From the NCBI RefSeq assembly GCF_009905435.1, contig NZ_JAAAMT010000004.1, positions 62,001-126,000 on the forward strand: a stretch of DNA of 64,000 bases, in the 5' to 3' direction. Under the pieces are notes generated by a model. It searched no databases, had not been told where the DNA came from, and saw nothing but the letters and a program-made list of their open reading frames with translations. The position numbers were made by a program, and so were the translations under genes. Below are positions 1-64,000 of this stretch, piece by piece. This DNA comes from Pseudomonas sp. R5(2019) (lineage in GTDB: Bacteria > Pseudomonadota > Gammaproteobacteria > Pseudomonadales > Pseudomonadaceae). The first letter of the stretch is position 1. Each line of letters starts with the position of its first letter.

Positions 1-511
1 TCCATAACCGGCGTTCGGAATTGAAAAGAATCTCCGAGACGATGTCCGGGTGAGTGAGGTTGGCGGTGAGCACCACCGCCATGTCGAATCGGCCTTCCAG
101 CAGGCCTTGCTCGATGGCGCTCCGTTCTTGCTCGTGGACTTCGATAGCCACGTCCGGGTGCCAGTGTTCCAGCCGTTGCAGGTGGTGCGGCAAGAAATAG
201 CCGATCACGGTGTAACTCGCGGCCAAACGTAACAGGCCACTGGCGCGTATGTCCGGTAACGGGCTGTTCAGCGCGTCATCGACGCTGCGCAAAATCACGT
301 AGGCCCGATTCAGAAAGTGCCGGCCGGCATCGGTCAGGCTCATGCCCTGAGCCGAACGCTGGAACAACAGTGTGCCGAGCATGCCTTCCAGTTCCTTGAT
401 CGCCGTGGTGACTGCCGACTGGGAAATGTTCAGATGAATGGCCGCTTGAGAGATTTGCCCGATCTCGGCAGTGGCGACGAAATAGCGGACCTGGCGCAGG
501 GTCAGTGACAT
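1..511 (-). CDS. LysR-family transcriptional regulator (N-terminal part, cut by window edge)
   Basis: The start is the ATG at 511 on the minus strand and the gene runs off the left edge, so only about 170 residues are seen. The protein opens with MSLTLRQVRYFVATAEIGQI and continues into a typical LysR winged-helix region (residues about 3-62, with QAAIHLNISQSAVTTAIKELE as the recognition part), then the beginning of the periplasmic-binding-protein-like effector domain. It is divergent from the 5-oxoprolinase operon that begins at 637, with 125 bp between the two starts, which is the usual arrangement for a LysR regulator and its target. Inference: it senses the substrate or product of that operon. 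The effector is not deducible, and the C-terminus is outside the window. Confidence 0.9.
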   Translation of the reverse strand, partial: MSLTLRQVRYFVATAEIGQISQAAIHLNISQSAVTTAIKELEGMLGTLLFQRSAQGMSLTDAGRHFLNRAYVILRSVDDALNSPLPDIRASGLLRLAASYTVIGYFLPHHLQRLEHWHPDVAIEVHEQERSAIEQGLLEGRFDMAVVLTANLTHPDIVSEILFNSERRLW

Positions 512-532
512 GAGCACTCCGGACGCAAAGAT

Positions 533-569
533 ATCTGTTTTTCAGAAGATACCCTATCTGTTAATAGAT
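533..569. promoter_or_regulatory. Probable LysR binding region between the regulator and pxpA
   Basis: Two imperfect palindromes lie in the divergent intergenic region: ATCTGTTTTTCAGAAGAT (533-550) and ATCTGTTAATAGAT (556-569). The ATCTG half-sites start 23 bp apart, about two helical turns, as expected for a LysR tetramer. Assignment is by position and symmetry only. Confidence 0.4.
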
Positions 570-636
570 CTTCCCAAGGGGTAAGGAGGAATTTAACGTG
601 GACTGCATGAAGTCACAAGTGTCAGGAGTAAGCGTC

Positions 637-1395
637 ATGCAGGCAGTAGATTTCAACTCGGACATGGGCGAAGGCTTTGGTCCATGGACCATTGGCGATG
701 GCGTTGACAATGAGCTGATGGCCTTCATCAGTTCGGCCAATATCGCCACTGGTTTTCATGCCGGCGATCCCGGCACCATGCGCCGTACCGTCGAGCAGGC
801 CAAGCGCCTGGGTGTGGCTATCGGCGCGCATCCGGGGTTTCGCGACCTGGTCGGTTTCGGCCGTCGGCACATCAATGCACCGGCCCAGGAGCTGGTGGAC
901 GACATGCTCTATCAGCTGGGTGCCCTGCGTGAGCTCGCCCGGGTTCAAGGCGTGGCCCTGCAACATATCAAGCCTCACGGCGCACTCTACATGCACCTGG
1001 CCCGAGACGAGGAAGCCGCCCGTTTGCTGGTGGAAAATCTCCAGCGTCTGGAACCTGAGTTGCTGCTGTATTGCATGCCCGATTCAGTGATCTGGCGTGT
1101 CGCCAAAGAACTCGGCCAGCCAGTGATCCGCGAGTTCTACGCCGACCGCGAGTACGACCTCAGCGGCTCCATCGTTTTCACCCGCAACGTGCGTGCCTAC
1201 GATCCGGCCCAAGTGGCCGCGCGGGTACTGCGTGCCTGTCAGGAAGGCGTGGTGCGTACGGTCGAGGGCGAAAATCTGGCCATTGAATTCGATTCGATCT
1301 GTTTGCACAGCGATACGCCGGGCGCTCTGGCGTTGGTCGAAGCCACGCGCAACGCGCTCGATGGCGCCGGGATCAAGGTGCGCGCCCCGCGCTGA
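637..1395 (+). CDS. pxpA: 5-oxoprolinase subunit A (LamB/YcsF family)
   Basis: A 252-residue LamB/YcsF-family protein, the length usual for PxpA. The family hallmark [11 protein letters not shown] is at residues 4-14, and further family motifs GFHAGDP and HPGFRD follow. I chose the ATG at 637 because AGGAG lies 8 nt upstream; the GTG at 598 and ATG at 607 would add an extension of 10-13 residues without a good ribosome site. With PxpB and PxpC, PxpA forms the ATP-dependent bacterial 5-oxoprolinase that opens 5-oxoproline to glutamate. It is the first gene of an operon that also carries a biotinyl carrier protein and a biotin carboxylase, so the true substrate could be another lactam or cyclic ureide. 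Confidence 0.93.
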
Positions 1396-1487
1396 TACCG
1401 GAAGAAACACCTGGCACACAGACGCCAGGGTTTGAACGCCCATTCATTTTTGCCTGCCTTTCTACAACTATTCCAAAAGGAACAGAC

Positions 1488-1733
1488 ATGGCCGAACATA
1501 CTGTAGTTACCCCATTGCCCGGGACCTTCTATCGCAAAGCCACCCCCGAATCGGCGAACTTCGTCGAAGTGGGCGCGCAGGTCAGCGCCGACACGGTGAT
1601 TGGTCTGATCGAGGTCATGAAGCAGTTTTCCGAACTGACCGCCGGGACGGCCGGTCGCCTCAGCGCATTCCTGGTAGAAGACGGTGACCCGGTGGAGCCG
1701 GGTCAGGTCGTTGCATCACTCGACGTCGCGTGA
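1488..1733 (+). CDS. Stand-alone biotinyl carrier protein (BCCP-like)
   Basis: An 81-residue protein that is essentially one biotinyl/lipoyl domain. The expected acceptor lysine sits in the hairpin IEVMKQF (residues about 42-48), where canonical BCCP has EAMKM. It lacks the N-terminal Ala/Pro-rich arm of housekeeping AccB, which is about 150 residues, so it is not the fatty-acid-synthesis carrier. It lies 10 bp upstream of a biotin carboxylase and within the pxp operon. By analogy with urea carboxylase, it would carry carboxybiotin from the carboxylase subunit to the PxpB/PxpC-type carboxyltransferase domains. That role is inferred. The start follows AAAAGGAACAGAC. Confidence 0.85.
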   Translation: MAEHTVVTPLPGTFYRKATPESANFVEVGAQVSADTVIGLIEVMKQFSELTAGTAGRLSAFLVEDGDPVEPGQVVASLDVA

Positions 1734-1743
1734 GGGGGCGATC

Positions 1744-3117
1744 ATGACTCAAGCCATTCATAAGTTGCTGATCGCCAACCGCGGCGAGATTGCCGTGCGG
1801 ATTATCCGTGCCGCCAAAGCACTGGGAATTCCCACCGTTGCCGCGTGCAGTGAGGCGGACGTCGATTCTCAGGCGGCGCGCATCGCTGACGAGGTACACA
1901 TTCTCGGTCCGGCCCGCGCTGATAAAAGTTATCTGAACGTCGAGGCGTTGCTGGGCGCCTTGAAAGCCACCGGCGCCAATGCGGTACACCCCGGTTATGG
2001 CTTTCTCTCGGAGAACGCCGATTTTGCTGAAGCGGTCATCGCCGCCGGGGCGATTTTCGTCGGGCCGAGCCCGGAGACGATCCGACGCATGGGCGATAAA
2101 GCCGAGGCACGGCGCACCGCGCAAGAAGCGGGCGTACCTGTCGTGCCGGGCTCACCGGGTGAACTGTTCGACGTCGAGTCGGCGCTCAAGGCTGCCGAAT
2201 CCGTCGGCTTCCCACTGTTGATCAAAGCTTCTGCCGGTGGCGGCGGACGTGGTATTCGCCTGGCGGAAAACGCTCAACAACTGAGTGAAGAGTTCCCTCG
2301 TTCACAGCGCGAAGCCCAGGCCGCGTTCGGCAATGGCGCGGTGTACCTGGAGCGGTTTGTCAGCAAGGCCCGACACATCGAAGTGCAGGTGTTGGGGGAT
2401 GGTCAGCACGCGGTGCACCTATTCGAGCGCGAGTGCTCGCTGCAACGTCGCCGGCAGAAAATCTTCGAAGAAGCGCCGTCGCCGGTACTCAGTCAGCAGC
2501 AACGCGAAACGCTCTGCGCCAGCGCCGTACGCCTGACCGAATCCCTGGGTTACAAGGGCGCCGGAACCCTGGAATACCTGTATGACGACACGACTGGCGA
2601 GTTTTTCTTTATCGAGATGAACACGCGGATTCAGGTAGAACACCCGGTCAGCGAGCTGATCACCGGCATCGATCTGGTGCAGGCGATGTTACGCATTGCT
2701 GGCGGCGAGCCGCTGGGCTTCAAGCAAAGTGACATTCAACTCAACGGCGCCGCACTGCAAATGCGCCTGAACGCTGAAGACCCGGCGCGGGATTTCTTTC
2801 CCAGCCCTGGCCTGGTCGAGTCGCTGAACTGGCCGCAAGGCGAGGGCATTCGCGTCGACACTCATCTGTATCAAGGCTACCGCGTGCCGCCGTACTATGA
2901 CTCGCTGTTGGCCAAGCTGATCGTTCACGCTGCTGATCGCTCCGAAGCCTTGGCCCGTGCGCGAATGGCGGTAGAGCAAACCACGCTCACCGGCATGGCC
3001 AGCACCGTGTCGCTGCACGGCGAACTGCTGGAACAACCGTGGCTGCACAGCGCCGACTTCCACACCGGCACCCTGGAAACCTGGCTGGCCGAGCGCCGCA
3101 GCGGAGGTGAAGCATGA
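1744..3117 (+). CDS. Biotin carboxylase subunit (AccC-like) of the pxp operon
   Basis: A 457-residue ATP-grasp biotin carboxylase. Seen in order: the N-terminal pre-ATP-grasp motif KLLIANRGEIAVR, HPGYGFLSENADFA, the glycine-rich ATP loop KASAGGGGRGIR, RECSLQRRRQK, the metal-binding FIEMNTRIQVEHPVSE, and a C-terminal biotin-carboxylase domain. All the family's main catalytic elements look intact. The start at 1744 matches other AccC proteins; the upstream in-frame ATG at 1684 lies inside the carrier-protein gene. The gene begins 10 bp after the carrier stop and its TGA overlaps the pxpB ATG, so co-translation is likely. It carboxylates biotin on the carrier using ATP and bicarbonate. Housekeeping AccC would be expected elsewhere in the genome. 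Confidence 0.92.
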   Translation: MTQAIHKLLIANRGEIAVRIIRAAKALGIPTVAACSEADVDSQAARIADEVHILGPARADKSYLNVEALLGALKATGANAVHPGYGFLSENADFAEAVIAAGAIFVGPSPETIRRMGDKAEARRTAQEAGVPVVPGSPGELFDVESALKAAESVGFPLLIKASAGGGGRGIRLAENAQQLSEEFPRSQREAQAAFGNGAVYLERFVSKARHIEVQVLGDGQHAVHLFERECSLQRRRQKIFEEAPSPVLSQQQRETLCASAVRLTESLGYKGAGTLEYLYDDTTGEFFFIEMNTRIQVEHPVSELITGIDLVQAMLRIAGGEPLGFKQSDIQLNGAALQMRLNAEDPARDFFPSPGLVESLNWPQGEGIRVDTHLYQGYRVPPYYDSLLAKLIVHAADRSEALARARMAVEQTTLTGMASTVSLHGELLEQPWLHSADFHTGTLETWLAERRSGGEA

Positions 3118-3986
3118 GCAAGCCAATCCGCTACAGCTTTGGCGCCGATGAGCATTTGTTCGCCGAAGTCAGCGACAGCATGTCCCTGGACGCGTTTTTC
3201 AAGGGCTTGGCCGTCACCCGCGCGGTGGAGCGGTTGGCGCTGGATGGCGTGCTCGATGTGTGCCTGGCCAACGCGTCGTTCCAGATTCGTTTTGACCCGG
3301 ATCGCATCGCCCCTCACACCTTGCTCGAAGCCGTGAAAGGCGCCGAGGCCGAGGCGGTCGCCGAGCGCACGTTGCAGACGCGGATCATCGAGATTCCGGT
3401 GCTCTACAACGACCCCTGGACCCACGAAACCCTGATGCGCTTTCGCGACCGTCATCAAGACCCGAGCGCCACGGACCTGGAATACGCTGCGCGGATCAAC
3501 GGCCTGGCGGACGTCGATGCGTTCATCGCCGCCCACAGTGGGGCGCCGTGGTTTGTCTCGATGGTCGGCTTCGTCGCGGGGCTGCCGTTTATGTTCCAGA
3601 TGGTTGAGCGCGAGCGTCAGTTGCAGGTGCCCAAGTACCTGCGCCCACGCACCGACACGCCTAAATTGACCCTCGGTCACGGCGGTTGTTTTGGCTGCAT
3701 TTACTCGGTGCGCGGTGCTGGCGGTTATCAGATGTTTGGCGTCACCCCGGCACCGATCTACGACCCGCAGCAGAGCCTGGCGTACCTGAAAGAGCACATG
3801 GTGTTTTTCCGCCCGGGCGACATCGTGCAGTTCAAGCCGATAGACCGTGAGGCCTATGACCACGCCGTGGCCGAAGTGGAAGCCGGGCGCTTCGATCTGC
3901 GGATTCGGTCGGTGGAGTTTTCGCTGGATGCGTTTCTGGCCGACCCCGTCGGCTATCCCAAGTCGCTGCAGGAGGTGTTGGCATGA
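3114..3986 (+). CDS. pxpB: 5-oxoprolinase subunit B (KipI / carboxyltransferase domain subunit 1)
   Basis: A 290-residue KipI-type protein, longer than the roughly 220-residue E. coli PxpB. The family motifs GFVAGLPFM (about residues 152-160), PKYLRPRTDTP and the glycine/tyrosine-rich GGYQMFGVTP are visible. The cyclophilin-like C-terminal half is homologous to the carboxyltransferase region of urea carboxylase and allophanate hydrolase subunit 1. The ATG overlaps the preceding stop (ATGA), and its own stop overlaps pxpC in the same way, so the two are made together and probably form a heteromer. Role in 5-oxoproline cleavage is from the PxpABC family; the longer length and biotin-gene neighbours leave room for a carboxyltransferase role. 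Confidence 0.92.
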   Translation: MSKPIRYSFGADEHLFAEVSDSMSLDAFFKGLAVTRAVERLALDGVLDVCLANASFQIRFDPDRIAPHTLLEAVKGAEAEAVAERTLQTRIIEIPVLYNDPWTHETLMRFRDRHQDPSATDLEYAARINGLADVDAFIAAHSGAPWFVSMVGFVAGLPFMFQMVERERQLQVPKYLRPRTDTPKLTLGHGGCFGCIYSVRGAGGYQMFGVTPAPIYDPQQSLAYLKEHMVFFRPGDIVQFKPIDREAYDHAVAEVEAGRFDLRIRSVEFSLDAFLADPVGYPKSLQEVLA

Positions 3987-4957
3987 TCAAGGTACTCAAA
4001 CCCGGTCTCGCCACCTCGGTACAGGACCTGGGCCGCGAAGGGTATTACCACCTGGGCATTCCGCCTTCCGGTGCCCTCGATCAATATGCCCTGAGCGCGG
4101 CCAATCAACTGGTCGGCAACCCGGCAGGTTTGGCGGCGCTGGAATGCACGCTGCTGGGGCCCGAATTGGAGTTTCAGCAAGACGCCTTGGTGGCGGTCTG
4201 CGGCGCGCACATGACGCCACGGGTCGATGGCGTGGAAATGCACCACGACACGGCGTTCTCGGTGAAGGCCGGGCAAGTGCTGCGTTTTGATTTCCCCAAG
4301 GCGGGTGCTCGCGCCTATGTGGCGGTGGCCGGCGGCATTGACGTGCCGGTGGTGCTCGGCAGTCGTTCCACGTATGCGTTAGGGGCGCTCGGTGGTTTTC
4401 AGGGGCGCAGGCTGGTGGCTGGCGATGAACTGTCGGTCGGTATCGCCAGTGGCAAGAGCCGCGCGGGTGCCAGTTTGCCCATGGCGCTGCGGCAATCCTT
4501 GGGGGGCGAAATCACCCTGCGTGTCGTGCCGGGGCTGTACTACCACCGCTTGACTGAATCCGCGGCGAAGAGCTTTTTCGCCGAGCCATGGACGGTCGGT
4601 TCAGAAGCCGACCGCATCGGCTATCGCTTCAAGGGCGGCAGCGCGCTGAGCTTTCAGCCCCGTGAGCAGCCGTTCGGCGCCGGTTCCGATCCATCGAACA
4701 TCGTCGACAGTTGCTACCCGATCGGCTCGATCCAGGTCCCGGCCGGGCTTGAACCCATCGTGCTGCACCGTGACGCGGTGTCCGGTGGCGGCTACGCGAT
4801 GATCGGCACGGTGATCAGCGCCGACCTGGACTTGATCGGCCAGATGCAACCCAACCAGAAGGCCCGCTTTGTGGCGGTCACCCTCGAAGAGGCGCTGGAA
4901 GCGCGACGTTCCTACAAGAAAAAACTCAGCTGCCTGAGCAAGCTGTTCCCTTCCTGA
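3983..4957 (+). CDS. pxpC: 5-oxoprolinase subunit C (KipA / biotin-dependent carboxyltransferase domain subunit 2)
   Basis: A 324-residue KipA-type protein. It starts IKVLKPGLATSVQDLGREG and carries the family signature GIPPSGALDQYALSAANQLVGNP near residues 27-49, VAVAGGIDVPVVLGSRSTY, and the conserved end GYAMIGTVISADLDLIGQMQP. In the family it pairs with PxpB to phosphorylate or activate the lactam; fused homologues form the carboxyltransferase of urea amidolyase. The ATGA overlap with pxpB supports a 1:1 complex. The gene ends 111 bp before a permease gene on the same strand that probably belongs to the same transcription unit. Confidence 0.92.
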   Translation: MIKVLKPGLATSVQDLGREGYYHLGIPPSGALDQYALSAANQLVGNPAGLAALECTLLGPELEFQQDALVAVCGAHMTPRVDGVEMHHDTAFSVKAGQVLRFDFPKAGARAYVAVAGGIDVPVVLGSRSTYALGALGGFQGRRLVAGDELSVGIASGKSRAGASLPMALRQSLGGEITLRVVPGLYYHRLTESAAKSFFAEPWTVGSEADRIGYRFKGGSALSFQPREQPFGAGSDPSNIVDSCYPIGSIQVPAGLEPIVLHRDAVSGGGYAMIGTVISADLDLIGQMQPNQKARFVAVTLEEALEARRSYKKKLSCLSKLFPS

Positions 4958-5068
4958 TTCTGCCCGCCGCATCGCGCGGGTAATGCCAAACGGCAGGCCA
5001 ACGCCGCACTTCGGTGCGGTGGCGGCTGCCCGCGCTTCAACCGTTGACTGGTTCTGGAGTTCACGCAT

Positions 5069-6391
5069 ATGGCTGCTTTATCGCAATCGAGTCAAACCGG
5101 GCAAGACCCGGCCAATCACCCCGTTCCAACTGAAGCACGCATGGGGCGTCTGTCCCTGACCATGGCCTGGTGGGCGGTGTGCAGTGCGATGTTCTACATC
5201 GTGGTCGGCGCGTCACTGGCGTTGTCGTACGGTGCCCGCAATGCGCTGATCGGGATGGTGCTGTCGGTGATCAGTTACGGACTGGTCAACAGTGTGCTCA
5301 GCCGCTTCGCCATCCGCAGCGGCTTGTCGGTGGCGTTGTTTTCACGGCTGCTGTTCGGCAGCACCGGGGCGTGTCTGGCGACCTTGATCTTCTTTTCCAC
5401 AGCCATCTATTACGCAGTGTTCGAGGGTTCGGTGATTGCCGTGGCGCTCAATCACCTGTACCCGGAACTGGTCTATCCGCTGGCCGCGTTGCTGGTGGTG
5501 CTGTACAGCGTGCCGATGATTCTGGGCAGCGTGCAGCACTGGCTGGACAAGCTTAACGGCGTGTTGCTCCCGGTGTACCTGGGCGGTTTGCTGGTGGCGG
5601 TGGGGTTGTCGATCAGTCGTTATGGCTACCAGCCGCAATGGCTGGATTTCGGTCCGGCAACGCCCAGCGCTTTCGGCTGGTGGGATTGCTTTGTCGCCTA
5701 CATGGGCGTTTGGGTGCTGATGCTGTTCACCTTCGACTACGCCCGTTTCGGCAAGCCTGAAGACGCCGAGTATCACGGTCGCTGGAACTTCGGCATGCCG
5801 TTCTACGCGGTGACGTTTCTGCTCAACGGTGCCGCCGGCATCTACCTGGTCAGCAGCATTCCCCATGACGGTGCGCTGAACGAAGTGTCGGTGGTGATGG
5901 CGATTCTGCAGTTGATGGGCTTGTGGGGATTGCTGTTTGTCTGGGCCACGCAAACCCGAATCAACACCGCCAATTACTACCTGGCGACGCTGAACATGCA
6001 GGCGTTCTTTGCACGCTTTGGCCTTTGCGCCTCGTACTTGATGTGGGCGCTGGCAGTTGGGGTGATCGTGTACGGCCTGATGCTCGCGGACGTGTTTGCC
6101 TACCTCCTCAAAGCGTTGGCCTATCAAGGGATATTCGTGGTGGCCTGGGTAGGCGTGGCGTTGGCGCAGATTCTCTACGGACGCAGCGACGTGGCGGCGC
6201 TCGAACGGGTGGCCGCGATTAACTGGGTGGGCTTGACGGCCTGGTTCGGTGCTACCGCATTGGGTCTGGCGTTGATGTTTTCTGGCGGCGGCCTGAGCAG
6301 CTTTTCCGCGCCCTCTACCGTGATTGTCGCGTTTGCCTTGCAGGCAGGCTTATCCCATCGAAGCCGATTAGCGGTGCGGCTGGCAGAGTAG
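5069..6391 (+). CDS. NCS1-type cytosine/purine/hydantoin permease family transporter
   Basis: A 440-residue integral membrane protein with about 12 hydrophobic segments and a short polar N-terminus. The start of the first helix pair (MAWWAVCSAMFYIVVGASLA), the internal NTANYYLATLNMQ segment and overall length fit the purine-cytosine permease/NCS1 family of cation-coupled transporters. It lies 111 bp downstream of pxpC on the same strand. Inference: it imports the substrate opened by the PxpABC/biotin enzymes, for instance a lactam, hydantoin or pyrimidine-like ring. NCS1 specificity cannot be read from sequence alone. The ATG follows GGAGTTCACGCAT, a good ribosome site. Confidence 0.85.
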   Translation: MAALSQSSQTGQDPANHPVPTEARMGRLSLTMAWWAVCSAMFYIVVGASLALSYGARNALIGMVLSVISYGLVNSVLSRFAIRSGLSVALFSRLLFGSTGACLATLIFFSTAIYYAVFEGSVIAVALNHLYPELVYPLAALLVVLYSVPMILGSVQHWLDKLNGVLLPVYLGGLLVAVGLSISRYGYQPQWLDFGPATPSAFGWWDCFVAYMGVWVLMLFTFDYARFGKPEDAEYHGRWNFGMPFYAVTFLLNGAAGIYLVSSIPHDGALNEVSVVMAILQLMGLWGLLFVWATQTRINTANYYLATLNMQAFFARFGLCASYLMWALAVGVIVYGLMLADVFAYLLKALAYQGIFVVAWVGVALAQILYGRSDVAALERVAAINWVGLTAWFGATALGLALMFSGGGLSSFSAPSTVIVAFALQAGLSHRSRLAVRLAE

Positions 6392-6581
6392 GGTTTGGCC
6401 GTCATTCATCTCGTACCGGCCTGCTCCGGGCACCAGTAGCAGGAGCAAGCCGGCGAAGAGGGGGCAAGGCAGGATTTCGTTCAGGGGAAGGGGCGGCAGC
6501 GACAGATCGCTCAAGACTCCCGGCTGAAAAAACCGGATAATGGCGGCCAATTCGTTTTGCTCGTTATTATGGTAATCCCGC

Positions 6582-8786
6582 ATGGAAATCAAGGTTAACT
6601 TTCTCGACAACCTTCGGCTTGAAGCCAAGTTCGATGATTTCACGGTGGTGGCCGATCAACCCATCCGCTACAAGGGCGATGGTTCGGCGCCGGGTCCGTT
6701 CGATTACTTTCTGGCTTCGTCGGCTTTGTGTGCGGCTTACTTTGTGAAGTTGTACTGTGAAACTCGCAATATTCCCACCGATAACATCCGTCTGTCGCAA
6801 AACAACATTGTCGATCCGGAAAACCGCTACAACCAGATTTTCAAGATTCAGGTCGAGTTGCCGGCGGGTATCTCGGCCAAAGATCGCCAGGGCATTTTGC
6901 GTTCCATCGACCGTTGTACGGTGAAAAAGGTGGTGCAAACGGGGCCTGAGTTTGTGATTGAGGAGGTGGAAAATCTGGATGCCAATGCCCAGGCGTTGCT
7001 GATGCTGAATCCAGCTTCAGACACAAGCACCTATGTTGTGGGCAAGGATCTGCCGCTGGAGCAAACCATCGCCAATATGTCGGGTATTTTGGCAGACTTG
7101 GGCATGAAGATTGAAATCGCTTCGTGGCGCAATATCGTTCCCAATGTGTGGTCGCTGCATATCCGCGATGCGCACTCGCCGATGTGTTTTACCAATGGTA
7201 AGGGAGCGACCAAAGAAAGCGCGTTGGCGTCGGCGTTGGGCGAATTTATCGAGCGACTGAATTGTAATTTTTTCTACAACGATCAGTTTTGGGGAGAAGA
7301 CATCGCCAACGCGGCGTTTGTGCATTACCCGAACGAGCGCTGGTTCAAGCCTGGCCCTAAAGATGCGCTGCCGGCTGAAATTCTCGACCCGTACTGCCTG
7401 CAGATCTACAACCCCGATGGCGAGCTACGTGGCTCGCATCTGTACGACACCAACTCCGGCAATGTACAGCGTGGTATCTGTTCGCTGCCGTATGTACGCC
7501 AGTCGGACGGCGAGAGGGTTTATTTTCCGTCCAACCTGATTGAAAACCTGTACCTCAGCAATGGCATGAGTGCCGGTAATACGCTTGCCGAAGCGCAGGT
7601 GCAATGCCTGTCGGAAATCTTCGAGCGCGCGGTAAAGCGCGAAATTCTGGAAGGTGAAATCACACTGCCTGATGTGCCGCACGAAGTGCTGGCGAAATAC
7701 CCCGGTATTCTGGCCGGTATTCAGGGCTTGGAAGAGCAGGGCTTTCCGGTGCTGGTGAAGGATGCGTCGCTGGGCGGGGAGTTCCCAGTGATGTGCGTCA
7801 CCTTGATGAATCCGCGTACCGGTGGTGTGTTTGCCTCGTTCGGGGCGCACCCAAGCTTTGAGGTGGCGTTGGAACGCAGTCTTACGGAACTCCTGCAGGG
7901 CCGCAGTTTTGAAGGTCTGAACGATTTACCTCAGCCCACCTTTGAAAGTAACGCGGTGACTGAGCCGAATAACTTTGTTGAACACTTTATTGATTCCAGC
8001 GGTGTGGTGTCGTGGCGCTTTTTCAGTGCCAAAGCTGATTTCGATTTTGTTGAGTGGGATTTTTCGGGTCAGGGTGAAAACTCCAATACCGAGGAAGCCG
8101 CGACGTTGCTCGGCATTCTCGAGGACCTGGGCAAAGAAGTGTACATGGCGGTGTATGAGCATTTAGGCGCAACGGCCTGCCGCATTGTGGTGCCGGGTTA
8201 TTCGGAGATTTATCCGGTGGAAGACTTGATCTGGGATAACACCAACAAAGCGCTGTTGTTCCGCGCCGATATTTTGAACCTGCATCGCCTGGACGATGCC
8301 GGCCTGGAAGCACTGGTTGCGCGCCTGGAAGACAGCGAGTTGGATGATTACACCGACATCACCACGTTGATTGGCATCGAATTCGATGACAATACAGCCT
8401 GGGGGCAGTTGACGATTCTAGAGTTGAAGCTGCTGATTTATCTCGCCTTGCAGCAATTTGAAGAGGCGAAAGAGTTGGTGGAAACCTTCCTGCAGTTTAA
8501 CGACAACACAGTCGAGCGCGGATTGTTTTATCAGGCCTTGAATGTGGTGCTGGAAGTGCTGCTGGATGACGACCTGGAACTGGACGATTACGAGGTCAAT
8601 TTCCGTCGGATGTTTGGCAACCCGCGGATGGAGGCGGTGCTGGGGTCGGTGGACGGCAGTGTGCGCTTTTTCGGTTTAACACCTACGAGTATGAAACTGG
8701 AGGGGCTCGATCGGCACCTGCGCCTGATCGACAGCTACAGAAAACTGCACAGTGTGCGGGCCAATGTGGCGGCTTTGTCCAGTTAA
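6582..8786 (+). CDS. OsmC domain / YcaO domain fusion protein
   Basis: A 734-residue protein with an OsmC-like fold at residues about 1-135, then a YcaO ATP-binding domain at about 170-560 and an acidic, helix-rich tail to the end. YcaO family hallmarks are GKGATKESALASALGEFIER and, further on, EAQVQCLSEIFERAVKREI, both contributing to ATP binding. Most YcaO proteins activate peptide amides with ATP. E. coli YcaO assists RimO in beta-methylthiolation of ribosomal protein S12, and this fusion type is widespread as a single-copy gene in gammaproteobacteria, so a housekeeping role is more likely than RiPP heterocyclisation. There is no precursor peptide beside it. No strong Shine-Dalgarno is visible. 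The 190 bp before it hold no other convincing gene. Confidence 0.88.
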   Translation: MEIKVNFLDNLRLEAKFDDFTVVADQPIRYKGDGSAPGPFDYFLASSALCAAYFVKLYCETRNIPTDNIRLSQNNIVDPENRYNQIFKIQVELPAGISAKDRQGILRSIDRCTVKKVVQTGPEFVIEEVENLDANAQALLMLNPASDTSTYVVGKDLPLEQTIANMSGILADLGMKIEIASWRNIVPNVWSLHIRDAHSPMCFTNGKGATKESALASALGEFIERLNCNFFYNDQFWGEDIANAAFVHYPNERWFKPGPKDALPAEILDPYCLQIYNPDGELRGSHLYDTNSGNVQRGICSLPYVRQSDGERVYFPSNLIENLYLSNGMSAGNTLAEAQVQCLSEIFERAVKREILEGEITLPDVPHEVLAKYPGILAGIQGLEEQGFPVLVKDASLGGEFPVMCVTLMNPRTGGVFASFGAHPSFEVALERSLTELLQGRSFEGLNDLPQPTFESNAVTEPNNFVEHFIDSSGVVSWRFFSAKADFDFVEWDFSGQGENSNTEEAATLLGILEDLGKEVYMAVYEHLGATACRIVVPGYSEIYPVEDLIWDNTNKALLFRADILNLHRLDDAGLEALVARLEDSELDDYTDITTLIGIEFDDNTAWGQLTILELKLLIYLALQQFEEAKELVETFLQFNDNTVERGLFYQALNVVLEVLLDDDLELDDYEVNFRRMFGNPRMEAVLGSVDGSVRFFGLTPTSMKLEGLDRHLRLIDSYRKLHSVRANVAALSS

Positions 8787-8796
8787 TAGCGCCCCC

Positions 8797-8887
8797 TGTA
8801 GGAGCCGGGCTTGCCCGCGATGAACGATGACGCGCAACCACTGGAAAACCGCGGCGTTCTCATTCGCGGGCGAGCCCGGCTCCTACA
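8797..8887. repeat. Inverted pair of REP elements (REPIN-like)
   Basis: A 24-base GC-rich REP unit at 8797-8820 (core GGAGCCGGGCTTGCCCGCGA) is repeated in inverted orientation, with one mismatch in the core, at 8861-8887. The same 24-base unit is present singly at 35776-35799. Such paired extragenic palindromes are common in P. fluorescens-group genomes. Confidence 0.85.
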
Positions 8888-8930
8888 GTCGCTCCTGCGT
8901 TTCGAGCTATCCGGCGGAACGCCAAAACGA

Positions 8931-8956
8931 AAAAACCCGCCAGAAGGCGGGTTTTT
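8931..8956. terminator. Bidirectional rho-independent terminator
   Basis: An AACCCGCC / GGCGGGTT stem with a 3-nt AGA loop, flanked by A5 on the left and T5 on the right. It can stop the OsmC-YcaO transcript on the plus strand and the tRNA-Asn transcript on the minus strand. Confidence 0.85.
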
Positions 8957-8999
8957 CGGGTGTTTCAGAGATTTTGGTAGCCTTCTCTGGAACCTTGTT

Positions 9000-9075
9000 T
9001 GGCTCCGCGACCAGGACTCGAACCTGGGACCCAATGATTAACAGTCATTTGCTCTACCGACTGAGCTATCGCGGA
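9000..9075 (-). tRNA. tRNA-Asn (GTT)
   Basis: A 76-nt cloverleaf on the minus strand with acceptor TCCGCGA/TCGCGGA, anticodon loop CTGTTAATC giving GTT, T arm GGTTCGAGTCC and an encoded CCA end. Confidence 0.97.
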
Positions 9076-9145
9076 ATCTGGCGCGTATGTTACTGATTGC
9101 TAACGGGAAGTCAAGCGTTACCTGACTCCCCTCGCAATTTGATGC

Positions 9146-10342
9146 TTACAGCACGGCTACGGTGGCCTTGATCACGGCGTCGATGTTCTTCTGGTTCAGC
9201 GACGCCACGCAAATGCGACCGGTATCCAGAGCATAGATGCCGAACTCGCTCTTCAGGCGGGCAACCTGCTCGACGGTCAGGCCGGAGTAGGAAAACATCC
9301 CGCGCTGCTCGCCGACAAAACTGAAGTCGCGTTTGGCGCCAGCGGCTGCCAGGCCTTCGACCATCTGGTTGCGCATGCCGCGAATGCGCAGGCGCATCTC
9401 GGCCAGTTCCGCTTCCCACATCGCACGCAGCTCTGGGCTGTTCAGCACGGCAGCGACGATGCTGGCGCCATGAGTCGGCGGGTTGGAGTAGTTGGTGCGG
9501 ATAACGCGCTTGACTTGCGACAGCACGCGAGCGCTTTCTTCCTTCGATTCGGTGACGATCGACAGTGCGCCGACGCGCTCGCCGTACAGCGAGAAGGATT
9601 TGGAGAACGAGCTGGAAACGAAGAAGTTCAGGCCCGACTCCGCGAACAGGCGCACGGCAGCGGCGTCTTCGGCGATGCCGTCGCCAAAGCCCTGGTAGGC
9701 CATGTCGAGGAACGGTACGTGGCCCTTGGCCTTGACCACTTCCAGTACCTGTTTCCAGTCTTCCGGGGTCAGGTCGACGCCAGTCGGGTTGTGGCAGCAG
9801 GCGTGCAGTACGATGATCGAGCCGGACGGCAGCGCGTTCAGGTCTTCGAACAGCCCGGAACGGTTAACGCCGTTGGTGGTCGCATCATAGTAGCGGTAGT
9901 TCTGTACCGGGAAGCCGGCGGCTTCGAACAGCGCGCGGTGGTTTTCCCAGCTTGGGTCGCTGATCGCAACGACGGCGTTCGGCGAAATCTGCTTGAGGAA
10001 GTCGGCACCGGTTTTCAGTGCGCCAGTACCGCCCACAGCCTGGGTGGTGACAACCCGGCCAGCGGCCAGCAGTGGCGAGTCTTCGCCGAACAACAGCTTT
10101 TGCACGGCCTGGTCATAGGCGACGATACCGTCGATAGGCAGGTAACCGCGCGAAGCATGTTGGGCAGCGCGAATGGTCTCGGCTTCGATCACGGCGCGCA
10201 GCAGGGGAATTCGCCCTTCTTCGTTGCAGTAAACACCGACGCCCAGGTTGACCTTGTCGGTACGTGGGTCAGCGTTGAATGCTTCGTTGAGGCCCAGGAT
10301 AGGGTCGCGTGGTGCCAATTCGACAGCGGAAAACAGGCTCAT
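9146..10342 (-). CDS. Aromatic/aspartate amino acid aminotransferase (class I PLP)
   Basis: A 398-residue class I aminotransferase of the AspC/TyrB subgroup. Seen: the N-terminal LFSAVELAPRDPILGLNEAF, the substrate-binding HACCHNPTGVDL, the PLP-lysine segment SSSFSKSFSLYGERVG and a C-terminal region with an arginine expected to bind the alpha-carboxylate. The start at 10342 fits the family length of about 397; in-frame codons up to 10465 would add a 41-residue tail not seen in relatives. It interconverts tyrosine, phenylalanine or aspartate with their keto acids, using 2-oxoglutarate. It is divergent from uvrB, as in other Pseudomonas. AspC- versus TyrB-like specificity is not settled here. 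Confidence 0.9.
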   Translation of the reverse strand: MSLFSAVELAPRDPILGLNEAFNADPRTDKVNLGVGVYCNEEGRIPLLRAVIEAETIRAAQHASRGYLPIDGIVAYDQAVQKLLFGEDSPLLAAGRVVTTQAVGGTGALKTGADFLKQISPNAVVAISDPSWENHRALFEAAGFPVQNYRYYDATTNGVNRSGLFEDLNALPSGSIIVLHACCHNPTGVDLTPEDWKQVLEVVKAKGHVPFLDMAYQGFGDGIAEDAAAVRLFAESGLNFFVSSSFSKSFSLYGERVGALSIVTESKEESARVLSQVKRVIRTNYSNPPTHGASIVAAVLNSPELRAMWEAELAEMRLRIRGMRNQMVEGLAAAGAKRDFSFVGEQRGMFSYSGLTVEQVARLKSEFGIYALDTGRICVASLNQKNIDAVIKATVAVL

Positions 10343-10573
10343 TATTACCGTAGCTCTGAATGGAGTGTGAAAGGGGGCTGCACAGCTCCAGTCGAATGCA
10401 CTAGAGCGGTGCACAAACGGGGAGTCAGTATAGAGATCCTTGTTCGGCACGGCGACAGGTTGCACTCGGTTTTACCGGGGTTTTTTCCAATTTTTTTCGA
10501 CCGTTAGTCTTGAAGTGGCGGCAAAGCGAGCGGCACAACCAGACTGAAGGCTTGAAAGTGGCGGGAAGGGCTC

Positions 10574-10606
10574 TTGATTAGGTATAAGTACTGTCTATAA
10601 ATACAG
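10574..10606 (+). promoter_or_regulatory. uvrB promoter with overlapping LexA (SOS) box
   Basis: CTGTCTATAAATACAG (10591-10606) matches the LexA consensus CTG-N10-CAG with an AT-rich centre. It covers the -10 hexamer TATAAA (10596-10601) of a promoter whose -35 is TTGATT (10574-10579), spacer 16. The rest of the 309-bp region between the aminotransferase and uvrB shows no gene. Confidence 0.8.
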
Positions 10607-10651
10607 CCTGAACATTCCCGGGTTTGTAGACGCTTGAATGCAGAGGTCGTT

Positions 10652-12667
<2,016 letters not shown>

Positions 12668-12778
12668 TGTCGGTCAGGCCGTCACCTTTGATGCCCCGGA
12701 TTGTGCGGGTTACTGGAGCCGGCCGGGTCTGGCCTGTTAACATCGGCGCTTTGTTTCACCTCTATTTCGAGACCATTG

Positions 12779-14260
12779 ATGACCACCGTTCGTACTCGTA
12801 TCGCGCCATCGCCCACCGGGGATCCCCACGTCGGCACGGCTTACATCGCTTTGTTCAACTATTGCTTTGCCAAGCAGCATGGCGGCGAGTTCATTCTGCG
12901 CATCGAAGATACCGATCAGCTGCGTTCGACCCGTGAATCCGAACAGCAGATTTTCGACGCCCTGCGCTGGCTCGGCATCGAATGGAGCGAAGGCCCGGAT
13001 GTCGGCGGCCCGCACGGTCCTTACCGTCAAAGCGAGCGGGGCGAGATCTACAAGCAATACGCCCAGCAACTGGTTGACCAGGGTCACGCGTTCCCGTGCT
13101 TCTGCACCGCCGAAGAGCTGGACCAGATGCGCGCCGAGCAGATGGCTCGCAATGAAACCCCGCGTTACGACGGCCGTGCGCTGTTGTTGTCGGCTGAAGA
13201 AGTCGCGCGCCGCCTGGCCGCTGGCGAGCCGCACGTTATTCGCATGAAGGTGCCGACCGAAGGTGTGTGTGTCGTGCCGGACATGCTGCGTGGCGATGTC
13301 GAGATCCCGTGGGACCGCATGGACATGCAAGTCCTGATGAAAACCGATGGCCTGCCGACCTACTTCCTCGCCAACGTGGTCGACGACCACCTGATGGGCA
13401 TCACTCACGTCCTGCGCGGCGAAGAGTGGCTGCCATCGGCGCCCAAGCTGATGAAGCTGTATGACTACTTCGGCTGGGAGCAACCCAAGCTCTGCTATAT
13501 GCCGCTGTTGCGTAACCCGGACAAGAGCAAGCTGTCCAAGCGCAAGAACCCGACCTCGGTGACCTTCTACGAGCGCATGGGCTTCATGCCCGAGGCGATG
13601 CTCAACTACCTGGGCCGCATGGGCTGGTCGATGCCTGACGAGCGGGAGAAGTTCTCGCTGCAGGAAATGGTCGAGCATTTCGACCTGTCTCGCGTCTCCC
13701 TGGGCGGGCCGATTTTCGACATCGAGAAGCTGTCCTGGCTCAACGGCCAGTGGCTGCGCGACCTGCCGGTGGAAGAGTTCGCCGCACGCGTGCAGAAGTG
13801 GGCATTCAACCCCGAGTACATGATGAAGATCGCGCCGCATGTGCAGGGGCGGGTCGAAACCTTCAGTCAGATCGCCCCCCTGGGCGGCTTCTTCTTTGCC
13901 GGTGGCTTGCAACTGGACGCCAGGTTGTTCGAGCACAAGAAGCTCTCGGGCGACCAGGTGCGCCAAGTGATGCAATTGATTCTGTGGAAGCTTGAGTCGC
14001 TGCGTCAGTGGGAAAAGGATCGCATCACCGGCGTGATTCAGGCCGTGGTCGAATCCCTCGAGCTGAAATTGCGTGATGCCATGCCGCTGATGTTCGCGGC
14101 CATCACCGGCCAGGCCAGCTCGGTGTCGGTGCTCGATGCCATGGAGATCCTCGGTCCGGACCTGACGCGGTTCCGTCTGCGTCAGGCGCTGGATCTGCTC
14201 GGCGGCGTTTCGAAGAAAGAAAACAAGGAATGGGAAAAGCTGCTGGCGGCCATCCAGTAA
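12779..14260 (+). CDS. gltX: Glutamate--tRNA ligase
   Basis: A 493-residue class Ic aminoacyl-tRNA synthetase. The HIGH-type signature is [17 protein letters not shown] near the N-terminus, and the KMSKS-type motif is KSKLSKRK around residue 245. The C-terminal half is the anticodon-binding helical region. The start at 12779 gives the [14 protein letters not shown] beginning typical of Pseudomonas GltX; the ATG at 12701 adds an unconserved 26-residue extension. It charges tRNA-Glu in the cytosol. Two tRNA-Glu genes lie immediately downstream at 14594 and 14842, a neat but probably incidental linkage. Confidence 0.97.
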
Positions 14261-14366
14261 GTCTCTGTAAGCGGTTCTTGCCCCGGATTTACGGGGCAAA
14301 AACCGGGTAGGGCGGGTAAGTGTTTGTTATCTCGGAAAAAAAATTTGGATTTTGTTGAAAATAAGT

Positions 14367-14395
14367 TTGACAGCATCCCGATCCGATCTTAATAT
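14367..14395 (+). promoter_or_regulatory. Promoter of the Ala-Glu tRNA array
   Basis: TTGACA (14367-14372), a 17-nt spacer and TAATAT (14390-14395), followed by a GC-rich GCGCCCCG stretch that looks like the discriminator of a stringently controlled stable-RNA promoter. The first tRNA begins 43 bp downstream of the -10. Confidence 0.8.
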
Positions 14396-14438
14396 GCGCC
14401 CCGTCCACAGCGATGTACGAGAGTACGAAGCACACTGT

Positions 14439-14514
<76 letters not shown>

Positions 14515-14593
14515 AATTCCAGGTCCGCAGTCGGCTACACTGACTCCGGATACGATCAGAATTCAGCTCTGATCGTTGGTAAGAAGGGTTTGC

Positions 14594-14669
14594 GTCCCCT
14601 TCGTCTAGTGGCCTAGGACACCGCCCTTTCACGGCGGTAACAGGGGTTCGAGTCCCCTAGGGGACGCCA
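14594..14669 (+). tRNA. tRNA-Glu (TTC), copy 1
   Basis: A 76-nt cloverleaf starting GTCCCCTTCGTCTAG, anticodon TTC in CGCCCTTTCACGGCG, with encoded CCA. It is 79 bp after the first tRNA-Ala and probably in the same transcript. Confidence 0.97.
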
Positions 14670-14722
14670 GTTTTACAGAAGCGATGTCGTAAGATGCCGC
14701 TCCGCCGCGAGGCGAAAAATCC

Positions 14723-14798
<76 letters not shown>

Positions 14799-14841
14799 AA
14801 TTGCCAGGGTTCGTGAAAACGGATCTGCTCGAAGGTTATGC

Positions 14842-14917
14842 GTCCCCTTCGTCTAGTGGCCTAGGACACCGCCCTTTCACGGCGGTAACAGGGGTTCGAG
14901 TCCCCTAGGGGACGCCA
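14842..14917 (+). tRNA. tRNA-Glu (TTC), copy 2
   Basis: Same 76-nt sequence as the copy at 14594, anticodon TTC, encoded CCA. It is the last tRNA before the terminator at 14943. Confidence 0.97.
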
Positions 14918-14942
14918 CTTTTACCCGCTCTGCGGGATTTTC

Positions 14943-14979
14943 AAGGCTCATTCACTTTTTGAATGAGCCTTTTGTTTTT
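14943..14979 (+). terminator. Rho-independent terminator of the tRNA array
   Basis: AAGGCTCATTCA pairs with TGAATGAGCCTT around a short CTTTT-type loop and is followed by TTGTTTTT. Confidence 0.85.
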
Positions 14980-15051
14980 CCGCTGAAAAAACTTCCTGAT
15001 CTTCCATCGGCCTTGTCGTTCCAGACAATCGGTCGATTTTGTGCTTGTCAA

Positions 15052-15089
15052 AAAATATTATAAGGATAATATTTTAACCATAATATTTT
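15052..15089. promoter_or_regulatory. Three-half-site operator upstream of the tetR gene
   Basis: A perfect palindrome AAAATATTAT-AAGG-ATAATATTTT (15052-15075) is followed after AACC by a third half-site ATAATATTTT (15080-15089) in direct orientation. The third copy ends at the Shine-Dalgarno of the regulator at 15101. The placement suggests autorepression by the TetR protein, blocking both promoter and ribosome site. Binding is inferred. Confidence 0.7.
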
Positions 15090-15100
15090 GGAGTCCCGGC

Positions 15101-15640
15101 ATGAACGACAAGAAGGCCCGCACCCGCGAAAAGATTCTTCAGGCTGCCAGCTCTGCCCTGATCCAGCGTGGCCCGGCCGAGCCGAGCGTCAGTGATGTGA
15201 TGGGCGCGGCCGGGCTGACGGTCGGTGGCTTCTATGCGCACTTCGAAAGCAAGGATGCCTTGATGCTGGAAGCTTTCTCTCAGTCGCTTGACCAGCGTCG
15301 GGCATTACTTGCCGAAGTCGACCCGACCATGAGCGGGGAAGAGCGTCGCGCCTTGGTTGCTGCGTTCTACCTGTCGCGCAAGCACCGTGACGCGACGGAG
15401 CAGGCTTGCCCTCTGCCGACCGCCCTGGGTGAGATGGCGCGCTTGCCGGAGGCCTTTCGGGAGGTGCTGGCCGAACATATCGAATTGATGATGGCCCAGT
15501 TGGCCGACACGCCTGAAGAAGCCGACAAGGCGCTGGCTGACCTGGCCCTGATGGTCGGTGGCCTGGCATTGGCCAGGGCTTTGGGCGGCCATGAGTTGTC
15601 TGACCGTGTCCTGCGTGCTGCCAAGTCGGCAGTGATCTGA
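15101..15640 (+). CDS. TetR/AcrR-family transcriptional regulator
   Basis: A 179-residue TetR-family protein. The N-terminal helix-turn-helix covers residues about 8-52 (REKILQAASSALIQRG, then SVSDVMGAAGLTVGGFYAHFESK), where GGFYAHF is the usual recognition helix. The C-terminal ligand domain carries a conserved CPLPTALGEMAR segment seen in the subgroup that includes regulators of hydrolase operons. I chose the ATG at 15101 (GGAG 7 nt upstream) over 15041, which would place translation across the operator. It is 28 bp upstream of an alpha/beta hydrolase gene that it probably controls. The inducer is unknown. Confidence 0.92.
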   Translation: MNDKKARTREKILQAASSALIQRGPAEPSVSDVMGAAGLTVGGFYAHFESKDALMLEAFSQSLDQRRALLAEVDPTMSGEERRALVAAFYLSRKHRDATEQACPLPTALGEMARLPEAFREVLAEHIELMMAQLADTPEEADKALADLALMVGGLALARALGGHELSDRVLRAAKSAVI

Positions 15641-15668
15641 TCGAGTGGTTACTCCTGGAGACAGAGCA

Positions 15669-16502
15669 ATGAAGACCCTGAGTTGGATTCGTGGTGTCAA
15701 CGGTACCCTCGGCTGGCTGGCACCTGGCATGGTTGCCAGCAAAATGAAAATGGCCTTTATGCGCCCCCGCAATCTTCCGCCCCGTGACTGGGAGCTGCCT
15801 CTGCTGGCAAGCGCCGAGCGGGTGACCTTGCGTTTTGGCTTGTCGGCCTTGCGCTGGGGCCAGGGGCCGACGGTGTTGTTGATGCATGGCTGGGAAGGGC
15901 GGCCCACTCAATTTGCCCACCTGATCGAATGCCTGGTGTCGGCCGGATACACGGCGGTCGCGCTGGATGGCCCGGGCCACGGCCGTTCACCAGGGCAAGA
16001 TGCGCACGTGGTGCTGTTTGCTCGTGCCATGCTGGAAGCGGCTGCGGAGCTGCCGCCGCTGCAGGCGGTGATTGGCCATTCCATGGGTGGGGCAGCCGCG
16101 CTGCTGGCGAGCCAAATGGGCTTGCGTCCCGAGATGGTGGTGAGCATTGCCGCGCCGTCCCATGTGCTGGGTGTGCTGCGCGGCTTCGCCAGTCGGGTCG
16201 GGCTGCCGCCACGGGCGCGGGCCGCGTTCATTCGCCAGGTCGAGCGTGATGTCGGCATGCCGGCGTCGCGCCTGGATGTCAGCCACTACCAACTGGGAAT
16301 GCCTGGCCTGATCGTGCACGCCGAGGATGATCCCATTATTCCCGCCAGCGAGGCCCGGCGAATTCATGAGGCCTGGTTCGACAGCCGCTTGTTGGTGCTG
16401 CCTGGCGGTGGTCACCGGCGTGTGTTGTCTGCACCGCAGCTGATCGAAGGCGTGCTGGCGCTGCTGGCCAAGCGCGAGCCGCCTGCGCGCCAATCGGTGT
16501 GA
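15669..16502 (+). CDS. Alpha/beta hydrolase
   Basis: A 277-residue alpha/beta hydrolase. The oxyanion region is LLMHGWEGRPTQF, the nucleophile elbow is GHSMGG with Ser at about residue 138, the acid is in HAEDDPI near 219 and the histidine in GGGHRR near 248. All four elements are in the expected order. The start at 15669 follows GGAGACAGAGCA. The N-terminal segment before the hydrolase core is basic and mildly hydrophobic but not a clear signal peptide, so a cytosolic place is likely. It follows the tetR gene by 28 bp, and a thioesterase gene follows by 49 bp. The substrate, probably an ester or thioester, cannot be named. Confidence 0.88.
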   Translation: MKTLSWIRGVNGTLGWLAPGMVASKMKMAFMRPRNLPPRDWELPLLASAERVTLRFGLSALRWGQGPTVLLMHGWEGRPTQFAHLIECLVSAGYTAVALDGPGHGRSPGQDAHVVLFARAMLEAAAELPPLQAVIGHSMGGAAALLASQMGLRPEMVVSIAAPSHVLGVLRGFASRVGLPPRARAAFIRQVERDVGMPASRLDVSHYQLGMPGLIVHAEDDPIIPASEARRIHEAWFDSRLLVLPGGGHRRVLSAPQLIEGVLALLAKREPPARQSV

Positions 16503-16551
16503 GCATCCGTTACACTGGCGCCTGGCCAAAACAATGTGACCAGGAGCGGGC

Positions 16552-17001
16552 ATGAATTGGGATCTGGCAACGCCATTTGTGATTGATCTACGCGTGGGCG
16601 CCGAGGACATCGACGGCCTCGGCCACGCCAACAACGCGGTTTACGTGACCTGGCTCGAGCGCTGTGCCTGGCGCCACTCCCAGCGCCTGGGCCTGGACTT
16701 GACCGAGTATCGAAGACTGGACCGCGCCATGGCGGTGGTCCGCCACGAAATCGACTACCTCGCCAGTGCCTATGAAGACGACGAGTTGCAACTGGCTACC
16801 TGGATCGTCGACTGGGACCAGCGCCTGAAAATGACCCGTCGCTTCCAGCTGATCCGCCCAAGCGACGGCACCACCCTGTTGCGCGCCCAGACCACCTTCG
16901 TCTGCATCGAGCTGTCCACCGGGCGACCGAAGCGGATGCCGGTGGAGTTTATGGAAGGGTATGGTCCGGCGATGATCAGCACTCAGCGGGTGAGTGCCTG
17001 A
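16552..17001 (+). CDS. HotDog-fold acyl-CoA thioesterase (4-hydroxybenzoyl-CoA thioesterase type)
   Basis: A 149-residue single-HotDog protein. The signature DIDGLGHANNAVYVTWLE (residues 19-36) matches the family motif in which the first Asp is catalytic and the GH-NN turn holds the thioester. It would hydrolyse an acyl-CoA in the cytosol, and homologous YbgC/FcbC types form tetramers. The ATG follows AGGAGCGGGC, an excellent site. The gene is in line with the alpha/beta hydrolase 49 bp upstream and may share its control, though a separate promoter in the gap is possible. Physiological substrate unknown. Confidence 0.9.
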   Translation: MNWDLATPFVIDLRVGAEDIDGLGHANNAVYVTWLERCAWRHSQRLGLDLTEYRRLDRAMAVVRHEIDYLASAYEDDELQLATWIVDWDQRLKMTRRFQLIRPSDGTTLLRAQTTFVCIELSTGRPKRMPVEFMEGYGPAMISTQRVSA

Positions 17002-17020
17002 TATTTGGCGTCTAACCCCA

Positions 17021-17040
17021 TTCGCGGGCAAGCCCGCGAA
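17021..17040. repeat. Single REP-type palindrome
   Basis: TTCGCGGGCAAGCCCGCGAA is a perfect 9-bp-arm palindrome with a CA centre, located just after the thioesterase gene. The same core occurs in the REP units at 8797 and 35776. Confidence 0.7.
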
Positions 17041-17196
17041 GCTTTTAGACCCACAATCACATCCGATTAACCCAGCAAGAATAATAAGTTGCAGCGGTTA
17101 CCCACATTTCCAGTGGGCCTGCCTGTGGATAACCTGTAGATCAACGGCGCTAGACATTGCCTTGGCTGGCGCTAATCACGTTTGAGCAAAAAATGC

Positions 17197-17904
17197 TCAA
17201 ACGGCCAGCGCCGCTTTGATAAACGCTTCATCCAGCGTCGCCGCCTTGTAGAACTCCTTGTACTCATCTCCTGAAGAGAATCCGAGAAACTGCCTTTGTG
17301 TGATCATGTAAAAGTCATCGCAATGCTGCGCAATTTCATCGATATGGTGAGAGGAAACCAGCACGGTCGCCCCCTCATCACTAGCTTGCCGAATGCACTG
17401 CCAGAGGTAGTACCGAAACTCTGGATCAACACCGGCTGTTGGTTCATCGAGAATGATCAGGTCCGAGGGCAAGCCCAGCAACGACAGCGTGAAGAAACAA
17501 CGAATCTCTCCGTAACTGCAGATCGCAGGCCTTTTGTCCCAAATCTCACCGTAACGCTTGGCGAGGTTCGGGCTCCAGCGCTCAAGACGCTGGAGCATAT
17601 AGGCCTTGCCTGGCAGCGTAGAGGCGCAAAGACATGACAGCATCCTGAACACTTCGGACATCTTCAGCGTCGCGGGCGTAGAAAGCGTTTGGGACAAGTA
17701 GAGCCGCTCGTTTGCGTTGATAGACAGCGTTCCGGTATCAGGTTTTCGCAGTCCGCAGAGGATATCGAAAAATGTCGTTTTTCCAGCACCGTTGGGACCG
17801 AGCAACCCAGTGACGGAGCCCTTTTCGATCACAAGTGATGCGCTCTTGAACAAGCATTTGTTCTTGTGCGAGAAGCTAATGTTGTCGGCAGTTAGAATAG
17901 CCAT
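17197..17904 (-). CDS. ABC transporter ATP-binding protein of the peptide island
   Basis: A 235-residue ABC ATPase. Walker A is GPNGAGKT, Walker B with the catalytic Glu is LIILDEPTAGVD and the H-loop is SSHHIDE. The signature LSGGQ is degenerate, reading CSYGEIR, as seen in some ABC-2 exporters with narrow tasks. It starts at 17904 directly after the permease stop with no spare base (TGA then ATG), so translation is coupled. It would power the permease encoded at 17905-18651. Base composition is clearly AT-richer than the flanking genes, which suggests horizontal gain. Role in export of, or immunity to, the neighbouring small peptide is inferred from the operon alone. Confidence 0.9.
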   Translation of the reverse strand: MAILTADNISFSHKNKCLFKSASLVIEKGSVTGLLGPNGAGKTTFFDILCGLRKPDTGTLSINANERLYLSQTLSTPATLKMSEVFRMLSCLCASTLPGKAYMLQRLERWSPNLAKRYGEIWDKRPAICSYGEIRCFFTLSLLGLPSDLIILDEPTAGVDPEFRYYLWQCIRQASDEGATVLVSSHHIDEIAQHCDDFYMITQRQFLGFSSGDEYKEFYKAATLDEAFIKAALAV

Positions 17905-18651
17905 TCAGTATCTGCTCCAGACAGGCTGCGTTCGGAAATACCGGAAAAAAATTGACAGTGCGATGGCTGGGAATACTGCTGCTGTCAGAAAAATCAAGTA
18001 GAGTTCAGTCTTTCCAGACATGACTGACTCAGCAAATGTCAGCGGATTGAGTGCACTCAGGTTTGCAAATGTTTTGAGGTGATGGGTGCTGCCCAGATAA
18101 CCCAATGCAACCATGGCGAACGATAAAATTGAAAGCAAGGTATGGGCAGTGTTGAACTTCAGGGGAGCAAGCGTTATCAGCAGACCCAGTGAAGAAAATA
18201 AGAGATAGCAAAAATAAAAGTGTTTGATGATCGTGAGATATTCTTTGGCGTCGTAGGTGCCGAAGGCTGGCTTCGTCAGCAGGTAAAAAATCGATCCATA
18301 GGCGAAAGCAATCAATGAGTAGCTGATGACGTGCGCGGCGACAAACAGCACGCGTGCCTGTCGGCCATAAATGAACGACCGGATAAACCCGCTTTCCCTG
18401 CGGCCGATCAGGTAAAACGTAAAGCCAAACAGGGAGATGCTTGAGGCTGTGTAGGCGTAGAACCACGAGGCGGCGTTCAGATATTCTTGGTTGAAATACC
18501 CTGCTTCTGCTTTTGAGAGCGCAAAGAAGTAAAATATAGCGCAAGGGGATAGTAGTATCCAGAACAGTGCCACGGGCTCTTTAATTTGCTCTGTTACGAA
18601 TACTGAAGAAAGTGATAATAATCGATTGGCGTAATTTTTTGTTTTTTTCAT
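17905..18651 (-). CDS. ABC-2 type membrane permease of the peptide island
   Basis: A 248-residue membrane protein with about six hydrophobic segments (for example VALFWILLSPCAIFYFF near residue 30 and LYLIFLTAAVFPAIALSIFF near the end), the layout of ABC-2 permeases. There is no peptidase C39 domain, so leader cleavage is not built into this transporter. Its ATG overlaps the stop of the upstream small-peptide gene as ATGA, and its stop abuts the ATPase start. The base composition is AT-rich, like the rest of the island. By family, such permeases export or expel small hydrophobic or peptide molecules. Nothing in the sequence names the cargo. Confidence 0.85.
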   Translation of the reverse strand: MKKTKNYANRLLSLSSVFVTEQIKEPVALFWILLSPCAIFYFFALSKAEAGYFNQEYLNAASWFYAYTASSISLFGFTFYLIGRRESGFIRSFIYGRQARVLFVAAHVISYSLIAFAYGSIFYLLTKPAFGTYDAKEYLTIIKHFYFCYLLFSSLGLLITLAPLKFNTAHTLLSILSFAMVALGYLGSTHHLKTFANLSALNPLTFAESVMSGKTELYLIFLTAAVFPAIALSIFFRYFRTQPVWSRY

Positions 18652-18839
18652 GGGAAGGGGGTCATGTTGTTTTTTTGTGTGCGATGGTGTTGTTTATGAA
18701 ACTGGATGAGTGTTTTTTTGAATCCGCCGCAACCACCAGCGCCACCCGATCCTCCGAAGAACTCCATATCTATCCACGATTCGGTTGTTTCATCTATGGG
18801 TAACAGCATTTCACCAAGCATGTGTTCATTGTTTTTCAT
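18648..18839 (-). CDS. Small Gly-rich single-Cys peptide, candidate exported or modified peptide precursor
   Basis: A 63-residue peptide that I do not recognise. Residues 5-26 are acidic (seven Asp/Glu, no Lys/Arg); residues 29-39 are a Gly-rich stretch with nine-tenths small residues and the only Cys at 37 (GGSGGAGGCGG); residues 40-63 are basic and His-rich. There is no Sec signal or membrane helix. Its stop overlaps the permease start (ATGA), which is strong evidence that it is a true, co-translated gene. I prefer the ATG at 18839 because the ATG at 18887 would lie at or before the likely transcription start; the longer form would have 79 residues. The acidic leader/basic tail layout resembles ribosomally made peptide precursors, but no modification enzyme is adjacent. 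Function is open. Confidence 0.65.
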   Translation of the reverse strand: MKNNEHMLGEMLLPIDETTESWIDMEFFGGSGGAGGCGGFKKTLIQFHKQHHRTQKNNMTPFP

Positions 18840-18889
18840 TTTGCTTATCTCTTGTTGTTGCGTTGCCTCCCGAATGAGGAAGTGCATAT

Positions 18890-18918
18890 TTATTAACGTT
18901 ATTTTTCTTTTGGGTCAA
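18890..18918 (-). promoter_or_regulatory. Candidate promoter of the small-peptide operon
   Basis: On the minus strand TTGACC (18918-18913), 17 nt, then TAATAA (18895-18890); a one-base shift gives AATAAA with an 18-nt spacer. The -35 is good and the -10 mediocre. It would start RNA near 18883, leaving about a 45-nt leader before the ATG at 18839. Confidence 0.4.
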
Positions 18919-19307
18919 AGGCTCTTTGGATGTCGGTGAATGTCGGTTTTGTTTGAATGTTATTTCTGTGTTTATTTTTTGTGGCTGTCTATAGGACGGT
19001 TCTGAATCTAATTTCTATATTTTTGTAAGATGTTTCCGTAGATTGATTTTTTATGCTTCTATTCGATTTGGGGGGGAGGTGCTTAGTGTTGTTCAAGCAA
19101 CGCCTGGCGTTATGTTTATTCCAGTAGCAGGGACACATGATTTGGAAGTCCCTAAAACCGACGAGCGGTAGCGGCTGAGAGTGTCTCTACTTGGAGCGGA
19201 TGCGCTTCGAGATTTTCAGAGTGTCGTATGCATGTAGCTCAAAGACCGGTGTAGGTATCACACGCTACCCTTGCTAGAATGCCGCCCTTTCCCCCGAGAC
19301 ATCCCCC
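18919..19307. other. AT-rich intergenic region before dusC
   Basis: About 390 bp with no convincing gene on either strand. It is T-rich on the plus strand, contains a short direct repeat of GATGTCGGT-like units (about 18930-18950) and a G8 run near 19070, and returns to normal composition by about 19140. A TAGAAT hexamer near 19275 may be the dusC -10. Confidence 0.5.
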
Positions 19308-20267
19308 ATGCAAATAGCCCTGGCCCCCATGGAAGGCCTGGTCGATGACATCCTGCGCGACGTGCTGACTCAGGTTGGCGGTATCGATTGGTGTGTGACC
19401 GAGTTCATCCGCATCAATGACCAGCTGCTGACGCCTGCGTATTTCCACAAGCTGGCACCTGAGTTGCAGCACGGTTCGCAGACGCGCGCGGGCGTGCCCT
19501 TGCGGGTGCAGTTGCTGGGCTCCGATCCGGTGTGCCTGGGGGAAAACGCGGCGCTGGCCTGCGAGTTGGGGGCGCCGGTGATCGACCTGAACTTCGGTTG
19601 CCCGGCCAAGACGGTGAACAAGTCCCGAGGCGGGGCGGTGCTGCTCAAGGAGCCGGAGCTGTTGCACACCATCGTCCAGACAGTGCGCCGGGCCGTGCCG
19701 GCGCATATTCCGGTCACGGCGAAGATGCGCCTGGGCTTCGACAGCCCTGACGGTGCGCTGGAGTGCGCCACGGCGCTGGCCGACGGCGGTGCGCAGCAGA
19801 TCGTCGTGCATGCCCGCACCAAAGTGGATGGCTACAAGCCGCCAGCGCATTGGGAGTGGGTGGCAAGGGTGCAGGAGGTGGTCAAGGTGCCGGTGTTCGC
19901 CAATGGCGAGGTCTGGACGCTTGAAGACTGGCGGCGTTGCCGTGAAGTCAGTGGTGTCGAGGACATCATGCTCGGTCGTGGCCTGGTGGCCCGCCCTGAC
20001 CTGGCCCGACAGATCGCCGACGCCCGCGCCGGTCGCGAAACGCAGCCCATGAGCTGGCAAGAACTGCAGCCACTGTTACAGGATTTCTGGGCGCAAGCGA
20101 AGGCCAGGCTCACGCCGCGCTCGGCCCCAGGCCGTCTGAAGCAATGGGTCGCGCTGTTGACCAAGTCCTATCCAGAGGCGGTGGAGCTGTTCGCAGTGCT
20201 GCGCCGTGAAGACGATTGCCAGCGCATCAGCGAGCTGCTTCGCATTCCCGTAAAGGCTGCCGCGTAG
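19308..20267 (+). CDS. dusC: tRNA-dihydrouridine(16) synthase
   Basis: A 319-residue Dus flavoprotein. The start [14 protein letters not shown] is the FMN-binding entry of the TIM barrel; the catalytic Cys98 is in [33 protein letters not shown] and ANGEVW are FMN-phosphate and tRNA-contact regions. Length and the [13 protein letters not shown] segment place it with DusC rather than DusA or DusB. It reduces uridine 16 in the D loop of tRNAs with NADPH. No strong Shine-Dalgarno precedes the ATG, but the start is fixed by the family N-terminus. It is transcribed toward the hsp20 gene 113 bp away, which has its own promoter. Confidence 0.93.
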
Positions 20268-20286
20268 AAATTTTTCAGTGGCATTC

Positions 20287-20314
20287 CTTGAAATGATCGA
20301 GTCGGTCCTTATCT
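20287..20314 (+). promoter_or_regulatory. Sigma-32 (RpoH)-type heat-shock promoter of hsp20
   Basis: CTTGAAA (20287-20293), 13-nt spacer, CCTTATCT (20307-20314) compares well with the sigma-32 consensus CTTGAAA and CCCCATNT. It is placed 66 bp before the hsp20 start. Confidence 0.7.
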
Positions 20315-20380
20315 AGGGAGTACGCGATGCCGAAGTCGGGTCGCGTTAAATCCAACTCGCTGATTTTCAGGAGATGTCAC
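20315..20380 (+). ncRNA. Candidate ROSE-like RNA thermometer in the hsp20 leader
   Basis: The leader carries TCGCT (20357-20361), which fits the UYGCU anti-Shine-Dalgarno motif of ROSE elements, and can fold on AGGAG (20369-20373) just before the ATG. This arrangement is known from ibpA/hspA leaders of proteobacteria, including Pseudomonas. Upstream helices were not folded here. Confidence 0.5.
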
Positions 20381-20827
20381 ATGACTACCGCATTTTCTCT
20401 GGCTCCACTGTTCCGCCATTCCGTTGGTTTCGACCGTTTCAATGATCTGTTCGAATCAGCGGCACGTAATGAGGCGGGTAGCAGCTACCCTCCCTACAAC
20501 GTTGAAAAACATGGCGATGACCACTATCGAGTCGTCGTTGCTGCCGCAGGTTTCCAGGAACAGGATCTGGATCTGCAGGTTGAAAAAGGCGTATTGACCG
20601 TCAGCGGCGGCAAACGCGAAGGCAGCGGCGAAAGCGTCACCTTCCTGCATCAGGGCATTGCCCAGCGTGCATTCAAGTTGTCGTTCCGGCTGGCCGACCA
20701 TATCGAGGTCAAGTCCGCAGCACTGGCCAACGGCCTGCTGAATATTGACTTGCTGCGGGTTGTGCCGGAAGAAGCCAAGGCAAAACGCATTCCGATCAAT
20801 GGTGTGCAGCCTGCTTTGCAAAATTGA
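20381..20827 (+). CDS. Hsp20 / IbpA-type small heat-shock protein
   Basis: A 148-residue small heat-shock protein with a short N-terminal arm (SLAPLFRHSVGFDRFNDLFE), an alpha-crystallin domain (about residues 36-128, ending in LANGLLNIDLLRVVPEE where family members have GLL-I-L) and a C-terminal tail with the IPI anchoring motif (KRIPIN). It is an ATP-independent holdase that forms large oligomers. The ATG at 20381 follows CAGGAGATGTCAC; the upstream ATG at 20327 would place coding sequence over the leader. A sigma-32 promoter and a possible RNA thermometer precede it and a strong terminator follows. Confidence 0.95.
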   Translation: MTTAFSLAPLFRHSVGFDRFNDLFESAARNEAGSSYPPYNVEKHGDDHYRVVVAAAGFQEQDLDLQVEKGVLTVSGGKREGSGESVTFLHQGIAQRAFKLSFRLADHIEVKSAALANGLLNIDLLRVVPEEAKAKRIPINGVQPALQN

Positions 20828-20844
20828 TGATCAGGCAGTGAAAG

Positions 20845-20870
20845 AAGGGCGCCCTCGTGGCGCCCTTTTT
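20845..20870 (+). terminator. hsp20 rho-independent terminator, target of the group II intron
   Basis: AAGGGCGCC-CTCGT-GGCGCCCTT with a T5 tail. The intron begins 3 bp downstream, exactly where class C introns are known to insert. Confidence 0.92.
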
Positions 20871-20873
20871 CGT

Positions 20874-22706
20874 GTGCGCCCAGCATGGGCGCAATCTTGC
20901 GGGTGAAAGTCCCGTCGTAAGCTGACCACAGCGAACGAAGTGAAGCGCAACTGCATGAGGGTGACCGAGTGTGGGGAGGAAGCGTGGAGCGAAGCCGCGA
21001 GCCGATGTACAAGAATCGGATACAAGGCGGAGCCGACCAGGGCGAGCGGGCACGAAACCGCGAAGCTCTTGTGGTCAAAGGTCAGGCTACGTAAATCCGG
21101 CGGTTGTGCGGTGAAGGATTGCGTTCTTACCTGGGGAGATCTCGCCTTGTGCCTGAAAGGGCGACGGTGCAGGCCGGAGCGAGAAGTCAGCAGAGGCCGT
21201 AATAGTCTTCTTTTTTTGACGAAGGGCCGAACGAGAGAAAGCGTTGTAGGCCATGTTGATGCGAGAAACCGGAAGTCAGATGCCCGCCAAACGTGGGGCG
21301 GATGGAGACTGCGAACGGTGAAGCCGTGAGAAGCCCCATCAGCGACGAGGTCAATCGCCCGCAAAATGAAACCGAAAGCGCAGGGCAAGGGCTGCTGGAA
21401 CGGGCCTTTGCGAGAGAAAACCTGAAGCGGGCATGGAAGCGAATTAAAGCCAACAAAGGTGCGGCGGGGATCGACGGTCTGGACATCGATCAGACGGCCG
21501 ACCACCTGCTCACGGTATGGGCCACGATTCGCCAACAGCTCTTGTCAGGAATCTACCGACCCAGTCCGGTACGACGCGTGGTCATTCCCAAATCCGGCGG
21601 CGGTGAATGCGAGCTGGGTATCCCAACGGTCACGGACCGCTTGATCCAACAGGCGTTGCTGCAAGTCTTGCAGCCGCTGCTCGATCCGACCTTCAGTGAA
21701 CACAGTTACGGTTTTCGTCCGGGGCGCTGTGCGCAGGACGCCGTTTTGGCGGCTCAGCGCTACGTGTCTTCGGGTCGAAAAGTCGTGGTGGATGTCGATC
21801 TGGAGAAGTTTTTCGACCGGGTTGATCACGACATTTTGATTGATCGCTTACGCAAACGGATTACGGATTGGGCGGTTATCCGGCTGATCCGAGCTTATCT
21901 GGATGCTGGGACGCTGATCGATGGTGCGATCGAGAAAAGCCGCTGTGGGACGCCGCAAGGCAGCCCGCTGTCGCCGTTACTGGCGAATGTGCTGCTGGAC
22001 GAAGTGGATCGAGAGCTTGAACGAAGAGGTCACTGCTTTGTTCGCTATGCCGATGATGCGAACGTGTATGTGCGCAGCCAGAAGGCAGGGCAACGGGTGA
22101 TGGCTTTGCTGAGGCGGCTTTACGAAAAGCTGCACCTGAGCGTCAACGAGAGCAAAAGTGCGGTGGCCAGTGCGTTTGGCCGCAAGTTTCTGGGTTATGA
22201 GTTGTGGTCAGCCCGAGGCGAAGTTAAACGTGCTGCCTCCTATAAAGCGCAGAAGCAGTTCAAGCAGCGGATTCGGTGGTACACCCGACGCTCGTGTGGT
22301 CGTAGCTTGCAGCAGGTGGTTGATGAGTTACGGCCCTACATTCTGGGTTGGAAAGCCTACTTTGGATTGTCGCAAACCCCGAAAGTCTGGCGAGAGCTGG
22401 ACGAATGGATTCGACATCGACTGCGAGCGATCCAACTCAAGCAGTGGAAGCGTAGTTCGACGATCTATCGTGAGTTACGAGCGCTGGGTGCAAGTGAGCG
22501 AGTGGCGCAGAAGGTGGCGGGAAACGCCTGTCGCTGGTGGCGCAACAGTCGTCTGGAACTGAATCGCGTACTCAATATTGCGTGGTTCGACAGTCTGGGA
22601 TTACCGCGTTTCTCCTGACCTCAATCTCTCGAACCGCCCGGTGCGGACCCGCATGCCGGGTGGTGTGGCAGGGGTACGGCCTATGAAGGCCGTCCCCTAT
22701 GCCGAT
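20874..22706 (+). mobile_element. Class C group II intron (retroelement)
   Basis: The 5' end GTGCGCC begins right after the hsp20 terminator and is followed by about 430 bp of structured, mostly non-coding RNA sequence (domains I-III). The reverse-transcriptase gene sits in domain IV. A 34-nt domain V hairpin is at 22631-22664 (GAACCGCCCGG ... CCGGGTGGT), domain VI at about 22670-22699, and the 3' end is placed at GCCGAT (22706). Lack of an endonuclease domain and insertion behind a terminator agree with bacterial class C introns. The 5' and 3' boundaries are read from known end patterns and could shift by a few bases. It looks intact. Confidence 0.85.
21302..22618 (+). CDS. ltrA: Group II intron reverse transcriptase/maturase
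   Basis: A 438-residue intron-encoded protein. RT blocks are clear: AFARENLKRAWKRIKANKGAAGIDG (block 0/1 start), SYGFRPGRCAQDAV (block 2a/3), VVDVDLEKFFDRVDHD (block 3), CGTPQGSPLSPLLAN (block 4), VRYADDANVY with the catalytic YADD (block 5), FLGYEL (block 7), then the maturase X/GIIM domain ending RVLNIAWFDSLGLPRFS. There is no HNH endonuclease, as in class C introns. The ATG at 21302 is preferred; a GTG at 21293 is an alternative. It splices its intron RNA and copies it during retrohoming behind terminators. No stop or frameshift is visible, so it may be active. Confidence 0.93.
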   Translation: METANGEAVRSPISDEVNRPQNETESAGQGLLERAFARENLKRAWKRIKANKGAAGIDGLDIDQTADHLLTVWATIRQQLLSGIYRPSPVRRVVIPKSGGGECELGIPTVTDRLIQQALLQVLQPLLDPTFSEHSYGFRPGRCAQDAVLAAQRYVSSGRKVVVDVDLEKFFDRVDHDILIDRLRKRITDWAVIRLIRAYLDAGTLIDGAIEKSRCGTPQGSPLSPLLANVLLDEVDRELERRGHCFVRYADDANVYVRSQKAGQRVMALLRRLYEKLHLSVNESKSAVASAFGRKFLGYELWSARGEVKRAASYKAQKQFKQRIRWYTRRSCGRSLQQVVDELRPYILGWKAYFGLSQTPKVWRELDEWIRHRLRAIQLKQWKRSSTIYRELRALGASERVAQKVAGNACRWWRNSRLELNRVLNIAWFDSLGLPRFS

Positions 22707-23380
22707 TGAGGCCGGCTCTGTACGAAAAAATGTCGTAAATACCGCATGGAGCAGGCCAACGAGATAATCTCCGGAAAACTTTTCGCGAGCTTGTCGAATT
22801 GTGTCGCGATGCGACGGTTCTCTTTTAACCAGCCGAACATCCGCTCGATGATATTGCGCTGTCGGTATTTCGGCCGATCAAACAGCCTGGGTAAGCCAGG
22901 CTTGGGCTTGCGTTTCATGGCCCGTAGCGGGATGACAGGCTGCATTCGATAACGGTTGCAGTAGCGCCTCAAGGCTTCGGCGTCGTAGCCCTTATCGGCC
23001 AGTAACCGGTGGCAACGTTTACGAGGGTGACAGCGCAGGCTGGGAATGCTTACCTCATCCAGCAACGGTTGAGCGTAAGCGATATCGCTGGCTTGACCGC
23101 CAGACAGGATAAAGCGCAACGGCACGCCGTTGGCATCGCACAGCATGTGGATCTTGGTCGTCAGACCGCCACGGCTACGGCCTTGAACATCTGGTCGAAG
23201 GTTCCTCGATTTCGCCAATCTCGAAACCGCTGATAGACCGTCGACCAAGGGCCAAAGCGTTCTGGTCAGTCGCCAGCAGCGGAGGTTTTCATTCCTCGCT
23301 GTTGCTGACGGATGACGGCCACCTCGTAATCGGCTCGCATCGCAACGCCGTGCATTTTTATCAATGGATCCCAGCGGCAA
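22697..23380 (-). pseudogene. IS5-family transposase remnant
   Basis: The open frame reads as the C-terminal part of an IS5-family (IS427-like) DDE transposase: GGLTTKIHMLCDANG, LADKGYDAEALRRYC with the second Asp, and ERMFGWLKENRRIATQFDKLA with the catalytic Glu. The part before it, read in the next frame, is the normal GPWSTVYQRFRDWR helix region of the same protein, and the segment with the first catalytic Asp is absent. So an internal deletion joined two frames. The element spans roughly 22707-23345. Its stop codon lies inside the 3' end of the group II intron, so the left IS end is gone or abuts the intron. Not functional. Confidence 0.8.
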
Positions 23381-23393
23381 ACAGGAGTACTGG

Positions 23394-24041
23394 ATGAGTC
23401 ACGAACAGGAAGTCGAGACGCTCTTCGACGAGTGGGCCATCGAGGATGGGGCAGTGGACATGGCCCGTGAACATTGGGCCCGGGTCGAGCCTGTACTGTC
23501 CGCCCTTGAACCCTGTACAGGGCGATACCTGGAGATCGGGCCAGGCAATGGTTACGCCCTTGAGTACATGGCCAGATCGAAGTTCGCTGGGGGGTATTCC
23601 CGTGCTGTGGAGCTCAGTCAGGAAATGGCACGCATGTGCGCCGCCAGAGTGTGCGACCGGGATAACGTCGACATCGACGTCGAGAGCTTTCTGAACTGGC
23701 GCCCGCCAGCGGGCATGCACTTCGATCTGATCTTCTCCATGGAAGTGTTCTACTACTTCGAGGACATTTCCGCTGCCATTGAGAAAGCCGCCAGCTTGCT
23801 GGCGCCGGGCGGAGAACTGATCGTCATGGTGGACTACTACGAGGAAAGCCACTCATCGCAGGGCTGGTCGCAAGAGCTGGGCGTGAAGCTGACGCGCTGG
23901 TCGCAAGGTCGCTATCTCGACGCATTCAAGGCTGCGGGCTTGCAGGCGGTAAGGCAGGAGGTGAAAAGCGGTGGTGTGCACGAGCACGGTCTGACGCTCT
24001 GCACCCGGGGCAGGCGACCGTCGACGTACGCTCATGCCTGA
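23394..24041 (+). CDS. Class I SAM-dependent methyltransferase (accessory cluster)
   Basis: A 215-residue methyltransferase. Motif I is YLEIGPGNGYALEYMA (residues about 44-59), an acidic ribose-binding residue follows in RAVELSQEM, motif II/III region is FDLIFSMEVFYYFED and the strand after it LLAPGGELIVMVDYYEE. The C-terminus lacks a substrate-specific domain that I recognise. AGGAG lies 7 nt before the ATG at 23394; the ATG at 23364 would run into IS sequence. It heads a same-strand cluster with an ABC-2 transporter, an amidohydrolase-like protein and an M28 peptidase, so it may methylate the compound that this transporter handles. The substrate is unknown. Confidence 0.88.
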   Translation: MSHEQEVETLFDEWAIEDGAVDMAREHWARVEPVLSALEPCTGRYLEIGPGNGYALEYMARSKFAGGYSRAVELSQEMARMCAARVCDRDNVDIDVESFLNWRPPAGMHFDLIFSMEVFYYFEDISAAIEKAASLLAPGGELIVMVDYYEESHSSQGWSQELGVKLTRWSQGRYLDAFKAAGLQAVRQEVKSGGVHEHGLTLCTRGRRPSTYAHA

Positions 24042-24182
24042 GCGCAGGAAGCCTTCGGCTAAATTGTCGACAGTATCCTAGGTGCTGATTACCCGGCCAG
24101 CCAGGCAAGTACCGCGGATCGCCATGCTTGTAGTCTGGCGTTTTGACTGAATCGAAGGATGCTGGAATTTTCAAGGAGAGGT

Positions 24183-25169
24183 ATGTCAAAAGTAATCGAG
24201 CTGTGTGATATCAGCAAGGTATACGAAGTGTACCGTGCCAGTGACGGCCTTTCGCGCAGCCTGCTCCGGTATTTTCGTCGTGAGAAGGCGTACATTCCCG
24301 CGGTCAGGGATGTCTCCTTTTCGATAGATGCGGGTGAAGTGGTCGGGTTTCTCGGCGGTAATGGCGCAGGTAAGACCACGACCCTGAAAATGCTCTCGGG
24401 CATCGTCCGGCCCAGCGGCGGGCACCTCTCGGTATTGGGGTATGAACCCTTCAAGAGACGGCCGGAGTTCCTCAGGTCGATCGCCTTGGTCATGGGGCAG
24501 AAGCAGCAACTGACCTGGGATCTTCCAGCGCTGGAGTCCTTCCACCTGCAGGGTGCCCTCTACGATATACCGGCTGTCGATTGCAGGCGCCGGATCGATG
24601 AGCTGTGCGAGCTGCTGTCGGTCGGCGACATCGTCCGCCGCCCGGTCAGGAAGTTGTCCCTGGGCGAGCGGATGAAATGCGAGCTCATACTGTCGCTGCT
24701 GCATCGCCCAAGCATCCTGTTTCTCGACGAGCCGACCATCGGCCTGGACCTGGAAATGCAGGTCGCCATCCGCAAGTTCCTCGTCGACTACAACAAAGAG
24801 TTTGGTGCGACGATCATCCTGACCTCTCACTACATGGCGGACATTGAGGCGCTGGCCAACCGAGTCATTGTGCTGGACCGTGGTCAGCTGGTGTTCGACG
24901 GCGGCCGGCAGGCGTTGGTGAAGGCTCACGTTTCCGAGCGGCGGGTCTGCCTGCGTTTCTCCTCCGGGGTCTGTGGCGAGTCCCTGCGCGCCTATGGCAA
25001 CCTGATCAGCCTGGACAGCGAAGGCGCCGAACTGTTGGTGCCCGAAGAGCAGTTCGCCAGGACCGTGGCACAGCTGCTGGCGAGTTTCCCGGTGACGGAC
25101 ATCTCGATACAGAGCCCGTCCCTCGAGCAGGCCTTCCCCCGGTTGTTGCTGCCAAGGGAGCACGCCTGA
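24183..25169 (+). CDS. ABC-2 transporter ATP-binding protein (COG4586 type)
   Basis: A 328-residue ABC ATPase of the uncharacterised three-part type in which one ATPase works with two unlike permeases. Walker A is GGNGAGKTTT, the signature is LSLGERMKCEL, Walker B is ILFLDEPTIGLDL and the H-loop is LTSHYMADIEAL. After the ATPase core a C-terminal extension of about 90 residues (from KAHVSERRVCLRF) is family-typical. The ATG at 24183 follows AAGGAGAGGT. The stop overlaps the first permease start by one base (TGATG). Cargo is unknown; the family is often found with natural-product or cell-envelope loci. Confidence 0.92.
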   Translation: MSKVIELCDISKVYEVYRASDGLSRSLLRYFRREKAYIPAVRDVSFSIDAGEVVGFLGGNGAGKTTTLKMLSGIVRPSGGHLSVLGYEPFKRRPEFLRSIALVMGQKQQLTWDLPALESFHLQGALYDIPAVDCRRRIDELCELLSVGDIVRRPVRKLSLGERMKCELILSLLHRPSILFLDEPTIGLDLEMQVAIRKFLVDYNKEFGATIILTSHYMADIEALANRVIVLDRGQLVFDGGRQALVKAHVSERRVCLRFSSGVCGESLRAYGNLISLDSEGAELLVPEEQFARTVAQLLASFPVTDISIQSPSLEQAFPRLLLPREHA

Positions 25170-25972
25170 TGGTCGCCCTGGCTTCGTTGCCTGGCATTTC
25201 CGGGCGCCTGATCCGCACGAGCGTGCTGGTGACCGTGATCTACCGGGCGCAGTTGTTCGTGTGGCTCATCAGCGGCGTCGCGCCGTTGTTCATGATGCTG
25301 ATCTGGTGGGAGCTTTCACGGGACCGGGTTATCGGAGGGTATGCGGCAAGCGATTTCGTGGCGTACTTCCTGGGCATCTATCTGGTCAGGCAACTGACAG
25401 CCGTCTGGGTCATCTTCGTGCTGAACGATGAGATACGCCAAGGAACCTTGTCGGGCCGACTGCTCAAACCGGTCGCACCCTTCTGGTTCCATGTGGCTGA
25501 CCATGTGGGTCAGATGCTGGTGCGCGCGCCGATCGTGGTGACAGTGTTCTGTATCGGCGCATCCCTTTTCGCCATCGACCTGATGCCCATCGCCAAGCAG
25601 CTGCCGTTTTTCCTGATCGCGCTCGTCCTTGCCTGGATCATCATTTTCCATATCTATTACTGTGTCGGCCTGCTCGCGTTCTGGATGGCCAATTCCATTG
25701 CGCTGGATACCCTGGTCTGGTCGATGTACACCGTTCTGGGCGGGACGCTCATTCCCGTTGACCTGTTCCCCGAGGCGACCCGCTCTATCGTGACGATGCT
25801 GCCGTTCTCCGCGGCGCTGGATTTTCCCGTCAAGGTGCTGATCGGCAAGGCCTCCGGGCTAGAGCTATTGCACGGTTTCGCGGTCCAGCTCATCTGGGTG
25901 CTGGTGCTGGTCGCGTTGCGCCGGGGGCTGTGGCGCCATGGTCTGAAGCGCTTTTCCGGAGCCGGAATATGA
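25169..25972 (+). CDS. ABC-2 family permease, first subunit (COG4587 type)
   Basis: A 267-residue membrane protein with about six hydrophobic segments and the ABC-2 signature LSGRLLKPVAPFWFHVADHVGQ between helices, where the GxLxxxLLKPV pattern is typical of this permease pair. It starts one base into the ATPase stop and its own stop overlaps the next permease (ATGA). The first 40 residues contain the first helix after a short amphipathic part. It would form a heterodimeric channel with the protein encoded at 25969-26757, driven by the ATPase upstream. Confidence 0.88.
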   Translation: MVALASLPGISGRLIRTSVLVTVIYRAQLFVWLISGVAPLFMMLIWWELSRDRVIGGYAASDFVAYFLGIYLVRQLTAVWVIFVLNDEIRQGTLSGRLLKPVAPFWFHVADHVGQMLVRAPIVVTVFCIGASLFAIDLMPIAKQLPFFLIALVLAWIIIFHIYYCVGLLAFWMANSIALDTLVWSMYTVLGGTLIPVDLFPEATRSIVTMLPFSAALDFPVKVLIGKASGLELLHGFAVQLIWVLVLVALRRGLWRHGLKRFSGAGI

Positions 25973-26757
25973 GTTTTAGAACGTTCAAAGTCCTGCTGGC
26001 CTTGATCAGGCATTCGATGCTCGCGGAGCTGGAGTTTCGCGCAAATGCCGTCACCAATGTGGTGAACACGGTGGTCGGGATGCTCTTGGCGCTGTACTTC
26101 CTCGATGCCATGTTCGCCGAAGTCGGCAGCCTGGGCGGCTGGAACCTCCACCAAGTGCTGGCGCTGTTCGGCGTGGCCCTGATTCTTGAGGGCCTGCTTG
26201 AGGTCTGGTTGTTTCCCAGCCTGCACGCGTTGTCGGAGAAGGTGCGCACCGGCGATCTGGATTACCTGCTGGTGCGTCCGGTCGACAGCCAGTTTCTGGT
26301 GTCATGTTCGAAGATCAGCCTCTGGGAACTGCCCCGGGTGCTGATTGGTGTTGCCGTGGTCGTGTACGCCATGCACAGCGAAGGTGCATTGGGTGTGGGC
26401 AACCTCGCGGCCTTCCTCGGACTAATGGCTGCGGGAGTGGCGATCTTCTACTCGGTGTTCCTGATCACCTGCACCTTGTCTATCTGGTTCGTCAAGATCG
26501 GTGATGTCTGGATCATCAGCTACACGCTCATGGAGATCGCACGGTTCCCGGTATCAGCTTTTCCGCAGACGATTCGTACGGTGTTGACGTTCCTCGTCCC
26601 TGTGTATTTCGTTTCCAATGTCCCGGTTGTCGGGGCCATGGGCATGGTCGGATGGCAGGAGGTGCTCGGGGGAATTCTGTTCGCGGTCGTCTTCCTGTGC
26701 CTGTCCAGGGTGTTCTGGCTGTTTGCCCTGAGATCCTACAGCAGCGCCAGCAGTTAG
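25969..26757 (+). CDS. ABC-2 family permease, second subunit (COG3694 type)
   Basis: A 262-residue permease with six predicted membrane segments and the pair-specific motif EKVRTGDLDYLLVRPVDSQFLVSC, the counterpart of the LLKPV region in its partner. The ATG at 25969 overlaps the partner's stop, so I reject the in-frame codon at 25930. The closely overlapping order ATPase, COG4587, COG3694 is the recurring layout of this transporter family. The 63-bp gap to the amidohydrolase gene contains no clear promoter, so the cluster is probably one operon. Confidence 0.88.
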   Translation: MSFRTFKVLLALIRHSMLAELEFRANAVTNVVNTVVGMLLALYFLDAMFAEVGSLGGWNLHQVLALFGVALILEGLLEVWLFPSLHALSEKVRTGDLDYLLVRPVDSQFLVSCSKISLWELPRVLIGVAVVVYAMHSEGALGVGNLAAFLGLMAAGVAIFYSVFLITCTLSIWFVKIGDVWIISYTLMEIARFPVSAFPQTIRTVLTFLVPVYFVSNVPVVGAMGMVGWQEVLGGILFAVVFLCLSRVFWLFALRSYSSASS

Positions 26758-26820
26758 CGCTTCAAGGTGCCGCGCCGGATGCCGCGCGGCGATGGTGATC
26801 GCCCCACAGGGAAGTTTTTG

Positions 26821-27594
26821 ATGAGTACATATTCCGGGCCTATTCTCGACGCGCATGTGCATACCGAGTTCGCCGGGGCGGACAGTCTGCAGGCGTTCCA
26901 GGCGTTGAAATCGCGCTTCAATATTGTCGCGTCCGTGACGGACTCGCATGCACCCGCCTACAGTGACCAGGTGTTGCAGGATCTGGGCGTAGGCAGATGC
27001 GCGGTCATCGCTCAGCCTCAATGGTGTCCCGAGTCGCTGACACAGGGGCTGGCCAATGGTGTCTACCTGGCGATCAAGATCAACCTCGGGTTCATGCATG
27101 TGCATGCTGACGACTTTCGGCTCCAGGCGCTGTACTCCCTGGCGCGCCAGTTCGATGTCCCTGTGCTTTTCCACACCGGCGACACCGGCTGGCATCGCTC
27201 CAAGCTCAAGTACGCCCATCCGCTGAGCCTGGACGAGGTCATCGTCGACCACCCCGATGTGAACTTCCTCCTGGTTCATAGCGGCAATCCCTGGTTCACC
27301 GATGCCGCGGCGCTCGCGGCGAAGAACCACAATGTCTGGCTCGACCTCAGCTCGATCATCGAGGGGTCGTTGAGCGAAGTCTCCCAAGCCACGCTGGACA
27401 GGTTGATGGTCGATCCGATCCGCTGGATGCTCGACTACACCGGGAAGCCGGAAAGGCTCGTCTTCGGCTCAGGTTGGCCGTCTGTCGATTACCCGGGTTA
27501 TGTCGCCGCGTGCGCCAGGGCAGTTGCGCAGCAGTACCACCGGCAGGTGTTCTTCGACAACGCCGCTCAGCTGTTCAAATATTCTTCCAGATAG
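26821..27594 (+). CDS. Amidohydrolase-2-like TIM-barrel protein
   Basis: A 257-residue protein of the amidohydrolase-related superfamily. The HxH metal motif is LDAHVHTE near the N-terminus, the next histidine is in VLFHTGDTGWH and another in FLLVHSGNPW. The final conserved Asp, usually in FGSDWP or FGTDYP, is replaced by Gly in VFGSGWPSVDYPG; a nearby Asp two residues on might substitute. The C-terminal FFDNAAQLFKY end matches the family's usual N-A-x-x-L-F. So it is either a decarboxylase/hydrolase with altered metal chemistry or a degenerate member. It sits between the permease and peptidase genes and ends 12 bp before the latter. Substrate unknown. Confidence 0.82.
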   Translation: MSTYSGPILDAHVHTEFAGADSLQAFQALKSRFNIVASVTDSHAPAYSDQVLQDLGVGRCAVIAQPQWCPESLTQGLANGVYLAIKINLGFMHVHADDFRLQALYSLARQFDVPVLFHTGDTGWHRSKLKYAHPLSLDEVIVDHPDVNFLLVHSGNPWFTDAAALAAKNHNVWLDLSSIIEGSLSEVSQATLDRLMVDPIRWMLDYTGKPERLVFGSGWPSVDYPGYVAACARAVAQQYHRQVFFDNAAQLFKYSSR

Positions 27595-27606
27595 AGGGGA
27601 GCTTGC

Positions 27607-29223
27607 ATGCGTCGGTCACTGCCGAAAAAGACAAAGCATAAGCCAGGGGGCGGCCCGGCCTTTCGCGGTTACCTCAGACATAAGGCTCATGCTGCGTCGC
27701 TCGCCGACAGCTGCCGGACGCTCTCTGGTGCGCTTTACGCCGGGCGGGGGGTGGGAGAGCCCGGAGGGTGGCGTGCATCCCTGTGGATTGCCAGGAAGGC
27801 GCATGCGCTGGGGCTAATGGCCTGGCACGGTCGCAGGAGCCTCTTCCAGTCTGTACCGCTTGGCTCCGCCACCCCGCGGCCCAGGTCGGACGGTTGTCAG
27901 GCGATCGTCCAGGGCGACGGCTCGCAGTACGACCTGCTGCGCGATGATGAGCTGCTGGTTCGTTCACAACAAGCCAGCGTTGTGCTCGACAACGTGCCTC
28001 TGGTCTTCGTGGGCTACGGGATCGTCGCAGCGGCATACCAGTGGGACGATTACGCCGGGCTCGATGTCGTCGGCAAGGTGGTGGTCGTGCTGCCCAACGA
28101 TCCCGGGCGGAACAGCCCAAGGGGCGAGCGCTTCCAGGGTGAGCGAATGACCTACTACGGCCGCTGGGAATACAAGTATGAGGAGGCCGCTCGACAAGGC
28201 GCCGCTGGCGTGATCATCATCCACACTGATGAGCTGTTTGGCAGCGCCTTCCACCTGGTCCGGGACGAGATGCGCCGTCCGTTTCGTTTTCTTCCGGGTG
28301 CGGTGCGCAGTGGCCTGGCGTTCGAAGGGATTTGCAGCGAGCGCTTCGGACGGCAGTTGTTGTCCGCGACAGGCCTCGACCTCGATACCTTCCTGGCCGA
28401 CCCATGGCCGATGGCCAAGCGCGCGCGCTGGCTCGACGCCCGCCTGCACCTGAGCTTGGGTTTCGACATAAGGATCGGGCATTGCTGGAATGTGCTGGGC
28501 ATGAAGAAAGGCAGGCTCTTCCCCCGGCAATGTGTATTGCTGTGCGCGCACTGGGACCATCTCGGCAGGACTCCCGACAGGACGCAACCCCGTGGCTACT
28601 ATCCCGGCGCGGTTGACAACGCCGTCGGCGTCTCGGTGTTGCTCGAGCTGTCCAGGCGGCTGGCGAACGCGGCCCCGTTGCGCCGCACCGTGCTCATTGC
28701 CTGGACCACCGCGGAGGAGGTGGGCATGCTGGGATCCGCGCAGGTCGCACGGTTGATCGGCGAGACTGGCCTCGATGTGGTCGCGGCGCTCAATGTCGAT
28801 GGCTTCGTGCCTATTGGCAAGACCCGTGACCTGAGCCTGGTGGACGGTGATCAATCTGACCTGCCCAGTGCCTTCGTGCGGGCCGGCAAGCATCTCAACC
28901 GGCGCATCAGTCTCGATGATGCGCCTTGCGCCGGCTACTTCTACCGATCAGACCAGGCGAGCTTCGCCAAGATCAACATCCCCGCTGTACAGGTCACTAC
29001 CGGCAGCGATCTGAAAAGAGGGGGCATGGAGGAGGGCCTGAAGCGGCATGATTTCTACGACTCGAACATTTATCACAGCACGTCTGATACGTTCGACAGG
29101 TATTGGGACTTCGCCAGCATCTGCGCCGATATCGATGTGATTCATGAAACGTTACTCCTGCTGGCCGACTCGTCATTGCGTCCTGTACTGCGCTCGTTGC
29201 GCCGATCTACGGATGGCGACTGA
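27607..29223 (+). CDS. M28-family zinc peptidase with PA-type insertion, no signal peptide
   Basis: A 538-residue M28 metallopeptidase. Zinc and catalytic residues are all in place: LCAHWDHLG (His and Asp near 315-317), GAVDNAVG (Asp about 337), TTAEEVGMLGS (Glu-Glu about 369-370), NVDGF (Asp about 398) and IYHSTSDTF (His about 488). A PA-like insertion spans about residues 110-260 (VFVGYGIVAAAYQWDDYAG, GRWEYKYEEAARQGAAG). Most relatives are secreted, but the N-terminus here is MRRSLPKKTKHKPGGG with no hydrophobic core, so the enzyme should stay in the cytosol. GGGGAG precedes the ATG. In a cluster with a transporter and methyltransferase it could trim a peptide or an amide-bound precursor. 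Confidence 0.88.
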   Translation: MRRSLPKKTKHKPGGGPAFRGYLRHKAHAASLADSCRTLSGALYAGRGVGEPGGWRASLWIARKAHALGLMAWHGRRSLFQSVPLGSATPRPRSDGCQAIVQGDGSQYDLLRDDELLVRSQQASVVLDNVPLVFVGYGIVAAAYQWDDYAGLDVVGKVVVVLPNDPGRNSPRGERFQGERMTYYGRWEYKYEEAARQGAAGVIIIHTDELFGSAFHLVRDEMRRPFRFLPGAVRSGLAFEGICSERFGRQLLSATGLDLDTFLADPWPMAKRARWLDARLHLSLGFDIRIGHCWNVLGMKKGRLFPRQCVLLCAHWDHLGRTPDRTQPRGYYPGAVDNAVGVSVLLELSRRLANAAPLRRTVLIAWTTAEEVGMLGSAQVARLIGETGLDVVAALNVDGFVPIGKTRDLSLVDGDQSDLPSAFVRAGKHLNRRISLDDAPCAGYFYRSDQASFAKINIPAVQVTTGSDLKRGGMEEGLKRHDFYDSNIYHSTSDTFDRYWDFASICADIDVIHETLLLLADSSLRPVLRSLRRSTDGD

Positions 29224-29301
29224 CCAGTACTTACACGTCAGCGTCGTTCACGGGATGTGCCAAGTGGTGTTATCGCCTCGCCGCACCGCCGCGAAGCTTT
29301 T

Positions 29302-32300
29302 TTATTGCTCGCGCAACAACCGGCGAAACTCGTCCAGTGGCAGTGGCCGGCTGTGCAGGTAGCCTTGATACAGGTGACAGCCCAAGCCTTCCAGAAACTC
29401 CAGCTGCTCGTACAATTCAACCCCTTCGGCAATGACCGACAACTCCAGGCTGTGGGCCATGGCGACGATGGCGCGGACGATTTCGGCATCGTTGGGGTCT
29501 TGCGGAGCATCGCGTACAAACGACTGGTCGATCTTCAAGGCGTCCACCGGCAGGCGCTTGAGGTAGGTCAGAGACGAGTAGCCGGTACCGAAATCATCCA
29601 TGGCAAAGCACACGCCCAGGCTTCTCAGGCTGCGCATTTTGTCGATGGTGTCTTCCAGATTCTGGATCACGATGCCTTCGGTGATCTCCAGCTTGAGCAG
29701 TGAGCAGGGCAGCTGATAGTCCTTCAGGCTGCGCTCCACCCGCTCAATGAAGTCGTTCTGGCGAAACTGGCGCGGGCTGATGTTCACGCACAGGCTGAAG
29801 TCGTCGATGTCGATCAGGCCTTCATGCAGCAGCTGTGCGCAGGCACCGCAGGCTTCATCGAGGATCCAGCTACCGACTTCCAGAATCAGCCCGCTTTCCT
29901 CCAGTACCTGAATAAATAGCGCCGGCGGCTGATACCCCAGCTTCGGATGACGCCAGCGCAGCAATACCTCAGCACCCACAATACGGTCGTCGCGGGCGTC
30001 GACCTGGGGTTGGAAATGCAGGCTCAGCTCGCCGCGGGTCAGGGCCTGGCGCAGGTCGTTCTCCATTTGCAGGCGCTCGCTGGCGGCCTTTTGCATGGTG
30101 CTGTGGAACATCTGCGTGGTGTTGCGGCCCGAATCCTTGGCGCGGTAAAGCGCAATGTCGGCACGCTTGAGCAGGTCCGCCGGAGTCGAGCCATGGTCGG
30201 GAATCAGCGCCACACCGATGCTCGGGGTCACTTGCAGGCGCTGGCCGTCCAGCGACATGGGGTCGGCCAGTATCGAGCGCAACGTGTCCGCCAACTCGCG
30301 GACGCGGCGGGTGACCTCGCTGCGGCTGCCTTCCAGGCCGCTGAGCAGAACCACGAACTCGTCGCCGCCCAGGCGCGCCACGGTGTCTTCCATGCGCACG
30401 CTGGCTTCCAGCCGCGCGGTGATGATTTTCAGTACCGTGTCGCCGACCGGGTGGCCGAGCGAGTCGTTGATGTGCTTGAAGTGGTCCAGATCCAGGAACA
30501 GCAGCGCGCCGCGCAGGTTATGGCGCTTGAGCAGGGCGATCTGTTGGCTGAGGCGGTCCATCAGCAGCGCCCGGTTGGGCAGGTTGGTCAGCGGGTCGTG
30601 GTAGGCCAGGTGGCGGATCTGCGCCTGGGCGTTCTTCAGCTGGCTGACATCCCGGGCCGTCAGCAGCAGGCAAGGGGCCTCATTCAGGGTGATCGGCTCG
30701 ACCGAAACTTCCAGGGTGAGAATATCGCCGCGCTTGTTGTGGCCGATCATTTCTCGCGGGTGCACGCGGCCTTCTTCGCGGAAGTCATTGAGCAGCGTCT
30801 TGAGCTGCTTGTCGTCAGCCCACAGGCCGATCTGCCAGGCGGTGTGGCCAATGACATCCTCAGCGCGAAAACCGGTCAGGCGGCAAAAACCGTCGTTGAC
30901 TTCCAGGTAGCGGCCGCTGTCGCGCTCGCCGATGATGATGGCGTCGGGGCTGGAGTGAAAGGCCTTGGCGAACTTCTCTTCACTGGCCTTGAGGGCCGCT
31001 TCGGCACGCTGTTGTTGGGTGATGTCGCGTAGGGTGGTAACGCTGCAGGGCTGGTCATCGACCTTGATCAGGCGGCTGGAAATCACACAGGTGAGGCTCT
31101 GGCCGTTCTGGTGGTTGACGGTGACCGCCACGTTATTCAACGCCTGATCGCGGATTACCTGTTCGAAGCGCTGGACTCGCGGCGCCGAATCCGCCCAGAA
31201 ACCTAGCTGTTCGGCATTTTTGCCAATCAGTTCGTCGGCGTTCCAGCCAAAGGTCTGGGTAAAGGCCGGATTGATCTCGATGAATTGGCCGCTGTCCTGG
31301 CGGGTCACGCAAATCGGGTCGGGGCTGGCCTGGAACAGGCTGGCGAATTTCTCTTCGGAGCTGATCAGGCGCTGCTCGCGCTCCACCTGCTCGGTGATGT
31401 CGAGCAGGGTGCCGGCCATGCGCAGCGGCTGGCCCTTTTCGTCGCGGTACAAGCGGGCGCGGCTCTCGATAAAGCGCGAGGCGCCGTTTTCCAGCTGGAT
31501 GCGGTAGGTGATCTGATAATTGCCCGCGGGCCCTTCGCGCAGGCTGCGGTAGGCCTGGCGCGTGGAGCTGCGCTCGTCCTTCGGCACGCCTTCGAAGAAG
31601 GCCTCGAATTCCTCATGGAAGGCGACCGGCTCCAGCCCGTGCAACTGCGCCGCGCGGGCCGAGCCATAGAGCATGCCGCTGGGGATGTGCCAGTCCCAGG
31701 TCCCCAGTTGTGCCGAGTCCAGGGCCAGGTCCAGGCGCTCCTGGCTGTCTTTGAGTGCCTGTTCGGCGCGTCTGCGCTCAGTGGTGTCGATAAAGGTGCT
31801 GAGCAGGTAAGTGACGCCGTCCATCTCGATGTTCTGGGCGCAGAGGATGCCATCATGAATTTGGCCGTTGCTGGCCCGCAGCTGCACTTCCAGACTGGCC
31901 GGTTCCGTACCGCTGCGAGTGGCATCCAGCACCATCTGACGCTGTTGCGGGTCGACCCACAAGCCCAGCTCCAGGGTGGTCTTGTTGATGATCTGGTGGC
32001 CGGCCCAGCCGAGGATCTTCTCGAAGTGCTGGTTGACCTCGTAGATCAGGCCATCGTTGCGTCGGGTCAGCAGAATCACATTGGGGCTCAGGTGAAACAG
32101 CGTGGCGAAGCGTTTTTCCGAGTTGATCAACGCGGTTTCCCGTTCGCGCTGGCGGGTGATCTCGCGGATCACCCCGATCATCTGCGGTTTGCCGCGCTTG
32201 TCCTTGACCAGGCTGCCGTTGATTTCCAGCCAGTGCATGCTGCCATCGGGCCAGCGAATGCGGTGGCGCAGCGCTTGTTCGGCGGGTTCGCCATTGAGTA

Positions 32301-32586
32301 CTGCATGAAACGCCTGAATGGTCCGTCGGCGGTCTTCGGGCAGCAGCAGGTCGATGTATTCCAGATCGTTGGGCAGCGGGTGGTGCGGGTCGTAACCAAA
32401 CAGCGCCTGAGTGCCGCGTGACCAGCTGATCTGGCCACTTTCGATGTCCCAAAACCAGGCGCCCAGATTCGCGCCGTTCAGAGCAGCGAGCAGTTGTGGG
32501 GCGCTTTCCCAGGTTTGTTCCGATTCCTGGGGGTCTGCCGCATGAATTCGGGGCAGGCGCGGAAAGCCTTTTGCGGATTTGGGCAT
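29302..32586 (-). CDS. Multi-PAS diguanylate cyclase/phosphodiesterase (PAS x5-GGDEF-EAL)
   Basis: A cytosolic protein of 1094 residues with five consecutive PAS-like domains (about 25-145, 155-275, 280-405, 410-530, 535-655), then GGDEF (about 660-825) and EAL (about 835-1080). The GGDEF site is RLGGDEF near residue 740, intact. The EAL motif is EVLLRW, a variant often active, and ITEG, DDFGTGYSSLTYLKRLPVD and AEGVE catalytic regions are present. It probably makes or breaks cyclic-di-GMP according to signals sensed by the PAS domains; no membrane segment is seen. The start at 32586 (MPKSAKG) is preferred, with 32619 as an alternative 11 residues longer. It is convergent with the M28 gene and in line with the downstream LysR gene's orientation. 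Confidence 0.93.
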   Translation of the reverse strand: MPKSAKGFPRLPRIHAADPQESEQTWESAPQLLAALNGANLGAWFWDIESGQISWSRGTQALFGYDPHHPLPNDLEYIDLLLPEDRRRTIQAFHAVLNGEPAEQALRHRIRWPDGSMHWLEINGSLVKDKRGKPQMIGVIREITRQRERETALINSEKRFATLFHLSPNVILLTRRNDGLIYEVNQHFEKILGWAGHQIINKTTLELGLWVDPQQRQMVLDATRSGTEPASLEVQLRASNGQIHDGILCAQNIEMDGVTYLLSTFIDTTERRRAEQALKDSQERLDLALDSAQLGTWDWHIPSGMLYGSARAAQLHGLEPVAFHEEFEAFFEGVPKDERSSTRQAYRSLREGPAGNYQITYRIQLENGASRFIESRARLYRDEKGQPLRMAGTLLDITEQVEREQRLISSEEKFASLFQASPDPICVTRQDSGQFIEINPAFTQTFGWNADELIGKNAEQLGFWADSAPRVQRFEQVIRDQALNNVAVTVNHQNGQSLTCVISSRLIKVDDQPCSVTTLRDITQQQRAEAALKASEEKFAKAFHSSPDAIIIGERDSGRYLEVNDGFCRLTGFRAEDVIGHTAWQIGLWADDKQLKTLLNDFREEGRVHPREMIGHNKRGDILTLEVSVEPITLNEAPCLLLTARDVSQLKNAQAQIRHLAYHDPLTNLPNRALLMDRLSQQIALLKRHNLRGALLFLDLDHFKHINDSLGHPVGDTVLKIITARLEASVRMEDTVARLGGDEFVVLLSGLEGSRSEVTRRVRELADTLRSILADPMSLDGQRLQVTPSIGVALIPDHGSTPADLLKRADIALYRAKDSGRNTTQMFHSTMQKAASERLQMENDLRQALTRGELSLHFQPQVDARDDRIVGAEVLLRWRHPKLGYQPPALFIQVLEESGLILEVGSWILDEACGACAQLLHEGLIDIDDFSLCVNISPRQFRQNDFIERVERSLKDYQLPCSLLKLEITEGIVIQNLEDTIDKMRSLRSLGVCFAMDDFGTGYSSLTYLKRLPVDALKIDQSFVRDAPQDPNDAEIVRAIVAMAHSLELSVIAEGVELYEQLEFLEGLGCHLYQGYLHSRPLPLDEFRRLLREQ

Positions 32587-32656
32587 GAATACCAGACCTT
32601 TGGCGATTGGAGCTCCCATGAGACCGATCTGAAGCCGCAGGCCTGCCGCACAAGGC

Positions 32657-33535
32657 CTAAGCCTGCGTTTTATGCATATCCAGCAGTGACATGAACGCCC
32701 GTGCGGCGTTCGACAGCGTTCGCTCGGTATGCAGGATGTAGCCTAGCTGGCGTGACAGCTGTATGCCCGGCAATGGAATGCGGGTGACCTGTTCATCGAG
32801 CATAGTACGTGGGAGCACACTCCAGGCCAGTCCGATGGAAACCATCATCTTGATGGTCTCCAGGTAGTTGGTGCTCATGGCGATGTTCGGGGTCAGGCCC
32901 TGGGCCTCGAACAGTCGTTGCACGATGTGATGGGTGAAGGTGTTACCGCCGGGGAAAACCGCCGGATGGTGTGCAATGTCGCTCAGGCTGACGGCGGCCT
33001 GCAATGCCAGGCTGTGTTCGGGGGCGGTCACGAAATCCAGCGGATCCTCCCAGACCGGTACGGCCTTGACCAGTGCGTGTGGCTCGGGCGCCAGGGTAAT
33101 GACCGCCAGTTCCGCGCGGCCATGGAGGATTTCTTCGTAGGCGACTTCTGAATCCAGAAACTGGATATCCAGTGCGACTTCCGGGTATTGCCGGGTAAAA
33201 GTGCGCAGCAGCGGTGGCAGACGATGCAGGCCAATGTGATGGCTGGTGGCCAGAGTCAGCCGACCGCTGACCTGGCCGGTGAGGTTAGTCAGCGCCCGCC
33301 GCGTATCGTCCAGCACGTTCAAGATCTGATAGGCACGCGGCAGCAAGGCCCGCCCGGCCTCCGTCAGGCTGACTTCACGGCCGAGCCGGTCGAACAGGCG
33401 TACATTGAGTTGCTGCTCAAGGCCGGCGATGCGTTTGCTGATCGCCGGTTGCGTCAGGTGCAGGCGCTCGCCTGCACCGGAAAAACTGCCGGTTTCAGCA
33501 ATCGCGATAAAGGCATTGAGGTTGGCCAGGTCCAT
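32657..33535 (-). CDS. LysR-family regulator divergent from leuCD
   Basis: A 292-residue LysR regulator with the N-terminal winged helix (NLNAFIAIAETGSFSGAGERLHL, then QPAISKRIAGLEQQLNVRLFDR) and a complete effector domain. The start at 33535 has AGAGGA about 10 nt upstream and the usual MDLANLNAF beginning; the upstream in-frame ATG at 33625 would add 30 residues that overlap the intergenic control region. It is divergent from leuC with 131 bp between starts, an arrangement conserved in Pseudomonas, so it is probably the regulator of leuCD. The co-effector is not established by sequence. Confidence 0.93.
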   Translation of the reverse strand: MDLANLNAFIAIAETGSFSGAGERLHLTQPAISKRIAGLEQQLNVRLFDRLGREVSLTEAGRALLPRAYQILNVLDDTRRALTNLTGQVSGRLTLATSHHIGLHRLPPLLRTFTRQYPEVALDIQFLDSEVAYEEILHGRAELAVITLAPEPHALVKAVPVWEDPLDFVTAPEHSLALQAAVSLSDIAHHPAVFPGGNTFTHHIVQRLFEAQGLTPNIAMSTNYLETIKMMVSIGLAWSVLPRTMLDEQVTRIPLPGIQLSRQLGYILHTERTLSNAARAFMSLLDMHKTQA

Positions 33536-33666
33536 GGTTTTGGATTCCTCTTGGTTATCCAAAGCATAAAAATTATGAATTTGAGTTATTAAATCTAACC
33601 GCATAGCATCGTCCGTACAAGCCAAGGGGTTATTGGCATAGAAAGACGCTGATGAGGAACAGTCTG
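33536..33666. promoter_or_regulatory. leuC / LysR divergent control region
   Basis: The AT-rich stretch about 33564-33600 (AAAATTATGAATTTGAG then TTATTAAAT) contains ATAA/TTAT dyads and T-N11-A arrangements suited to LysR binding between two divergent starts. Promoters were not pinned. Confidence 0.45.
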
Positions 33667-35100
33667 ATGGCCGGCAAAACGCTCTACGACAAGCTCTGGG
33701 ATTCGCATTTGGTCAAGCAGCGCGACGATGGGTCGGCGCTGATCTATATCGATCGCCATATCATCCACGAAGTGACGTCGCCACAAGCCTTCGAAGGCCT
33801 GCGCCTGGCCGGCCGCAAGCCATGGCGCATCGATACGAACATTGCCACGCCTGATCACAACGTGCCGACCACGCCAGAGCGCAAGGGCGGGATCGACGCC
33901 ATCGTTGACCAGGTTTCGCGCCTGCAAGTACAGACGCTGGACGACAACTGCGACGAATACGGCATCACCGAGTTCAAGATGAATGATGTCCGTCAGGGCA
34001 TCGTTCACGTGATTGGCCCGGAGCAGGGCGCAACCTTGCCTGGCATGACCGTGGTCTGCGGCGACTCGCACACTTCCACCCACGGCGCCTTCGGTGCCTT
34101 GGCTCATGGCATCGGTACCTCGGAAGTCGAGCATGTGCTCGCCACCCAGTGCCTGGTCGCCAAGAAAATGAAAAACATGCAGGTGCTGGTCGAGGGCGAG
34201 CTGCCTTTCGGCGTCACCGCCAAAGACATCGTCCTGGCCGTGATCGGCCAGATCGGCACCGCTGGCGGTAACGGCCATGCCATCGAGTTCGCCGGCAGCG
34301 CCATCCGTGACCTGTCGATCGAAGGCCGCATGACCATCTGCAACATGGCGATCGAGGCGGGCGCGCGCGTCGGCCTGGTGGCCGCGGATAAAAAGACCGT
34401 CGAGTATGTCAAAGGTCGTCCGTTCGCACCTAAAGGCGCCGAATGGGACCTGGCGGTCGAAGCCTGGAAAGACCTGGTTTCCGACGCCGATGCCAAATTC
34501 GACACCGTGGTCGAGCTGGACGCTACCCAGATCAAGCCGCAAGTCAGCTGGGGCACCTCGCCGGAAATGGTACTGGCCGTTGACCAGTGCGTACCGGACC
34601 CGGCCCGCGAAGCTGATCTGGTCAAGCGCGGCTCGATCGAGCGCGCCCTGAAGTACATGGGCCTGACCGCTAACCAGGCGATCACCGATATCCAGCTGGA
34701 CCGCGTATTCATTGGCTCCTGCACCAACTCGCGAATCGAAGACCTGCGCGCTGCGGCAGAGATCGCGAAGGGCCGCAAGGTGGCCTCGACCGTCAAGCAA
34801 GCCATCGTGGTGCCGGGCTCGGGCCTGGTCAAAGAGCAGGCTGAAAAGGAAGGCCTGGACAAGATCTTTATCGAAGCCGGTTTTGAATGGCGCGAACCAG
34901 GCTGCTCCATGTGCCTGGCAATGAACCCGGACCGCCTGGAGTCGGGCGAGCATTGTGCCTCGACCTCCAACCGGAACTTCGAGGGGCGCCAGGGTGCTGG
35001 TGGTCGTACCCACCTGGTCAGCCCGGCCATGGCGGCCGCCGCAGCCGTATCGGGTCGTTTTGTCGATGTACGCGAGTTGATTCAAGGGAGCGCAGCATGA
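33667..35100 (+). CDS. leuC: 3-isopropylmalate dehydratase, large subunit
   Basis: A 477-residue aconitase-type large subunit. The 4Fe-4S cluster ligands are in [11 protein letters not shown] (about residue 353) and [12 protein letters not shown] (about 413 and 416). [26 protein letters not shown] and [10 protein letters not shown] are further signatures. It isomerises 2- to 3-isopropylmalate with LeuD in leucine synthesis. The ATG at 33667 follows GAGGAACAGTCTG; the ATG at 33652 would add five residues. Its stop overlaps the leuD start (ATGA), so the two subunits are translated together. The gene product length is as in other Pseudomonas. Confidence 0.97.
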
Positions 35101-35738
35101 AAGCCTTTACCCAGCACACCGGCCTTGTTGCGCCATTGGATCGCGCCAACGTCGACACTGACCAGATCATTCCCAAGCAGTTCTTGAAGTCGATCAAGCG
35201 CACCGGCTTCGGTCCTAACCTGTTCGACGAATGGCGTTACCTGGACGTGGGCCAGCCCTACCAGGACAACTCCAAGCGCCCGCTGAACCAGGAATTCGTG
35301 CTCAACCACGCACGTTATCAAGGTGCCAGCGTGCTGCTGGCGCGGGAGAACTTCGGTTGCGGCTCCAGCCGCGAGCACGCGCCATGGGCGCTGGAAGAGT
35401 ACGGCTTTCGCAGCATCATCGCGCCGAGCTATGCCGACATCTTCTTCAACAACAGCTTCAAGAACGGCCTGTTGCCGATCATCTTGAGCGATGAGGAAGT
35501 CGATGAGCTGTTCAAGCAGGTAGAAGCGAACCCGGGCTATCAATTGAACATCGACCTGCAGGCCCAGACCGTGACCCGTCCAGACGGCAAGGTCCTGAGC
35601 TTTGAGATCGATGCGTTTCGCAAGCACTGCCTGCTCAACGGCCTGGACGACATCGGCCTGACCTTGCAGGACGGCGATGCTATCGCCAGTTTCGAAGCCA
35701 GGCACCGTGCCAGCCAGCCGTGGTTGTTCCGCGACTGA
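35097..35738 (+). CDS. leuD: 3-isopropylmalate dehydratase, small subunit
   Basis: A 213-residue swivelling-domain subunit. It opens [30 protein letters not shown] and has the conserved [20 protein letters not shown] that places substrate-binding Arg and Ser residues over the LeuC cluster. ATGA overlap with leuC fixes the start; a ribosome site AAGGGAG lies inside leuC. It completes the isopropylmalate isomerase. It is followed by one REP unit and a methyltransferase gene before leuB. Confidence 0.97.
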
Positions 35739-35775
35739 TGCAAAATCATCGCCGGCAAGCCGTGCCCCTACCGCC

Positions 35776-35799
35776 TGTAGGAGCCGGGCTTGCCCGCGA
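35776..35799 (+). repeat. Single REP unit between leuD and the methyltransferase
   Basis: Identical over 24 bases to the left unit of the pair at 8797-8820; no inverted partner is found nearby. It ends 14 bp before the methyltransferase ATG and so overlaps the mRNA leader. Confidence 0.8.
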
Positions 35800-35813
35800 A
35801 AAGGGAGCCACAC

Positions 35814-36578
35814 ATGACCACCAGCGTTCACACCGATGTCGTTCAACGCCAGTTCGGCGAGCAAGCCTCAGCCTACCTGAGCAGCACCGTACACGCACAA
35901 GGCACTGAGTTCGCACTGCTGCAGGCCGAGCTGGCCGGGCAGGGCGCGGCGCGGGTGCTGGACCTGGGCTGCGGCGCCGGCCATGTCAGCTTTCACGTGG
36001 CGCCGCTGGTCAAGCAAGTGGTGGCCTATGACCTGTCGCAGCAGATGCTCGATGTAGTCGCCTCGGCGGCTGTCGACAAGGGCCTGGGCAATGTCGTCAC
36101 CGTGCGTGGCGCCGCCGAACGGCTGCCGTTCGAAGACGGTGAATTCGACTTCGTCTTCAGCCGTTATTCGGCGCATCACTGGAGCGATCTGGGCCTGGCC
36201 CTGCGCGAAGTGCGGCGGGTGCTCAAGCCCGGCGGCGTCGCGGTCTTCATTGACGTGATGTCGCCCGGCAGCCCTTTGCTCGACACCTACCTGCAAAGCG
36301 TCGAAGTGTTGCGCGACACCAGTCACGTGCGTGATTACAGCGCCGGCGAGTGGCTGCGCCAGGTCAACGAGGCCGGTTTGCAGGTGCGCAGCCATACGCG
36401 TCAACGCCTGTTGCTGGAGTACAGCTCGTGGGTTGAGCGCATGCGCACACCAGAAGTGATGCGCGCTGCCATCCGCCAATTGCAGCAAGCCATGGGCGAA
36501 GAAGTGCGGCAGTATTACCAGATCGGCGAAGACGGCTCTTTCAGCACCGACGTGCTGGTGCTTTGGGCCCAGCGATAG
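35814..36578 (+). CDS. Class I SAM-dependent methyltransferase (UbiE-like) between leuD and leuB
   Basis: A 254-residue methyltransferase of the methyltransferase-11/UbiE type. Motif I is VLDLGCGAGHVSFHV (about residues 48-62), motif II includes AYDLSQQML, and FDFVFSRYSAHHW and VLKPGGVAVFIDV follow. The substrate domain is not diagnostic. The ATG at 35814 follows AAAAGGGAGCCAC; the in-frame codon at 35790 lies in the REP unit. The location between leuD and leuB recurs in Pseudomonas, so it is a core gene rather than a new arrival, but a direct link with leucine synthesis is unproven. Confidence 0.9.
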   Translation: MTTSVHTDVVQRQFGEQASAYLSSTVHAQGTEFALLQAELAGQGAARVLDLGCGAGHVSFHVAPLVKQVVAYDLSQQMLDVVASAAVDKGLGNVVTVRGAAERLPFEDGEFDFVFSRYSAHHWSDLGLALREVRRVLKPGGVAVFIDVMSPGSPLLDTYLQSVEVLRDTSHVRDYSAGEWLRQVNEAGLQVRSHTRQRLLLEYSSWVERMRTPEVMRAAIRQLQQAMGEEVRQYYQIGEDGSFSTDVLVLWAQR

Positions 36579-36631
36579 ACTTTACCCGGCGGGCCGTTGC
36601 GGCGCGCCGATCGAATTGAATAGAGGAAAGC

Positions 36632-37714
36632 ATGAGCAAGCAGATTCTGATTCTCCCAGGTGACGGTATTGGTCCGGAAATCATGGCCGAAGCGGTCAAG
36701 GTGCTGGAGCTGGCCAGCGACAAGTTCCAGTTGGGCTTCACCCTTGAGCACGATGTGATCGGCGGCGCGGCCATCGACAAGCACGGCGTGCCACTGGCCG
36801 ACGAAACCCTGGAGCGCGCGCGCAAGGCTGCCGCTGTGCTGCTGGGCGCCGTGGGCGGGCCGAAATGGGACAAGATCGAGCGCGACATTCGTCCGGAGCG
36901 CGGTCTGCTGAAAATCCGTTCGCAACTGGGCCTGTTCGGCAACCTGCGTCCGGCCATCCTCTATCCGCAACTGGCTGACGCTTCGTCGCTGAAACCGGAA
37001 ATCGTTGCCGGCCTGGACATCCTGATCGTTCGCGAGCTGACCGGCGGTATCTACTTCGGCGCCCCGCGTGGCACTCGCGAGCTGGAAAACGGCGAGCGCC
37101 AGTCCTACGACACCCTGCCTTACAGCGAAAGCGAAATCCGCCGCATCGCCCGGGTCGGTTTCGACATGGCTCGCGTGCGCGGCAAGAAGCTCTGCTCGGT
37201 CGACAAGGCCAACGTACTGGCTTCCAGCCAGTTGTGGCGTGAAGTGGTCGAGCAAGTGGCCAAGGACTACCCTGATATCGAGTTGAGCCACATGTACGTG
37301 GACAATGCCGCCATGCAATTGGTACGCGCGCCGAAACAATTCGACGTGATGGTTACCGACAACATGTTCGGCGATATTCTGTCCGACGAAGCGTCCATGT
37401 TGACCGGTTCCATCGGCATGCTGCCTTCGGCCTCGCTGGATGCCAACAACAAGGGCATGTACGAGCCTTGCCACGGCTCGGCGCCAGACATCGCAGGCCA
37501 GGGCATTGCCAACCCGTTGGCAACCATTCTGTCGGTGTCGATGATGTTGCGTTACAGCTTCAATCAGCAGGCCGCTGCCGACGCGATCGAGCAGGCTGTG
37601 AGCCTGGTTCTGGACCAAGGGCTGCGCACGGGTGACATCTGGTCGGCCGGTTGCGTGAAAGTGGGTACGCAGGAAATGGGCGACGCAGTAGTCGCGGCAC
37701 TGCGGAATCTGTAA
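36632..37714 (+). CDS. leuB: 3-isopropylmalate dehydrogenase
   Basis: A 360-residue beta-decarboxylating dehydrogenase. It begins [23 protein letters not shown], has the substrate arginines in [22 protein letters not shown] and [10 protein letters not shown], the metal-binding Asp region [29 protein letters not shown], and the NAD-specific [15 protein letters not shown]. It oxidises 3-isopropylmalate to 2-ketoisocaproate precursor with NAD. The ATG follows GAGGAAAGC. It is in line with leuCD after the methyltransferase and ends in its own terminator before asd. Confidence 0.97.
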
Positions 37715-37720
37715 TCTCTC

Positions 37721-37762
37721 GGGCCCGCTGGCTTTTTTGATACGCCAGCGGCCCACTTTTTT
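37721..37762 (+). terminator. Terminator between leuB and asd
   Basis: GGGCC-CGCTGGC pairs with GCCAGCG-GCCC around an 11-nt TTTTTTGATAC loop and is followed by ACTTTTTTG. Confidence 0.75.
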
Positions 37763-37780
37763 GTCAAAGGTGTAGTTGCG

Positions 37781-38893
37781 ATGAAACGTGTAGGTCTGAT
37801 CGGTTGGCGCGGAATGGTCGGTTCCGTGCTCATGCAGCGGATGTTGGAAGAACAGGATTTCGACCTTATTGAACCTGTGTTCTTCACCACCTCCAACGTG
37901 GGCGGCCAAGGCCCTGCGGTTGGCAAGGATATTGCCCCGCTCAAGGACGCCTACAGCATTGAGGAGCTCAAGACCCTCGATGTGATTCTGACCTGCCAGG
38001 GTGGCGACTACACCAGCGAAGTCTTCCCGAAGCTGCGTGAAGCCGGCTGGCAGGGCTACTGGATCGATGCCGCTTCCAGCCTGCGCATGCAGGACGACGC
38101 GGTCATCGTGCTGGATCCGGTCAACCGCAGGGTGATCGACCAGCAACTCGATGCCGGTACCAAGAATTTCATTGGCGGTAACTGCACCGTCAGCCTGATG
38201 CTGATGGGCCTGGGTGGCCTGTTTGAAGCCGGTCTGGTCGAGTGGATGAGCGCCATGACCTACCAGGCGGCCTCCGGTGCCGGCGCGCAGAACATGCGTG
38301 AACTGATCAAGCAAATGGGTGCTACCCACGCCGCCGTGGCCGATGACCTGGCAAACCCTGCCAGCGCCATTCTCGACATCGACCGCAAGGTCGCTGAAGC
38401 CATGCGCAGCGAAGCCTACCCGACCGAAAACTTCGGCGTACCGCTGGCCGGCAGCCTGATCCCCTGGATCGACAAGGAACTGCCGAACGGCCAGAGCCGC
38501 GAAGAGTGGAAGGCCCAGGCCGAGACCAACAAGATCCTCGGTCGCTTCAAGAGCCCGATCCCGGTGGATGGCATCTGCGTGCGCATCGGCGCCATGCGTT
38601 GCCACAGCCAGGCGCTGACCATCAAGCTGAACAAGGATGTGCCGCTGGCCGATATCGAAGGCATGATCAGCCAGCACAATCCATGGGTCAAACTGGTGCC
38701 GAACCAGCGTGACATCAGCATGCAGGAGCTGAGCCCGACCAATGTCACCGGCACGCTGAACATCCCGGTAGGTCGCCTGCGCAAACTGAACATGGGTTCG
38801 CAATACCTGGGCGCCTTCACCGTTGGCGACCAACTGCTGTGGGGCGCCGCCGAACCGCTGCGCCGCATGCTGCGGATTTTGCTGGAGCGTTGA
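37781..38893 (+). CDS. asd: Aspartate-semialdehyde dehydrogenase
   Basis: A 370-residue ASADH of the gammaproteobacterial type. The NADP-binding start is [18 protein letters not shown], the catalytic Cys135 is in [17 protein letters not shown], and SASLRMQ-like and [25 protein letters not shown]-type regions are as expected. It reduces aspartyl phosphate in the shared branch to lysine, threonine and methionine and to diaminopimelate. The start is close behind the leuB terminator with an AAAGG site. It is followed by a strong terminator and a paralogous gene lacking the catalytic Cys. Confidence 0.97.
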
Positions 38894-38915
38894 TCGCCAG
38901 CTGCTACACCTGAAA

Positions 38916-38950
38916 AACCCGCGACTTCATCGAAGTCGCGGGTTTTTTTT
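38916..38950 (+). terminator. asd rho-independent terminator
   Basis: AACCCGCGACTTC-ATC-GAAGTCGCGGGTT with a T8 tail; the stem of 13 bp is perfect. Confidence 0.92.
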
Positions 38951-38963
38951 GAGATCGAAAATC

Positions 38964-39038
38964 TTCGCGGATAAATCCGCTCCCACATCCACGCTCAAGA
39001 GGGTAGGAGGCTTTTGTGGGAGCGGATTTATCCGCGAA
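38964..39038. repeat. Inverted pair of a second REP-type family
   Basis: The 24-base unit at 38964-38987 (core CGCGGATAAATCCGCTCCCA) is exactly inverted at 39015-39038. Its sequence differs from the units at 8797 and 57745, so the window contains at least three REP families. Confidence 0.85.
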
Positions 39039-39117
39039 TACCGGTGACACCGATGATAGCCTCTGTCAGGCAATCCGAGTAAAGTGCCGCTCCCCCCGTT
39101 CTGCCAGAGGCCTCCCC

Positions 39118-40119
39118 ATGACTCAGACTTTCGACATCGCCGTGATCGGCGCCACCGGTACGGTCGGCGAGACCCTGGTGCAGATCCTCGAAGAGCGTGA
39201 TTTCCCCATTGGCACCCTTTATCTGCTCGCCAGCGCAGAGTCCGCCGGCAGTTCGGTGCTGTTTCGCAACAAGAACGTGCGTGTGCGTGAAGTCGATCAA
39301 TTCGACTTCAACCTGGTAAAACTCGCCTTTTTCGCCGCCAGCCCCGCGGTCTCGCACAGCTACGCCAGCCGTGCCAGCGCCGCCGGCTGCGCCGTGATCG
39401 ACTTGTCCGGCAGCCTGTCATTGCCCGCCGTCGTGCCCGAAGCCAATGCCCAGGCCTTGGTCGGCCTCGCAGCTCCGGTTCAAGTCGCCAGCCCAAGCGC
39501 CGCCGCCGTCGCACTGGCCGTAGCGCTGGCTCCACTGCGCGGTTTGCTTGACCTGGAACAGGTTAACGTCACAGCCTGCCTGGCCGTTTCTGCCCAAGGC
39601 CGCGAAGGTGTCAACGAACTGGCCCGGCAAACCGCCGAACTGCTGAATGCCCGCCCACTGGAGCCACGCTTCTTTGACCGGCAGATGGCCTTCAACCTGC
39701 TGGCGCAGGTAGGCACCCCGGACGAGCAAGGCCATGTGCCACTGGAGCGGCGTCTGGTTCAGGAGTTACGCGACCTGTTGGCGCTGCCTTTACTCAAGAT
39801 TTCCGTGACTTGCATTCAGGTGCCGGTGTTCTTTGGCGACAGTTTCAGCGTTTCGGCCCACAGCCGCACGGTGGTCGACGTACCGGCGGTCAATGCCGCG
39901 CTGGAGCAGGCGCCGGGTGTGGAACTGGTCGAGGCGGGGGATTATCCGACGCCTGTCGGTGACGCGGTGGGGCAAGATGTGGTCTATGTAGGACGAGTGC
40001 GCAGTGGCATCGATGATGGCCACCAGCTCAATCTGTGGCTGACCACCGACAACGTGCGCAAGGGCGCGGCCCTGAACGCAGTCCAGGTGGCCGAATTGTT
40101 GATTAAAGACTGGCTCTAA
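39118..40119 (+). CDS. USG-1-type aspartate-semialdehyde dehydrogenase homologue lacking the catalytic Cys
   Basis: A 333-residue protein with the ASADH fold: DIAVIGATGTVGETLVQILEER start, NADP-binding and dimerisation halves in the usual order and the end region GAALNAVQVAELLIKDWL. At the position of the NCSTIQ nucleophile it has SPSAAAVALAVAL, and the SSAFR loop is changed to LSGSLSLP, so it should not be an active dehydrogenase. Such USG-1 proteins are conserved next to asd and fimV in pseudomonads but have no firm function. The ATG at 39118 is preferred over 39016, since the latter lies in the REP pair. It precedes fimV by 173 bp. Confidence 0.9.
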   Translation: MTQTFDIAVIGATGTVGETLVQILEERDFPIGTLYLLASAESAGSSVLFRNKNVRVREVDQFDFNLVKLAFFAASPAVSHSYASRASAAGCAVIDLSGSLSLPAVVPEANAQALVGLAAPVQVASPSAAAVALAVALAPLRGLLDLEQVNVTACLAVSAQGREGVNELARQTAELLNARPLEPRFFDRQMAFNLLAQVGTPDEQGHVPLERRLVQELRDLLALPLLKISVTCIQVPVFFGDSFSVSAHSRTVVDVPAVNAALEQAPGVELVEAGDYPTPVGDAVGQDVVYVGRVRSGIDDGHQLNLWLTTDNVRKGAALNAVQVAELLIKDWL

Positions 40120-40292
40120 AAGATACTTGGCAACAATTTGCTTAATGATTATCGGCCTGCCGTCAAACGCGGGCCGTTTGCTGGAAGTGAGCTGCCGACG
40201 GGGGCTTGCGGGGGCATCGTTGCAAGACCGTGCCTCATGGCAACTATCACTTCTTCTCGCCTGCCGAGGAGCGTTCAACAAAGGATTAGCTC

Positions 40293-43061
40293 ATGGTTCA
40301 AGTTCGCAAACTGGTGTTAGCAATAGCCGCTGCGTCGGCGCTGTCTTCCGGTATGGCGCAGGCACTCGAATTGGGGGAGTTGACCCTCAAATCGGCGCAG
40401 AACCAGCCGCTGCTGGCGGAAATCGAACTGCGCGACGTCGACGGCCTGAGTGCTGCCGAGATGCAGCCAGGCCTGGCGTTGCCCGAAGAGTTCGCCAAGG
40501 CCGGTATCGACCGTCAGGCGTTTCTTGACGATCTGACCTTTACCCCGGTGGTCAACCCGAACGGCAAGAGCGTGTTGCGCGTCACGTCCAGCAAGCCGCT
40601 GCCCGAGCCCTTCGTCAAATTCGTGGTGCAGGTGCGCTACCCTCAGGGCCGGCTGATGCGCGACTACAGCGTATTGCTCGACCCGTCCAAATTCTCGCCC
40701 GAGGCTGCGCAAGCCGCAGGCCAGGGCGCGACGCCTGCCGTCAGTGGCGCCAGCGAGTACACCACCAATCGCCGCGACACCCTGTGGGAAATTGCCTCGC
40801 GCAACCGTCAGGGCGCTTCGGTGCAGCAGACCATGCTGGCGATTCAGGCGCTCAACCCCGATGCCTTTATCGATGGCAATATCAACCGCCTGAAAACCGG
40901 CCAGGTCTTGCGCCTGCCCGATCAGCAGCAAGCCACCAGCCTGCCGCAAGCCCAGGCGATTGCCGACGTCGCTGAACAAAACGCTGCCTGGCGTGAGGGC
41001 CGTCGCCTGGGCCCGCGCGCCCAGCAGCTGGATGCCACCCGTCGCAGCCAAGGGCAGGGCACGGTCGCTCCAGCCCAGACGCAAGACAAGCTTAGCCTGG
41101 TCTCTGCCGGCAAAGGCGGGGCCAATGACAGTAAGGCGCTGAACAACAAGCTTGCCGTGGCCCAGGAAACTCTCGACACCACTACGCGCAGCAATACCGA
41201 GCTGAAAAGCCGGATGGCAGACCTGCAAAGCCAGATGGACAAGCTGCAGAAGCTGATCCAGCTGAAAAACGACCAACTGGCCAGGCTTGAGGCGGGTGCG
41301 GGGGCTAAGGGCTCGACGCCGCCCGCAGAAGCGCCGGCGCCGATTTCTGCCGAGCTGGCGGCGCCTGCCGATACCGCACCGGCTGCAATCCTGGATACCG
41401 CCGCCACCCCGGCACCCGCAGCCGCGGACACCGCGCCAGCGGTCGACGCCACTCAGGCCCCTGAAGCAGCCGAGCAACCACCGGTCGCCGCCACATCCGA
41501 AGACGCTCTGCAATCGCTGATGGGCAACCCGCTGTTGCTCGGTCTGATCGCCGGTTCTTCAGTGCTGGTCTTGCTGCTGTTGTTGCTGTTGCTGGCGCGC
41601 CGTCGCAAGGCCCGGCAGGAAGCGGAAAAACACATGAGCATGGCCCGTGCGCTGGCTGAAGAGTCTGATTACCCAAGCGACACGTTCAGCCTGCAGGATG
41701 ACCAGCTGGAAGGCATCGAAACCCCGGCGCCGAGCGTGAAGCTTGCGCCATCCTTCGTGGCGGCGTCGGCGGCGGCAGCTACGGCCTCTGAGGGGCCTGA
41801 AACCCGCTATTGCGCAGCGCGCACTGAAGTGGCAGCTGATGCACCGATCACCGCACCGTTGGTCGCGCCTGCAGCGGAACCGATCCCGGATGCGGAGCTG
41901 CTCGCGCGCGTCGATAGCCTGATCGAGCAACGTCGCTACATCGAAGCGGCCGGCGCGCTGGCACCTGCCGTGGCGCGTGAGCCACAGCACAGCGACCTGC
42001 GCTTGAAACTGATGGAAGTCCACGCCCTGCGCGGCGACCGCGAATCGTTCACCAACAATGAGCGGCAGTTGATCGCCACCGGCAACAATCATGCCGCTGT
42101 CGAATCGCTCAAGAGCCGCTTTCCAGCGATGCTGGGGGCGGTCGCGGGTGGTTTGAGCGCTGCCGCGTTGGCCGCCGAGCTGGACGCGCAGTACGTCAAG
42201 GACCTGCTCAAGGATGAGCCCGAAGCAGAGGCATTGCCAGCCGAGGAGCTCGACACTGCGTTCGACCTCAGTCTGGATGATCCAGAAGTGCTGCCACCGG
42301 CGGAACTGGCCGAGGAAGAACTGCTGGCAGCCGAGTTCGGCGAGCTGGACGACAACGCCCCGGTAGCGGATATCACCGACGATCTGCTGCTCGACGCGCC
42401 ATTGATCGCTGAGCAGCAAGCGCCGGTCGTCGACGTGCCGACACTGGATGAAGCCCCGGCACGGGTCACCGACCCGGCCGATTCGGCCGAAATCAACGAA
42501 CTGGACTTCGAGGCGTTACTCGCCGAGCACGCGGAGCAAGGCGCCAGCAGCACTGCCGGCAACGATCTGGACGATTTCGACCTGGACATCGGCGCAGACC
42601 CTGCAGCGATAGCCACCAGCGAGCCGGTGGACGTCGCAGCGCAACTGGCCGAGTTCGAAAAAGACCTGGAGCTGGACGATCCGTTTGCCGCGCTGGACGA
42701 TGACCTCTCGTTGCCTGAAGATTTCGACTTGTCGCTACCCGACACCGAACCTGCTCCGGCGCCTGCCGCAGCGTTCAAGGATGTGAGCGCCGAGCTTGAA
42801 AGCCTGTCGCAATCGCTCGGTCATCCGCCGATTGAAGTGCCAACCTTTACCGAGCAGGATGCTGCGGCCATTGAAGACGAGCCGGAATTCGACTTCCTGG
42901 CCGGCACCGACGAATCGGCCACCAAGCTGGATCTCGCGCGTGCTTATATCGACATGGGCGATGACGGCGGTGCCCGCGACATCCTGAATGAAGTGCTCAC
43001 CGAGGGCACCGACGTTCAGCGCAAAGAAGCGCTTGACATGTTGAAGAGCGTCAAAGGGTAA
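40293..43061 (+). CDS. fimV: FimV/HubP-type polar landmark protein
   Basis: A 922-residue membrane protein. A signal peptide (about residues 1-25, MVQVRKLVLAIAAASALSSG, ending AQA) is followed by a periplasmic domain with a LysM-like module (about 150-210, TNRRDTLWEIASRNRQG), a coiled coil near 270-325, a Pro/Ala-rich linker, one membrane helix (LLLGLIAGSSVLVLLLLLLL, about 412-431), and a long acidic cytoplasmic region ending in the FimV C-terminal TPR-like motif (LDLARAYIDMGDDGGARDIL). It binds peptidoglycan and anchors type IV pilus and chemosensory proteins at the poles, and affects cAMP signalling in P. aeruginosa. The ATG follows AAAGGATTAGCTC. The acidic region is compositionally biased but in frame throughout. 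Confidence 0.95.
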   Translation: MVQVRKLVLAIAAASALSSGMAQALELGELTLKSAQNQPLLAEIELRDVDGLSAAEMQPGLALPEEFAKAGIDRQAFLDDLTFTPVVNPNGKSVLRVTSSKPLPEPFVKFVVQVRYPQGRLMRDYSVLLDPSKFSPEAAQAAGQGATPAVSGASEYTTNRRDTLWEIASRNRQGASVQQTMLAIQALNPDAFIDGNINRLKTGQVLRLPDQQQATSLPQAQAIADVAEQNAAWREGRRLGPRAQQLDATRRSQGQGTVAPAQTQDKLSLVSAGKGGANDSKALNNKLAVAQETLDTTTRSNTELKSRMADLQSQMDKLQKLIQLKNDQLARLEAGAGAKGSTPPAEAPAPISAELAAPADTAPAAILDTAATPAPAAADTAPAVDATQAPEAAEQPPVAATSEDALQSLMGNPLLLGLIAGSSVLVLLLLLLLLARRRKARQEAEKHMSMARALAEESDYPSDTFSLQDDQLEGIETPAPSVKLAPSFVAASAAAATASEGPETRYCAARTEVAADAPITAPLVAPAAEPIPDAELLARVDSLIEQRRYIEAAGALAPAVAREPQHSDLRLKLMEVHALRGDRESFTNNERQLIATGNNHAAVESLKSRFPAMLGAVAGGLSAAALAAELDAQYVKDLLKDEPEAEALPAEELDTAFDLSLDDPEVLPPAELAEEELLAAEFGELDDNAPVADITDDLLLDAPLIAEQQAPVVDVPTLDEAPARVTDPADSAEINELDFEALLAEHAEQGASSTAGNDLDDFDLDIGADPAAIATSEPVDVAAQLAEFEKDLELDDPFAALDDDLSLPEDFDLSLPDTEPAPAPAAAFKDVSAELESLSQSLGHPPIEVPTFTEQDAAAIEDEPEFDFLAGTDESATKLDLARAYIDMGDDGGARDILNEVLTEGTDVQRKEALDMLKSVKG

Positions 43062-43107
43062 GTGGCTGCTTGCCTTTGCTCCCCCTACACCTACAGGCTG
43101 TAATTTC

Positions 43108-43983
43108 TTGGAAATCATTGATAAATCGGCGGCCGAATCGGCCGCCGACGGTTTTTACCGGATTGCATTGGGCGTCGAATACAAGGGCTCGCGTTACTGT
43201 GGCTGGCAACGCCAGGCCAGTGGCGTGAAGACCATTCAGCAGACGCTGGAAGAGGCCTTGTCCAAGGTTGCCGACGCCCCTGTGGTGTTGTCCTGCGCGG
43301 GCCGCACTGATGCAGGTGTGCACGCCTGCGGTCAGGTGGTGCATTTCGATACCCGGGCCGAACGCAGCATGAAGGCCTGGGCCATGGGCGCCAATATCAA
43401 CCTGCCTCACGACATCAGCGTCAGCTGGGCCAAAGTCATGCCGGCGCACTTTCATGCGCGCTTCAAGGCGATTGCCCGGCGATATCGTTATGTCATTTAC
43501 AACGATCAGATTCGTCCTGCGCACCTGGGCGAAGAAATCACCTGGAACCACCGTCCACTCGATGCCGAACGCATGGCAGCCGCCGCCGACTACCTGGTCG
43601 GCACCCACGATTTCAGCGCCTTTCGCGCCGGCCAGTGTCAGGCCAAGTCGCCCATCAAGAAACTCCACCATCTGCGCGTGACCCGTCACGGCAAGATGAT
43701 CGTAATCGATATCCGCGCCAATGCGTTTCTGCACCATATGGTGCGCAATATTGCCGGTGTGTTGATGACCATCGGCGCTGGCGAGCGGCCGGTGGAATGG
43801 CTCAAGGAAGTGCTCGAAAGCCGCGAGCGCCGCAGTGGCGGGGTGACGGCGCATCCGTACGGGCTGTACCTGGTGCAGGTCGAATACCACGACGAGTTCG
43901 AGTTGCCCGAGCGCTTTATCGGCCCACATTTCCTTACAGGCTACGAGTCGTTGTCGGCTGACGTTGCTCAAGGCATTTGTTAA
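43108..43983 (+). CDS. truA: tRNA pseudouridine(38-40) synthase
   Basis: A 291-residue TruA. The catalytic Asp is in [18 protein letters not shown]; the family regions [22 protein letters not shown] and [17 protein letters not shown] are present. It modifies uridines 38-40 in the anticodon arm of many tRNAs. No ATG exists before the conserved start of the fold, so a TTG at 43108 (with AGG about 12 nt upstream) is taken as the start; the N-terminal 16 residues are less conserved and the start is the weakest part of the call. It lies 46 bp after fimV and precedes trpF by 40 bp. Confidence 0.92.
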
Positions 43984-44023
43984 CATCCGGGATTCGTCGC
44001 CCAAAGCTGAGGTTTTAGCCCCT

Positions 44024-44644
44024 ATGTCAGCCGTTCGCAGCAAAATCTGCGGTATTACCCGCATAGAAGATGCGCTGGCCGCCTGCGATGCGGGTGCCGA
44101 CGCGATTGGCCTGGTGTTCTATGCCAAGAGCCCGCGAGCCGTCACCGTCGAGCAGGCGCGGGCGATCATCGCCGCCTTGCCGCCGTTCGTGACCACCGTC
44201 GGCCTGTTTGTCAACGCCAGCCGTTGCGAACTTAACGAGATCCTCGAAGCCGTGCCGCTGGACGTGCTGCAATTTCATGGCGACGAAACCCCTGACGACT
44301 GCGAGGGCTACCACCGTCCCTGGATCAAGGCCTTGCGCGTGCGCCCCGGTGACGACCTGGAGGCCAGTTGCCAGGCTTACGCCAATGCCAGCGGAATCCT
44401 GCTCGATACCTTCGTGGCCGGCGTGCCCGGTGGAACCGGCGAAGCCTTCGACTGGTCTCTGATCCCGGCACACTTGAGCAAGCCCATCATTCTTGCCGGT
44501 GGCCTGACCGCCGAGAACGTCGCCCGGGCCATCGCCCAGGTGCGGCCGTACGCCGTCGATGTCAGCGGCGGGGTAGAGCAGTCCAAGGGCATCAAGGATC
44601 CGCAACTTATCGCCGCATTCATGCAGGCGGTCCGGCAGGCGTAA
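44024..44644 (+). CDS. trpF: Phosphoribosylanthranilate isomerase
   Basis: A 206-residue TIM-barrel isomerase. The general-base Cys is in [13 protein letters not shown] (about residue 8), the general-acid Asp in [15 protein letters not shown], and the phosphate loop is [10 protein letters not shown]. It performs the Amadori rearrangement in tryptophan synthesis. I chose the ATG at 44024; an in-frame codon at 43964 lies inside truA and would add 20 residues unlike the family. The gap to accD (about 284 bp) holds a GTAAAACGCTGGGTTTTAC hairpin near 44641 and no gene. Confidence 0.95.
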
Positions 44645-44928
44645 AACGCTGGGTTTTACCTGGATGTGACGGTTGGCAATCAGCCACCGTCCATAGTTTC
44701 GCAGCACCCGGCTGCCGGGCCCGATCAGCGGGCGAATCGAAATTGTACGCGTGATGGCCTGCGAGGTCGTCACTGCATTGGTTGAAGAGGGGCTGGATCA
44801 AGGCGTCGCCTGCTGTACGCAGCCCGCCGGAGCACCCCTCATCGTTTTACATTTGAATTGAGCTCAAGGGCACTCGCGGTGCTGCAACGTCAAGACGTTT
44901 CAGGCACGCGATACTGGAGAAAGAAAGC

Positions 44929-45849
44929 ATGAGCAACTGGTTAGTAGACAAACTGATCCCTTCGATCATGCGTTCCGAGGTGAAGAAAAGCTCGGTTCCC
45001 GAGGGGCTGTGGCACAAATGTCCGTCCTGCGAGGCCGTGCTCTATCGTCCGGAGCTGGAAAAGACCCTGGACGTCTGCCCCAAGTGCAACCACCACATGC
45101 GCATCGGCGCGCGGGCACGCCTGGACCTGTTCCTGGACGCCGAAGGCCGCGTCGAGCTGGGCGCTGACCTGGAACCGGTCGACCGCCTGAAATTTCGCGA
45201 TGGCAAAAAATACAAGGACCGTCTGACCGGCGCCCAGAAACAGACCGGTGAAAAAGACGCCCTGATCTCCATCAGCGGTACCCTGCTGGGCATGCCGGTC
45301 GTGGCCAGCGCCTTCGAATTTTCCTTCATGGGTGGCTCGATGGGTGCCATCGTTGGCGAGCGCTTCGTCCGCGCGGCCAACTATGCACTGGAAAACCGTT
45401 GCCCGATGGTCTGCTTCTCGGCCTCCGGTGGCGCGCGCATGCAAGAAGCCCTGATTTCCCTGATGCAAATGGCCAAGACCTCCGCGGCGCTGGCGCGTCT
45501 GCGTGAAGAAGGCCTGCCGTTCATCTCCGTGCTGACCGACCCGGTCTACGGCGGCGTATCGGCCAGTCTGGCGATGCTCGGCGATGTGATCGTTGCAGAG
45601 CCCAAGGCGCTGATCGGTTTCGCTGGCCCGCGCGTCATCGAACAGACCGTTCGTGAAAAACTGCCGGAAGGCTTCCAGCGCAGCGAGTTCCTGCTGGAGC
45701 ACGGCGCTATCGACATGATCATCTCCCGTCAGGAACTGCGCCCGCGCCTGGGTAGCCTGCTGGCACAGTTCATGGGCCTGCCGACACCGAGTTTCGTCGC
45801 CACGCCCATCGAACCGCTGGTCGTTCCACCGGCACCTGCCACCGTATGA
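44929..45849 (+). CDS. accD: Acetyl-CoA carboxylase carboxyltransferase subunit beta
   Basis: A 306-residue AccD. The N-terminal zinc ribbon ([13 protein letters not shown] ... [13 protein letters not shown], residues about 27-53) is intact, and the crotonase-fold carboxyltransferase domain has [34 protein letters not shown] and [18 protein letters not shown]. With AccA it transfers the carboxyl group from biotin to acetyl-CoA. The ATG follows GAGAAAGC. Its stop overlaps folC (ATGA). This is the housekeeping enzyme, distinct from the biotin genes at 1.5-3.1 kb. Confidence 0.97.
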
Positions 45850-47129
45850 CACAGCGCAGCCTGGGTGACTGGCTCGCCTACCTCGAGCAACTGCATCCGT
45901 CAGCCATCGACATGGGGCTCGAGCGTTCGCAGCAGGTCCTGAGCCGGCTCGGTCTGGGCAAGCTGGCGGCGCGGGTCATCACGGTGACCGGTACCAATGG
46001 CAAGGGCTCCACCTGTGCCTTCGTCGCCTCCTTGCTGGCGGCGCAAGGGCTCAAGGTGGGGGTCTATGCGTCGCCACACCTGCTGCGCTACAACGAGCGG
46101 GTGCAGATTGCCGGCGTCGAAGCCAGCGATCAGGCGCTTTGTGAAGCCTTCGCCGCTGTTGAAGCGGCCCGCGGCGAAATCTCCCTGACCTATTTCGAGA
46201 TGGGCACCCTGGCGGCCTTCTGGCTGTTCCAGCAGGCGGCGCTGGATGCCGTTGTGCTGGAAGTCGGCCTGGGCGGGCGCCTGGATGCGGTCAACCTGAT
46301 CGATGCCGACGTGGCCCTGGTGACCAGCATCGGCATCGATCACATCGACTACCTGGGCGACAGCCGCGAGTCGGTGGCCTTCGAGAAGGCCGGAATCTTC
46401 CGCGCGGGCAAACCTGCCCTGTGCGGCGATCTCGATCCGCCGCAGCCGCTGCTGGATCAGGTGGCCAGGCTGGGCAGCCCGTTTTACCTGCGCGGCCGTG
46501 ATTATGACCTGGCTATCACTGACCAGGCCTGGCACTGGCGCGGGCTTGACGGGCGCGGCCAGATGGTTGAACTGACTGACCTGCCGCCGCTTGACCTGCC
46601 GGTGGAAAACGCCGCCCTGGCGTTGCAGGCCTACCTGCTGCTCGACCTGCCGTGGGAGGCCGGGCAGATTGCCGCGGCGCTGCAGCGTACGCGAGTCACA
46701 GGGCGTCTGGATCGTCGCCGCGTGGCCTGGAAAGGCAAATCGTTGAACCTGCTGCTCGATGTCGGGCATAACCCCCATGCTGCGTTGTACCTGGCGGGCC
46801 GCCTGTCGGCTCGTCCGGTTCCGGGGCGCCGGCTGGCGGTGTTCGGTCTGCTGGCCGACAAGGACCTGGAGGGGGTGATTGCCCCGCTCAAGGGCCTGGT
46901 CCAGCACTGGGCGGTAACGCCCCTGCCAACCTCACGCACGCGTTCGGCGGACGAATTGCAGGTTGCCTTGCAGAACCTTGGTGCTGCGGTAACCTCATAT
47001 GACAGCGTGACAGCGGCGCTCGAAGCGCAGCTCGATCAAGCCACAGCCGAAGACGAAATTCTGCTGTTCGGATCATTTTTCTGTGTCGGTGAAGCCCTGG
47101 AGTGGTTGGCCCGTCAGCCCGAGGAGTAA
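45846..47129 (+). CDS. folC: Bifunctional dihydrofolate synthase / folylpolyglutamate synthase
   Basis: A 427-residue Mur-ligase-like enzyme. The P-loop is [16 protein letters not shown], followed by [15 protein letters not shown], the metal-binding [15 protein letters not shown] and [13 protein letters not shown], and a C-terminal domain with DVGHNPHAA. It adds glutamate to dihydropteroate and to folates. The ATGA overlap with accD sets the start. The order accD-folC-SPOR protein-cvpA-purF is conserved in Pseudomonas and E. coli, and the five genes are probably cotranscribed. Confidence 0.96.
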
Positions 47130-47136
47130 GTGACAA

Positions 47137-47811
47137 ATGGCTTTGCTGGATAATGTGGTCAAGCAGCGCATGGTCGGTGCGCTGGTACTGGTGGCGCTGG
47201 CGGTGATTTTCCTGCCGATGCTGTTTTCCCGCGAGGATGAACAGCGCCAGGTGCGTGTCGAGGCCCCGGCGGCCCCGGCAGCGCCGACCATGCCTCAGGT
47301 TCAGGTCGAGCCCGTGCAGGTGCCCGAACCCGAAGTGATTCCCGAGCCGACCACGCAGGCGTCTGCAACCTCTTCGGCGCCCAGCATGCCCATTGCGCCC
47401 GCATCGACTGCACCCGCTGCAACGACGCAGCCGGCACCCGCCGTTGCCGCCAGCAAGCCGGCACCAGCACCCGCGCCGGCACCCGCCGCCAAGCCTGCCC
47501 CGGCCGCTGCACCGCCGGTCACCAGCGCCGCGAAGCCGGATACCGCGGCGAAAAAGGTCGATGCCAACGGCCTGCCCGTCAGCTGGTCGATCCAGCTGGC
47601 CAGCCTGTCCAGCCGGGCCAATGCCGAAGCCATGCAAAAAAAACTGCGCAGCCAGGGTTACAACGCCTATATCCGCACCAGCGGCGGCATGAACCGGGTA
47701 TTTGTCGGGCCTTTGGTCGAGCGCGCGGAGGCCGATCGCCTGCGTGATCTGCTGGACCGTCAGCAGAACCTCAAGGGATTTGTCGTGCGCTTCCAGCCCG
47801 AGCGCGGTTGA
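47137..47811 (+). CDS. SPOR-domain cell-division protein (DedD-like)
   Basis: A 224-residue bitopic inner-membrane protein. A short cytoplasmic start is followed by a membrane helix (VGALVLVALAVIFLPMLF, about residues 10-28), a long Pro/Ala-rich periplasmic linker (about 40-140) and a C-terminal SPOR domain (about 145-224, WSIQLASLSSRANAEAMQKK and MNRVFVGPLVERAEADRLRD). SPOR domains bind denuded peptidoglycan at the septum; in E. coli the equivalent gene between folC and cvpA is dedD. Seven bp after folC, with GAGGAG just before the folC stop. Length matches Pseudomonas homologues. Confidence 0.93.
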   Translation: MALLDNVVKQRMVGALVLVALAVIFLPMLFSREDEQRQVRVEAPAAPAAPTMPQVQVEPVQVPEPEVIPEPTTQASATSSAPSMPIAPASTAPAATTQPAPAVAASKPAPAPAPAPAAKPAPAAAPPVTSAAKPDTAAKKVDANGLPVSWSIQLASLSSRANAEAMQKKLRSQGYNAYIRTSGGMNRVFVGPLVERAEADRLRDLLDRQQNLKGFVVRFQPERG

Positions 47812-47897
47812 TCCAGGGCTTCACATCGCAATAGCCGCTTACCGACGGGCCAGCGCTCTGCTAAAATGCGGCGCCTAATCCGTCTGTAGGCTGCACT

Positions 47898-48452
47898 GTG
47901 GCATTTACCTGGGTCGACTGGGCGATCATCGCGATCATCGCCATTTCTTGTTTGATCAGTTTGAAGCGCGGTTTCGTCAAGGAAGCCTTGTCGCTGCTTA
48001 CCTGGATCATCGCCGGGGCCGTCGCCTGGATGTTCGGCGGTTCGTTGTCACAGTACCTGGAAAGCTATATTCAAACACCGTCGGCCCGCATCATCGCCGG
48101 CTGCGCCATTTTATTCGTTGCCACCTTGCTGGTCGGCGCGATGGTCAACTTTCTCATCGGCGAACTGATTCGCGTCACCGGGCTTTCCGGGACCGATCGT
48201 TTCCTCGGCATGGCCTTTGGTGCCGCTCGCGGCGGCTTGCTGGTGGTTGTGGCCGCCGGGCTTCTGAGCCTGGGGCCGGTACAGCAGGATCCGTGGTGGC
48301 AAGAGTCTCGGCTCTTGCCCCGATTTCTATTGGTCGCAGACTGGTCGAAAAACCTCATACTGGGGATGTCCAGTCAGTGGCTTGCCAGCGGGATCAGCGC
48401 ACCGGCTGATCTTCCGTTCAAGGAGCAACTCTTGGGGCCCAAGACGCCATGA
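47898..48452 (+). CDS. cvpA: CvpA family membrane protein
   Basis: A 184-residue inner-membrane protein with four hydrophobic segments (about residues 5-22, 30-48, 65-85 and 100-122) and the family signature LSGTDRFLGMAFGAARGGLLV. A GTG at 47898 is the start; no ATG fits and the predicted fold needs the first helix. CvpA is needed for colicin V production in E. coli and affects envelope integrity; its molecular task is not settled. It lies directly before purF, as in most gammaproteobacteria, and the two are probably one transcript. Confidence 0.93.
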   Translation: MAFTWVDWAIIAIIAISCLISLKRGFVKEALSLLTWIIAGAVAWMFGGSLSQYLESYIQTPSARIIAGCAILFVATLLVGAMVNFLIGELIRVTGLSGTDRFLGMAFGAARGGLLVVVAAGLLSLGPVQQDPWWQESRLLPRFLLVADWSKNLILGMSSQWLASGISAPADLPFKEQLLGPKTP

Positions 48453-48493
48453 GTGTTGTTCAGTTCAGATTCATTAAGTAGGGGTTGCGTCGC

Positions 48494-49999
48494 ATGTGTG
48501 GCATCGTCGGTATCGTCGGTAAGTCGAACGTCAATCAGGCGCTGTATGACGCGCTAACCGTCCTCCAGCACCGCGGCCAGGACGCTGCCGGTATTGTGAC
48601 CAGCCATGATGGCCGGTTATTCCTGCGCAAGGACAACGGGCTGGTTCGGGATGTATTCCAACAGCGCCATATGCAGCGCCTGGTAGGGCACATGGGTATC
48701 GGCCACGTCCGTTACCCGACCGCGGGCAGCTCGACCTCGGCAGAGGCCCAGCCGTTCTACGTCAACTCGCCGTATGGCATCACCCTGGCGCACAACGGTA
48801 ACCTGACCAACGTTGAACAGTTGGCCAAGGAGATCTACGAGTCCGATCTGCGCCACGTCAACACCAATTCCGATTCGGAAGTGCTGCTCAACGTCTTCGC
48901 CCATGAGCTGGCGGTGCGTGGCAAGCTGCAACCGACTGAAGAAGACGTGTTTGCCGCGGTAACCGATGTGCACAATCGCTGCCGTGGCGGTTACGCCGTG
49001 GTGGCCATGATCACTGGTTACGGCATCGTCGGTTTCCGCGATCCGAATGCCATTCGTCCGATCGTGTTCGGCCAGCGTCACACCGACGAAGGCGTCGAAT
49101 ACATGATCGCCTCCGAAAGCGTCTCGCTGGACGTGCTCGGCTTCACCCTGATTCGCGACCTCGCGCCGGGCGAAGCGGTGTACATCACCGAAGACGGTCA
49201 GCTGCACACCCGTCAGTGCGCGACCAATCCGCAATTGAACCCGTGCATCTTCGAACACGTCTACCTGGCCCGTCCTGACTCGATCATCGACGGCGTCTCG
49301 GTCTACAAGGCGCGTCTGCGCATGGGCGAGAAGCTGGCCGAGAAGATCCTGCGCGAGCGTCCCGAGCACGATATCGACGTGGTCATCCCGATTCCGGACA
49401 CCAGCCGTACCGCTGCACTGGAGCTGGCGAACCACTTGGGCGTGAAATTCCGCGAAGGTTTCGTCAAGAACCGCTACATCGGCCGGACCTTCATCATGCC
49501 GGGCCAGGCAGCGCGCAAGAAATCCGTGCGCCAGAAGCTCAACGCCATCGAACTGGAATTCCGCGGCAAGAACGTGATGCTGGTGGACGACTCGATCGTT
49601 CGTGGTACCACTTGCAAGCAGATCATTCAGATGGCCCGCGAAGCCGGTGCCAAGAATGTCTACTTCTGCTCGGCCGCCCCAGCGGTGCGCTTCCCGAACG
49701 TGTATGGCATCGACATGCCAAGCGCCCATGAGCTGATCGCCCACAACCGCAGCACCCAGGACGTGGCCGACCTGATTGGCGCAGACTGGCTGGTCTACCA
49801 GGACCTGTCTGACCTGATCGAAGCGGTCGGTGGCGGCAAGGTCAAGATCGAGCACTTCGACTGCGCGGTATTCGACGGCCAGTACGTCACCGGCGACGTC
49901 GACGAAGCCTACCTGGACAAGATCGAGCAGGCCCGTAACGACGCTTCCAAGGCCAAGACTCAGGCCGTCAGCGCGATCATCGACCTTTACAACAACTGA
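48494..49999 (+). CDS. purF: Amidophosphoribosyltransferase
   Basis: A 501-residue class II glutamine amidotransferase fused to a phosphoribosyltransferase. The Cys2 nucleophile follows the initiator Met ([11 protein letters not shown]), so the ATG at 48494 is required and the TTG at 48485 is rejected. [21 protein letters not shown], and the PRPP loop [17 protein letters not shown] are present. It catalyses the first step of purine synthesis. It follows cvpA by 41 bp and precedes metZ by 11 bp, with AGGAG in the gap for metZ. Confidence 0.97.
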
Positions 50000-50010
50000 G
50001 GAGCAGCGGC

Positions 50011-51222
50011 ATGACACAGGATTGGGATGCCGGGCGACTGGACAGTGACCTGGAAGGCGTAGCATTCGACACGCTGGCCGTCCGGGCGGGCCAGCACCGC
50101 ACGCCGGAAGGTGAGCACAGCGATCCGCTGTTCTTCACCTCCAGCTACGTGTTCCGCACCGCAGCCGATGCGGCTGCGCGGTTCGCTGGTGAAGTACCGG
50201 GCAACGTTTATTCGCGCTACACCAACCCGACCGTTCGGGCCTTCGAAGAGCGCATCGCTGCGCTTGAGGGCGCCGAGCAGGCGGTTGCCACCTCCACCGG
50301 CATGTCGGCGATTCTGTCGACCGTCATGAGCCTGTGCAGCGCCGGTGACCACGTGCTGGTCTCGCAGAGTGTATTCGGCTCGACCATCAGCCTGTTCGAG
50401 AAGTACTTCAAGCGCTTCGGCGTCGAAGTCGACTACGTGCCGTTGGCGGATGTGGCGGGCTGGGATGCGGCGATCAAGGCCAACACCCGCCTGCTGTTCG
50501 TCGAAACCCCGTCCAACCCGCTGGCTGAGCTGGTCGACATCACCGCACTGGCCGAAGTGGCACATGCCAAGGGCGCCATGCTGGTGGTCGACAACTGTTT
50601 CAGTACGCCGGCCTTGCAGCAACCGCTCAAGCTCGGCGCCGACATCGTCGTGCACTCGGCCACCAAGTTCATCGACGGCCAGGGCCGTTGCATGGGCGGT
50701 GTGGTTGCCGGTCGCAGCGAGCAGATGAAGGAAGTGGTCGGGTTCCTGCGCACCGCCGGGCCGTCGTTGAGCCCGTTCAACGCCTGGATCTTCCTCAAGG
50801 GCCTGGAAACGCTGAACCTGCGCATGCGCGCTCACTGCGCCAATGCCCAGGTTCTGGCTGAGTGGCTGGAGCAGCAGGACGGCATCGAGAAGGTGCACTA
50901 CGCAGGTCTGGCCAGCCACCCGCAGCACGAACTGGCCAAGCGCCAGATGCGCGGCTTCGGTGCGGTGGTCAGCTTTGAGGTCAAGGGCGGCAAAGAGGGC
51001 GCCTGGCGCTTTATCGATGCCACCCGGTTGATTTCGATCACCGCCAACCTGGGCGACAGCAAAACCACCATCACCCACCCGGGCACCACTTCCCACGGCC
51101 GTCTGTCGCCGCAGGAGCGTGAGGCTGCCGGTATTCGCGACAGCCTGATCCGGGTGGCCGTGGGGCTGGAAGACGTAGCTGACCTGCAGGCTGATCTGGC
51201 ACGGGGCCTGGCCGCTCTGTGA
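50011..51222 (+). CDS. metZ: O-succinylhomoserine sulfhydrylase
   Basis: A 403-residue Cys/Met-metabolism PLP enzyme. The PLP lysine is in VVHSATKFIDGQGRCMGG, with NVYSRYTNPTVRAFEERIAALEG, ETPSNP and DNCFSTPALQ as family motifs. It takes O-succinylhomoserine and sulfide to homocysteine, the direct sulfhydrylation route of Pseudomonas. The start is fixed by GGAGCAGCGGC before ATG. The distance to purF is 11 bp. The usual next gene, an SDR, is reduced to a scrap at 51225. Confidence 0.95.
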   Translation: MTQDWDAGRLDSDLEGVAFDTLAVRAGQHRTPEGEHSDPLFFTSSYVFRTAADAAARFAGEVPGNVYSRYTNPTVRAFEERIAALEGAEQAVATSTGMSAILSTVMSLCSAGDHVLVSQSVFGSTISLFEKYFKRFGVEVDYVPLADVAGWDAAIKANTRLLFVETPSNPLAELVDITALAEVAHAKGAMLVVDNCFSTPALQQPLKLGADIVVHSATKFIDGQGRCMGGVVAGRSEQMKEVVGFLRTAGPSLSPFNAWIFLKGLETLNLRMRAHCANAQVLAEWLEQQDGIEKVHYAGLASHPQHELAKRQMRGFGAVVSFEVKGGKEGAWRFIDATRLISITANLGDSKTTITHPGTTSHGRLSPQEREAAGIRDSLIRVAVGLEDVADLQADLARGLAAL

Positions 51223-51224
51223 TC

Positions 51225-51281
51225 GACTGGTCGTGCGACATGGTCGACGGCGGCATGACCAGGAAGATGATCTGGGCGTAA
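51225..51281 (+). pseudogene. C-terminal scrap of a deleted short-chain dehydrogenase gene
   Basis: Right after the metZ stop the sequence reads, in one frame to a TAA at 51279-51281, DWSCDMVDGGMTRKMIWA. VDGGMTRKMI is the usual end of the SDR gene that follows metZ in other Pseudomonas (PA3106-like). Only about 14 residues remain, and nothing before them belongs to an SDR, so the body of the gene was deleted. Too short to be more than an inference. Confidence 0.6.
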
Positions 51282-51379
51282 CAGCAAGCAACGAGTTTCA
51301 CGCGGTATTGGAAGCGGTTTGGGCAGGTAGGTGGAAAGGGTCGATTTGAAGCTTTTTTAAAAAAACTTCAATCAGGGTA

Positions 51380-51408
51380 TTGACTTAGGTCCGCTACCTG
51401 CGTAAATT
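51380..51408 (+). promoter_or_regulatory. Promoter of the Val-Asp tRNA group
   Basis: TTGACT (51380-51385), 17 nt, TAAATT (51403-51408), then a GC-rich TCGCGGCC stretch that may be a stringent discriminator. An A/T tract sits just upstream (51350-51370), resembling an UP element. Confidence 0.75.
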
Positions 51409-51459
51409 TCGCGGCCTCAGCGAAGCAAAGCTAGCCAGCGAAAGCGAAGCGAAGCAAAA

Positions 51460-51535
51460 GGGTGATTAGCTCAGCCGGGAGAGCATCTGCCTTACAAGCA
51501 GAGGGTCGGCGGTTCGATCCCGTCATCACCCACCA
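51460..51535 (+). tRNA. tRNA-Val (TAC)
   Basis: A 76-nt cloverleaf starting GGGTGATTAGCTCAGC, anticodon TAC in CTGCCTTACAAGCAG, T arm GGTTCGATCC, encoded CCA. Confidence 0.97.
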
Positions 51536-51614
51536 CTTCCTGAGATGTTCCTGATTCAAGCTTCCAAAAGAAGTGTTGAGTAAGAGAGGAACCGGACGAG
51601 AGTCCACACTATGC

Positions 51615-51691
51615 GCAGCGGTAGTTCAGTCGGTTAGAATACCGGCCTGTCACGCCGGGGGTCGCGGGTTCGAGTCCCGTCCGCTGCGCCA
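51615..51691 (+). tRNA. tRNA-Asp (GTC), copy 1
   Basis: A 77-nt cloverleaf starting GCAGCGGTAGTTCAGTC, anticodon GTC in CGGCCTGTCACGCCG, encoded CCA. Confidence 0.97.
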
Positions 51692-51790
51692 CTTTTCTCC
51701 AGATCGGGGTAACATCCGGTTTGAGGTTTGAAGGCACCGAAGCCTTCATGCCAGATCCCAGTTTCAATCAGGCGAAAGTCTGAGCGATAC

Positions 51791-51867
51791 GCAGCGGTAG
51801 TTCAGTCGGTTAGAATACCGGCCTGTCACGCCGGGGGTCGCGGGTTCGAGTCCCGTCCGCTGCGCCA
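51791..51867 (+). tRNA. tRNA-Asp (GTC), copy 2
   Basis: Same 77-nt sequence as the copy at 51615, separated from it by 99 bp. The terminator at 51908 follows. Confidence 0.97.
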
Positions 51868-51907
51868 TATCCGCCTCGAGGCCCTTGAACTCCTCGAAGC
51901 AACAAAG

Positions 51908-51933
51908 AAAGCGACCTTCGGGTCGCTTTTTTT
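51908..51933 (+). terminator. Terminator of the Val-Asp-Asp tRNA group
   Basis: AAAGCGACC-TTCG-GGTCGCTTT, a stable tetraloop hairpin, with a T7 tail ending in G. Confidence 0.92.
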
Positions 51934-51980
51934 GTGACTGTGATTTGTCGATCGAGTTTATCAATTTTCCGCGTTTTCAT

Positions 51981-52148
51981 GTAGGAGCGGCGGTCCGGCG
52001 TCCCGGCCTGGCCGCGATGGGCTGCGAAGCGGCCCCCGACGATTCTGAAACCGCTGCACTTGCAAGATATGTTGCAGATATCGCTGGCCTCAGGGGCCGC
52101 TGCGCGGCCCATCGCGGCCAGGCCGGGACGCCGGACCGCCGCTCCTAC
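51981..52148. repeat. Large perfect inverted repeat (42-bp arms)
   Basis: The 42 bases at 51981-52022 recur in reverse complement at 52107-52148 with an 84-bp centre that holds a second, shorter inverted pair (GCGAAGCGGCCCC against GGGGCCGCTGCGC). The outer ends GTAGGAGCGGC resemble REP-family ends, so it may be a REPIN of an extended type or a remnant of a non-coding mobile unit. There is no gene inside it. It lies between the tRNA terminator and the aromatic operon's 3' end. Confidence 0.85.
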
Positions 52149-52173
52149 AGTTACCGCTTGCATCCGAAGATGT

Positions 52174-53409
52174 TTATTCGCCCGCGCTTTGATCCCAACG
52201 CCCCATCAACGCATTGGACGGCAACTGCTCATCCAGCAATTTCCTCGCCGTCTCTACCCCCGCCACCGGCAGCCCCTCAGGGTTCAACAACCCAATCTGT
52301 ACCAGCACGCTGGCCTGGTCCCAGTAGATATGCTCATGGTAGAGCTTGTCGCCACGGAACTTGATCACGCCCAGCATAGGTATCTCAACGTATTTGCCAG
52401 TCGGAACCACGTTGGGCAGCATCCAGTCGATTTCGGTGCTGTGGGTGAAGCACATGATGAATTCATCGACGATCTGCAGCGCGCCGACGGTGCGGGAGAT
52501 CGGGATAAGTTTCATGTCCGGTGGATTGCCGTGGACAAAATGGTGTTGGTAGAAGCGGCTCAGCTCTTTTGCGCCGACACCGCCGGTCATGGTCGGAATA
52601 TGGTTGACGTAGGGTTCGGCGACCATGGTTGCCATGGTGGCGGGTACGTCGCGGGTGCCGAACTCGTGGCGGATGTGTTCTTCCCATAGGGCTGACAGGT
52701 TGAAGTTTGGCCCTATCTCGCGCTTGAGCGCGGCGATGCTGCGTTCGTGGGCCATCAACGAGGCCGGTTTGTCGTAGTGCATGCCGCCGGCCCGGGCGAA
52801 GGCGTGGTCGACACCTGGGTACACGTAGACTTCAGCCTTGTCGTTGCCGGCCAGGTGCTCGCTGATCCGGGCGCGGGCATTGGCGTCGCAGTAGCCATCG
52901 TTTTCAGCAAAATGCAGCACCAACCGGCCTTTGAGGTTCTCGGACTCGTGCAGCAGGTGTTCGATGCCCATGCCGTAATAGCCGACTGCGCAGGCCACTT
53001 GGGTGCGCGTGGCGGTCAGCCAGGCCAGCTTGCCGCCCATGCAGAAGCCGACGTAGCCCAGGCCGCTGTCTTCGACTTCCGGCAGGGCGCGCAGGGCGCT
53101 GAAGCTGGCGTCGATGTCGGTGATAGCCTTGTCCACGTCCAGGCGCTGGAACAGGTCGATGGCAATGGCGAAATCCGCTTCGGTGTAGCCCAGGTCGATA
53201 CCCGGTTGCAGGCGCCAGAACAGGTCCGGCACCAGTGCGACATAACCTTCCTCGGCGTAGAAGTCAGCCACCGCACGCATGTTGGCGTTCACGCCGAAAA
53301 TTTCCTGGCCGATCACCACCCCGGGGCCCTTGCCGCCGACCGGCACTGCCAGATAGCCGCTGAAGGTGGCGCTGCTGTCCGTTGCCGGGATTTCAATCAT
53401 CTTGCCCAT
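52174..53409 (-). CDS. Dienelactone hydrolase fused to an NTF2/SnoaL-like domain
   Basis: A 411-residue two-domain protein. Residues about 1-235 form a dienelactone hydrolase: nucleophile GFCMGGKLAW (Cys), Asp in AENDGYCD, His in GVDHAFARAGG, and the start MIEIPATDSSATFSGYLAVP. Residues about 245-400 are an NTF2-like/SnoaL-type domain (HHFVHGNPP, DEFIMCFTHSTEIDWMLP, HEHIYWDQASVL) often seen in small lactonases and cyclases. The nucleophile side may open a lactone and the second domain may bind or isomerise it. The start at 53409 has GGCAGATGAT before it and MIEI at 53400 is an alternative. Last gene of the catabolic operon; the 28-bp gap to the SDR supports cotranscription. Confidence 0.9.
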   Translation of the reverse strand: MGKMIEIPATDSSATFSGYLAVPVGGKGPGVVIGQEIFGVNANMRAVADFYAEEGYVALVPDLFWRLQPGIDLGYTEADFAIAIDLFQRLDVDKAITDIDASFSALRALPEVEDSGLGYVGFCMGGKLAWLTATRTQVACAVGYYGMGIEHLLHESENLKGRLVLHFAENDGYCDANARARISEHLAGNDKAEVYVYPGVDHAFARAGGMHYDKPASLMAHERSIAALKREIGPNFNLSALWEEHIRHEFGTRDVPATMATMVAEPYVNHIPTMTGGVGAKELSRFYQHHFVHGNPPDMKLIPISRTVGALQIVDEFIMCFTHSTEIDWMLPNVVPTGKYVEIPMLGVIKFRGDKLYHEHIYWDQASVLVQIGLLNPEGLPVAGVETARKLLDEQLPSNALMGRWDQSAGE

Positions 53410-53437
53410 ATCATCTGCCTCATTCGGTTATCAGGTT

Positions 53438-54226
53438 TTATTGGCTGTCACGGTGCTGTTGGAACCAGACCCGCGGCGACACGCCACGGTCCGGCCCGAG
53501 AATCGAAAAACCGCCGTCTACTGGCACATCGACACCGGTCATCCAGCCGGCGCCCGCGCTGCACAAAAAGGCCACCACGCTGCCGATCTCATGGCCCCGG
53601 CCAATGCGCCCGAGCGGGTGAAACGGCGCCCCGACCTGATCGGCCAACTGCGGATCGTTGCCGCTGAATTCGGCCACGCTCGGCGACCAGGTCCAGGCCG
53701 GGGACACGCTTAGCACGCGGACTCCCTCCGGGGCCAGGGTCATGGCCAGGTTTTTGCTGAGTTGCAGGATGCCGGCCTTGGACGCGGGGTAGAGCGCTCG
53801 CCCGGCCGCGCCGAATTTTCCACCGGTACTGCCAATGTTGATCACCACGCCGCCGCTGGGCAGGTGCGCCGCGGCCTTCTGGGTAAAGATCGCCGCCGAC
53901 ACCAGATTGACGTTCAGGGTTTTCAGCCACTGCGCCCGGTCCGAGGCCAGCCCATGATCGGCATACAGACAGGCATTGTTGACCAGAATGTCGAGCCTGC
54001 CGAAGCGTGCCAGCGTAGCAATGATGCAGGCGTCGATGTCTTCGTCGCGCTCCACGTCACAGGCTGAAAACGCGCAACCCAATTCATCCGCCAGTGCCTG
54101 ACCGCTGTCAGCGTTGCGCCCGACCAGCATCACCTGTGCGCCCTCGGCCAACAGCTGACGAGCGATGTCCAGGCCCAGCCCTTGCGTACTGCCGGTAATA
54201 ATCGCGACCTTGCCTTCGAGCATCAT
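53438..54226 (-). CDS. Short-chain dehydrogenase, candidate dihydrodiol dehydrogenase
   Basis: A 262-residue classical SDR. The dinucleotide motif is ITGSTQGLGLDIA, NNACLYADH, IGSTGGK has the catalytic Ser, and YPASK has the Tyr and Lys. DVPVDGGFSIL is the end signature. In context with a Rieske dioxygenase it would oxidise a cis-dihydrodiol or dihydrodiol carboxylate to the diphenol, with NAD. The start at 54226 follows GGAGG by 8 nt and gives MMLEGKVAIITG; the second Met (54223) is equally possible. A long open frame extends upstream to 54832 but is only an alternative reading of the isochorismatase-type gene. The start overlaps that gene's stop. Confidence 0.9.
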   Translation of the reverse strand: MMLEGKVAIITGSTQGLGLDIARQLLAEGAQVMLVGRNADSGQALADELGCAFSACDVERDEDIDACIIATLARFGRLDILVNNACLYADHGLASDRAQWLKTLNVNLVSAAIFTQKAAAHLPSGGVVINIGSTGGKFGAAGRALYPASKAGILQLSKNLAMTLAPEGVRVLSVSPAWTWSPSVAEFSGNDPQLADQVGAPFHPLGRIGRGHEIGSVVAFLCSAGAGWMTGVDVPVDGGFSILGPDRGVSPRVWFQQHRDSQ

Positions 54227-54819
54227 GCCAAGTCCTCCAGTGCCTGATTGACGTCGCTGATGCGGGCGATCAGCGCCATGCTTGCCAGCGAGGCCGCCTG
54301 TACGCCGCTGTCTGCGCAGGCGCAGGCATCCGCTGCCACGGTCACTTCGAAGCCGCAATCGACCGCATGGCGCACCGTGCTTTCCACCACGGAGTGGGTC
54401 GCCACACCGGCGATCAGCAGGTGCGAGGGATTGAACTGGCGCACCACGGTTTCCAGCGGCGAGCCATAAAAGGCATTGATCCGGTGATGGGTGACGACGA
54501 ATTCGCGGCGGCTGTCGAGCGGCGCCAGGGCGCTGAAAAACTCGGCGCCCCAGCTGCCTTCCTGAGCAGCGCCGATGGCGGCGACATTGCGCAGAATCGG
54601 CGCATTCTGGATCAGGTCGGCGTAGTCCGGGCGAAACGCCACGCGTACGTGAACGATCGGCCAGCCCTTTGCCCGTGCTCCAGCCAATAATCTGCCGGCA
54701 GCGTCGAGCAGTAATGCGCGCCCGCTGTCGTCGGCACCCAGCCCGACCCGAATCTTGCCTTCGGGGTGCAGTACGTCGTTCTGATAGTGCAGTGCGATCA
54801 CCACCGGCGCGTTCATCAC
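54223..54819 (-). CDS. Isochorismatase-fold protein with all three triad positions substituted
   Basis: A 198-residue protein of the isochorismatase/cysteine-hydrolase fold. By alignment with the family, the catalytic Asp (usually DxQND) is His in ALHYQND, the Lys (usually VVTKxR) is His in VVTHHR, and the nucleophile Cys (usually TxxCVEST) is Val in GVATHSVVEST. The fold motifs around each position are preserved, so it is not random decay. It overlaps both neighbours (ATGA and TGATG types) in the Rieske operon, so it is translated. It may be a non-hydrolytic binder or use a metal or different chemistry. Hydrolase annotation by name alone would be misleading. Confidence 0.85.
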   Translation of the reverse strand: MMNAPVVIALHYQNDVLHPEGKIRVGLGADDSGRALLLDAAGRLLAGARAKGWPIVHVRVAFRPDYADLIQNAPILRNVAAIGAAQEGSWGAEFFSALAPLDSRREFVVTHHRINAFYGSPLETVVRQFNPSHLLIAGVATHSVVESTVRHAVDCGFEVTVAADACACADSGVQAASLASMALIARISDVNQALEDLA

Positions 54820-55349
54820 ACGAACACCTCAAGGTTGGCGAACACGTCGTTGCAGTTGATCAGGTCCACGCGCTTGAGCTGGATCTGCCAGCCGCCGCTT
54901 TCCTGAGCGGCCAGCTTGTAGGTGTAGCGGCCGGCGAGCTGGCGTTGCTCCAGGCGCCATTCGCTGTATTGGAAGCTGGCGCTGACGACTAACAGGCCCT
55001 GGGCGTCGAGGCCTTCGATCATCACGTTGCCGACCAGGTGGGCGGTCTGGGTCTGCGGTTGCTGAGACCAGTTGCGGGCGTTTTCCACCCGGCGAATCCG
55101 CACTTCACGCAGCATGCGGTTTTCCCAGAACAGCGAGATATGGTCGAAAGGGTTGTCCTGTTCGTGCTTGTGCGGCACCCAGTACATCCCGGTGGCGGTG
55201 AACAGCGTGTCCCATTCCCAGAAGCGCCGCTCATCCAGCAGTCGCGCCTCCTGGTAGAGAAACTGTTCGATCTGGCGCAGGGTCTCGGTCGGGACCTGGG
55301 CGGGGGTCAACTGGCGGGTGTCGACGTCGATTCGGCGATCAAGCAGCAT
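54816..55349 (-). CDS. Aromatic-ring-hydroxylating dioxygenase, beta subunit
   Basis: A 177-residue small subunit with the cone-shaped NTF2-like fold of Rieske dioxygenase beta chains. It has the family segments QFLYQEARLLDERRFWEWDTLF and FATGMYWVP-type core, and ends VDLINCNDVFANLEVFV. It has no metal site and supports the alpha3beta3 assembly. It overlaps the alpha gene at its start (55349 lies inside alpha's last codons) and the isochorismatase-like gene at its stop, giving strict stoichiometric translation. Partner: alpha subunit at 55339-56670. Confidence 0.93.
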   Translation of the reverse strand: MLLDRRIDVDTRQLTPAQVPTETLRQIEQFLYQEARLLDERRFWEWDTLFTATGMYWVPHKHEQDNPFDHISLFWENRMLREVRIRRVENARNWSQQPQTQTAHLVGNVMIEGLDAQGLLVVSASFQYSEWRLEQRQLAGRYTYKLAAQESGGWQIQLKRVDLINCNDVFANLEVFV

Positions 55350-56670
55350 GGGTGCTCTCCTTGGCGATCAGGGTGGCGGTCATGAACTGTTTCCAGGCGG
55401 CGAACTGGTTGCGCATCGGCAGTTCACTGGTGCCGTTGGTGGACACCGCGCCGTCTTCCAGCTGCTGGTCGGTGCCGACATAGCGGTGCATGCTGATCCA
55501 GTCGCCGCCACGGGTCATGTTGCCCTCCTGGCAGCGGGCATAGACTTCGACGTCGTCGGGCATGACGTTGGAGGAGGGTGAGTTGATGACGTTGGCGTAG
55601 GTCAGCGCCCGGTCGAACACTGCATCCGGGGCGCCTTTGCAGCGGAACGTCTGGATCTCGACCATGGTCTGATCCACGGCGATCGGGCGAATCACCCGAA
55701 ATTGCATGAACACCGTGTGCGGCGAGCCACTGCCGTAGATCACCGTGTTGTGGCGGTTCATGCCGAGGATCTCCTTGGCGCGCTGTTCGCCATAGGCCTC
55801 GCTCAGGCATTCGAAGTGGGCGCGGGAGACCTCATCGCGCTCGGCAGCGGCCGGGTCGAAGATCGCTTCCATGTAGCCGTGGCCGTTGTGATAGGCGCGC
55901 AGCTCGAGCTTTTCCCAGAAGTCGTAGGGCTCGCCGTTGCCGTCCATGATCAGCAGTTCGAATGGCATTTCACCGAGGGCTTCGGCTTCGCCGCGTGCAG
56001 CGTCCACCGAGGATTCGTGAGTGACCCGAGCATGCATGGTGTCGTGCAGGTTCTCGTAGAACACCTTCCAGTTCGAGCGCTGCTGCACGCGGAAGATGCC
56101 GCCGGCCACTTCGACTTCACCGACGGGTGAGCGGTCGCAGAGGTTGTCGATGGAGGTAATGACGCCGCCGAGGAATGATTTCAGGTCTGGCCCGAACGCC
56201 GCTTGGCTGGCAAACACGAAGCCGCGATAGGTTTCGACGCGGGCGACGCTGACCATGGAAAAGTCCGGGTGTCTGGGGTCGTAGCAGGTGCCTTCGAACC
56301 CGCTTTTGAGTGGCGCCGACAGGTGCTGGCCGTCCAGTTTGAAAGTCCAGGCGTGGTACGGGCAGCGGAAGAACTTGCCGACACTGCCGTCACCGTCGGC
56401 CACAAGCTTGGCGCCCTTGTGCGGGCAGCGGTTGTACAGCACGCTGACCTTCTGGTTGGCGCCGCGCACCATGATCACGTCCTGATCGCCGATGCGGGTG
56501 GTGTGGTAGTCACCGGCGTTCTTCACCTGGCTTTCATGGCCGACGTAGATCCAGGCGTTGCCGTAGATGCGCTCCATCTCAAGCTTGAACAGGGTCGGGT
56601 CGGTGTAGACGCTCTTGTGCACGCTGTCCTCGCGGATCAAGGCAGCGATTTGCTCGTTGGTCGGTATCAC
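55339..56670 (-). CDS. Rieske aromatic-ring-hydroxylating dioxygenase, alpha subunit
   Basis: A 443-residue alpha subunit. The Rieske 2Fe-2S motif is Cys82-x-His84 in RCPHKG and Cys103-x2-His106 in RCPYHAW. The catalytic domain has the bridging Asp210 and facial-triad histidines His213 and His218 in ENLHDTMHARVTH; a C-terminal Asp is expected further on. It dihydroxylates an aromatic ring using electrons from the reductase next door. The start is a GTG at 56670 with GAGG 7 nt upstream; in-frame codons to 56829 run through the reductase gene. The substrate is unknown; a carboxylated or substituted aromatic acid is plausible from the context. Length and motifs look functional. Confidence 0.93.
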   Translation of the reverse strand: MIPTNEQIAALIREDSVHKSVYTDPTLFKLEMERIYGNAWIYVGHESQVKNAGDYHTTRIGDQDVIMVRGANQKVSVLYNRCPHKGAKLVADGDGSVGKFFRCPYHAWTFKLDGQHLSAPLKSGFEGTCYDPRHPDFSMVSVARVETYRGFVFASQAAFGPDLKSFLGGVITSIDNLCDRSPVGEVEVAGGIFRVQQRSNWKVFYENLHDTMHARVTHESSVDAARGEAEALGEMPFELLIMDGNGEPYDFWEKLELRAYHNGHGYMEAIFDPAAAERDEVSRAHFECLSEAYGEQRAKEILGMNRHNTVIYGSGSPHTVFMQFRVIRPIAVDQTMVEIQTFRCKGAPDAVFDRALTYANVINSPSSNVMPDDVEVYARCQEGNMTRGGDWISMHRYVGTDQQLEDGAVSTNGTSELPMRNQFAAWKQFMTATLIAKESTHAA

Positions 56671-56687
56671 GGGATATCCTCGGCTTG

Positions 56688-57632
56688 TCACAGATCGAGC
56701 ACCAGCAGCGCGCTGCTGGCACGGGAAACACAGGTGCAGAAACTGCCGCTGGCGCGGTCGCGCTCCGACAGGCAGATGTCGCGGTGGTCGGCCTGGCCTT
56801 CGATGACCTGGGTGACGCACACGCCGCAATCGCCCCGGCGGCAGTCGAACATCGGGTCCAGGCCGGCTTCGAGCATGGCGTCCAGTACGCTTTGCCCAGC
56901 CGCCACTTGCAGGCTCACACCGCTCTCGCGCAGATGCACTTCAAAGCCTTGATCGCCGGCCACTTCCAGTGCGCCGCTGAACAGCTCGTAGTGCAGGTGA
57001 TCTTCTGCCCAGCCCCGTTCGCGGGCGCAGGCCAGCACGCTGTTGAGCAGGGTGGCGGGGCCGCAGATGTAGAGGTGGAGGCCGGCCTGTGGCGCGGCCA
57101 GAATCGCGGTTGCAGGGAAGCGTTTCTGCGGGTCGCCGCCGCTGATCCAGCAGTGGCTGTCGACGCACGCGCGGGCTTCTTGCAGGTAGGCCATCTGCGC
57201 CTCGTCTCGACCGGCGTAGTGCAAGGTGAAGGGCTTGCCCGCCGCCTGCAGCGCACGCGCCATGCCCAGCATCGGTGTGATGCCGATGCCGCCGGCGATC
57301 AGCAGTGCATGTTCGCTGTTTTCGTTAAGCGGGAAGTGGTTGCGAGGTGCGTCGGCCTGCAGTTCATCGCCGACCTTGAGCGAGTGCACCCAACGCGAAC
57401 CACCGGTACCGGTTTCTTCCAGCTGGACAGCGATTTCGTAGTGTTCGCCGTCGGGCAGGTTGACCAGCGAGTAGGCCCGGCGCTGAGCGCGATGGCCCGG
57501 CACATGCAGCTCAAGATGCGCCCCGGCGGTGAAGGCCGGCAGTGGTTGGGCGTCGCTGGACACCAGCAGCACGCGGCGGATTCTGGGGGTCAGAAGCTCG
57601 ATCTGTTGGACCCTGAGCGAGAGGCTGGACAT
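56688..57632 (-). CDS. VanB-type oxidoreductase (FNR domains plus C-terminal 2Fe-2S ferredoxin)
   Basis: A 314-residue phthalate-dioxygenase-reductase-type protein. An N-terminal FMN/FAD domain (RAYSLVN) is followed by a nucleotide domain (LLIAGGIGITPMLGMARAL, HYAGRDEAQMAYL) and a plant-type ferredoxin at the C-terminus with CRRGDCGVCVTQVIEG and a later Cys. It transfers electrons from NAD(P)H to the Rieske centre of the alpha subunit. The start at 57632 follows AGGAATTGCGT; upstream in-frame codons run into REP sequence. It is the first gene of the lower transcription unit, after a 418-bp REP-containing gap. Family partner enzymes are mostly alpha-only, so pairing with an alpha/beta enzyme is notable. 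Confidence 0.92.
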   Translation of the reverse strand: MSSLSLRVQQIELLTPRIRRVLLVSSDAQPLPAFTAGAHLELHVPGHRAQRRAYSLVNLPDGEHYEIAVQLEETGTGGSRWVHSLKVGDELQADAPRNHFPLNENSEHALLIAGGIGITPMLGMARALQAAGKPFTLHYAGRDEAQMAYLQEARACVDSHCWISGGDPQKRFPATAILAAPQAGLHLYICGPATLLNSVLACARERGWAEDHLHYELFSGALEVAGDQGFEVHLRESGVSLQVAAGQSVLDAMLEAGLDPMFDCRRGDCGVCVTQVIEGQADHRDICLSERDRASGSFCTCVSRASSALLVLDL

Positions 57633-57744
57633 ACGCAATTCCTGTTTGAATTCGTAGTCACTGTATGAAGCTTGAGGAGGGCAAAAAAGCCGCAAACGGC
57701 AAACCGGTATCCACTTCTGGCGAGAGTGATTGCGGGCCTGAAAA

Positions 57745-57898
57745 GCATCGCGGGCAAGCCTTGCTCCCACGCCGATCTCCACTCCTCCCGATCTGGAGTG
57801 GGGATCATTTTGTGGGAGCAAGGCTTGCCCGCGATACAGTCGCCGCGGTGTAGCTGATACACCGAGGTGATGCCATCGCAGGCAAGCCTTGCTCCTAC
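57745..57898. repeat. Cluster of three REP units in the 418-bp gap before the dioxygenase operon
   Basis: A third REP family (core GCAAGCCTTGCTCC). Units at 57745-57770 and 57812-57835 form an inverted pair, and a further direct copy with one change is at 57874-57898. A weaker fragment is near 57953. The remaining bases of 57633-58050 show no gene; a promoter for the reductase should be within it but I could not pin it. Confidence 0.85.
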
Positions 57899-58050
57899 CC
57901 GATCAAGAGCAATCTGCGCAGCTTCGGCAGGGATGGAGATGGGCGTGGCAAAGCTTGCTCGCGATGGCGCGCACGAAAACGCTGCATGATCTGTGGAAAG
58001 TTACCGACCGCTTCAACGTTGTTGTAAGCCTGATTCAGGTCCATGGTTGC

Positions 58051-58737
58051 TCACACGCCCAGGTAGCGTTGCGAAAGTTCCGGTTGCGCCGCCAGCTCCC
58101 GCGGCGTGCCATCCCAGACTTGCCGCCCCTTCTCGATGATGTGATGACGGTCGACCACCCGGGCCATCTCCTTGAGATTTTTGTCGATCACCAGAATCGT
58201 CTCGCCTTCGGCTTTGAGGGTGGCCAGGCAGTTCCAGATCTGCTCGCGAATGATCGGCGCCAGGCCTTCGGTGGCTTCGTCGAGAATCAGCAAACTGGGG
58301 TTGGTCAGCAGCGCGCGGCCGACCACTAGCATCTGCTGCTCGCCGCCCGACAGGGTGCGTGAGAGCTGGTCCTGACGCTCCTGCAAGCGCGGGAACAGTT
58401 CATAGACCCGCGCCAGGTCCCACTTGCCGCGCGTGGCGGTGGCCAGCAGGTTTTCCCGCACGCTCAAGGTACCGAACGCGCGCCGGCCCTCCGGGACCAG
58501 GCCCAGGCCGGCCTTGGCAATGCGATAGGGTGCTGCGCCGCGCATTTCCGTGCCGTTGATGCGGATGCTGCCGGCACTGGGCTTGAGCAACCCCATGATC
58601 GATTTGACCGTGGTGGTCTTGCCCATGCCATTGCGGCCGATCAGCGACACCACCTGGCCCTGCTCGATGCTCAGGTGCATGTCGAACAACACCTGGCTCA
58701 GGCCGTAGCCCGCTTTCAAGCCCTGAACTTCAAGCAT
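58051..58737 (-). CDS. Branched-chain-type ABC transporter ATPase (LivF-like)
   Basis: A 228-residue ABC ATPase. Walker A is GRNGMGKTTT, the signature LSGGEQQ, Walker B LLILDEATEGLAP; the typical Glu and the D-loop follow. The small size and EATEGLAP variant fit LivF proteins. The H-loop reads LVIDKNLKEM, with Asp/Lys in place of the His usual in ABC ATPases, a feature found in some LivF members. Its start overlaps the LivG gene's end by 8 bp. It would power import with LivG. Confidence 0.92.
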   Translation of the reverse strand: MLEVQGLKAGYGLSQVLFDMHLSIEQGQVVSLIGRNGMGKTTTVKSIMGLLKPSAGSIRINGTEMRGAAPYRIAKAGLGLVPEGRRAFGTLSVRENLLATATRGKWDLARVYELFPRLQERQDQLSRTLSGGEQQMLVVGRALLTNPSLLILDEATEGLAPIIREQIWNCLATLKAEGETILVIDKNLKEMARVVDRHHIIEKGRQVWDGTPRELAAQPELSQRYLGV

Positions 58738-59479
58738 GTTCTTCTCCCAGGTAAGCGGCCCGCACTTGCGGGTCGTTGCGCACTTGTTCGACGCTGCCGG
58801 TCAGCACGGTCTGGCCATACACCAGCACCGTGATGCGGTCGGCGAGGGCGAACACCGCGTCCATGTCGTGCTCCACCAGCAGGATCGCGTAGCGGCCCTT
58901 GAGGCTGTGCAGCAGTTCGGTCATGCGCGCAGATTCGTCGGCGCCCATGCCGGCCATCGGCTCATCCAGCAACAGCACCGACGCTTCCTGAGCCAGCGCC
59001 AAGGCGATCTCCAGCTGCCGCCGCTCGCCGTGGGACAGCTCGTTGACCGGATGCTGCGCCCGCAGTCCCAGGCCTACCTGCTGCAAATAGCCCAGGGCCG
59101 GCTGCAGCAGACGGGCGTCGCGGCTCAGTGGGCGCCACATGCCGAACGCCTTGCCGTCGCGCGCGGCGATGGCCAGGGCGACGTTTTCCAGCAAGGTGAA
59201 CTCGGTGTACAGCTGGCTGACCTGAAAAGCGCGCGCCAGGCCGAGGCGCGGCCGCTGCCAGGCCGGTACGCGGGTGATGTCCTGGCCGTTGAGGTGGATC
59301 TGGCCGTGATCGGGGAAAATCTCGCCGGCGATCTGGGCGATCAGGGTGGATTTACCGGCGCCGTTCGGGCCGATGATTGCGTGCAGTTCGCCCTTGGCCA
59401 GCTCAAGGCTGGCGCCGTTGGTGGCCTTCACCGCGCCGAAGGCTTTGTGCAAATCGCGGATCGACAGTTGAGCGCTCAT
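58730..59479 (-). CDS. Branched-chain-type ABC transporter ATPase (LivG-like)
   Basis: A 249-residue ATPase. Walker A is GPNGAGKSTL, the signature LSHGERRQLEIA, Walker B VLLLDEPMAGMG and the H-loop is VEHDMDAVF. The GARAFQ-type segment LGLARAFQVSQLYTEFTLLENV is usual for LivG. The ATG at 59479 overlaps the livM stop (ATGA); the open frame continuing to 59788 is only a second reading of livM. It forms the ATPase heterodimer with LivF. Confidence 0.92.
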   Translation of the reverse strand: MSAQLSIRDLHKAFGAVKATNGASLELAKGELHAIIGPNGAGKSTLIAQIAGEIFPDHGQIHLNGQDITRVPAWQRPRLGLARAFQVSQLYTEFTLLENVALAIAARDGKAFGMWRPLSRDARLLQPALGYLQQVGLGLRAQHPVNELSHGERRQLEIALALAQEASVLLLDEPMAGMGADESARMTELLHSLKGRYAILLVEHDMDAVFALADRITVLVYGQTVLTGSVEQVRNDPQVRAAYLGEEHA

Positions 59480-60492
59480 GGGCGTGCCTCCACGGCGGTG
59501 TTCGGTTTGACGGCGGCCGCTTTCGGTTTGCGCTGCAACAGGCTCAGCAGCAAGCCGTAAACGCCCTTCTTGCCGAACAAGACCACCAGCAACAGCAGCG
59601 GCCCGAAGATCAGCATCCAGTGCTCGGTCCACTGGCTCAGTACCTGTTCCAGGCCCAGGTAGGTCGCCGCGCCCAGCAACGGGCCGAGCAAGGTACCGAC
59701 GCCGCCGAGAATCACCATCGCCATCAGCTCTCCGGACTTGTGCCAGGCGCCCATGTCGGGGCTGACGAACAGCGCATAGTTGGCCCACAGAATCCCCGCC
59801 AGGCCACCACCGGTACCGGCGATGACAAAGGCGGTCAGGCGATAGCGCAAGGGTTTGAGGCCCAGGCTGATGCTGCGCCGCTCACTCTGTTTGAGCCCGC
59901 GCAGTACAAAGCCGAAGCGCGAATTGACCAGCCGCCGGCACAGCAGCAACCAGCCGGCCAACAAGCCCACGCACAGGTAGTAGAAGTGGTTGGCATCGCC
60001 CAGGTCCAGGGCGCCGAGGGTATTGCGCTCATTGAGCAGAATGCCGTCGTCGCCGCCGTACAGCGACAGCGAACTGAGCACGAAGTACAGCATCTGGCCG
60101 AACGCCAGGGTGATCATGATGAACTGCACGCCGGTGGTGCGCAGCGACAGATAACCCACCAGCAGCGAGAACAGCGCGCAGATCAGCAGTGCCAGCGGCC
60201 ACACCACCAGCGCGCTGTTGCTGCCTTCCCAGCCCCACAGCGGCATGCCCTGTGAGGTGTGGAAGGCAACGATGCCGACGATATAACCGCCCAGGCCGAA
60301 GAACGCAGCATGGCCGAAGCTGACCATGGCGCCGTAGCCGATCAGCAGGTCCAGGCTGATGGCCGCCATGCCGTAGATCGCCAGGCGGGTGAAGAAGCTG
60401 ACCAGATAGGGTTCGTGCAACCAGCTGGCCAGCAGCGGCATGCAGGCGAAGGTCGCCAGGCACGCAAGGTCAATGATAAGGCGTGGTGACAT
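59476..60492 (-). CDS. Branched-chain-type ABC transporter permease (LivM-like)
   Basis: A 338-residue membrane protein with about ten hydrophobic segments and the LivM family signature region (GYGAMVSFGHAAFFGLGGYIVG), plus the coupling-helix NSRFGFVLRGLKQSERRSISLGL. It starts 10 bp after the livH stop and overlaps livG at its end. It forms the transmembrane channel with LivH for the ligand delivered by the binding protein at 61481. Confidence 0.92.
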   Translation of the reverse strand: MSPRLIIDLACLATFACMPLLASWLHEPYLVSFFTRLAIYGMAAISLDLLIGYGAMVSFGHAAFFGLGGYIVGIVAFHTSQGMPLWGWEGSNSALVVWPLALLICALFSLLVGYLSLRTTGVQFIMITLAFGQMLYFVLSSLSLYGGDDGILLNERNTLGALDLGDANHFYYLCVGLLAGWLLLCRRLVNSRFGFVLRGLKQSERRSISLGLKPLRYRLTAFVIAGTGGGLAGILWANYALFVSPDMGAWHKSGELMAMVILGGVGTLLGPLLGAATYLGLEQVLSQWTEHWMLIFGPLLLLVVLFGKKGVYGLLLSLLQRKPKAAAVKPNTAVEARP

Positions 60493-60502
60493 AGCGTTCT
60501 CC

Positions 60503-61414
60503 TCAGGCGCGGGCCGGCAGCAGGCCGCGCGGGCGCACCAGCAGCACCAGGGCCATGACGATGTAGGCGCTGGCCGAAATCAGCCCGGCGCTCAGGGTGC
60601 CGCTGGTTTCGCTGGGCAGCAGTGGGTCCAGCAGCGGCGGAATGTAGGCGCGGCCCAGGCTGTCGACCATGCCGATCAGCAAGGCCCCTACCAGCGCTCC
60701 GCGCACCGAGCCGACTCCGCCGACGACGATGACCACGAAGGTGGTGATCAGGATCTTCTCGCCCATGCCGATTTCCACCGACAGCAGTGGCGCTGCCATG
60801 AAACCGGCCAGGCCGCAGAGCACGCAGCCAAAGACAAACACCAGGGTGTACAGCCGTGCGATGTTGACGCCCAGCGCGCCGACCATTTCATGGTCATCGG
60901 CACCGGCGCGAATCAGCATGCCCAGGCGGGTGTGGTTGATCAGCAGCCACATGCCAACCGCCACCACCAGCCCTGCGGCGATAAACAGCAACCGGCTGAC
61001 CGGATACATCAGGCCCGGCAGCACCTCGACGAAGCTCGAATACCATTCGGGCGTGGGCATGGCGGGTGGGCTGCGACCGAAGATCAGCGTCAGCAGTTCG
61101 TTGCTGAAAAACACCACCGCCAGGGTCGCCAGCACTTGGTCCAGGTGATCGCGCTTGTAGAGCCTGCGCATGATCGAGGTTTCGATCAGCGCCCCATAGC
61201 AGGCCGAGCCGATCAGGGCGGCCAGGCCGCCGAGCCAGAACGAGCCGGTGGCCATGGCGGTGTAGGCGGCGCAGAAAGCGCCAACCATATAAAAGGCGCC
61301 ATGGGCCAGGTTGATGACGCCCATGATGCCGAAAATCAGGGTCAAGCCTGAGGCCAGCAGAAACAGCAGGGCGCTGTATTGCAGGCCGTTGAGAATCTGT
61401 TCGAGCAATAGCAT
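60503..61414 (-). CDS. Branched-chain-type ABC transporter permease (LivH-like)
   Basis: A membrane protein of about 303 residues with eight or so hydrophobic segments; hallmarks are LLEQILNGLQYSALLFLLASG, IFGIMGVINLAHGAFYMVGAF and the coupling-helix NHTRLGMLIRAGADDHEMVGALG. The start at 61414 (MLLLEQ) is chosen because GAGGA lies about 9 nt upstream; an ATG at 61429 overlaps that site and would add five residues. The gene is 66 bp after the binding-protein stop. It is the partner of the LivM-like permease. Confidence 0.9.
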   Translation of the reverse strand: MLLLEQILNGLQYSALLFLLASGLTLIFGIMGVINLAHGAFYMVGAFCAAYTAMATGSFWLGGLAALIGSACYGALIETSIMRRLYKRDHLDQVLATLAVVFFSNELLTLIFGRSPPAMPTPEWYSSFVEVLPGLMYPVSRLLFIAAGLVVAVGMWLLINHTRLGMLIRAGADDHEMVGALGVNIARLYTLVFVFGCVLCGLAGFMAAPLLSVEIGMGEKILITTFVVIVVGGVGSVRGALVGALLIGMVDSLGRAYIPPLLDPLLPSETSGTLSAGLISASAYIVMALVLLVRPRGLLPARA

Positions 61415-61480
61415 TGCTGCGTTCCTCATGAAAACGCCCCGCAGGCAATCTGCAGGGCGAGGACGGGGCTCAGGTGCCGG

Positions 61481-62641
61481 TCAGATCGAGCATTGAGCGG
61501 CGTAGCTGTCGACGTGACGGGTGGCCAGGGTCTTGATCGGCACTTCGACGAGCTTGCCATCGGCGCCGGTCTGGACTTGCAGCAGGTACCAGTCGATCAC
61601 CGGGTGCTGGTTCTGGGCGAAGCTGAAGTCACCGCGAATGGAATCGAACTTCACGTTTTTCATCGCCGCGCGGAAGGCCGCCTGGTCTTTCAGATCTCCC
61701 TGGGAGGTCTTCAGGGCAGCACCGATCAGCCGTGCGGTGTCATAGGTCTGTGCGGCATACACCGTGGGGGCGCGCTTGTACTTCTCGGTGAAGGCCTTGA
61801 CGAAGGCCTGGTTGGCCGGGTTGGCCGACTGCGGGTTCCAGAGCGTGACGATGTTGGTGCCCTTGGCCACCTCGCCGGTGGCGGCGAGCATGCGTTCGTC
61901 CATGGAGAACACCGGCACCACCATCGGGATCTGCGCCGACAGCCCCGAGCCGCCGTATTGCTTGGCGAAGTTGATGCCGCCGCCGCCCGGGTGGAACTGG
62001 AAGATTGCATCCGGCGCCAGCGCACGAACGCGCGCCAGCTCCACCGAGAAATCCAACTGGTTGAGCTTGGTGTAGATCTCGGTCACTTCGCCCTTGAAGG
62101 TGCGCTTGAAGCCGGCCAGTGCATCACGGCCGCCCTGATAGTTCGGCGCCAGGATCACCATCTTCTTGTAGCCCAGCTCGTTGGCCGCGACACCGGCCAT
62201 CTCGTGCGGGGTGTCGTTCTGGTAGGAGCCGACAAAGTAGTTGGCCATGCACTTTTCACCGGCAAGCGTCGACGGCGCGGTGTTGTTGCTGACGTAGAAG
62301 CCGTCCTTGGTGGCGGTGTTGATCACCGCCGCCAGCACGTTGGAAAAAATCACCCCGGTGTACAACGAGACACCGTCCAGGCTCATGCGGTCGGCGATCT
62401 GCTTGGCCTTGGCCGGTTGCAAACCGTCATCTTCCACCAGTAACTGCACCGGCACGCCGCCGAGCTTGCCGCCTTCCTGATCGATCGCCAGCTGGAAGCC
62501 GTCGCGCGAGTCTTCGCCCAGGTAGCCGGCGGGGGTGGAGAGGGTGGTGATGAAGCCGATTCGGACAGGCTCCAGGGCCTGTGCAGCCGTTGCCGCGCAG
62601 AGGGAGGTTGCCAGACATGCACGCAATACCAGGTTTTTCAT
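61481..62641 (-). CDS. Periplasmic substrate-binding protein of the Liv-type ABC importer
   Basis: A 386-residue binding protein. A Sec signal peptide (about residues 1-22, NLVLRACLATSLCAATAAQA) precedes the mature LEPVRIGFITTLSTPAGYLGEDSRDG, typical of the branched-chain amino acid/amide family (peripla_BP_6). It ends ...YAAQCSI. Neighbouring Rieske dioxygenase genes suggest the ligand is an aromatic acid rather than leucine; homologues in aromatic gene clusters are known to bind such acids. It is the first gene of the importer set and probably gets the most transcript. A long leader (about 105 bp) separates it from the reductase upstream. Confidence 0.9.
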   Translation of the reverse strand: MKNLVLRACLATSLCAATAAQALEPVRIGFITTLSTPAGYLGEDSRDGFQLAIDQEGGKLGGVPVQLLVEDDGLQPAKAKQIADRMSLDGVSLYTGVIFSNVLAAVINTATKDGFYVSNNTAPSTLAGEKCMANYFVGSYQNDTPHEMAGVAANELGYKKMVILAPNYQGGRDALAGFKRTFKGEVTEIYTKLNQLDFSVELARVRALAPDAIFQFHPGGGGINFAKQYGGSGLSAQIPMVVPVFSMDERMLAATGEVAKGTNIVTLWNPQSANPANQAFVKAFTEKYKRAPTVYAAQTYDTARLIGAALKTSQGDLKDQAAFRAAMKNVKFDSIRGDFSFAQNQHPVIDWYLLQVQTGADGKLVEVPIKTLATRHVDSYAAQCSI

Positions 62642-62746
62642 GAGGCGGCCTATGAAGTGGTTCGTGCCAAGGCACGGTAGGAAGTCGATGAGGGCAGTGA
62701 TTCAGTGTTCGGTCGGGCCGATTGATTGTTGTTATGGGGCGCTGCG

Positions 62747-63769
62747 TCAGCTGTTGCTTTCGGTGAACTTCTCCAGGTACAGGCGGCTGTGTTCCAGGCC
62801 GTGCTGCTGGCGCCAGTCCTTGATGGACTCGACCATCGGCGGCGGGCCGCACAGGTACAGGTCGAACGGCTGGTCGCGCAGCTCGGCCAGCTCCAGGTGC
62901 TCGGCGATATAGCCGGTCTTGCCCGGCCAGTCGGGGTTGGGGTTGCTGACCACCGGCGTGAAGCGAAACCCCGGAATCCGTGCGGCATAGGCCCCGATGC
63001 GCGAGACCTCGCACAGGTCCGCGGCCTCGCGCACGCCGTAGTACAGGTGTACCGGGTGGCTGCAGCCGCCCTGGTCAGCAATCCGGTCGAGCATGCCCAG
63101 GAACGCCGACAGCCCGGTGCCGCCGGCCACCATCACCAGCGGGCGGTCGATATGGCGCAGGTAGAAGGCACCCTGCGGCGCTTCCATGTGGATGACGTCA
63201 CCGACCTGGCAGCGATCGCGCACGTAGTCGGTCATCACGCCGCTGGGCAGCAGGCGAATCAAGAATTGCAGGTTGCTGCTGCCCGGCGCGCAGGCGAAGG
63301 AGTATGAGCGCCGATGCTCGGTGCCAGGCACTTGCAGACGGGCGTACTGGCCTGGCAGATAATCCAGCGCTTTGCCTGCGTCGCCGACTTCCACGTGCAC
63401 GATGGCGGTGGTCGGGGACACCTGCCGCACCTCGCTCACGGTGCCTTGCAGGCTGCTCGGCCCGCTGCTGCCACAGAGGCTCGAGTCGAAGTCGAAATAG
63501 AAGGCGGCGTCCGATTGCACGCGGGTCTGGCAGGTCAGCACCTTGCGCTCGGCCAGGTCGTTGGCCGAGAGCGCTTCGTCGTCCACGTAGTCCTGGGTGT
63601 ACTGCCCGGATTCACAGCGGCCCTGACAGGTCGCGCAAACCCCTTCGCGGCAGTCCAACGGAATCTTGATCCCGCTGCGCAGGGCCGCATCGAGCAGGAT
63701 TTCATTGTTCTGCACGTTGCAGAAGAGTGTTTTGCCGTCGGCGAAACTGAAGGCGACCTTGTACGTCAT
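62747..63769 (-). CDS. BenC/AntC-type dioxygenase reductase (N-terminal 2Fe-2S, FAD, NAD)
   Basis: A 340-residue reductase with the ferredoxin domain first: DCREGVCATCQGRCESG and the later Cys in LTCQTRV coordinate the 2Fe-2S cluster. An FAD domain (RRSYSFACAPG) and NAD domain (MVAGGTGLSAFLGMLDRI, YYGVREAADL, YLCGPPPMVESI) follow. This order is that of benzoate and anthranilate dioxygenase reductases. The start at 63769 (MTYKVAFSFADGK) follows a family-like beginning; open codons to 63979 are an alternative reading of the beta-subunit gene. It serves the alpha/beta dioxygenase whose beta gene lies 19 bp upstream. Confidence 0.92.
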   Translation of the reverse strand: MTYKVAFSFADGKTLFCNVQNNEILLDAALRSGIKIPLDCREGVCATCQGRCESGQYTQDYVDDEALSANDLAERKVLTCQTRVQSDAAFYFDFDSSLCGSSGPSSLQGTVSEVRQVSPTTAIVHVEVGDAGKALDYLPGQYARLQVPGTEHRRSYSFACAPGSSNLQFLIRLLPSGVMTDYVRDRCQVGDVIHMEAPQGAFYLRHIDRPLVMVAGGTGLSAFLGMLDRIADQGGCSHPVHLYYGVREAADLCEVSRIGAYAARIPGFRFTPVVSNPNPDWPGKTGYIAEHLELAELRDQPFDLYLCGPPPMVESIKDWRQQHGLEHSRLYLEKFTESNS

Positions 63770-63788
63770 GAGCGTTAATCCGCAGGGT

Positions 63789-64000
63789 TCAGAGATGGTA
63801 GAAATCGAGCACGGAGTTGATCGTGTCGTTGAGCAGCACCACGTGCTTGCGGGCGATCTTCCAGCGCTCGCCGTCGGGCCGCAGGCGGTAGGTGGCGCGG
63901 CCGAAGAACTGCTCGGCGGTCTGCATGCGGTAGTACAGGGTGCTCCAGTTGACGCGCACTTCCAGCTCATCATCCGCAAGCGGCGCGATGCGCACGTTGC
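63789..64000 (-). CDS. Ring-hydroxylating dioxygenase beta subunit (C-terminal part, cut by window edge)
   Basis: Only the last 70 or so codons are in the window; the frame stays open to the right edge. The C-terminal sequence (SVLDFYHL end and the RKHVVLLNDTINSVL strand) matches benzoate/toluate-type beta chains. It directly precedes a BenC-type reductase (19 bp), which is the usual ben/ant order beta-reductase, so its alpha gene should lie just outside. The substrate is unknown. Confidence 0.85.
   Translation of the reverse strand, partial: NVRIAPLADDELEVRVNWSTLYYRMQTAEQFFGRATYRLRPDGERWKIARKHVVLLNDTINSVLDFYHL

Follow-up and report, generated by a model that had tools for sequence, protein, structure and literature searches.

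A putative immunity-only remnant of a microcin B17-like gene cluster in Pseudomonas sp. R5(2019)

Introduction

Microcin B17-like clusters of Pseudomonas were reportedly described by Metelev et al. in 2013 as containing McbA to McbF and lacking McbG. The E. coli cluster mcbABCDEFG is complete, includes McbG, and is borne by the plasmid pMccB17, and PMC10912980 presents McbEF as the export and self-immunity transporter for the modified McbA peptide. Pseudomonas clusters of this type in the strains of PMC8719888 itself are likewise without McbG. Two E. coli isolates that carry mcbG and an mcbF orthologue without biosynthesis genes are, according to PMC10926693, resistant to MccB17; their immunity genes lie beside transposase sequences, and the authors infer transfer.

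We analyzed a 64,000-nucleotide stretch of DNA from Pseudomonas sp. R5(2019), referred to as the window, in which a peptide of 63 amino acids precedes an ABC-2 type permease and an ATPase. As in the Pseudomonas clusters that PMC8719888 describes, the window has McbE, McbF, their gene order, and an ATGA overlap, together with an McbA leader and core start and an McbD tail, but the rest of mcbA, mcbB, mcbC, and most of mcbD appear to have been deleted, so that no product would be possible. Compared with the E. coli cluster of PMC10912980, the window lacks B to D, most of A, and G, and its mcb genes have chromosomal-type neighbors on a contig of 192 kb. The two E. coli isolates of PMC10926693 resemble the window in having immunity without production, whereas a deletion in place would account for the window. 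Bacteriocin exporters of the C39-peptidase type differ in that the transporter carries a C39 peptidase domain, which that of the window does not. We consider it very likely that the locus descends from an mcbABCDEF cluster of the microcin B17-like, linear azole-containing peptide type, of which it is an immunity-only remnant.

Results

Layout of the operon

Three frames make up the operon, all on the minus strand. The 63-codon open reading frame (18648 to 18839), with the central motif GGSGGAGGCGG and one Cys residue, is joined by an ATGA overlap to the gene for the 248-amino acid permease, mcbE (17905 to 18651), the stop codon of which is followed directly by the ATG of mcbF (17197 to 17904), encoding the ATPase of 235 amino acids. 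The start codon of the small frame is the likely one, judging from the McbA proteins of Pseudomonas sp. SDI and Pseudomonas donghuensis HYS, which start at the same place. GC content is 51% at 17001 to 18000 and 44% at 18001 to 19000, versus about 60% around, and the frames, their overlap, and the AT-rich island were thus as originally predicted. Promoter and terminator scans remained at chance level. On the plus strand, the operon is flanked by a 4HBT thioesterase gene (16552 to 17001) and a dihydrouridine synthase (dus) gene (19308 to 20267), the same neighbors as in P. donghuensis.

Farther along the window, a ROSE_3 RNA thermometer (20321 to 20386, 68.6 bits) is located at an Hsp20 gene listed as 20327 to 20827, the true start of which is probably farther in, given that the RNA covers the listed start. 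The region from 20955 to 23380 contains a group II intron RNA (Rfam group-II-D1D4, 20955 to 21227), the reverse transcriptase/maturase of a group II intron (21293 to 22618), and, after the maturase, a DDE transposase frame on the minus strand (22697 to 23380).

Identity of the transporter

The ATPase matched the Pfam family ABC_tran (E = 8.6e-15), and the permease had no significant match in Pfam or NCBIfam, with a CcmD-type match below the cut-off (E = 0.064). For comparison with E. coli McbE and McbF, we used the operon on plasmid NZ_CP076277.1 rather than that on pMccB17. An alignment of 29 permease homologues, including that of the window, matched E. coli McbE in hhalign with a probability of 99.8% (E = 1.6e-30), and the ATPase was 32% identical to E. 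coli McbF (blastp, E = 8e-42). A tblastn search of plasmids with the permease yielded 136 records (best, E = 3e-20); among the 20 plasmid matches listed, 11 were annotated as McbE, at 27% identity. The permease had no match in phages, and a single-protein search of the contig collection confirmed no relative, probably because of sequence divergence, the identity between McbE of the window and the relatives found being about 50% or lower. On the basis of this homology, the permease and ATPase are identified as McbEF, the export and self-immunity transporter of microcin B17. The suggestion of a bacteriocin-like locus with a self-protection type of transporter was therefore upheld by the McbEF identity, but the statement that no known family has this layout was not, since the transporter is of the microcin B17-like kind.

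The peptide as a fusion of McbA and McbD

The McbA-derived part of the 63-amino acid peptide (18723 to 18839) comprises a leader (residues 1 to 28) and the 11 starting core residues GGSGGAGGCGG. McbA of P. donghuensis HYS reads ...NMEFFGGSGGAGGCGGSGGCGGGGGC... and that of Pseudomonas sp. SDI reads MNSENSVLGETLLALDHSIQHQIDMEFFGRSGGAGGCGG..., with the NH2-terminal part of the window peptide reading MKNNEHMLGEMLLPIDETTESWIDMEFFGGSGGAGGCGG. Intact McbA proteins of relatives have the leader and the motif MEFFG[GR]SGGAGGCGG in common with the window peptide. A profile of 48 other McbA sequences matched residues 5 to 39 with 33.3 bits, compared with a best of 9.1 bits among 1023 six-frame stretches and 2000 shuffles, the same window frame read from stop to stop being excluded from these controls. 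The leader is identical to that of McbA of Pseudomonas sp. SDI at 13 of 28 positions, a value equaled by none of 5000 shuffles. At the DNA level, blastn aligned the window with mcbA of Pseudomonas sp. SDI (80% over 50 nucleotides, E = 1e-6) and of P. donghuensis (78% over 45 nucleotides, E = 6e-4), and both matches end at 18723 to 18724.

The McbD-derived tail (18648 to 18701) begins with F47, from which the end of the frame has the McbD-like spacing F, 11 residues, MTPFP, and a stop codon overlapping the ATG of mcbE. McbD ends in M[VT]PFP just before mcbE in all 48 readable tails of complete clusters, and, of the six mcbD-mcbE junctions displayed, three (P. donghuensis, Pseudomonas sp. SDI, and locus L042) have the ATGA overlap seen in the window. 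With a profile of the 48 McbD tails, the last 20 residues of the window peptide scored 24.0 bits. None of 100000 shuffles reached this value, the highest having 13.5 bits, and among 1387 stop-anchored six-frame tails in the window the runner-up scored -6.5 bits. True McbD tails score at least 26.2 bits (median, 52.9), so that the window tail is slightly under the weakest of them. The signal became weaker but was still present after removal of the final five residues, with 68 of 20000 shuffles being as good. Residues 40 to 46 (FKKTLIQ, 18702 to 18722) form a junction with a clear match to neither parent. The idea that these residues derive from McbD by a shift of frame, in which they would read KKHSSSF, was rejected as too weak, because equally high scores came from 167 of the window's 102581 stretches of ten residues.

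The ancestry of both ends thus marks the 63-amino acid frame, as judged from these sequence comparisons, as an in-frame mcbA::mcbD deletion scar. The frame was correctly predicted to be a member of the operon, the reason being that it fuses the two ends of deleted upstream genes; the original prediction of a separate system of a Gly-rich, one-Cys peptide and its own exporter gave way to this scar. The proposed profile search likewise yielded the start of McbA and the end of McbD instead of an intact novel precursor. Pfam and NCBIfam contained no family for the peptide, and tblastn of the peptide against plasmids gave no match at E = 0.1.

Biosynthesis genes in the genome

McbB, McbC, and McbD are absent beside mcbEF of the window. 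With McbB, McbC, and McbD of P. donghuensis as queries, the genome (97% complete) gave best matches of E = 0.09, none, and E = 0.5, respectively; each query found itself in the P. donghuensis genome as a positive control. Of the two YcaO proteins encoded by the genome, one is an OsmC-YcaO protein and the other has a further ABC exporter beside it. Neither is close to McbD: blastp comparison with McbD gave no match for one of them and a match of E = 0.04 for the other. The YcaO protein of 410 amino acids lacking a blastp match is followed directly by an ABC exporter of 567 amino acids near a contig end (locus L180, 671 to 3612, on contig C41), and this pair is possibly a separate RiPP cluster. 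Given that matches to McbB, McbC, and McbD are at chance level, the chimera has no maturation system found in this genome. The absence of a C39 peptidase and a modifying enzyme from the surroundings of the locus was correctly noted earlier, with no C39 or other peptidase domain found by Pfam in the peptide, permease, or ATPase at E values up to 1; as for the modifying enzymes, McbB, McbC, and McbD were not found elsewhere in the genome either. McbG had no match at E = 1e-3 in any of the 57 loci of the genus survey described below, comprising the window locus and 56 relatives, so that protection would rest on export alone.

These results bear on whether the locus might be a functional novel peptide system, in which a dedicated ABC-2 transporter exports a Gly-rich bacteriocin or signal of 63 amino acids. 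The frame is intact, has a start codon preceded by a Shine-Dalgarno-like AGAG, and is ATGA-coupled to an exporter, and E. coli McbEF is described in PMC10912980 as exporting modified McbA. However, the COOH-terminal part of the peptide is the tail of McbD, and what remains of the core is limited to its first 11 residues, among them a single Ser and a single Cys, the full heterocyclizable core being absent. Furthermore, no McbB, McbC, or McbD is encoded elsewhere in the genome. A search for the triplet of peptide, permease, and ATPase also spoke against a conserved gene: among non-complete loci, McbA-like sequence in frames of at least 20 codons ending near mcbE was found only in the window and in locus L081, the junctions of which differ. 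We regard such a system as highly improbable.

Chromosomal site

P. donghuensis HYS carries a complete mcbABCDEF cluster (locus L035; L110 is on the same contig) at the site of the window. The same two neighboring genes enclose it, and the identity of its flanks to those of the window is 78% and 80%. McbB of this cluster matches TIGR04424, and its McbC and McbD give weaker matches, below the cut-off, to SagB and SagD. The window lacks about 3 kb of the mcb cluster present in P. donghuensis. The comparison covered 30 of 48 matching dus loci. In 27 of these, mcbE is absent and the thioesterase gene is situated 50 to 844 nucleotides from dus; another lies at the end of its contig, and mcb genes are present in the remaining two, those of the window and P. 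donghuensis. A DNA search covering 95 relatives recovered the window itself and, in nine others, only fragments no longer than 286 nucleotides. The simplest history for these sequences would be insertion of a complete cluster followed by deletion of about 3 kb. P. donghuensis serves as the same-site comparison for the putative ancestral cluster, the closest McbE found being only about 50% identical.

Pseudomonas sp. SDI carries, in the same chromosomal block and one gene farther on, a decaying mcb cluster (locus L117, 6282 to 8998), in which the McbA core is shortened, mcbB ends early at 125 codons, and McbC and McbD are apparently one long frame.

Distribution of mcbEF and loss of production genes

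A survey of 398 genomes from the genus detected the permease in 57, that of the window included, and an alignment-based search of the contig collection provided a further 79 named loci (best 80 of 84). These searches gave at least 136 mcbEF loci, corresponding to at least 105 that are distinct by permease DNA. The 105 distinct loci, 79 of whose 136 sources come from the best 80 of 84, comprised 49 complete loci, 42 without mcbBCD, 10 partial, and four cut upstream, one of these four being the short window locus itself, the upstream side of which is known from the window. The genus survey alone (n = 57) gave 24 complete, 27 without mcbBCD, four partial, and two cut. Loci were designated complete if tblastn coverage of P. 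donghuensis McbB, McbC, and McbD was at least 90%, irrespective of frameshifts in individual loci. McbA was identified in 46 of the 49 complete loci. One of the 49 has no readable McbD tail, and L071 has a shortened McbE. Locus L046 has an apparently intact McbA-like precursor about 530 nucleotides upstream of mcbE and is missing mcbBCD, so that the precursor is left with no synthetase. Both P. jessenii DSM 17150 (L116, L129) and Pseudomonas sp. CC120222-01a (L146, L159) have one complete and one immunity-only mcb locus in a single genome.

Comparison of L043 with L111 (P. bubulae) revealed a deletion in place, with flanks 98.8% and 99.0% identical; L043 is without mcbA to mcbD except for about the last 20 nucleotides of mcbD. 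Flanks were also collinear around the missing genes in the pairs L050/L051, L107/L037, L064/L065, L144/L055, L159/L151, and L116/L103. Locus L081 has another in-frame mcbA::mcbD fusion, with a different junction and a short, weak McbD tail (2.0 bits), and L079 has an mcbC::mcbD scar and an interrupted mcbE. An McbD tail scoring above 0 bits precedes mcbE in 11 of 42 immunity-only loci and all 10 partial loci, compared with none of 3156 control placements. Fifteen of the 42 immunity-only loci exceed the best control (-6.6 bits), and the remaining 27 do not, so that a scar is visible in only some of these loci.

A tree of 102 of the 105 loci (L079, L087, and L172 being left out as shortened) showed scattered loss of mcbBCD, with 26 parsimony changes, or 31 losses with midpoint rooting and loss taken to be irreversible; the tree came from a quick search in which long branches were flagged as unsure, and the number of losses is thus approximate. 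Shuffled labels required 30.1 changes on average, and 74 of 1000 shuffles were as low as 26. Pseudomonas microcin B17-like clusters appear to have lost their production genes repeatedly, and in place in the seven pairs examined.

Selection on mcbEF

The median dN/dS for mcbEF of immunity-only loci was 0.124 (range, 0.076 to 0.193) in 41 pairs, the window not among them, and that for complete-cluster pairs was 0.161 (range, 0.107 to 0.282; 14 pairs), these pairs not being independent in that they share branches and many come from one clade (L033 to L038, L100 to L116). Given that change between separately lost pairs partly predates the loss, we considered separately the 14 pairs inside one inferred loss clade; dN/dS was 0.099 to 0.193 in the 10 of these with dS between 0.02 and 1.5. 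The mcbEF genes of the immunity-only relatives are thus under purifying selection. Full-length McbE and McbF are encoded by 39 of the 42 immunity-only loci.

Complete decay, with the whole locus including McbEF being a pseudo-operon without function, is very unlikely in our view. Such decay would match the shortening of mcbE or mcbF in the other three of the 42 immunity-only loci and the decaying mcbB of Pseudomonas sp. SDI in the same chromosomal neighborhood, but where conservation reaches at least 95% across the 49 complete loci, McbE of the window keeps all 32 columns and McbF 49 of 51, and the low dN/dS values of the relatives also argue against it. Retention of the same columns bears as well on a takeover of McbEF for another substrate, such as other gyrase poisons or unrelated toxic peptides, with loss of mcbBCD being neutral. 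McbEFG protects against fluoroquinolones, and the window copy has a long branch (0.54 changes per column), both of which would suit a takeover; with the conserved columns of complete clusters kept and nothing here pointing to another substrate, we judge it very improbable.

Discussion

The immunity-only remnant that we favor would have arisen by a deletion of about 3 kb, sized by comparison with P. donghuensis, that began at codon 39 of mcbA and stopped roughly 20 codons short of the end of mcbD. It would have removed the remainder of McbA together with McbB, McbC, and almost the whole of McbD. Such a deletion would have left an in-frame mcbA::mcbD frame that still ends in the old ATGA overlap of mcbD and mcbE, with McbE and McbF staying intact with their conserved residues. 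McbEF may then pump azole-peptide gyrase poisons of neighboring pseudomonads out of the cytoplasm. The chimera itself is probably inert; at most, its translation would deliver ribosomes to the start of mcbE and so couple the two frames. It is unlikely that the chimera has been retained for a function, either as a translational coupler for mcbEF or as an unmodified Gly-rich peptide exported by McbEF; if it has, deletion of the production genes would have created a new small gene.

Maintenance of the transporter after production was lost fits protection against the peptides of neighbors, for which the resistant E. coli isolates of PMC10926693 provide a precedent. Homology, the purifying selection on mcbEF of relatives, and the published function of McbEF together suggest that the window strain is most likely an immune non-producer. 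In the literature searched, which included few subscription papers and so provides no proof that the pattern is unpublished, we did not see repeated loss of production with retained immunity described for Pseudomonas.

A would-be new peptide family is removed by this analysis, being explained as a deletion scar, and what makes the locus interesting is not a new peptide system but the recurrence of the pattern in the genus. Repeated loss of production together with a retained immunity transporter is what would be expected if immune non-producers live in populations exposed to the toxin. This ecological question is open to testing with closely matched pairs, L043/L111 being one example.
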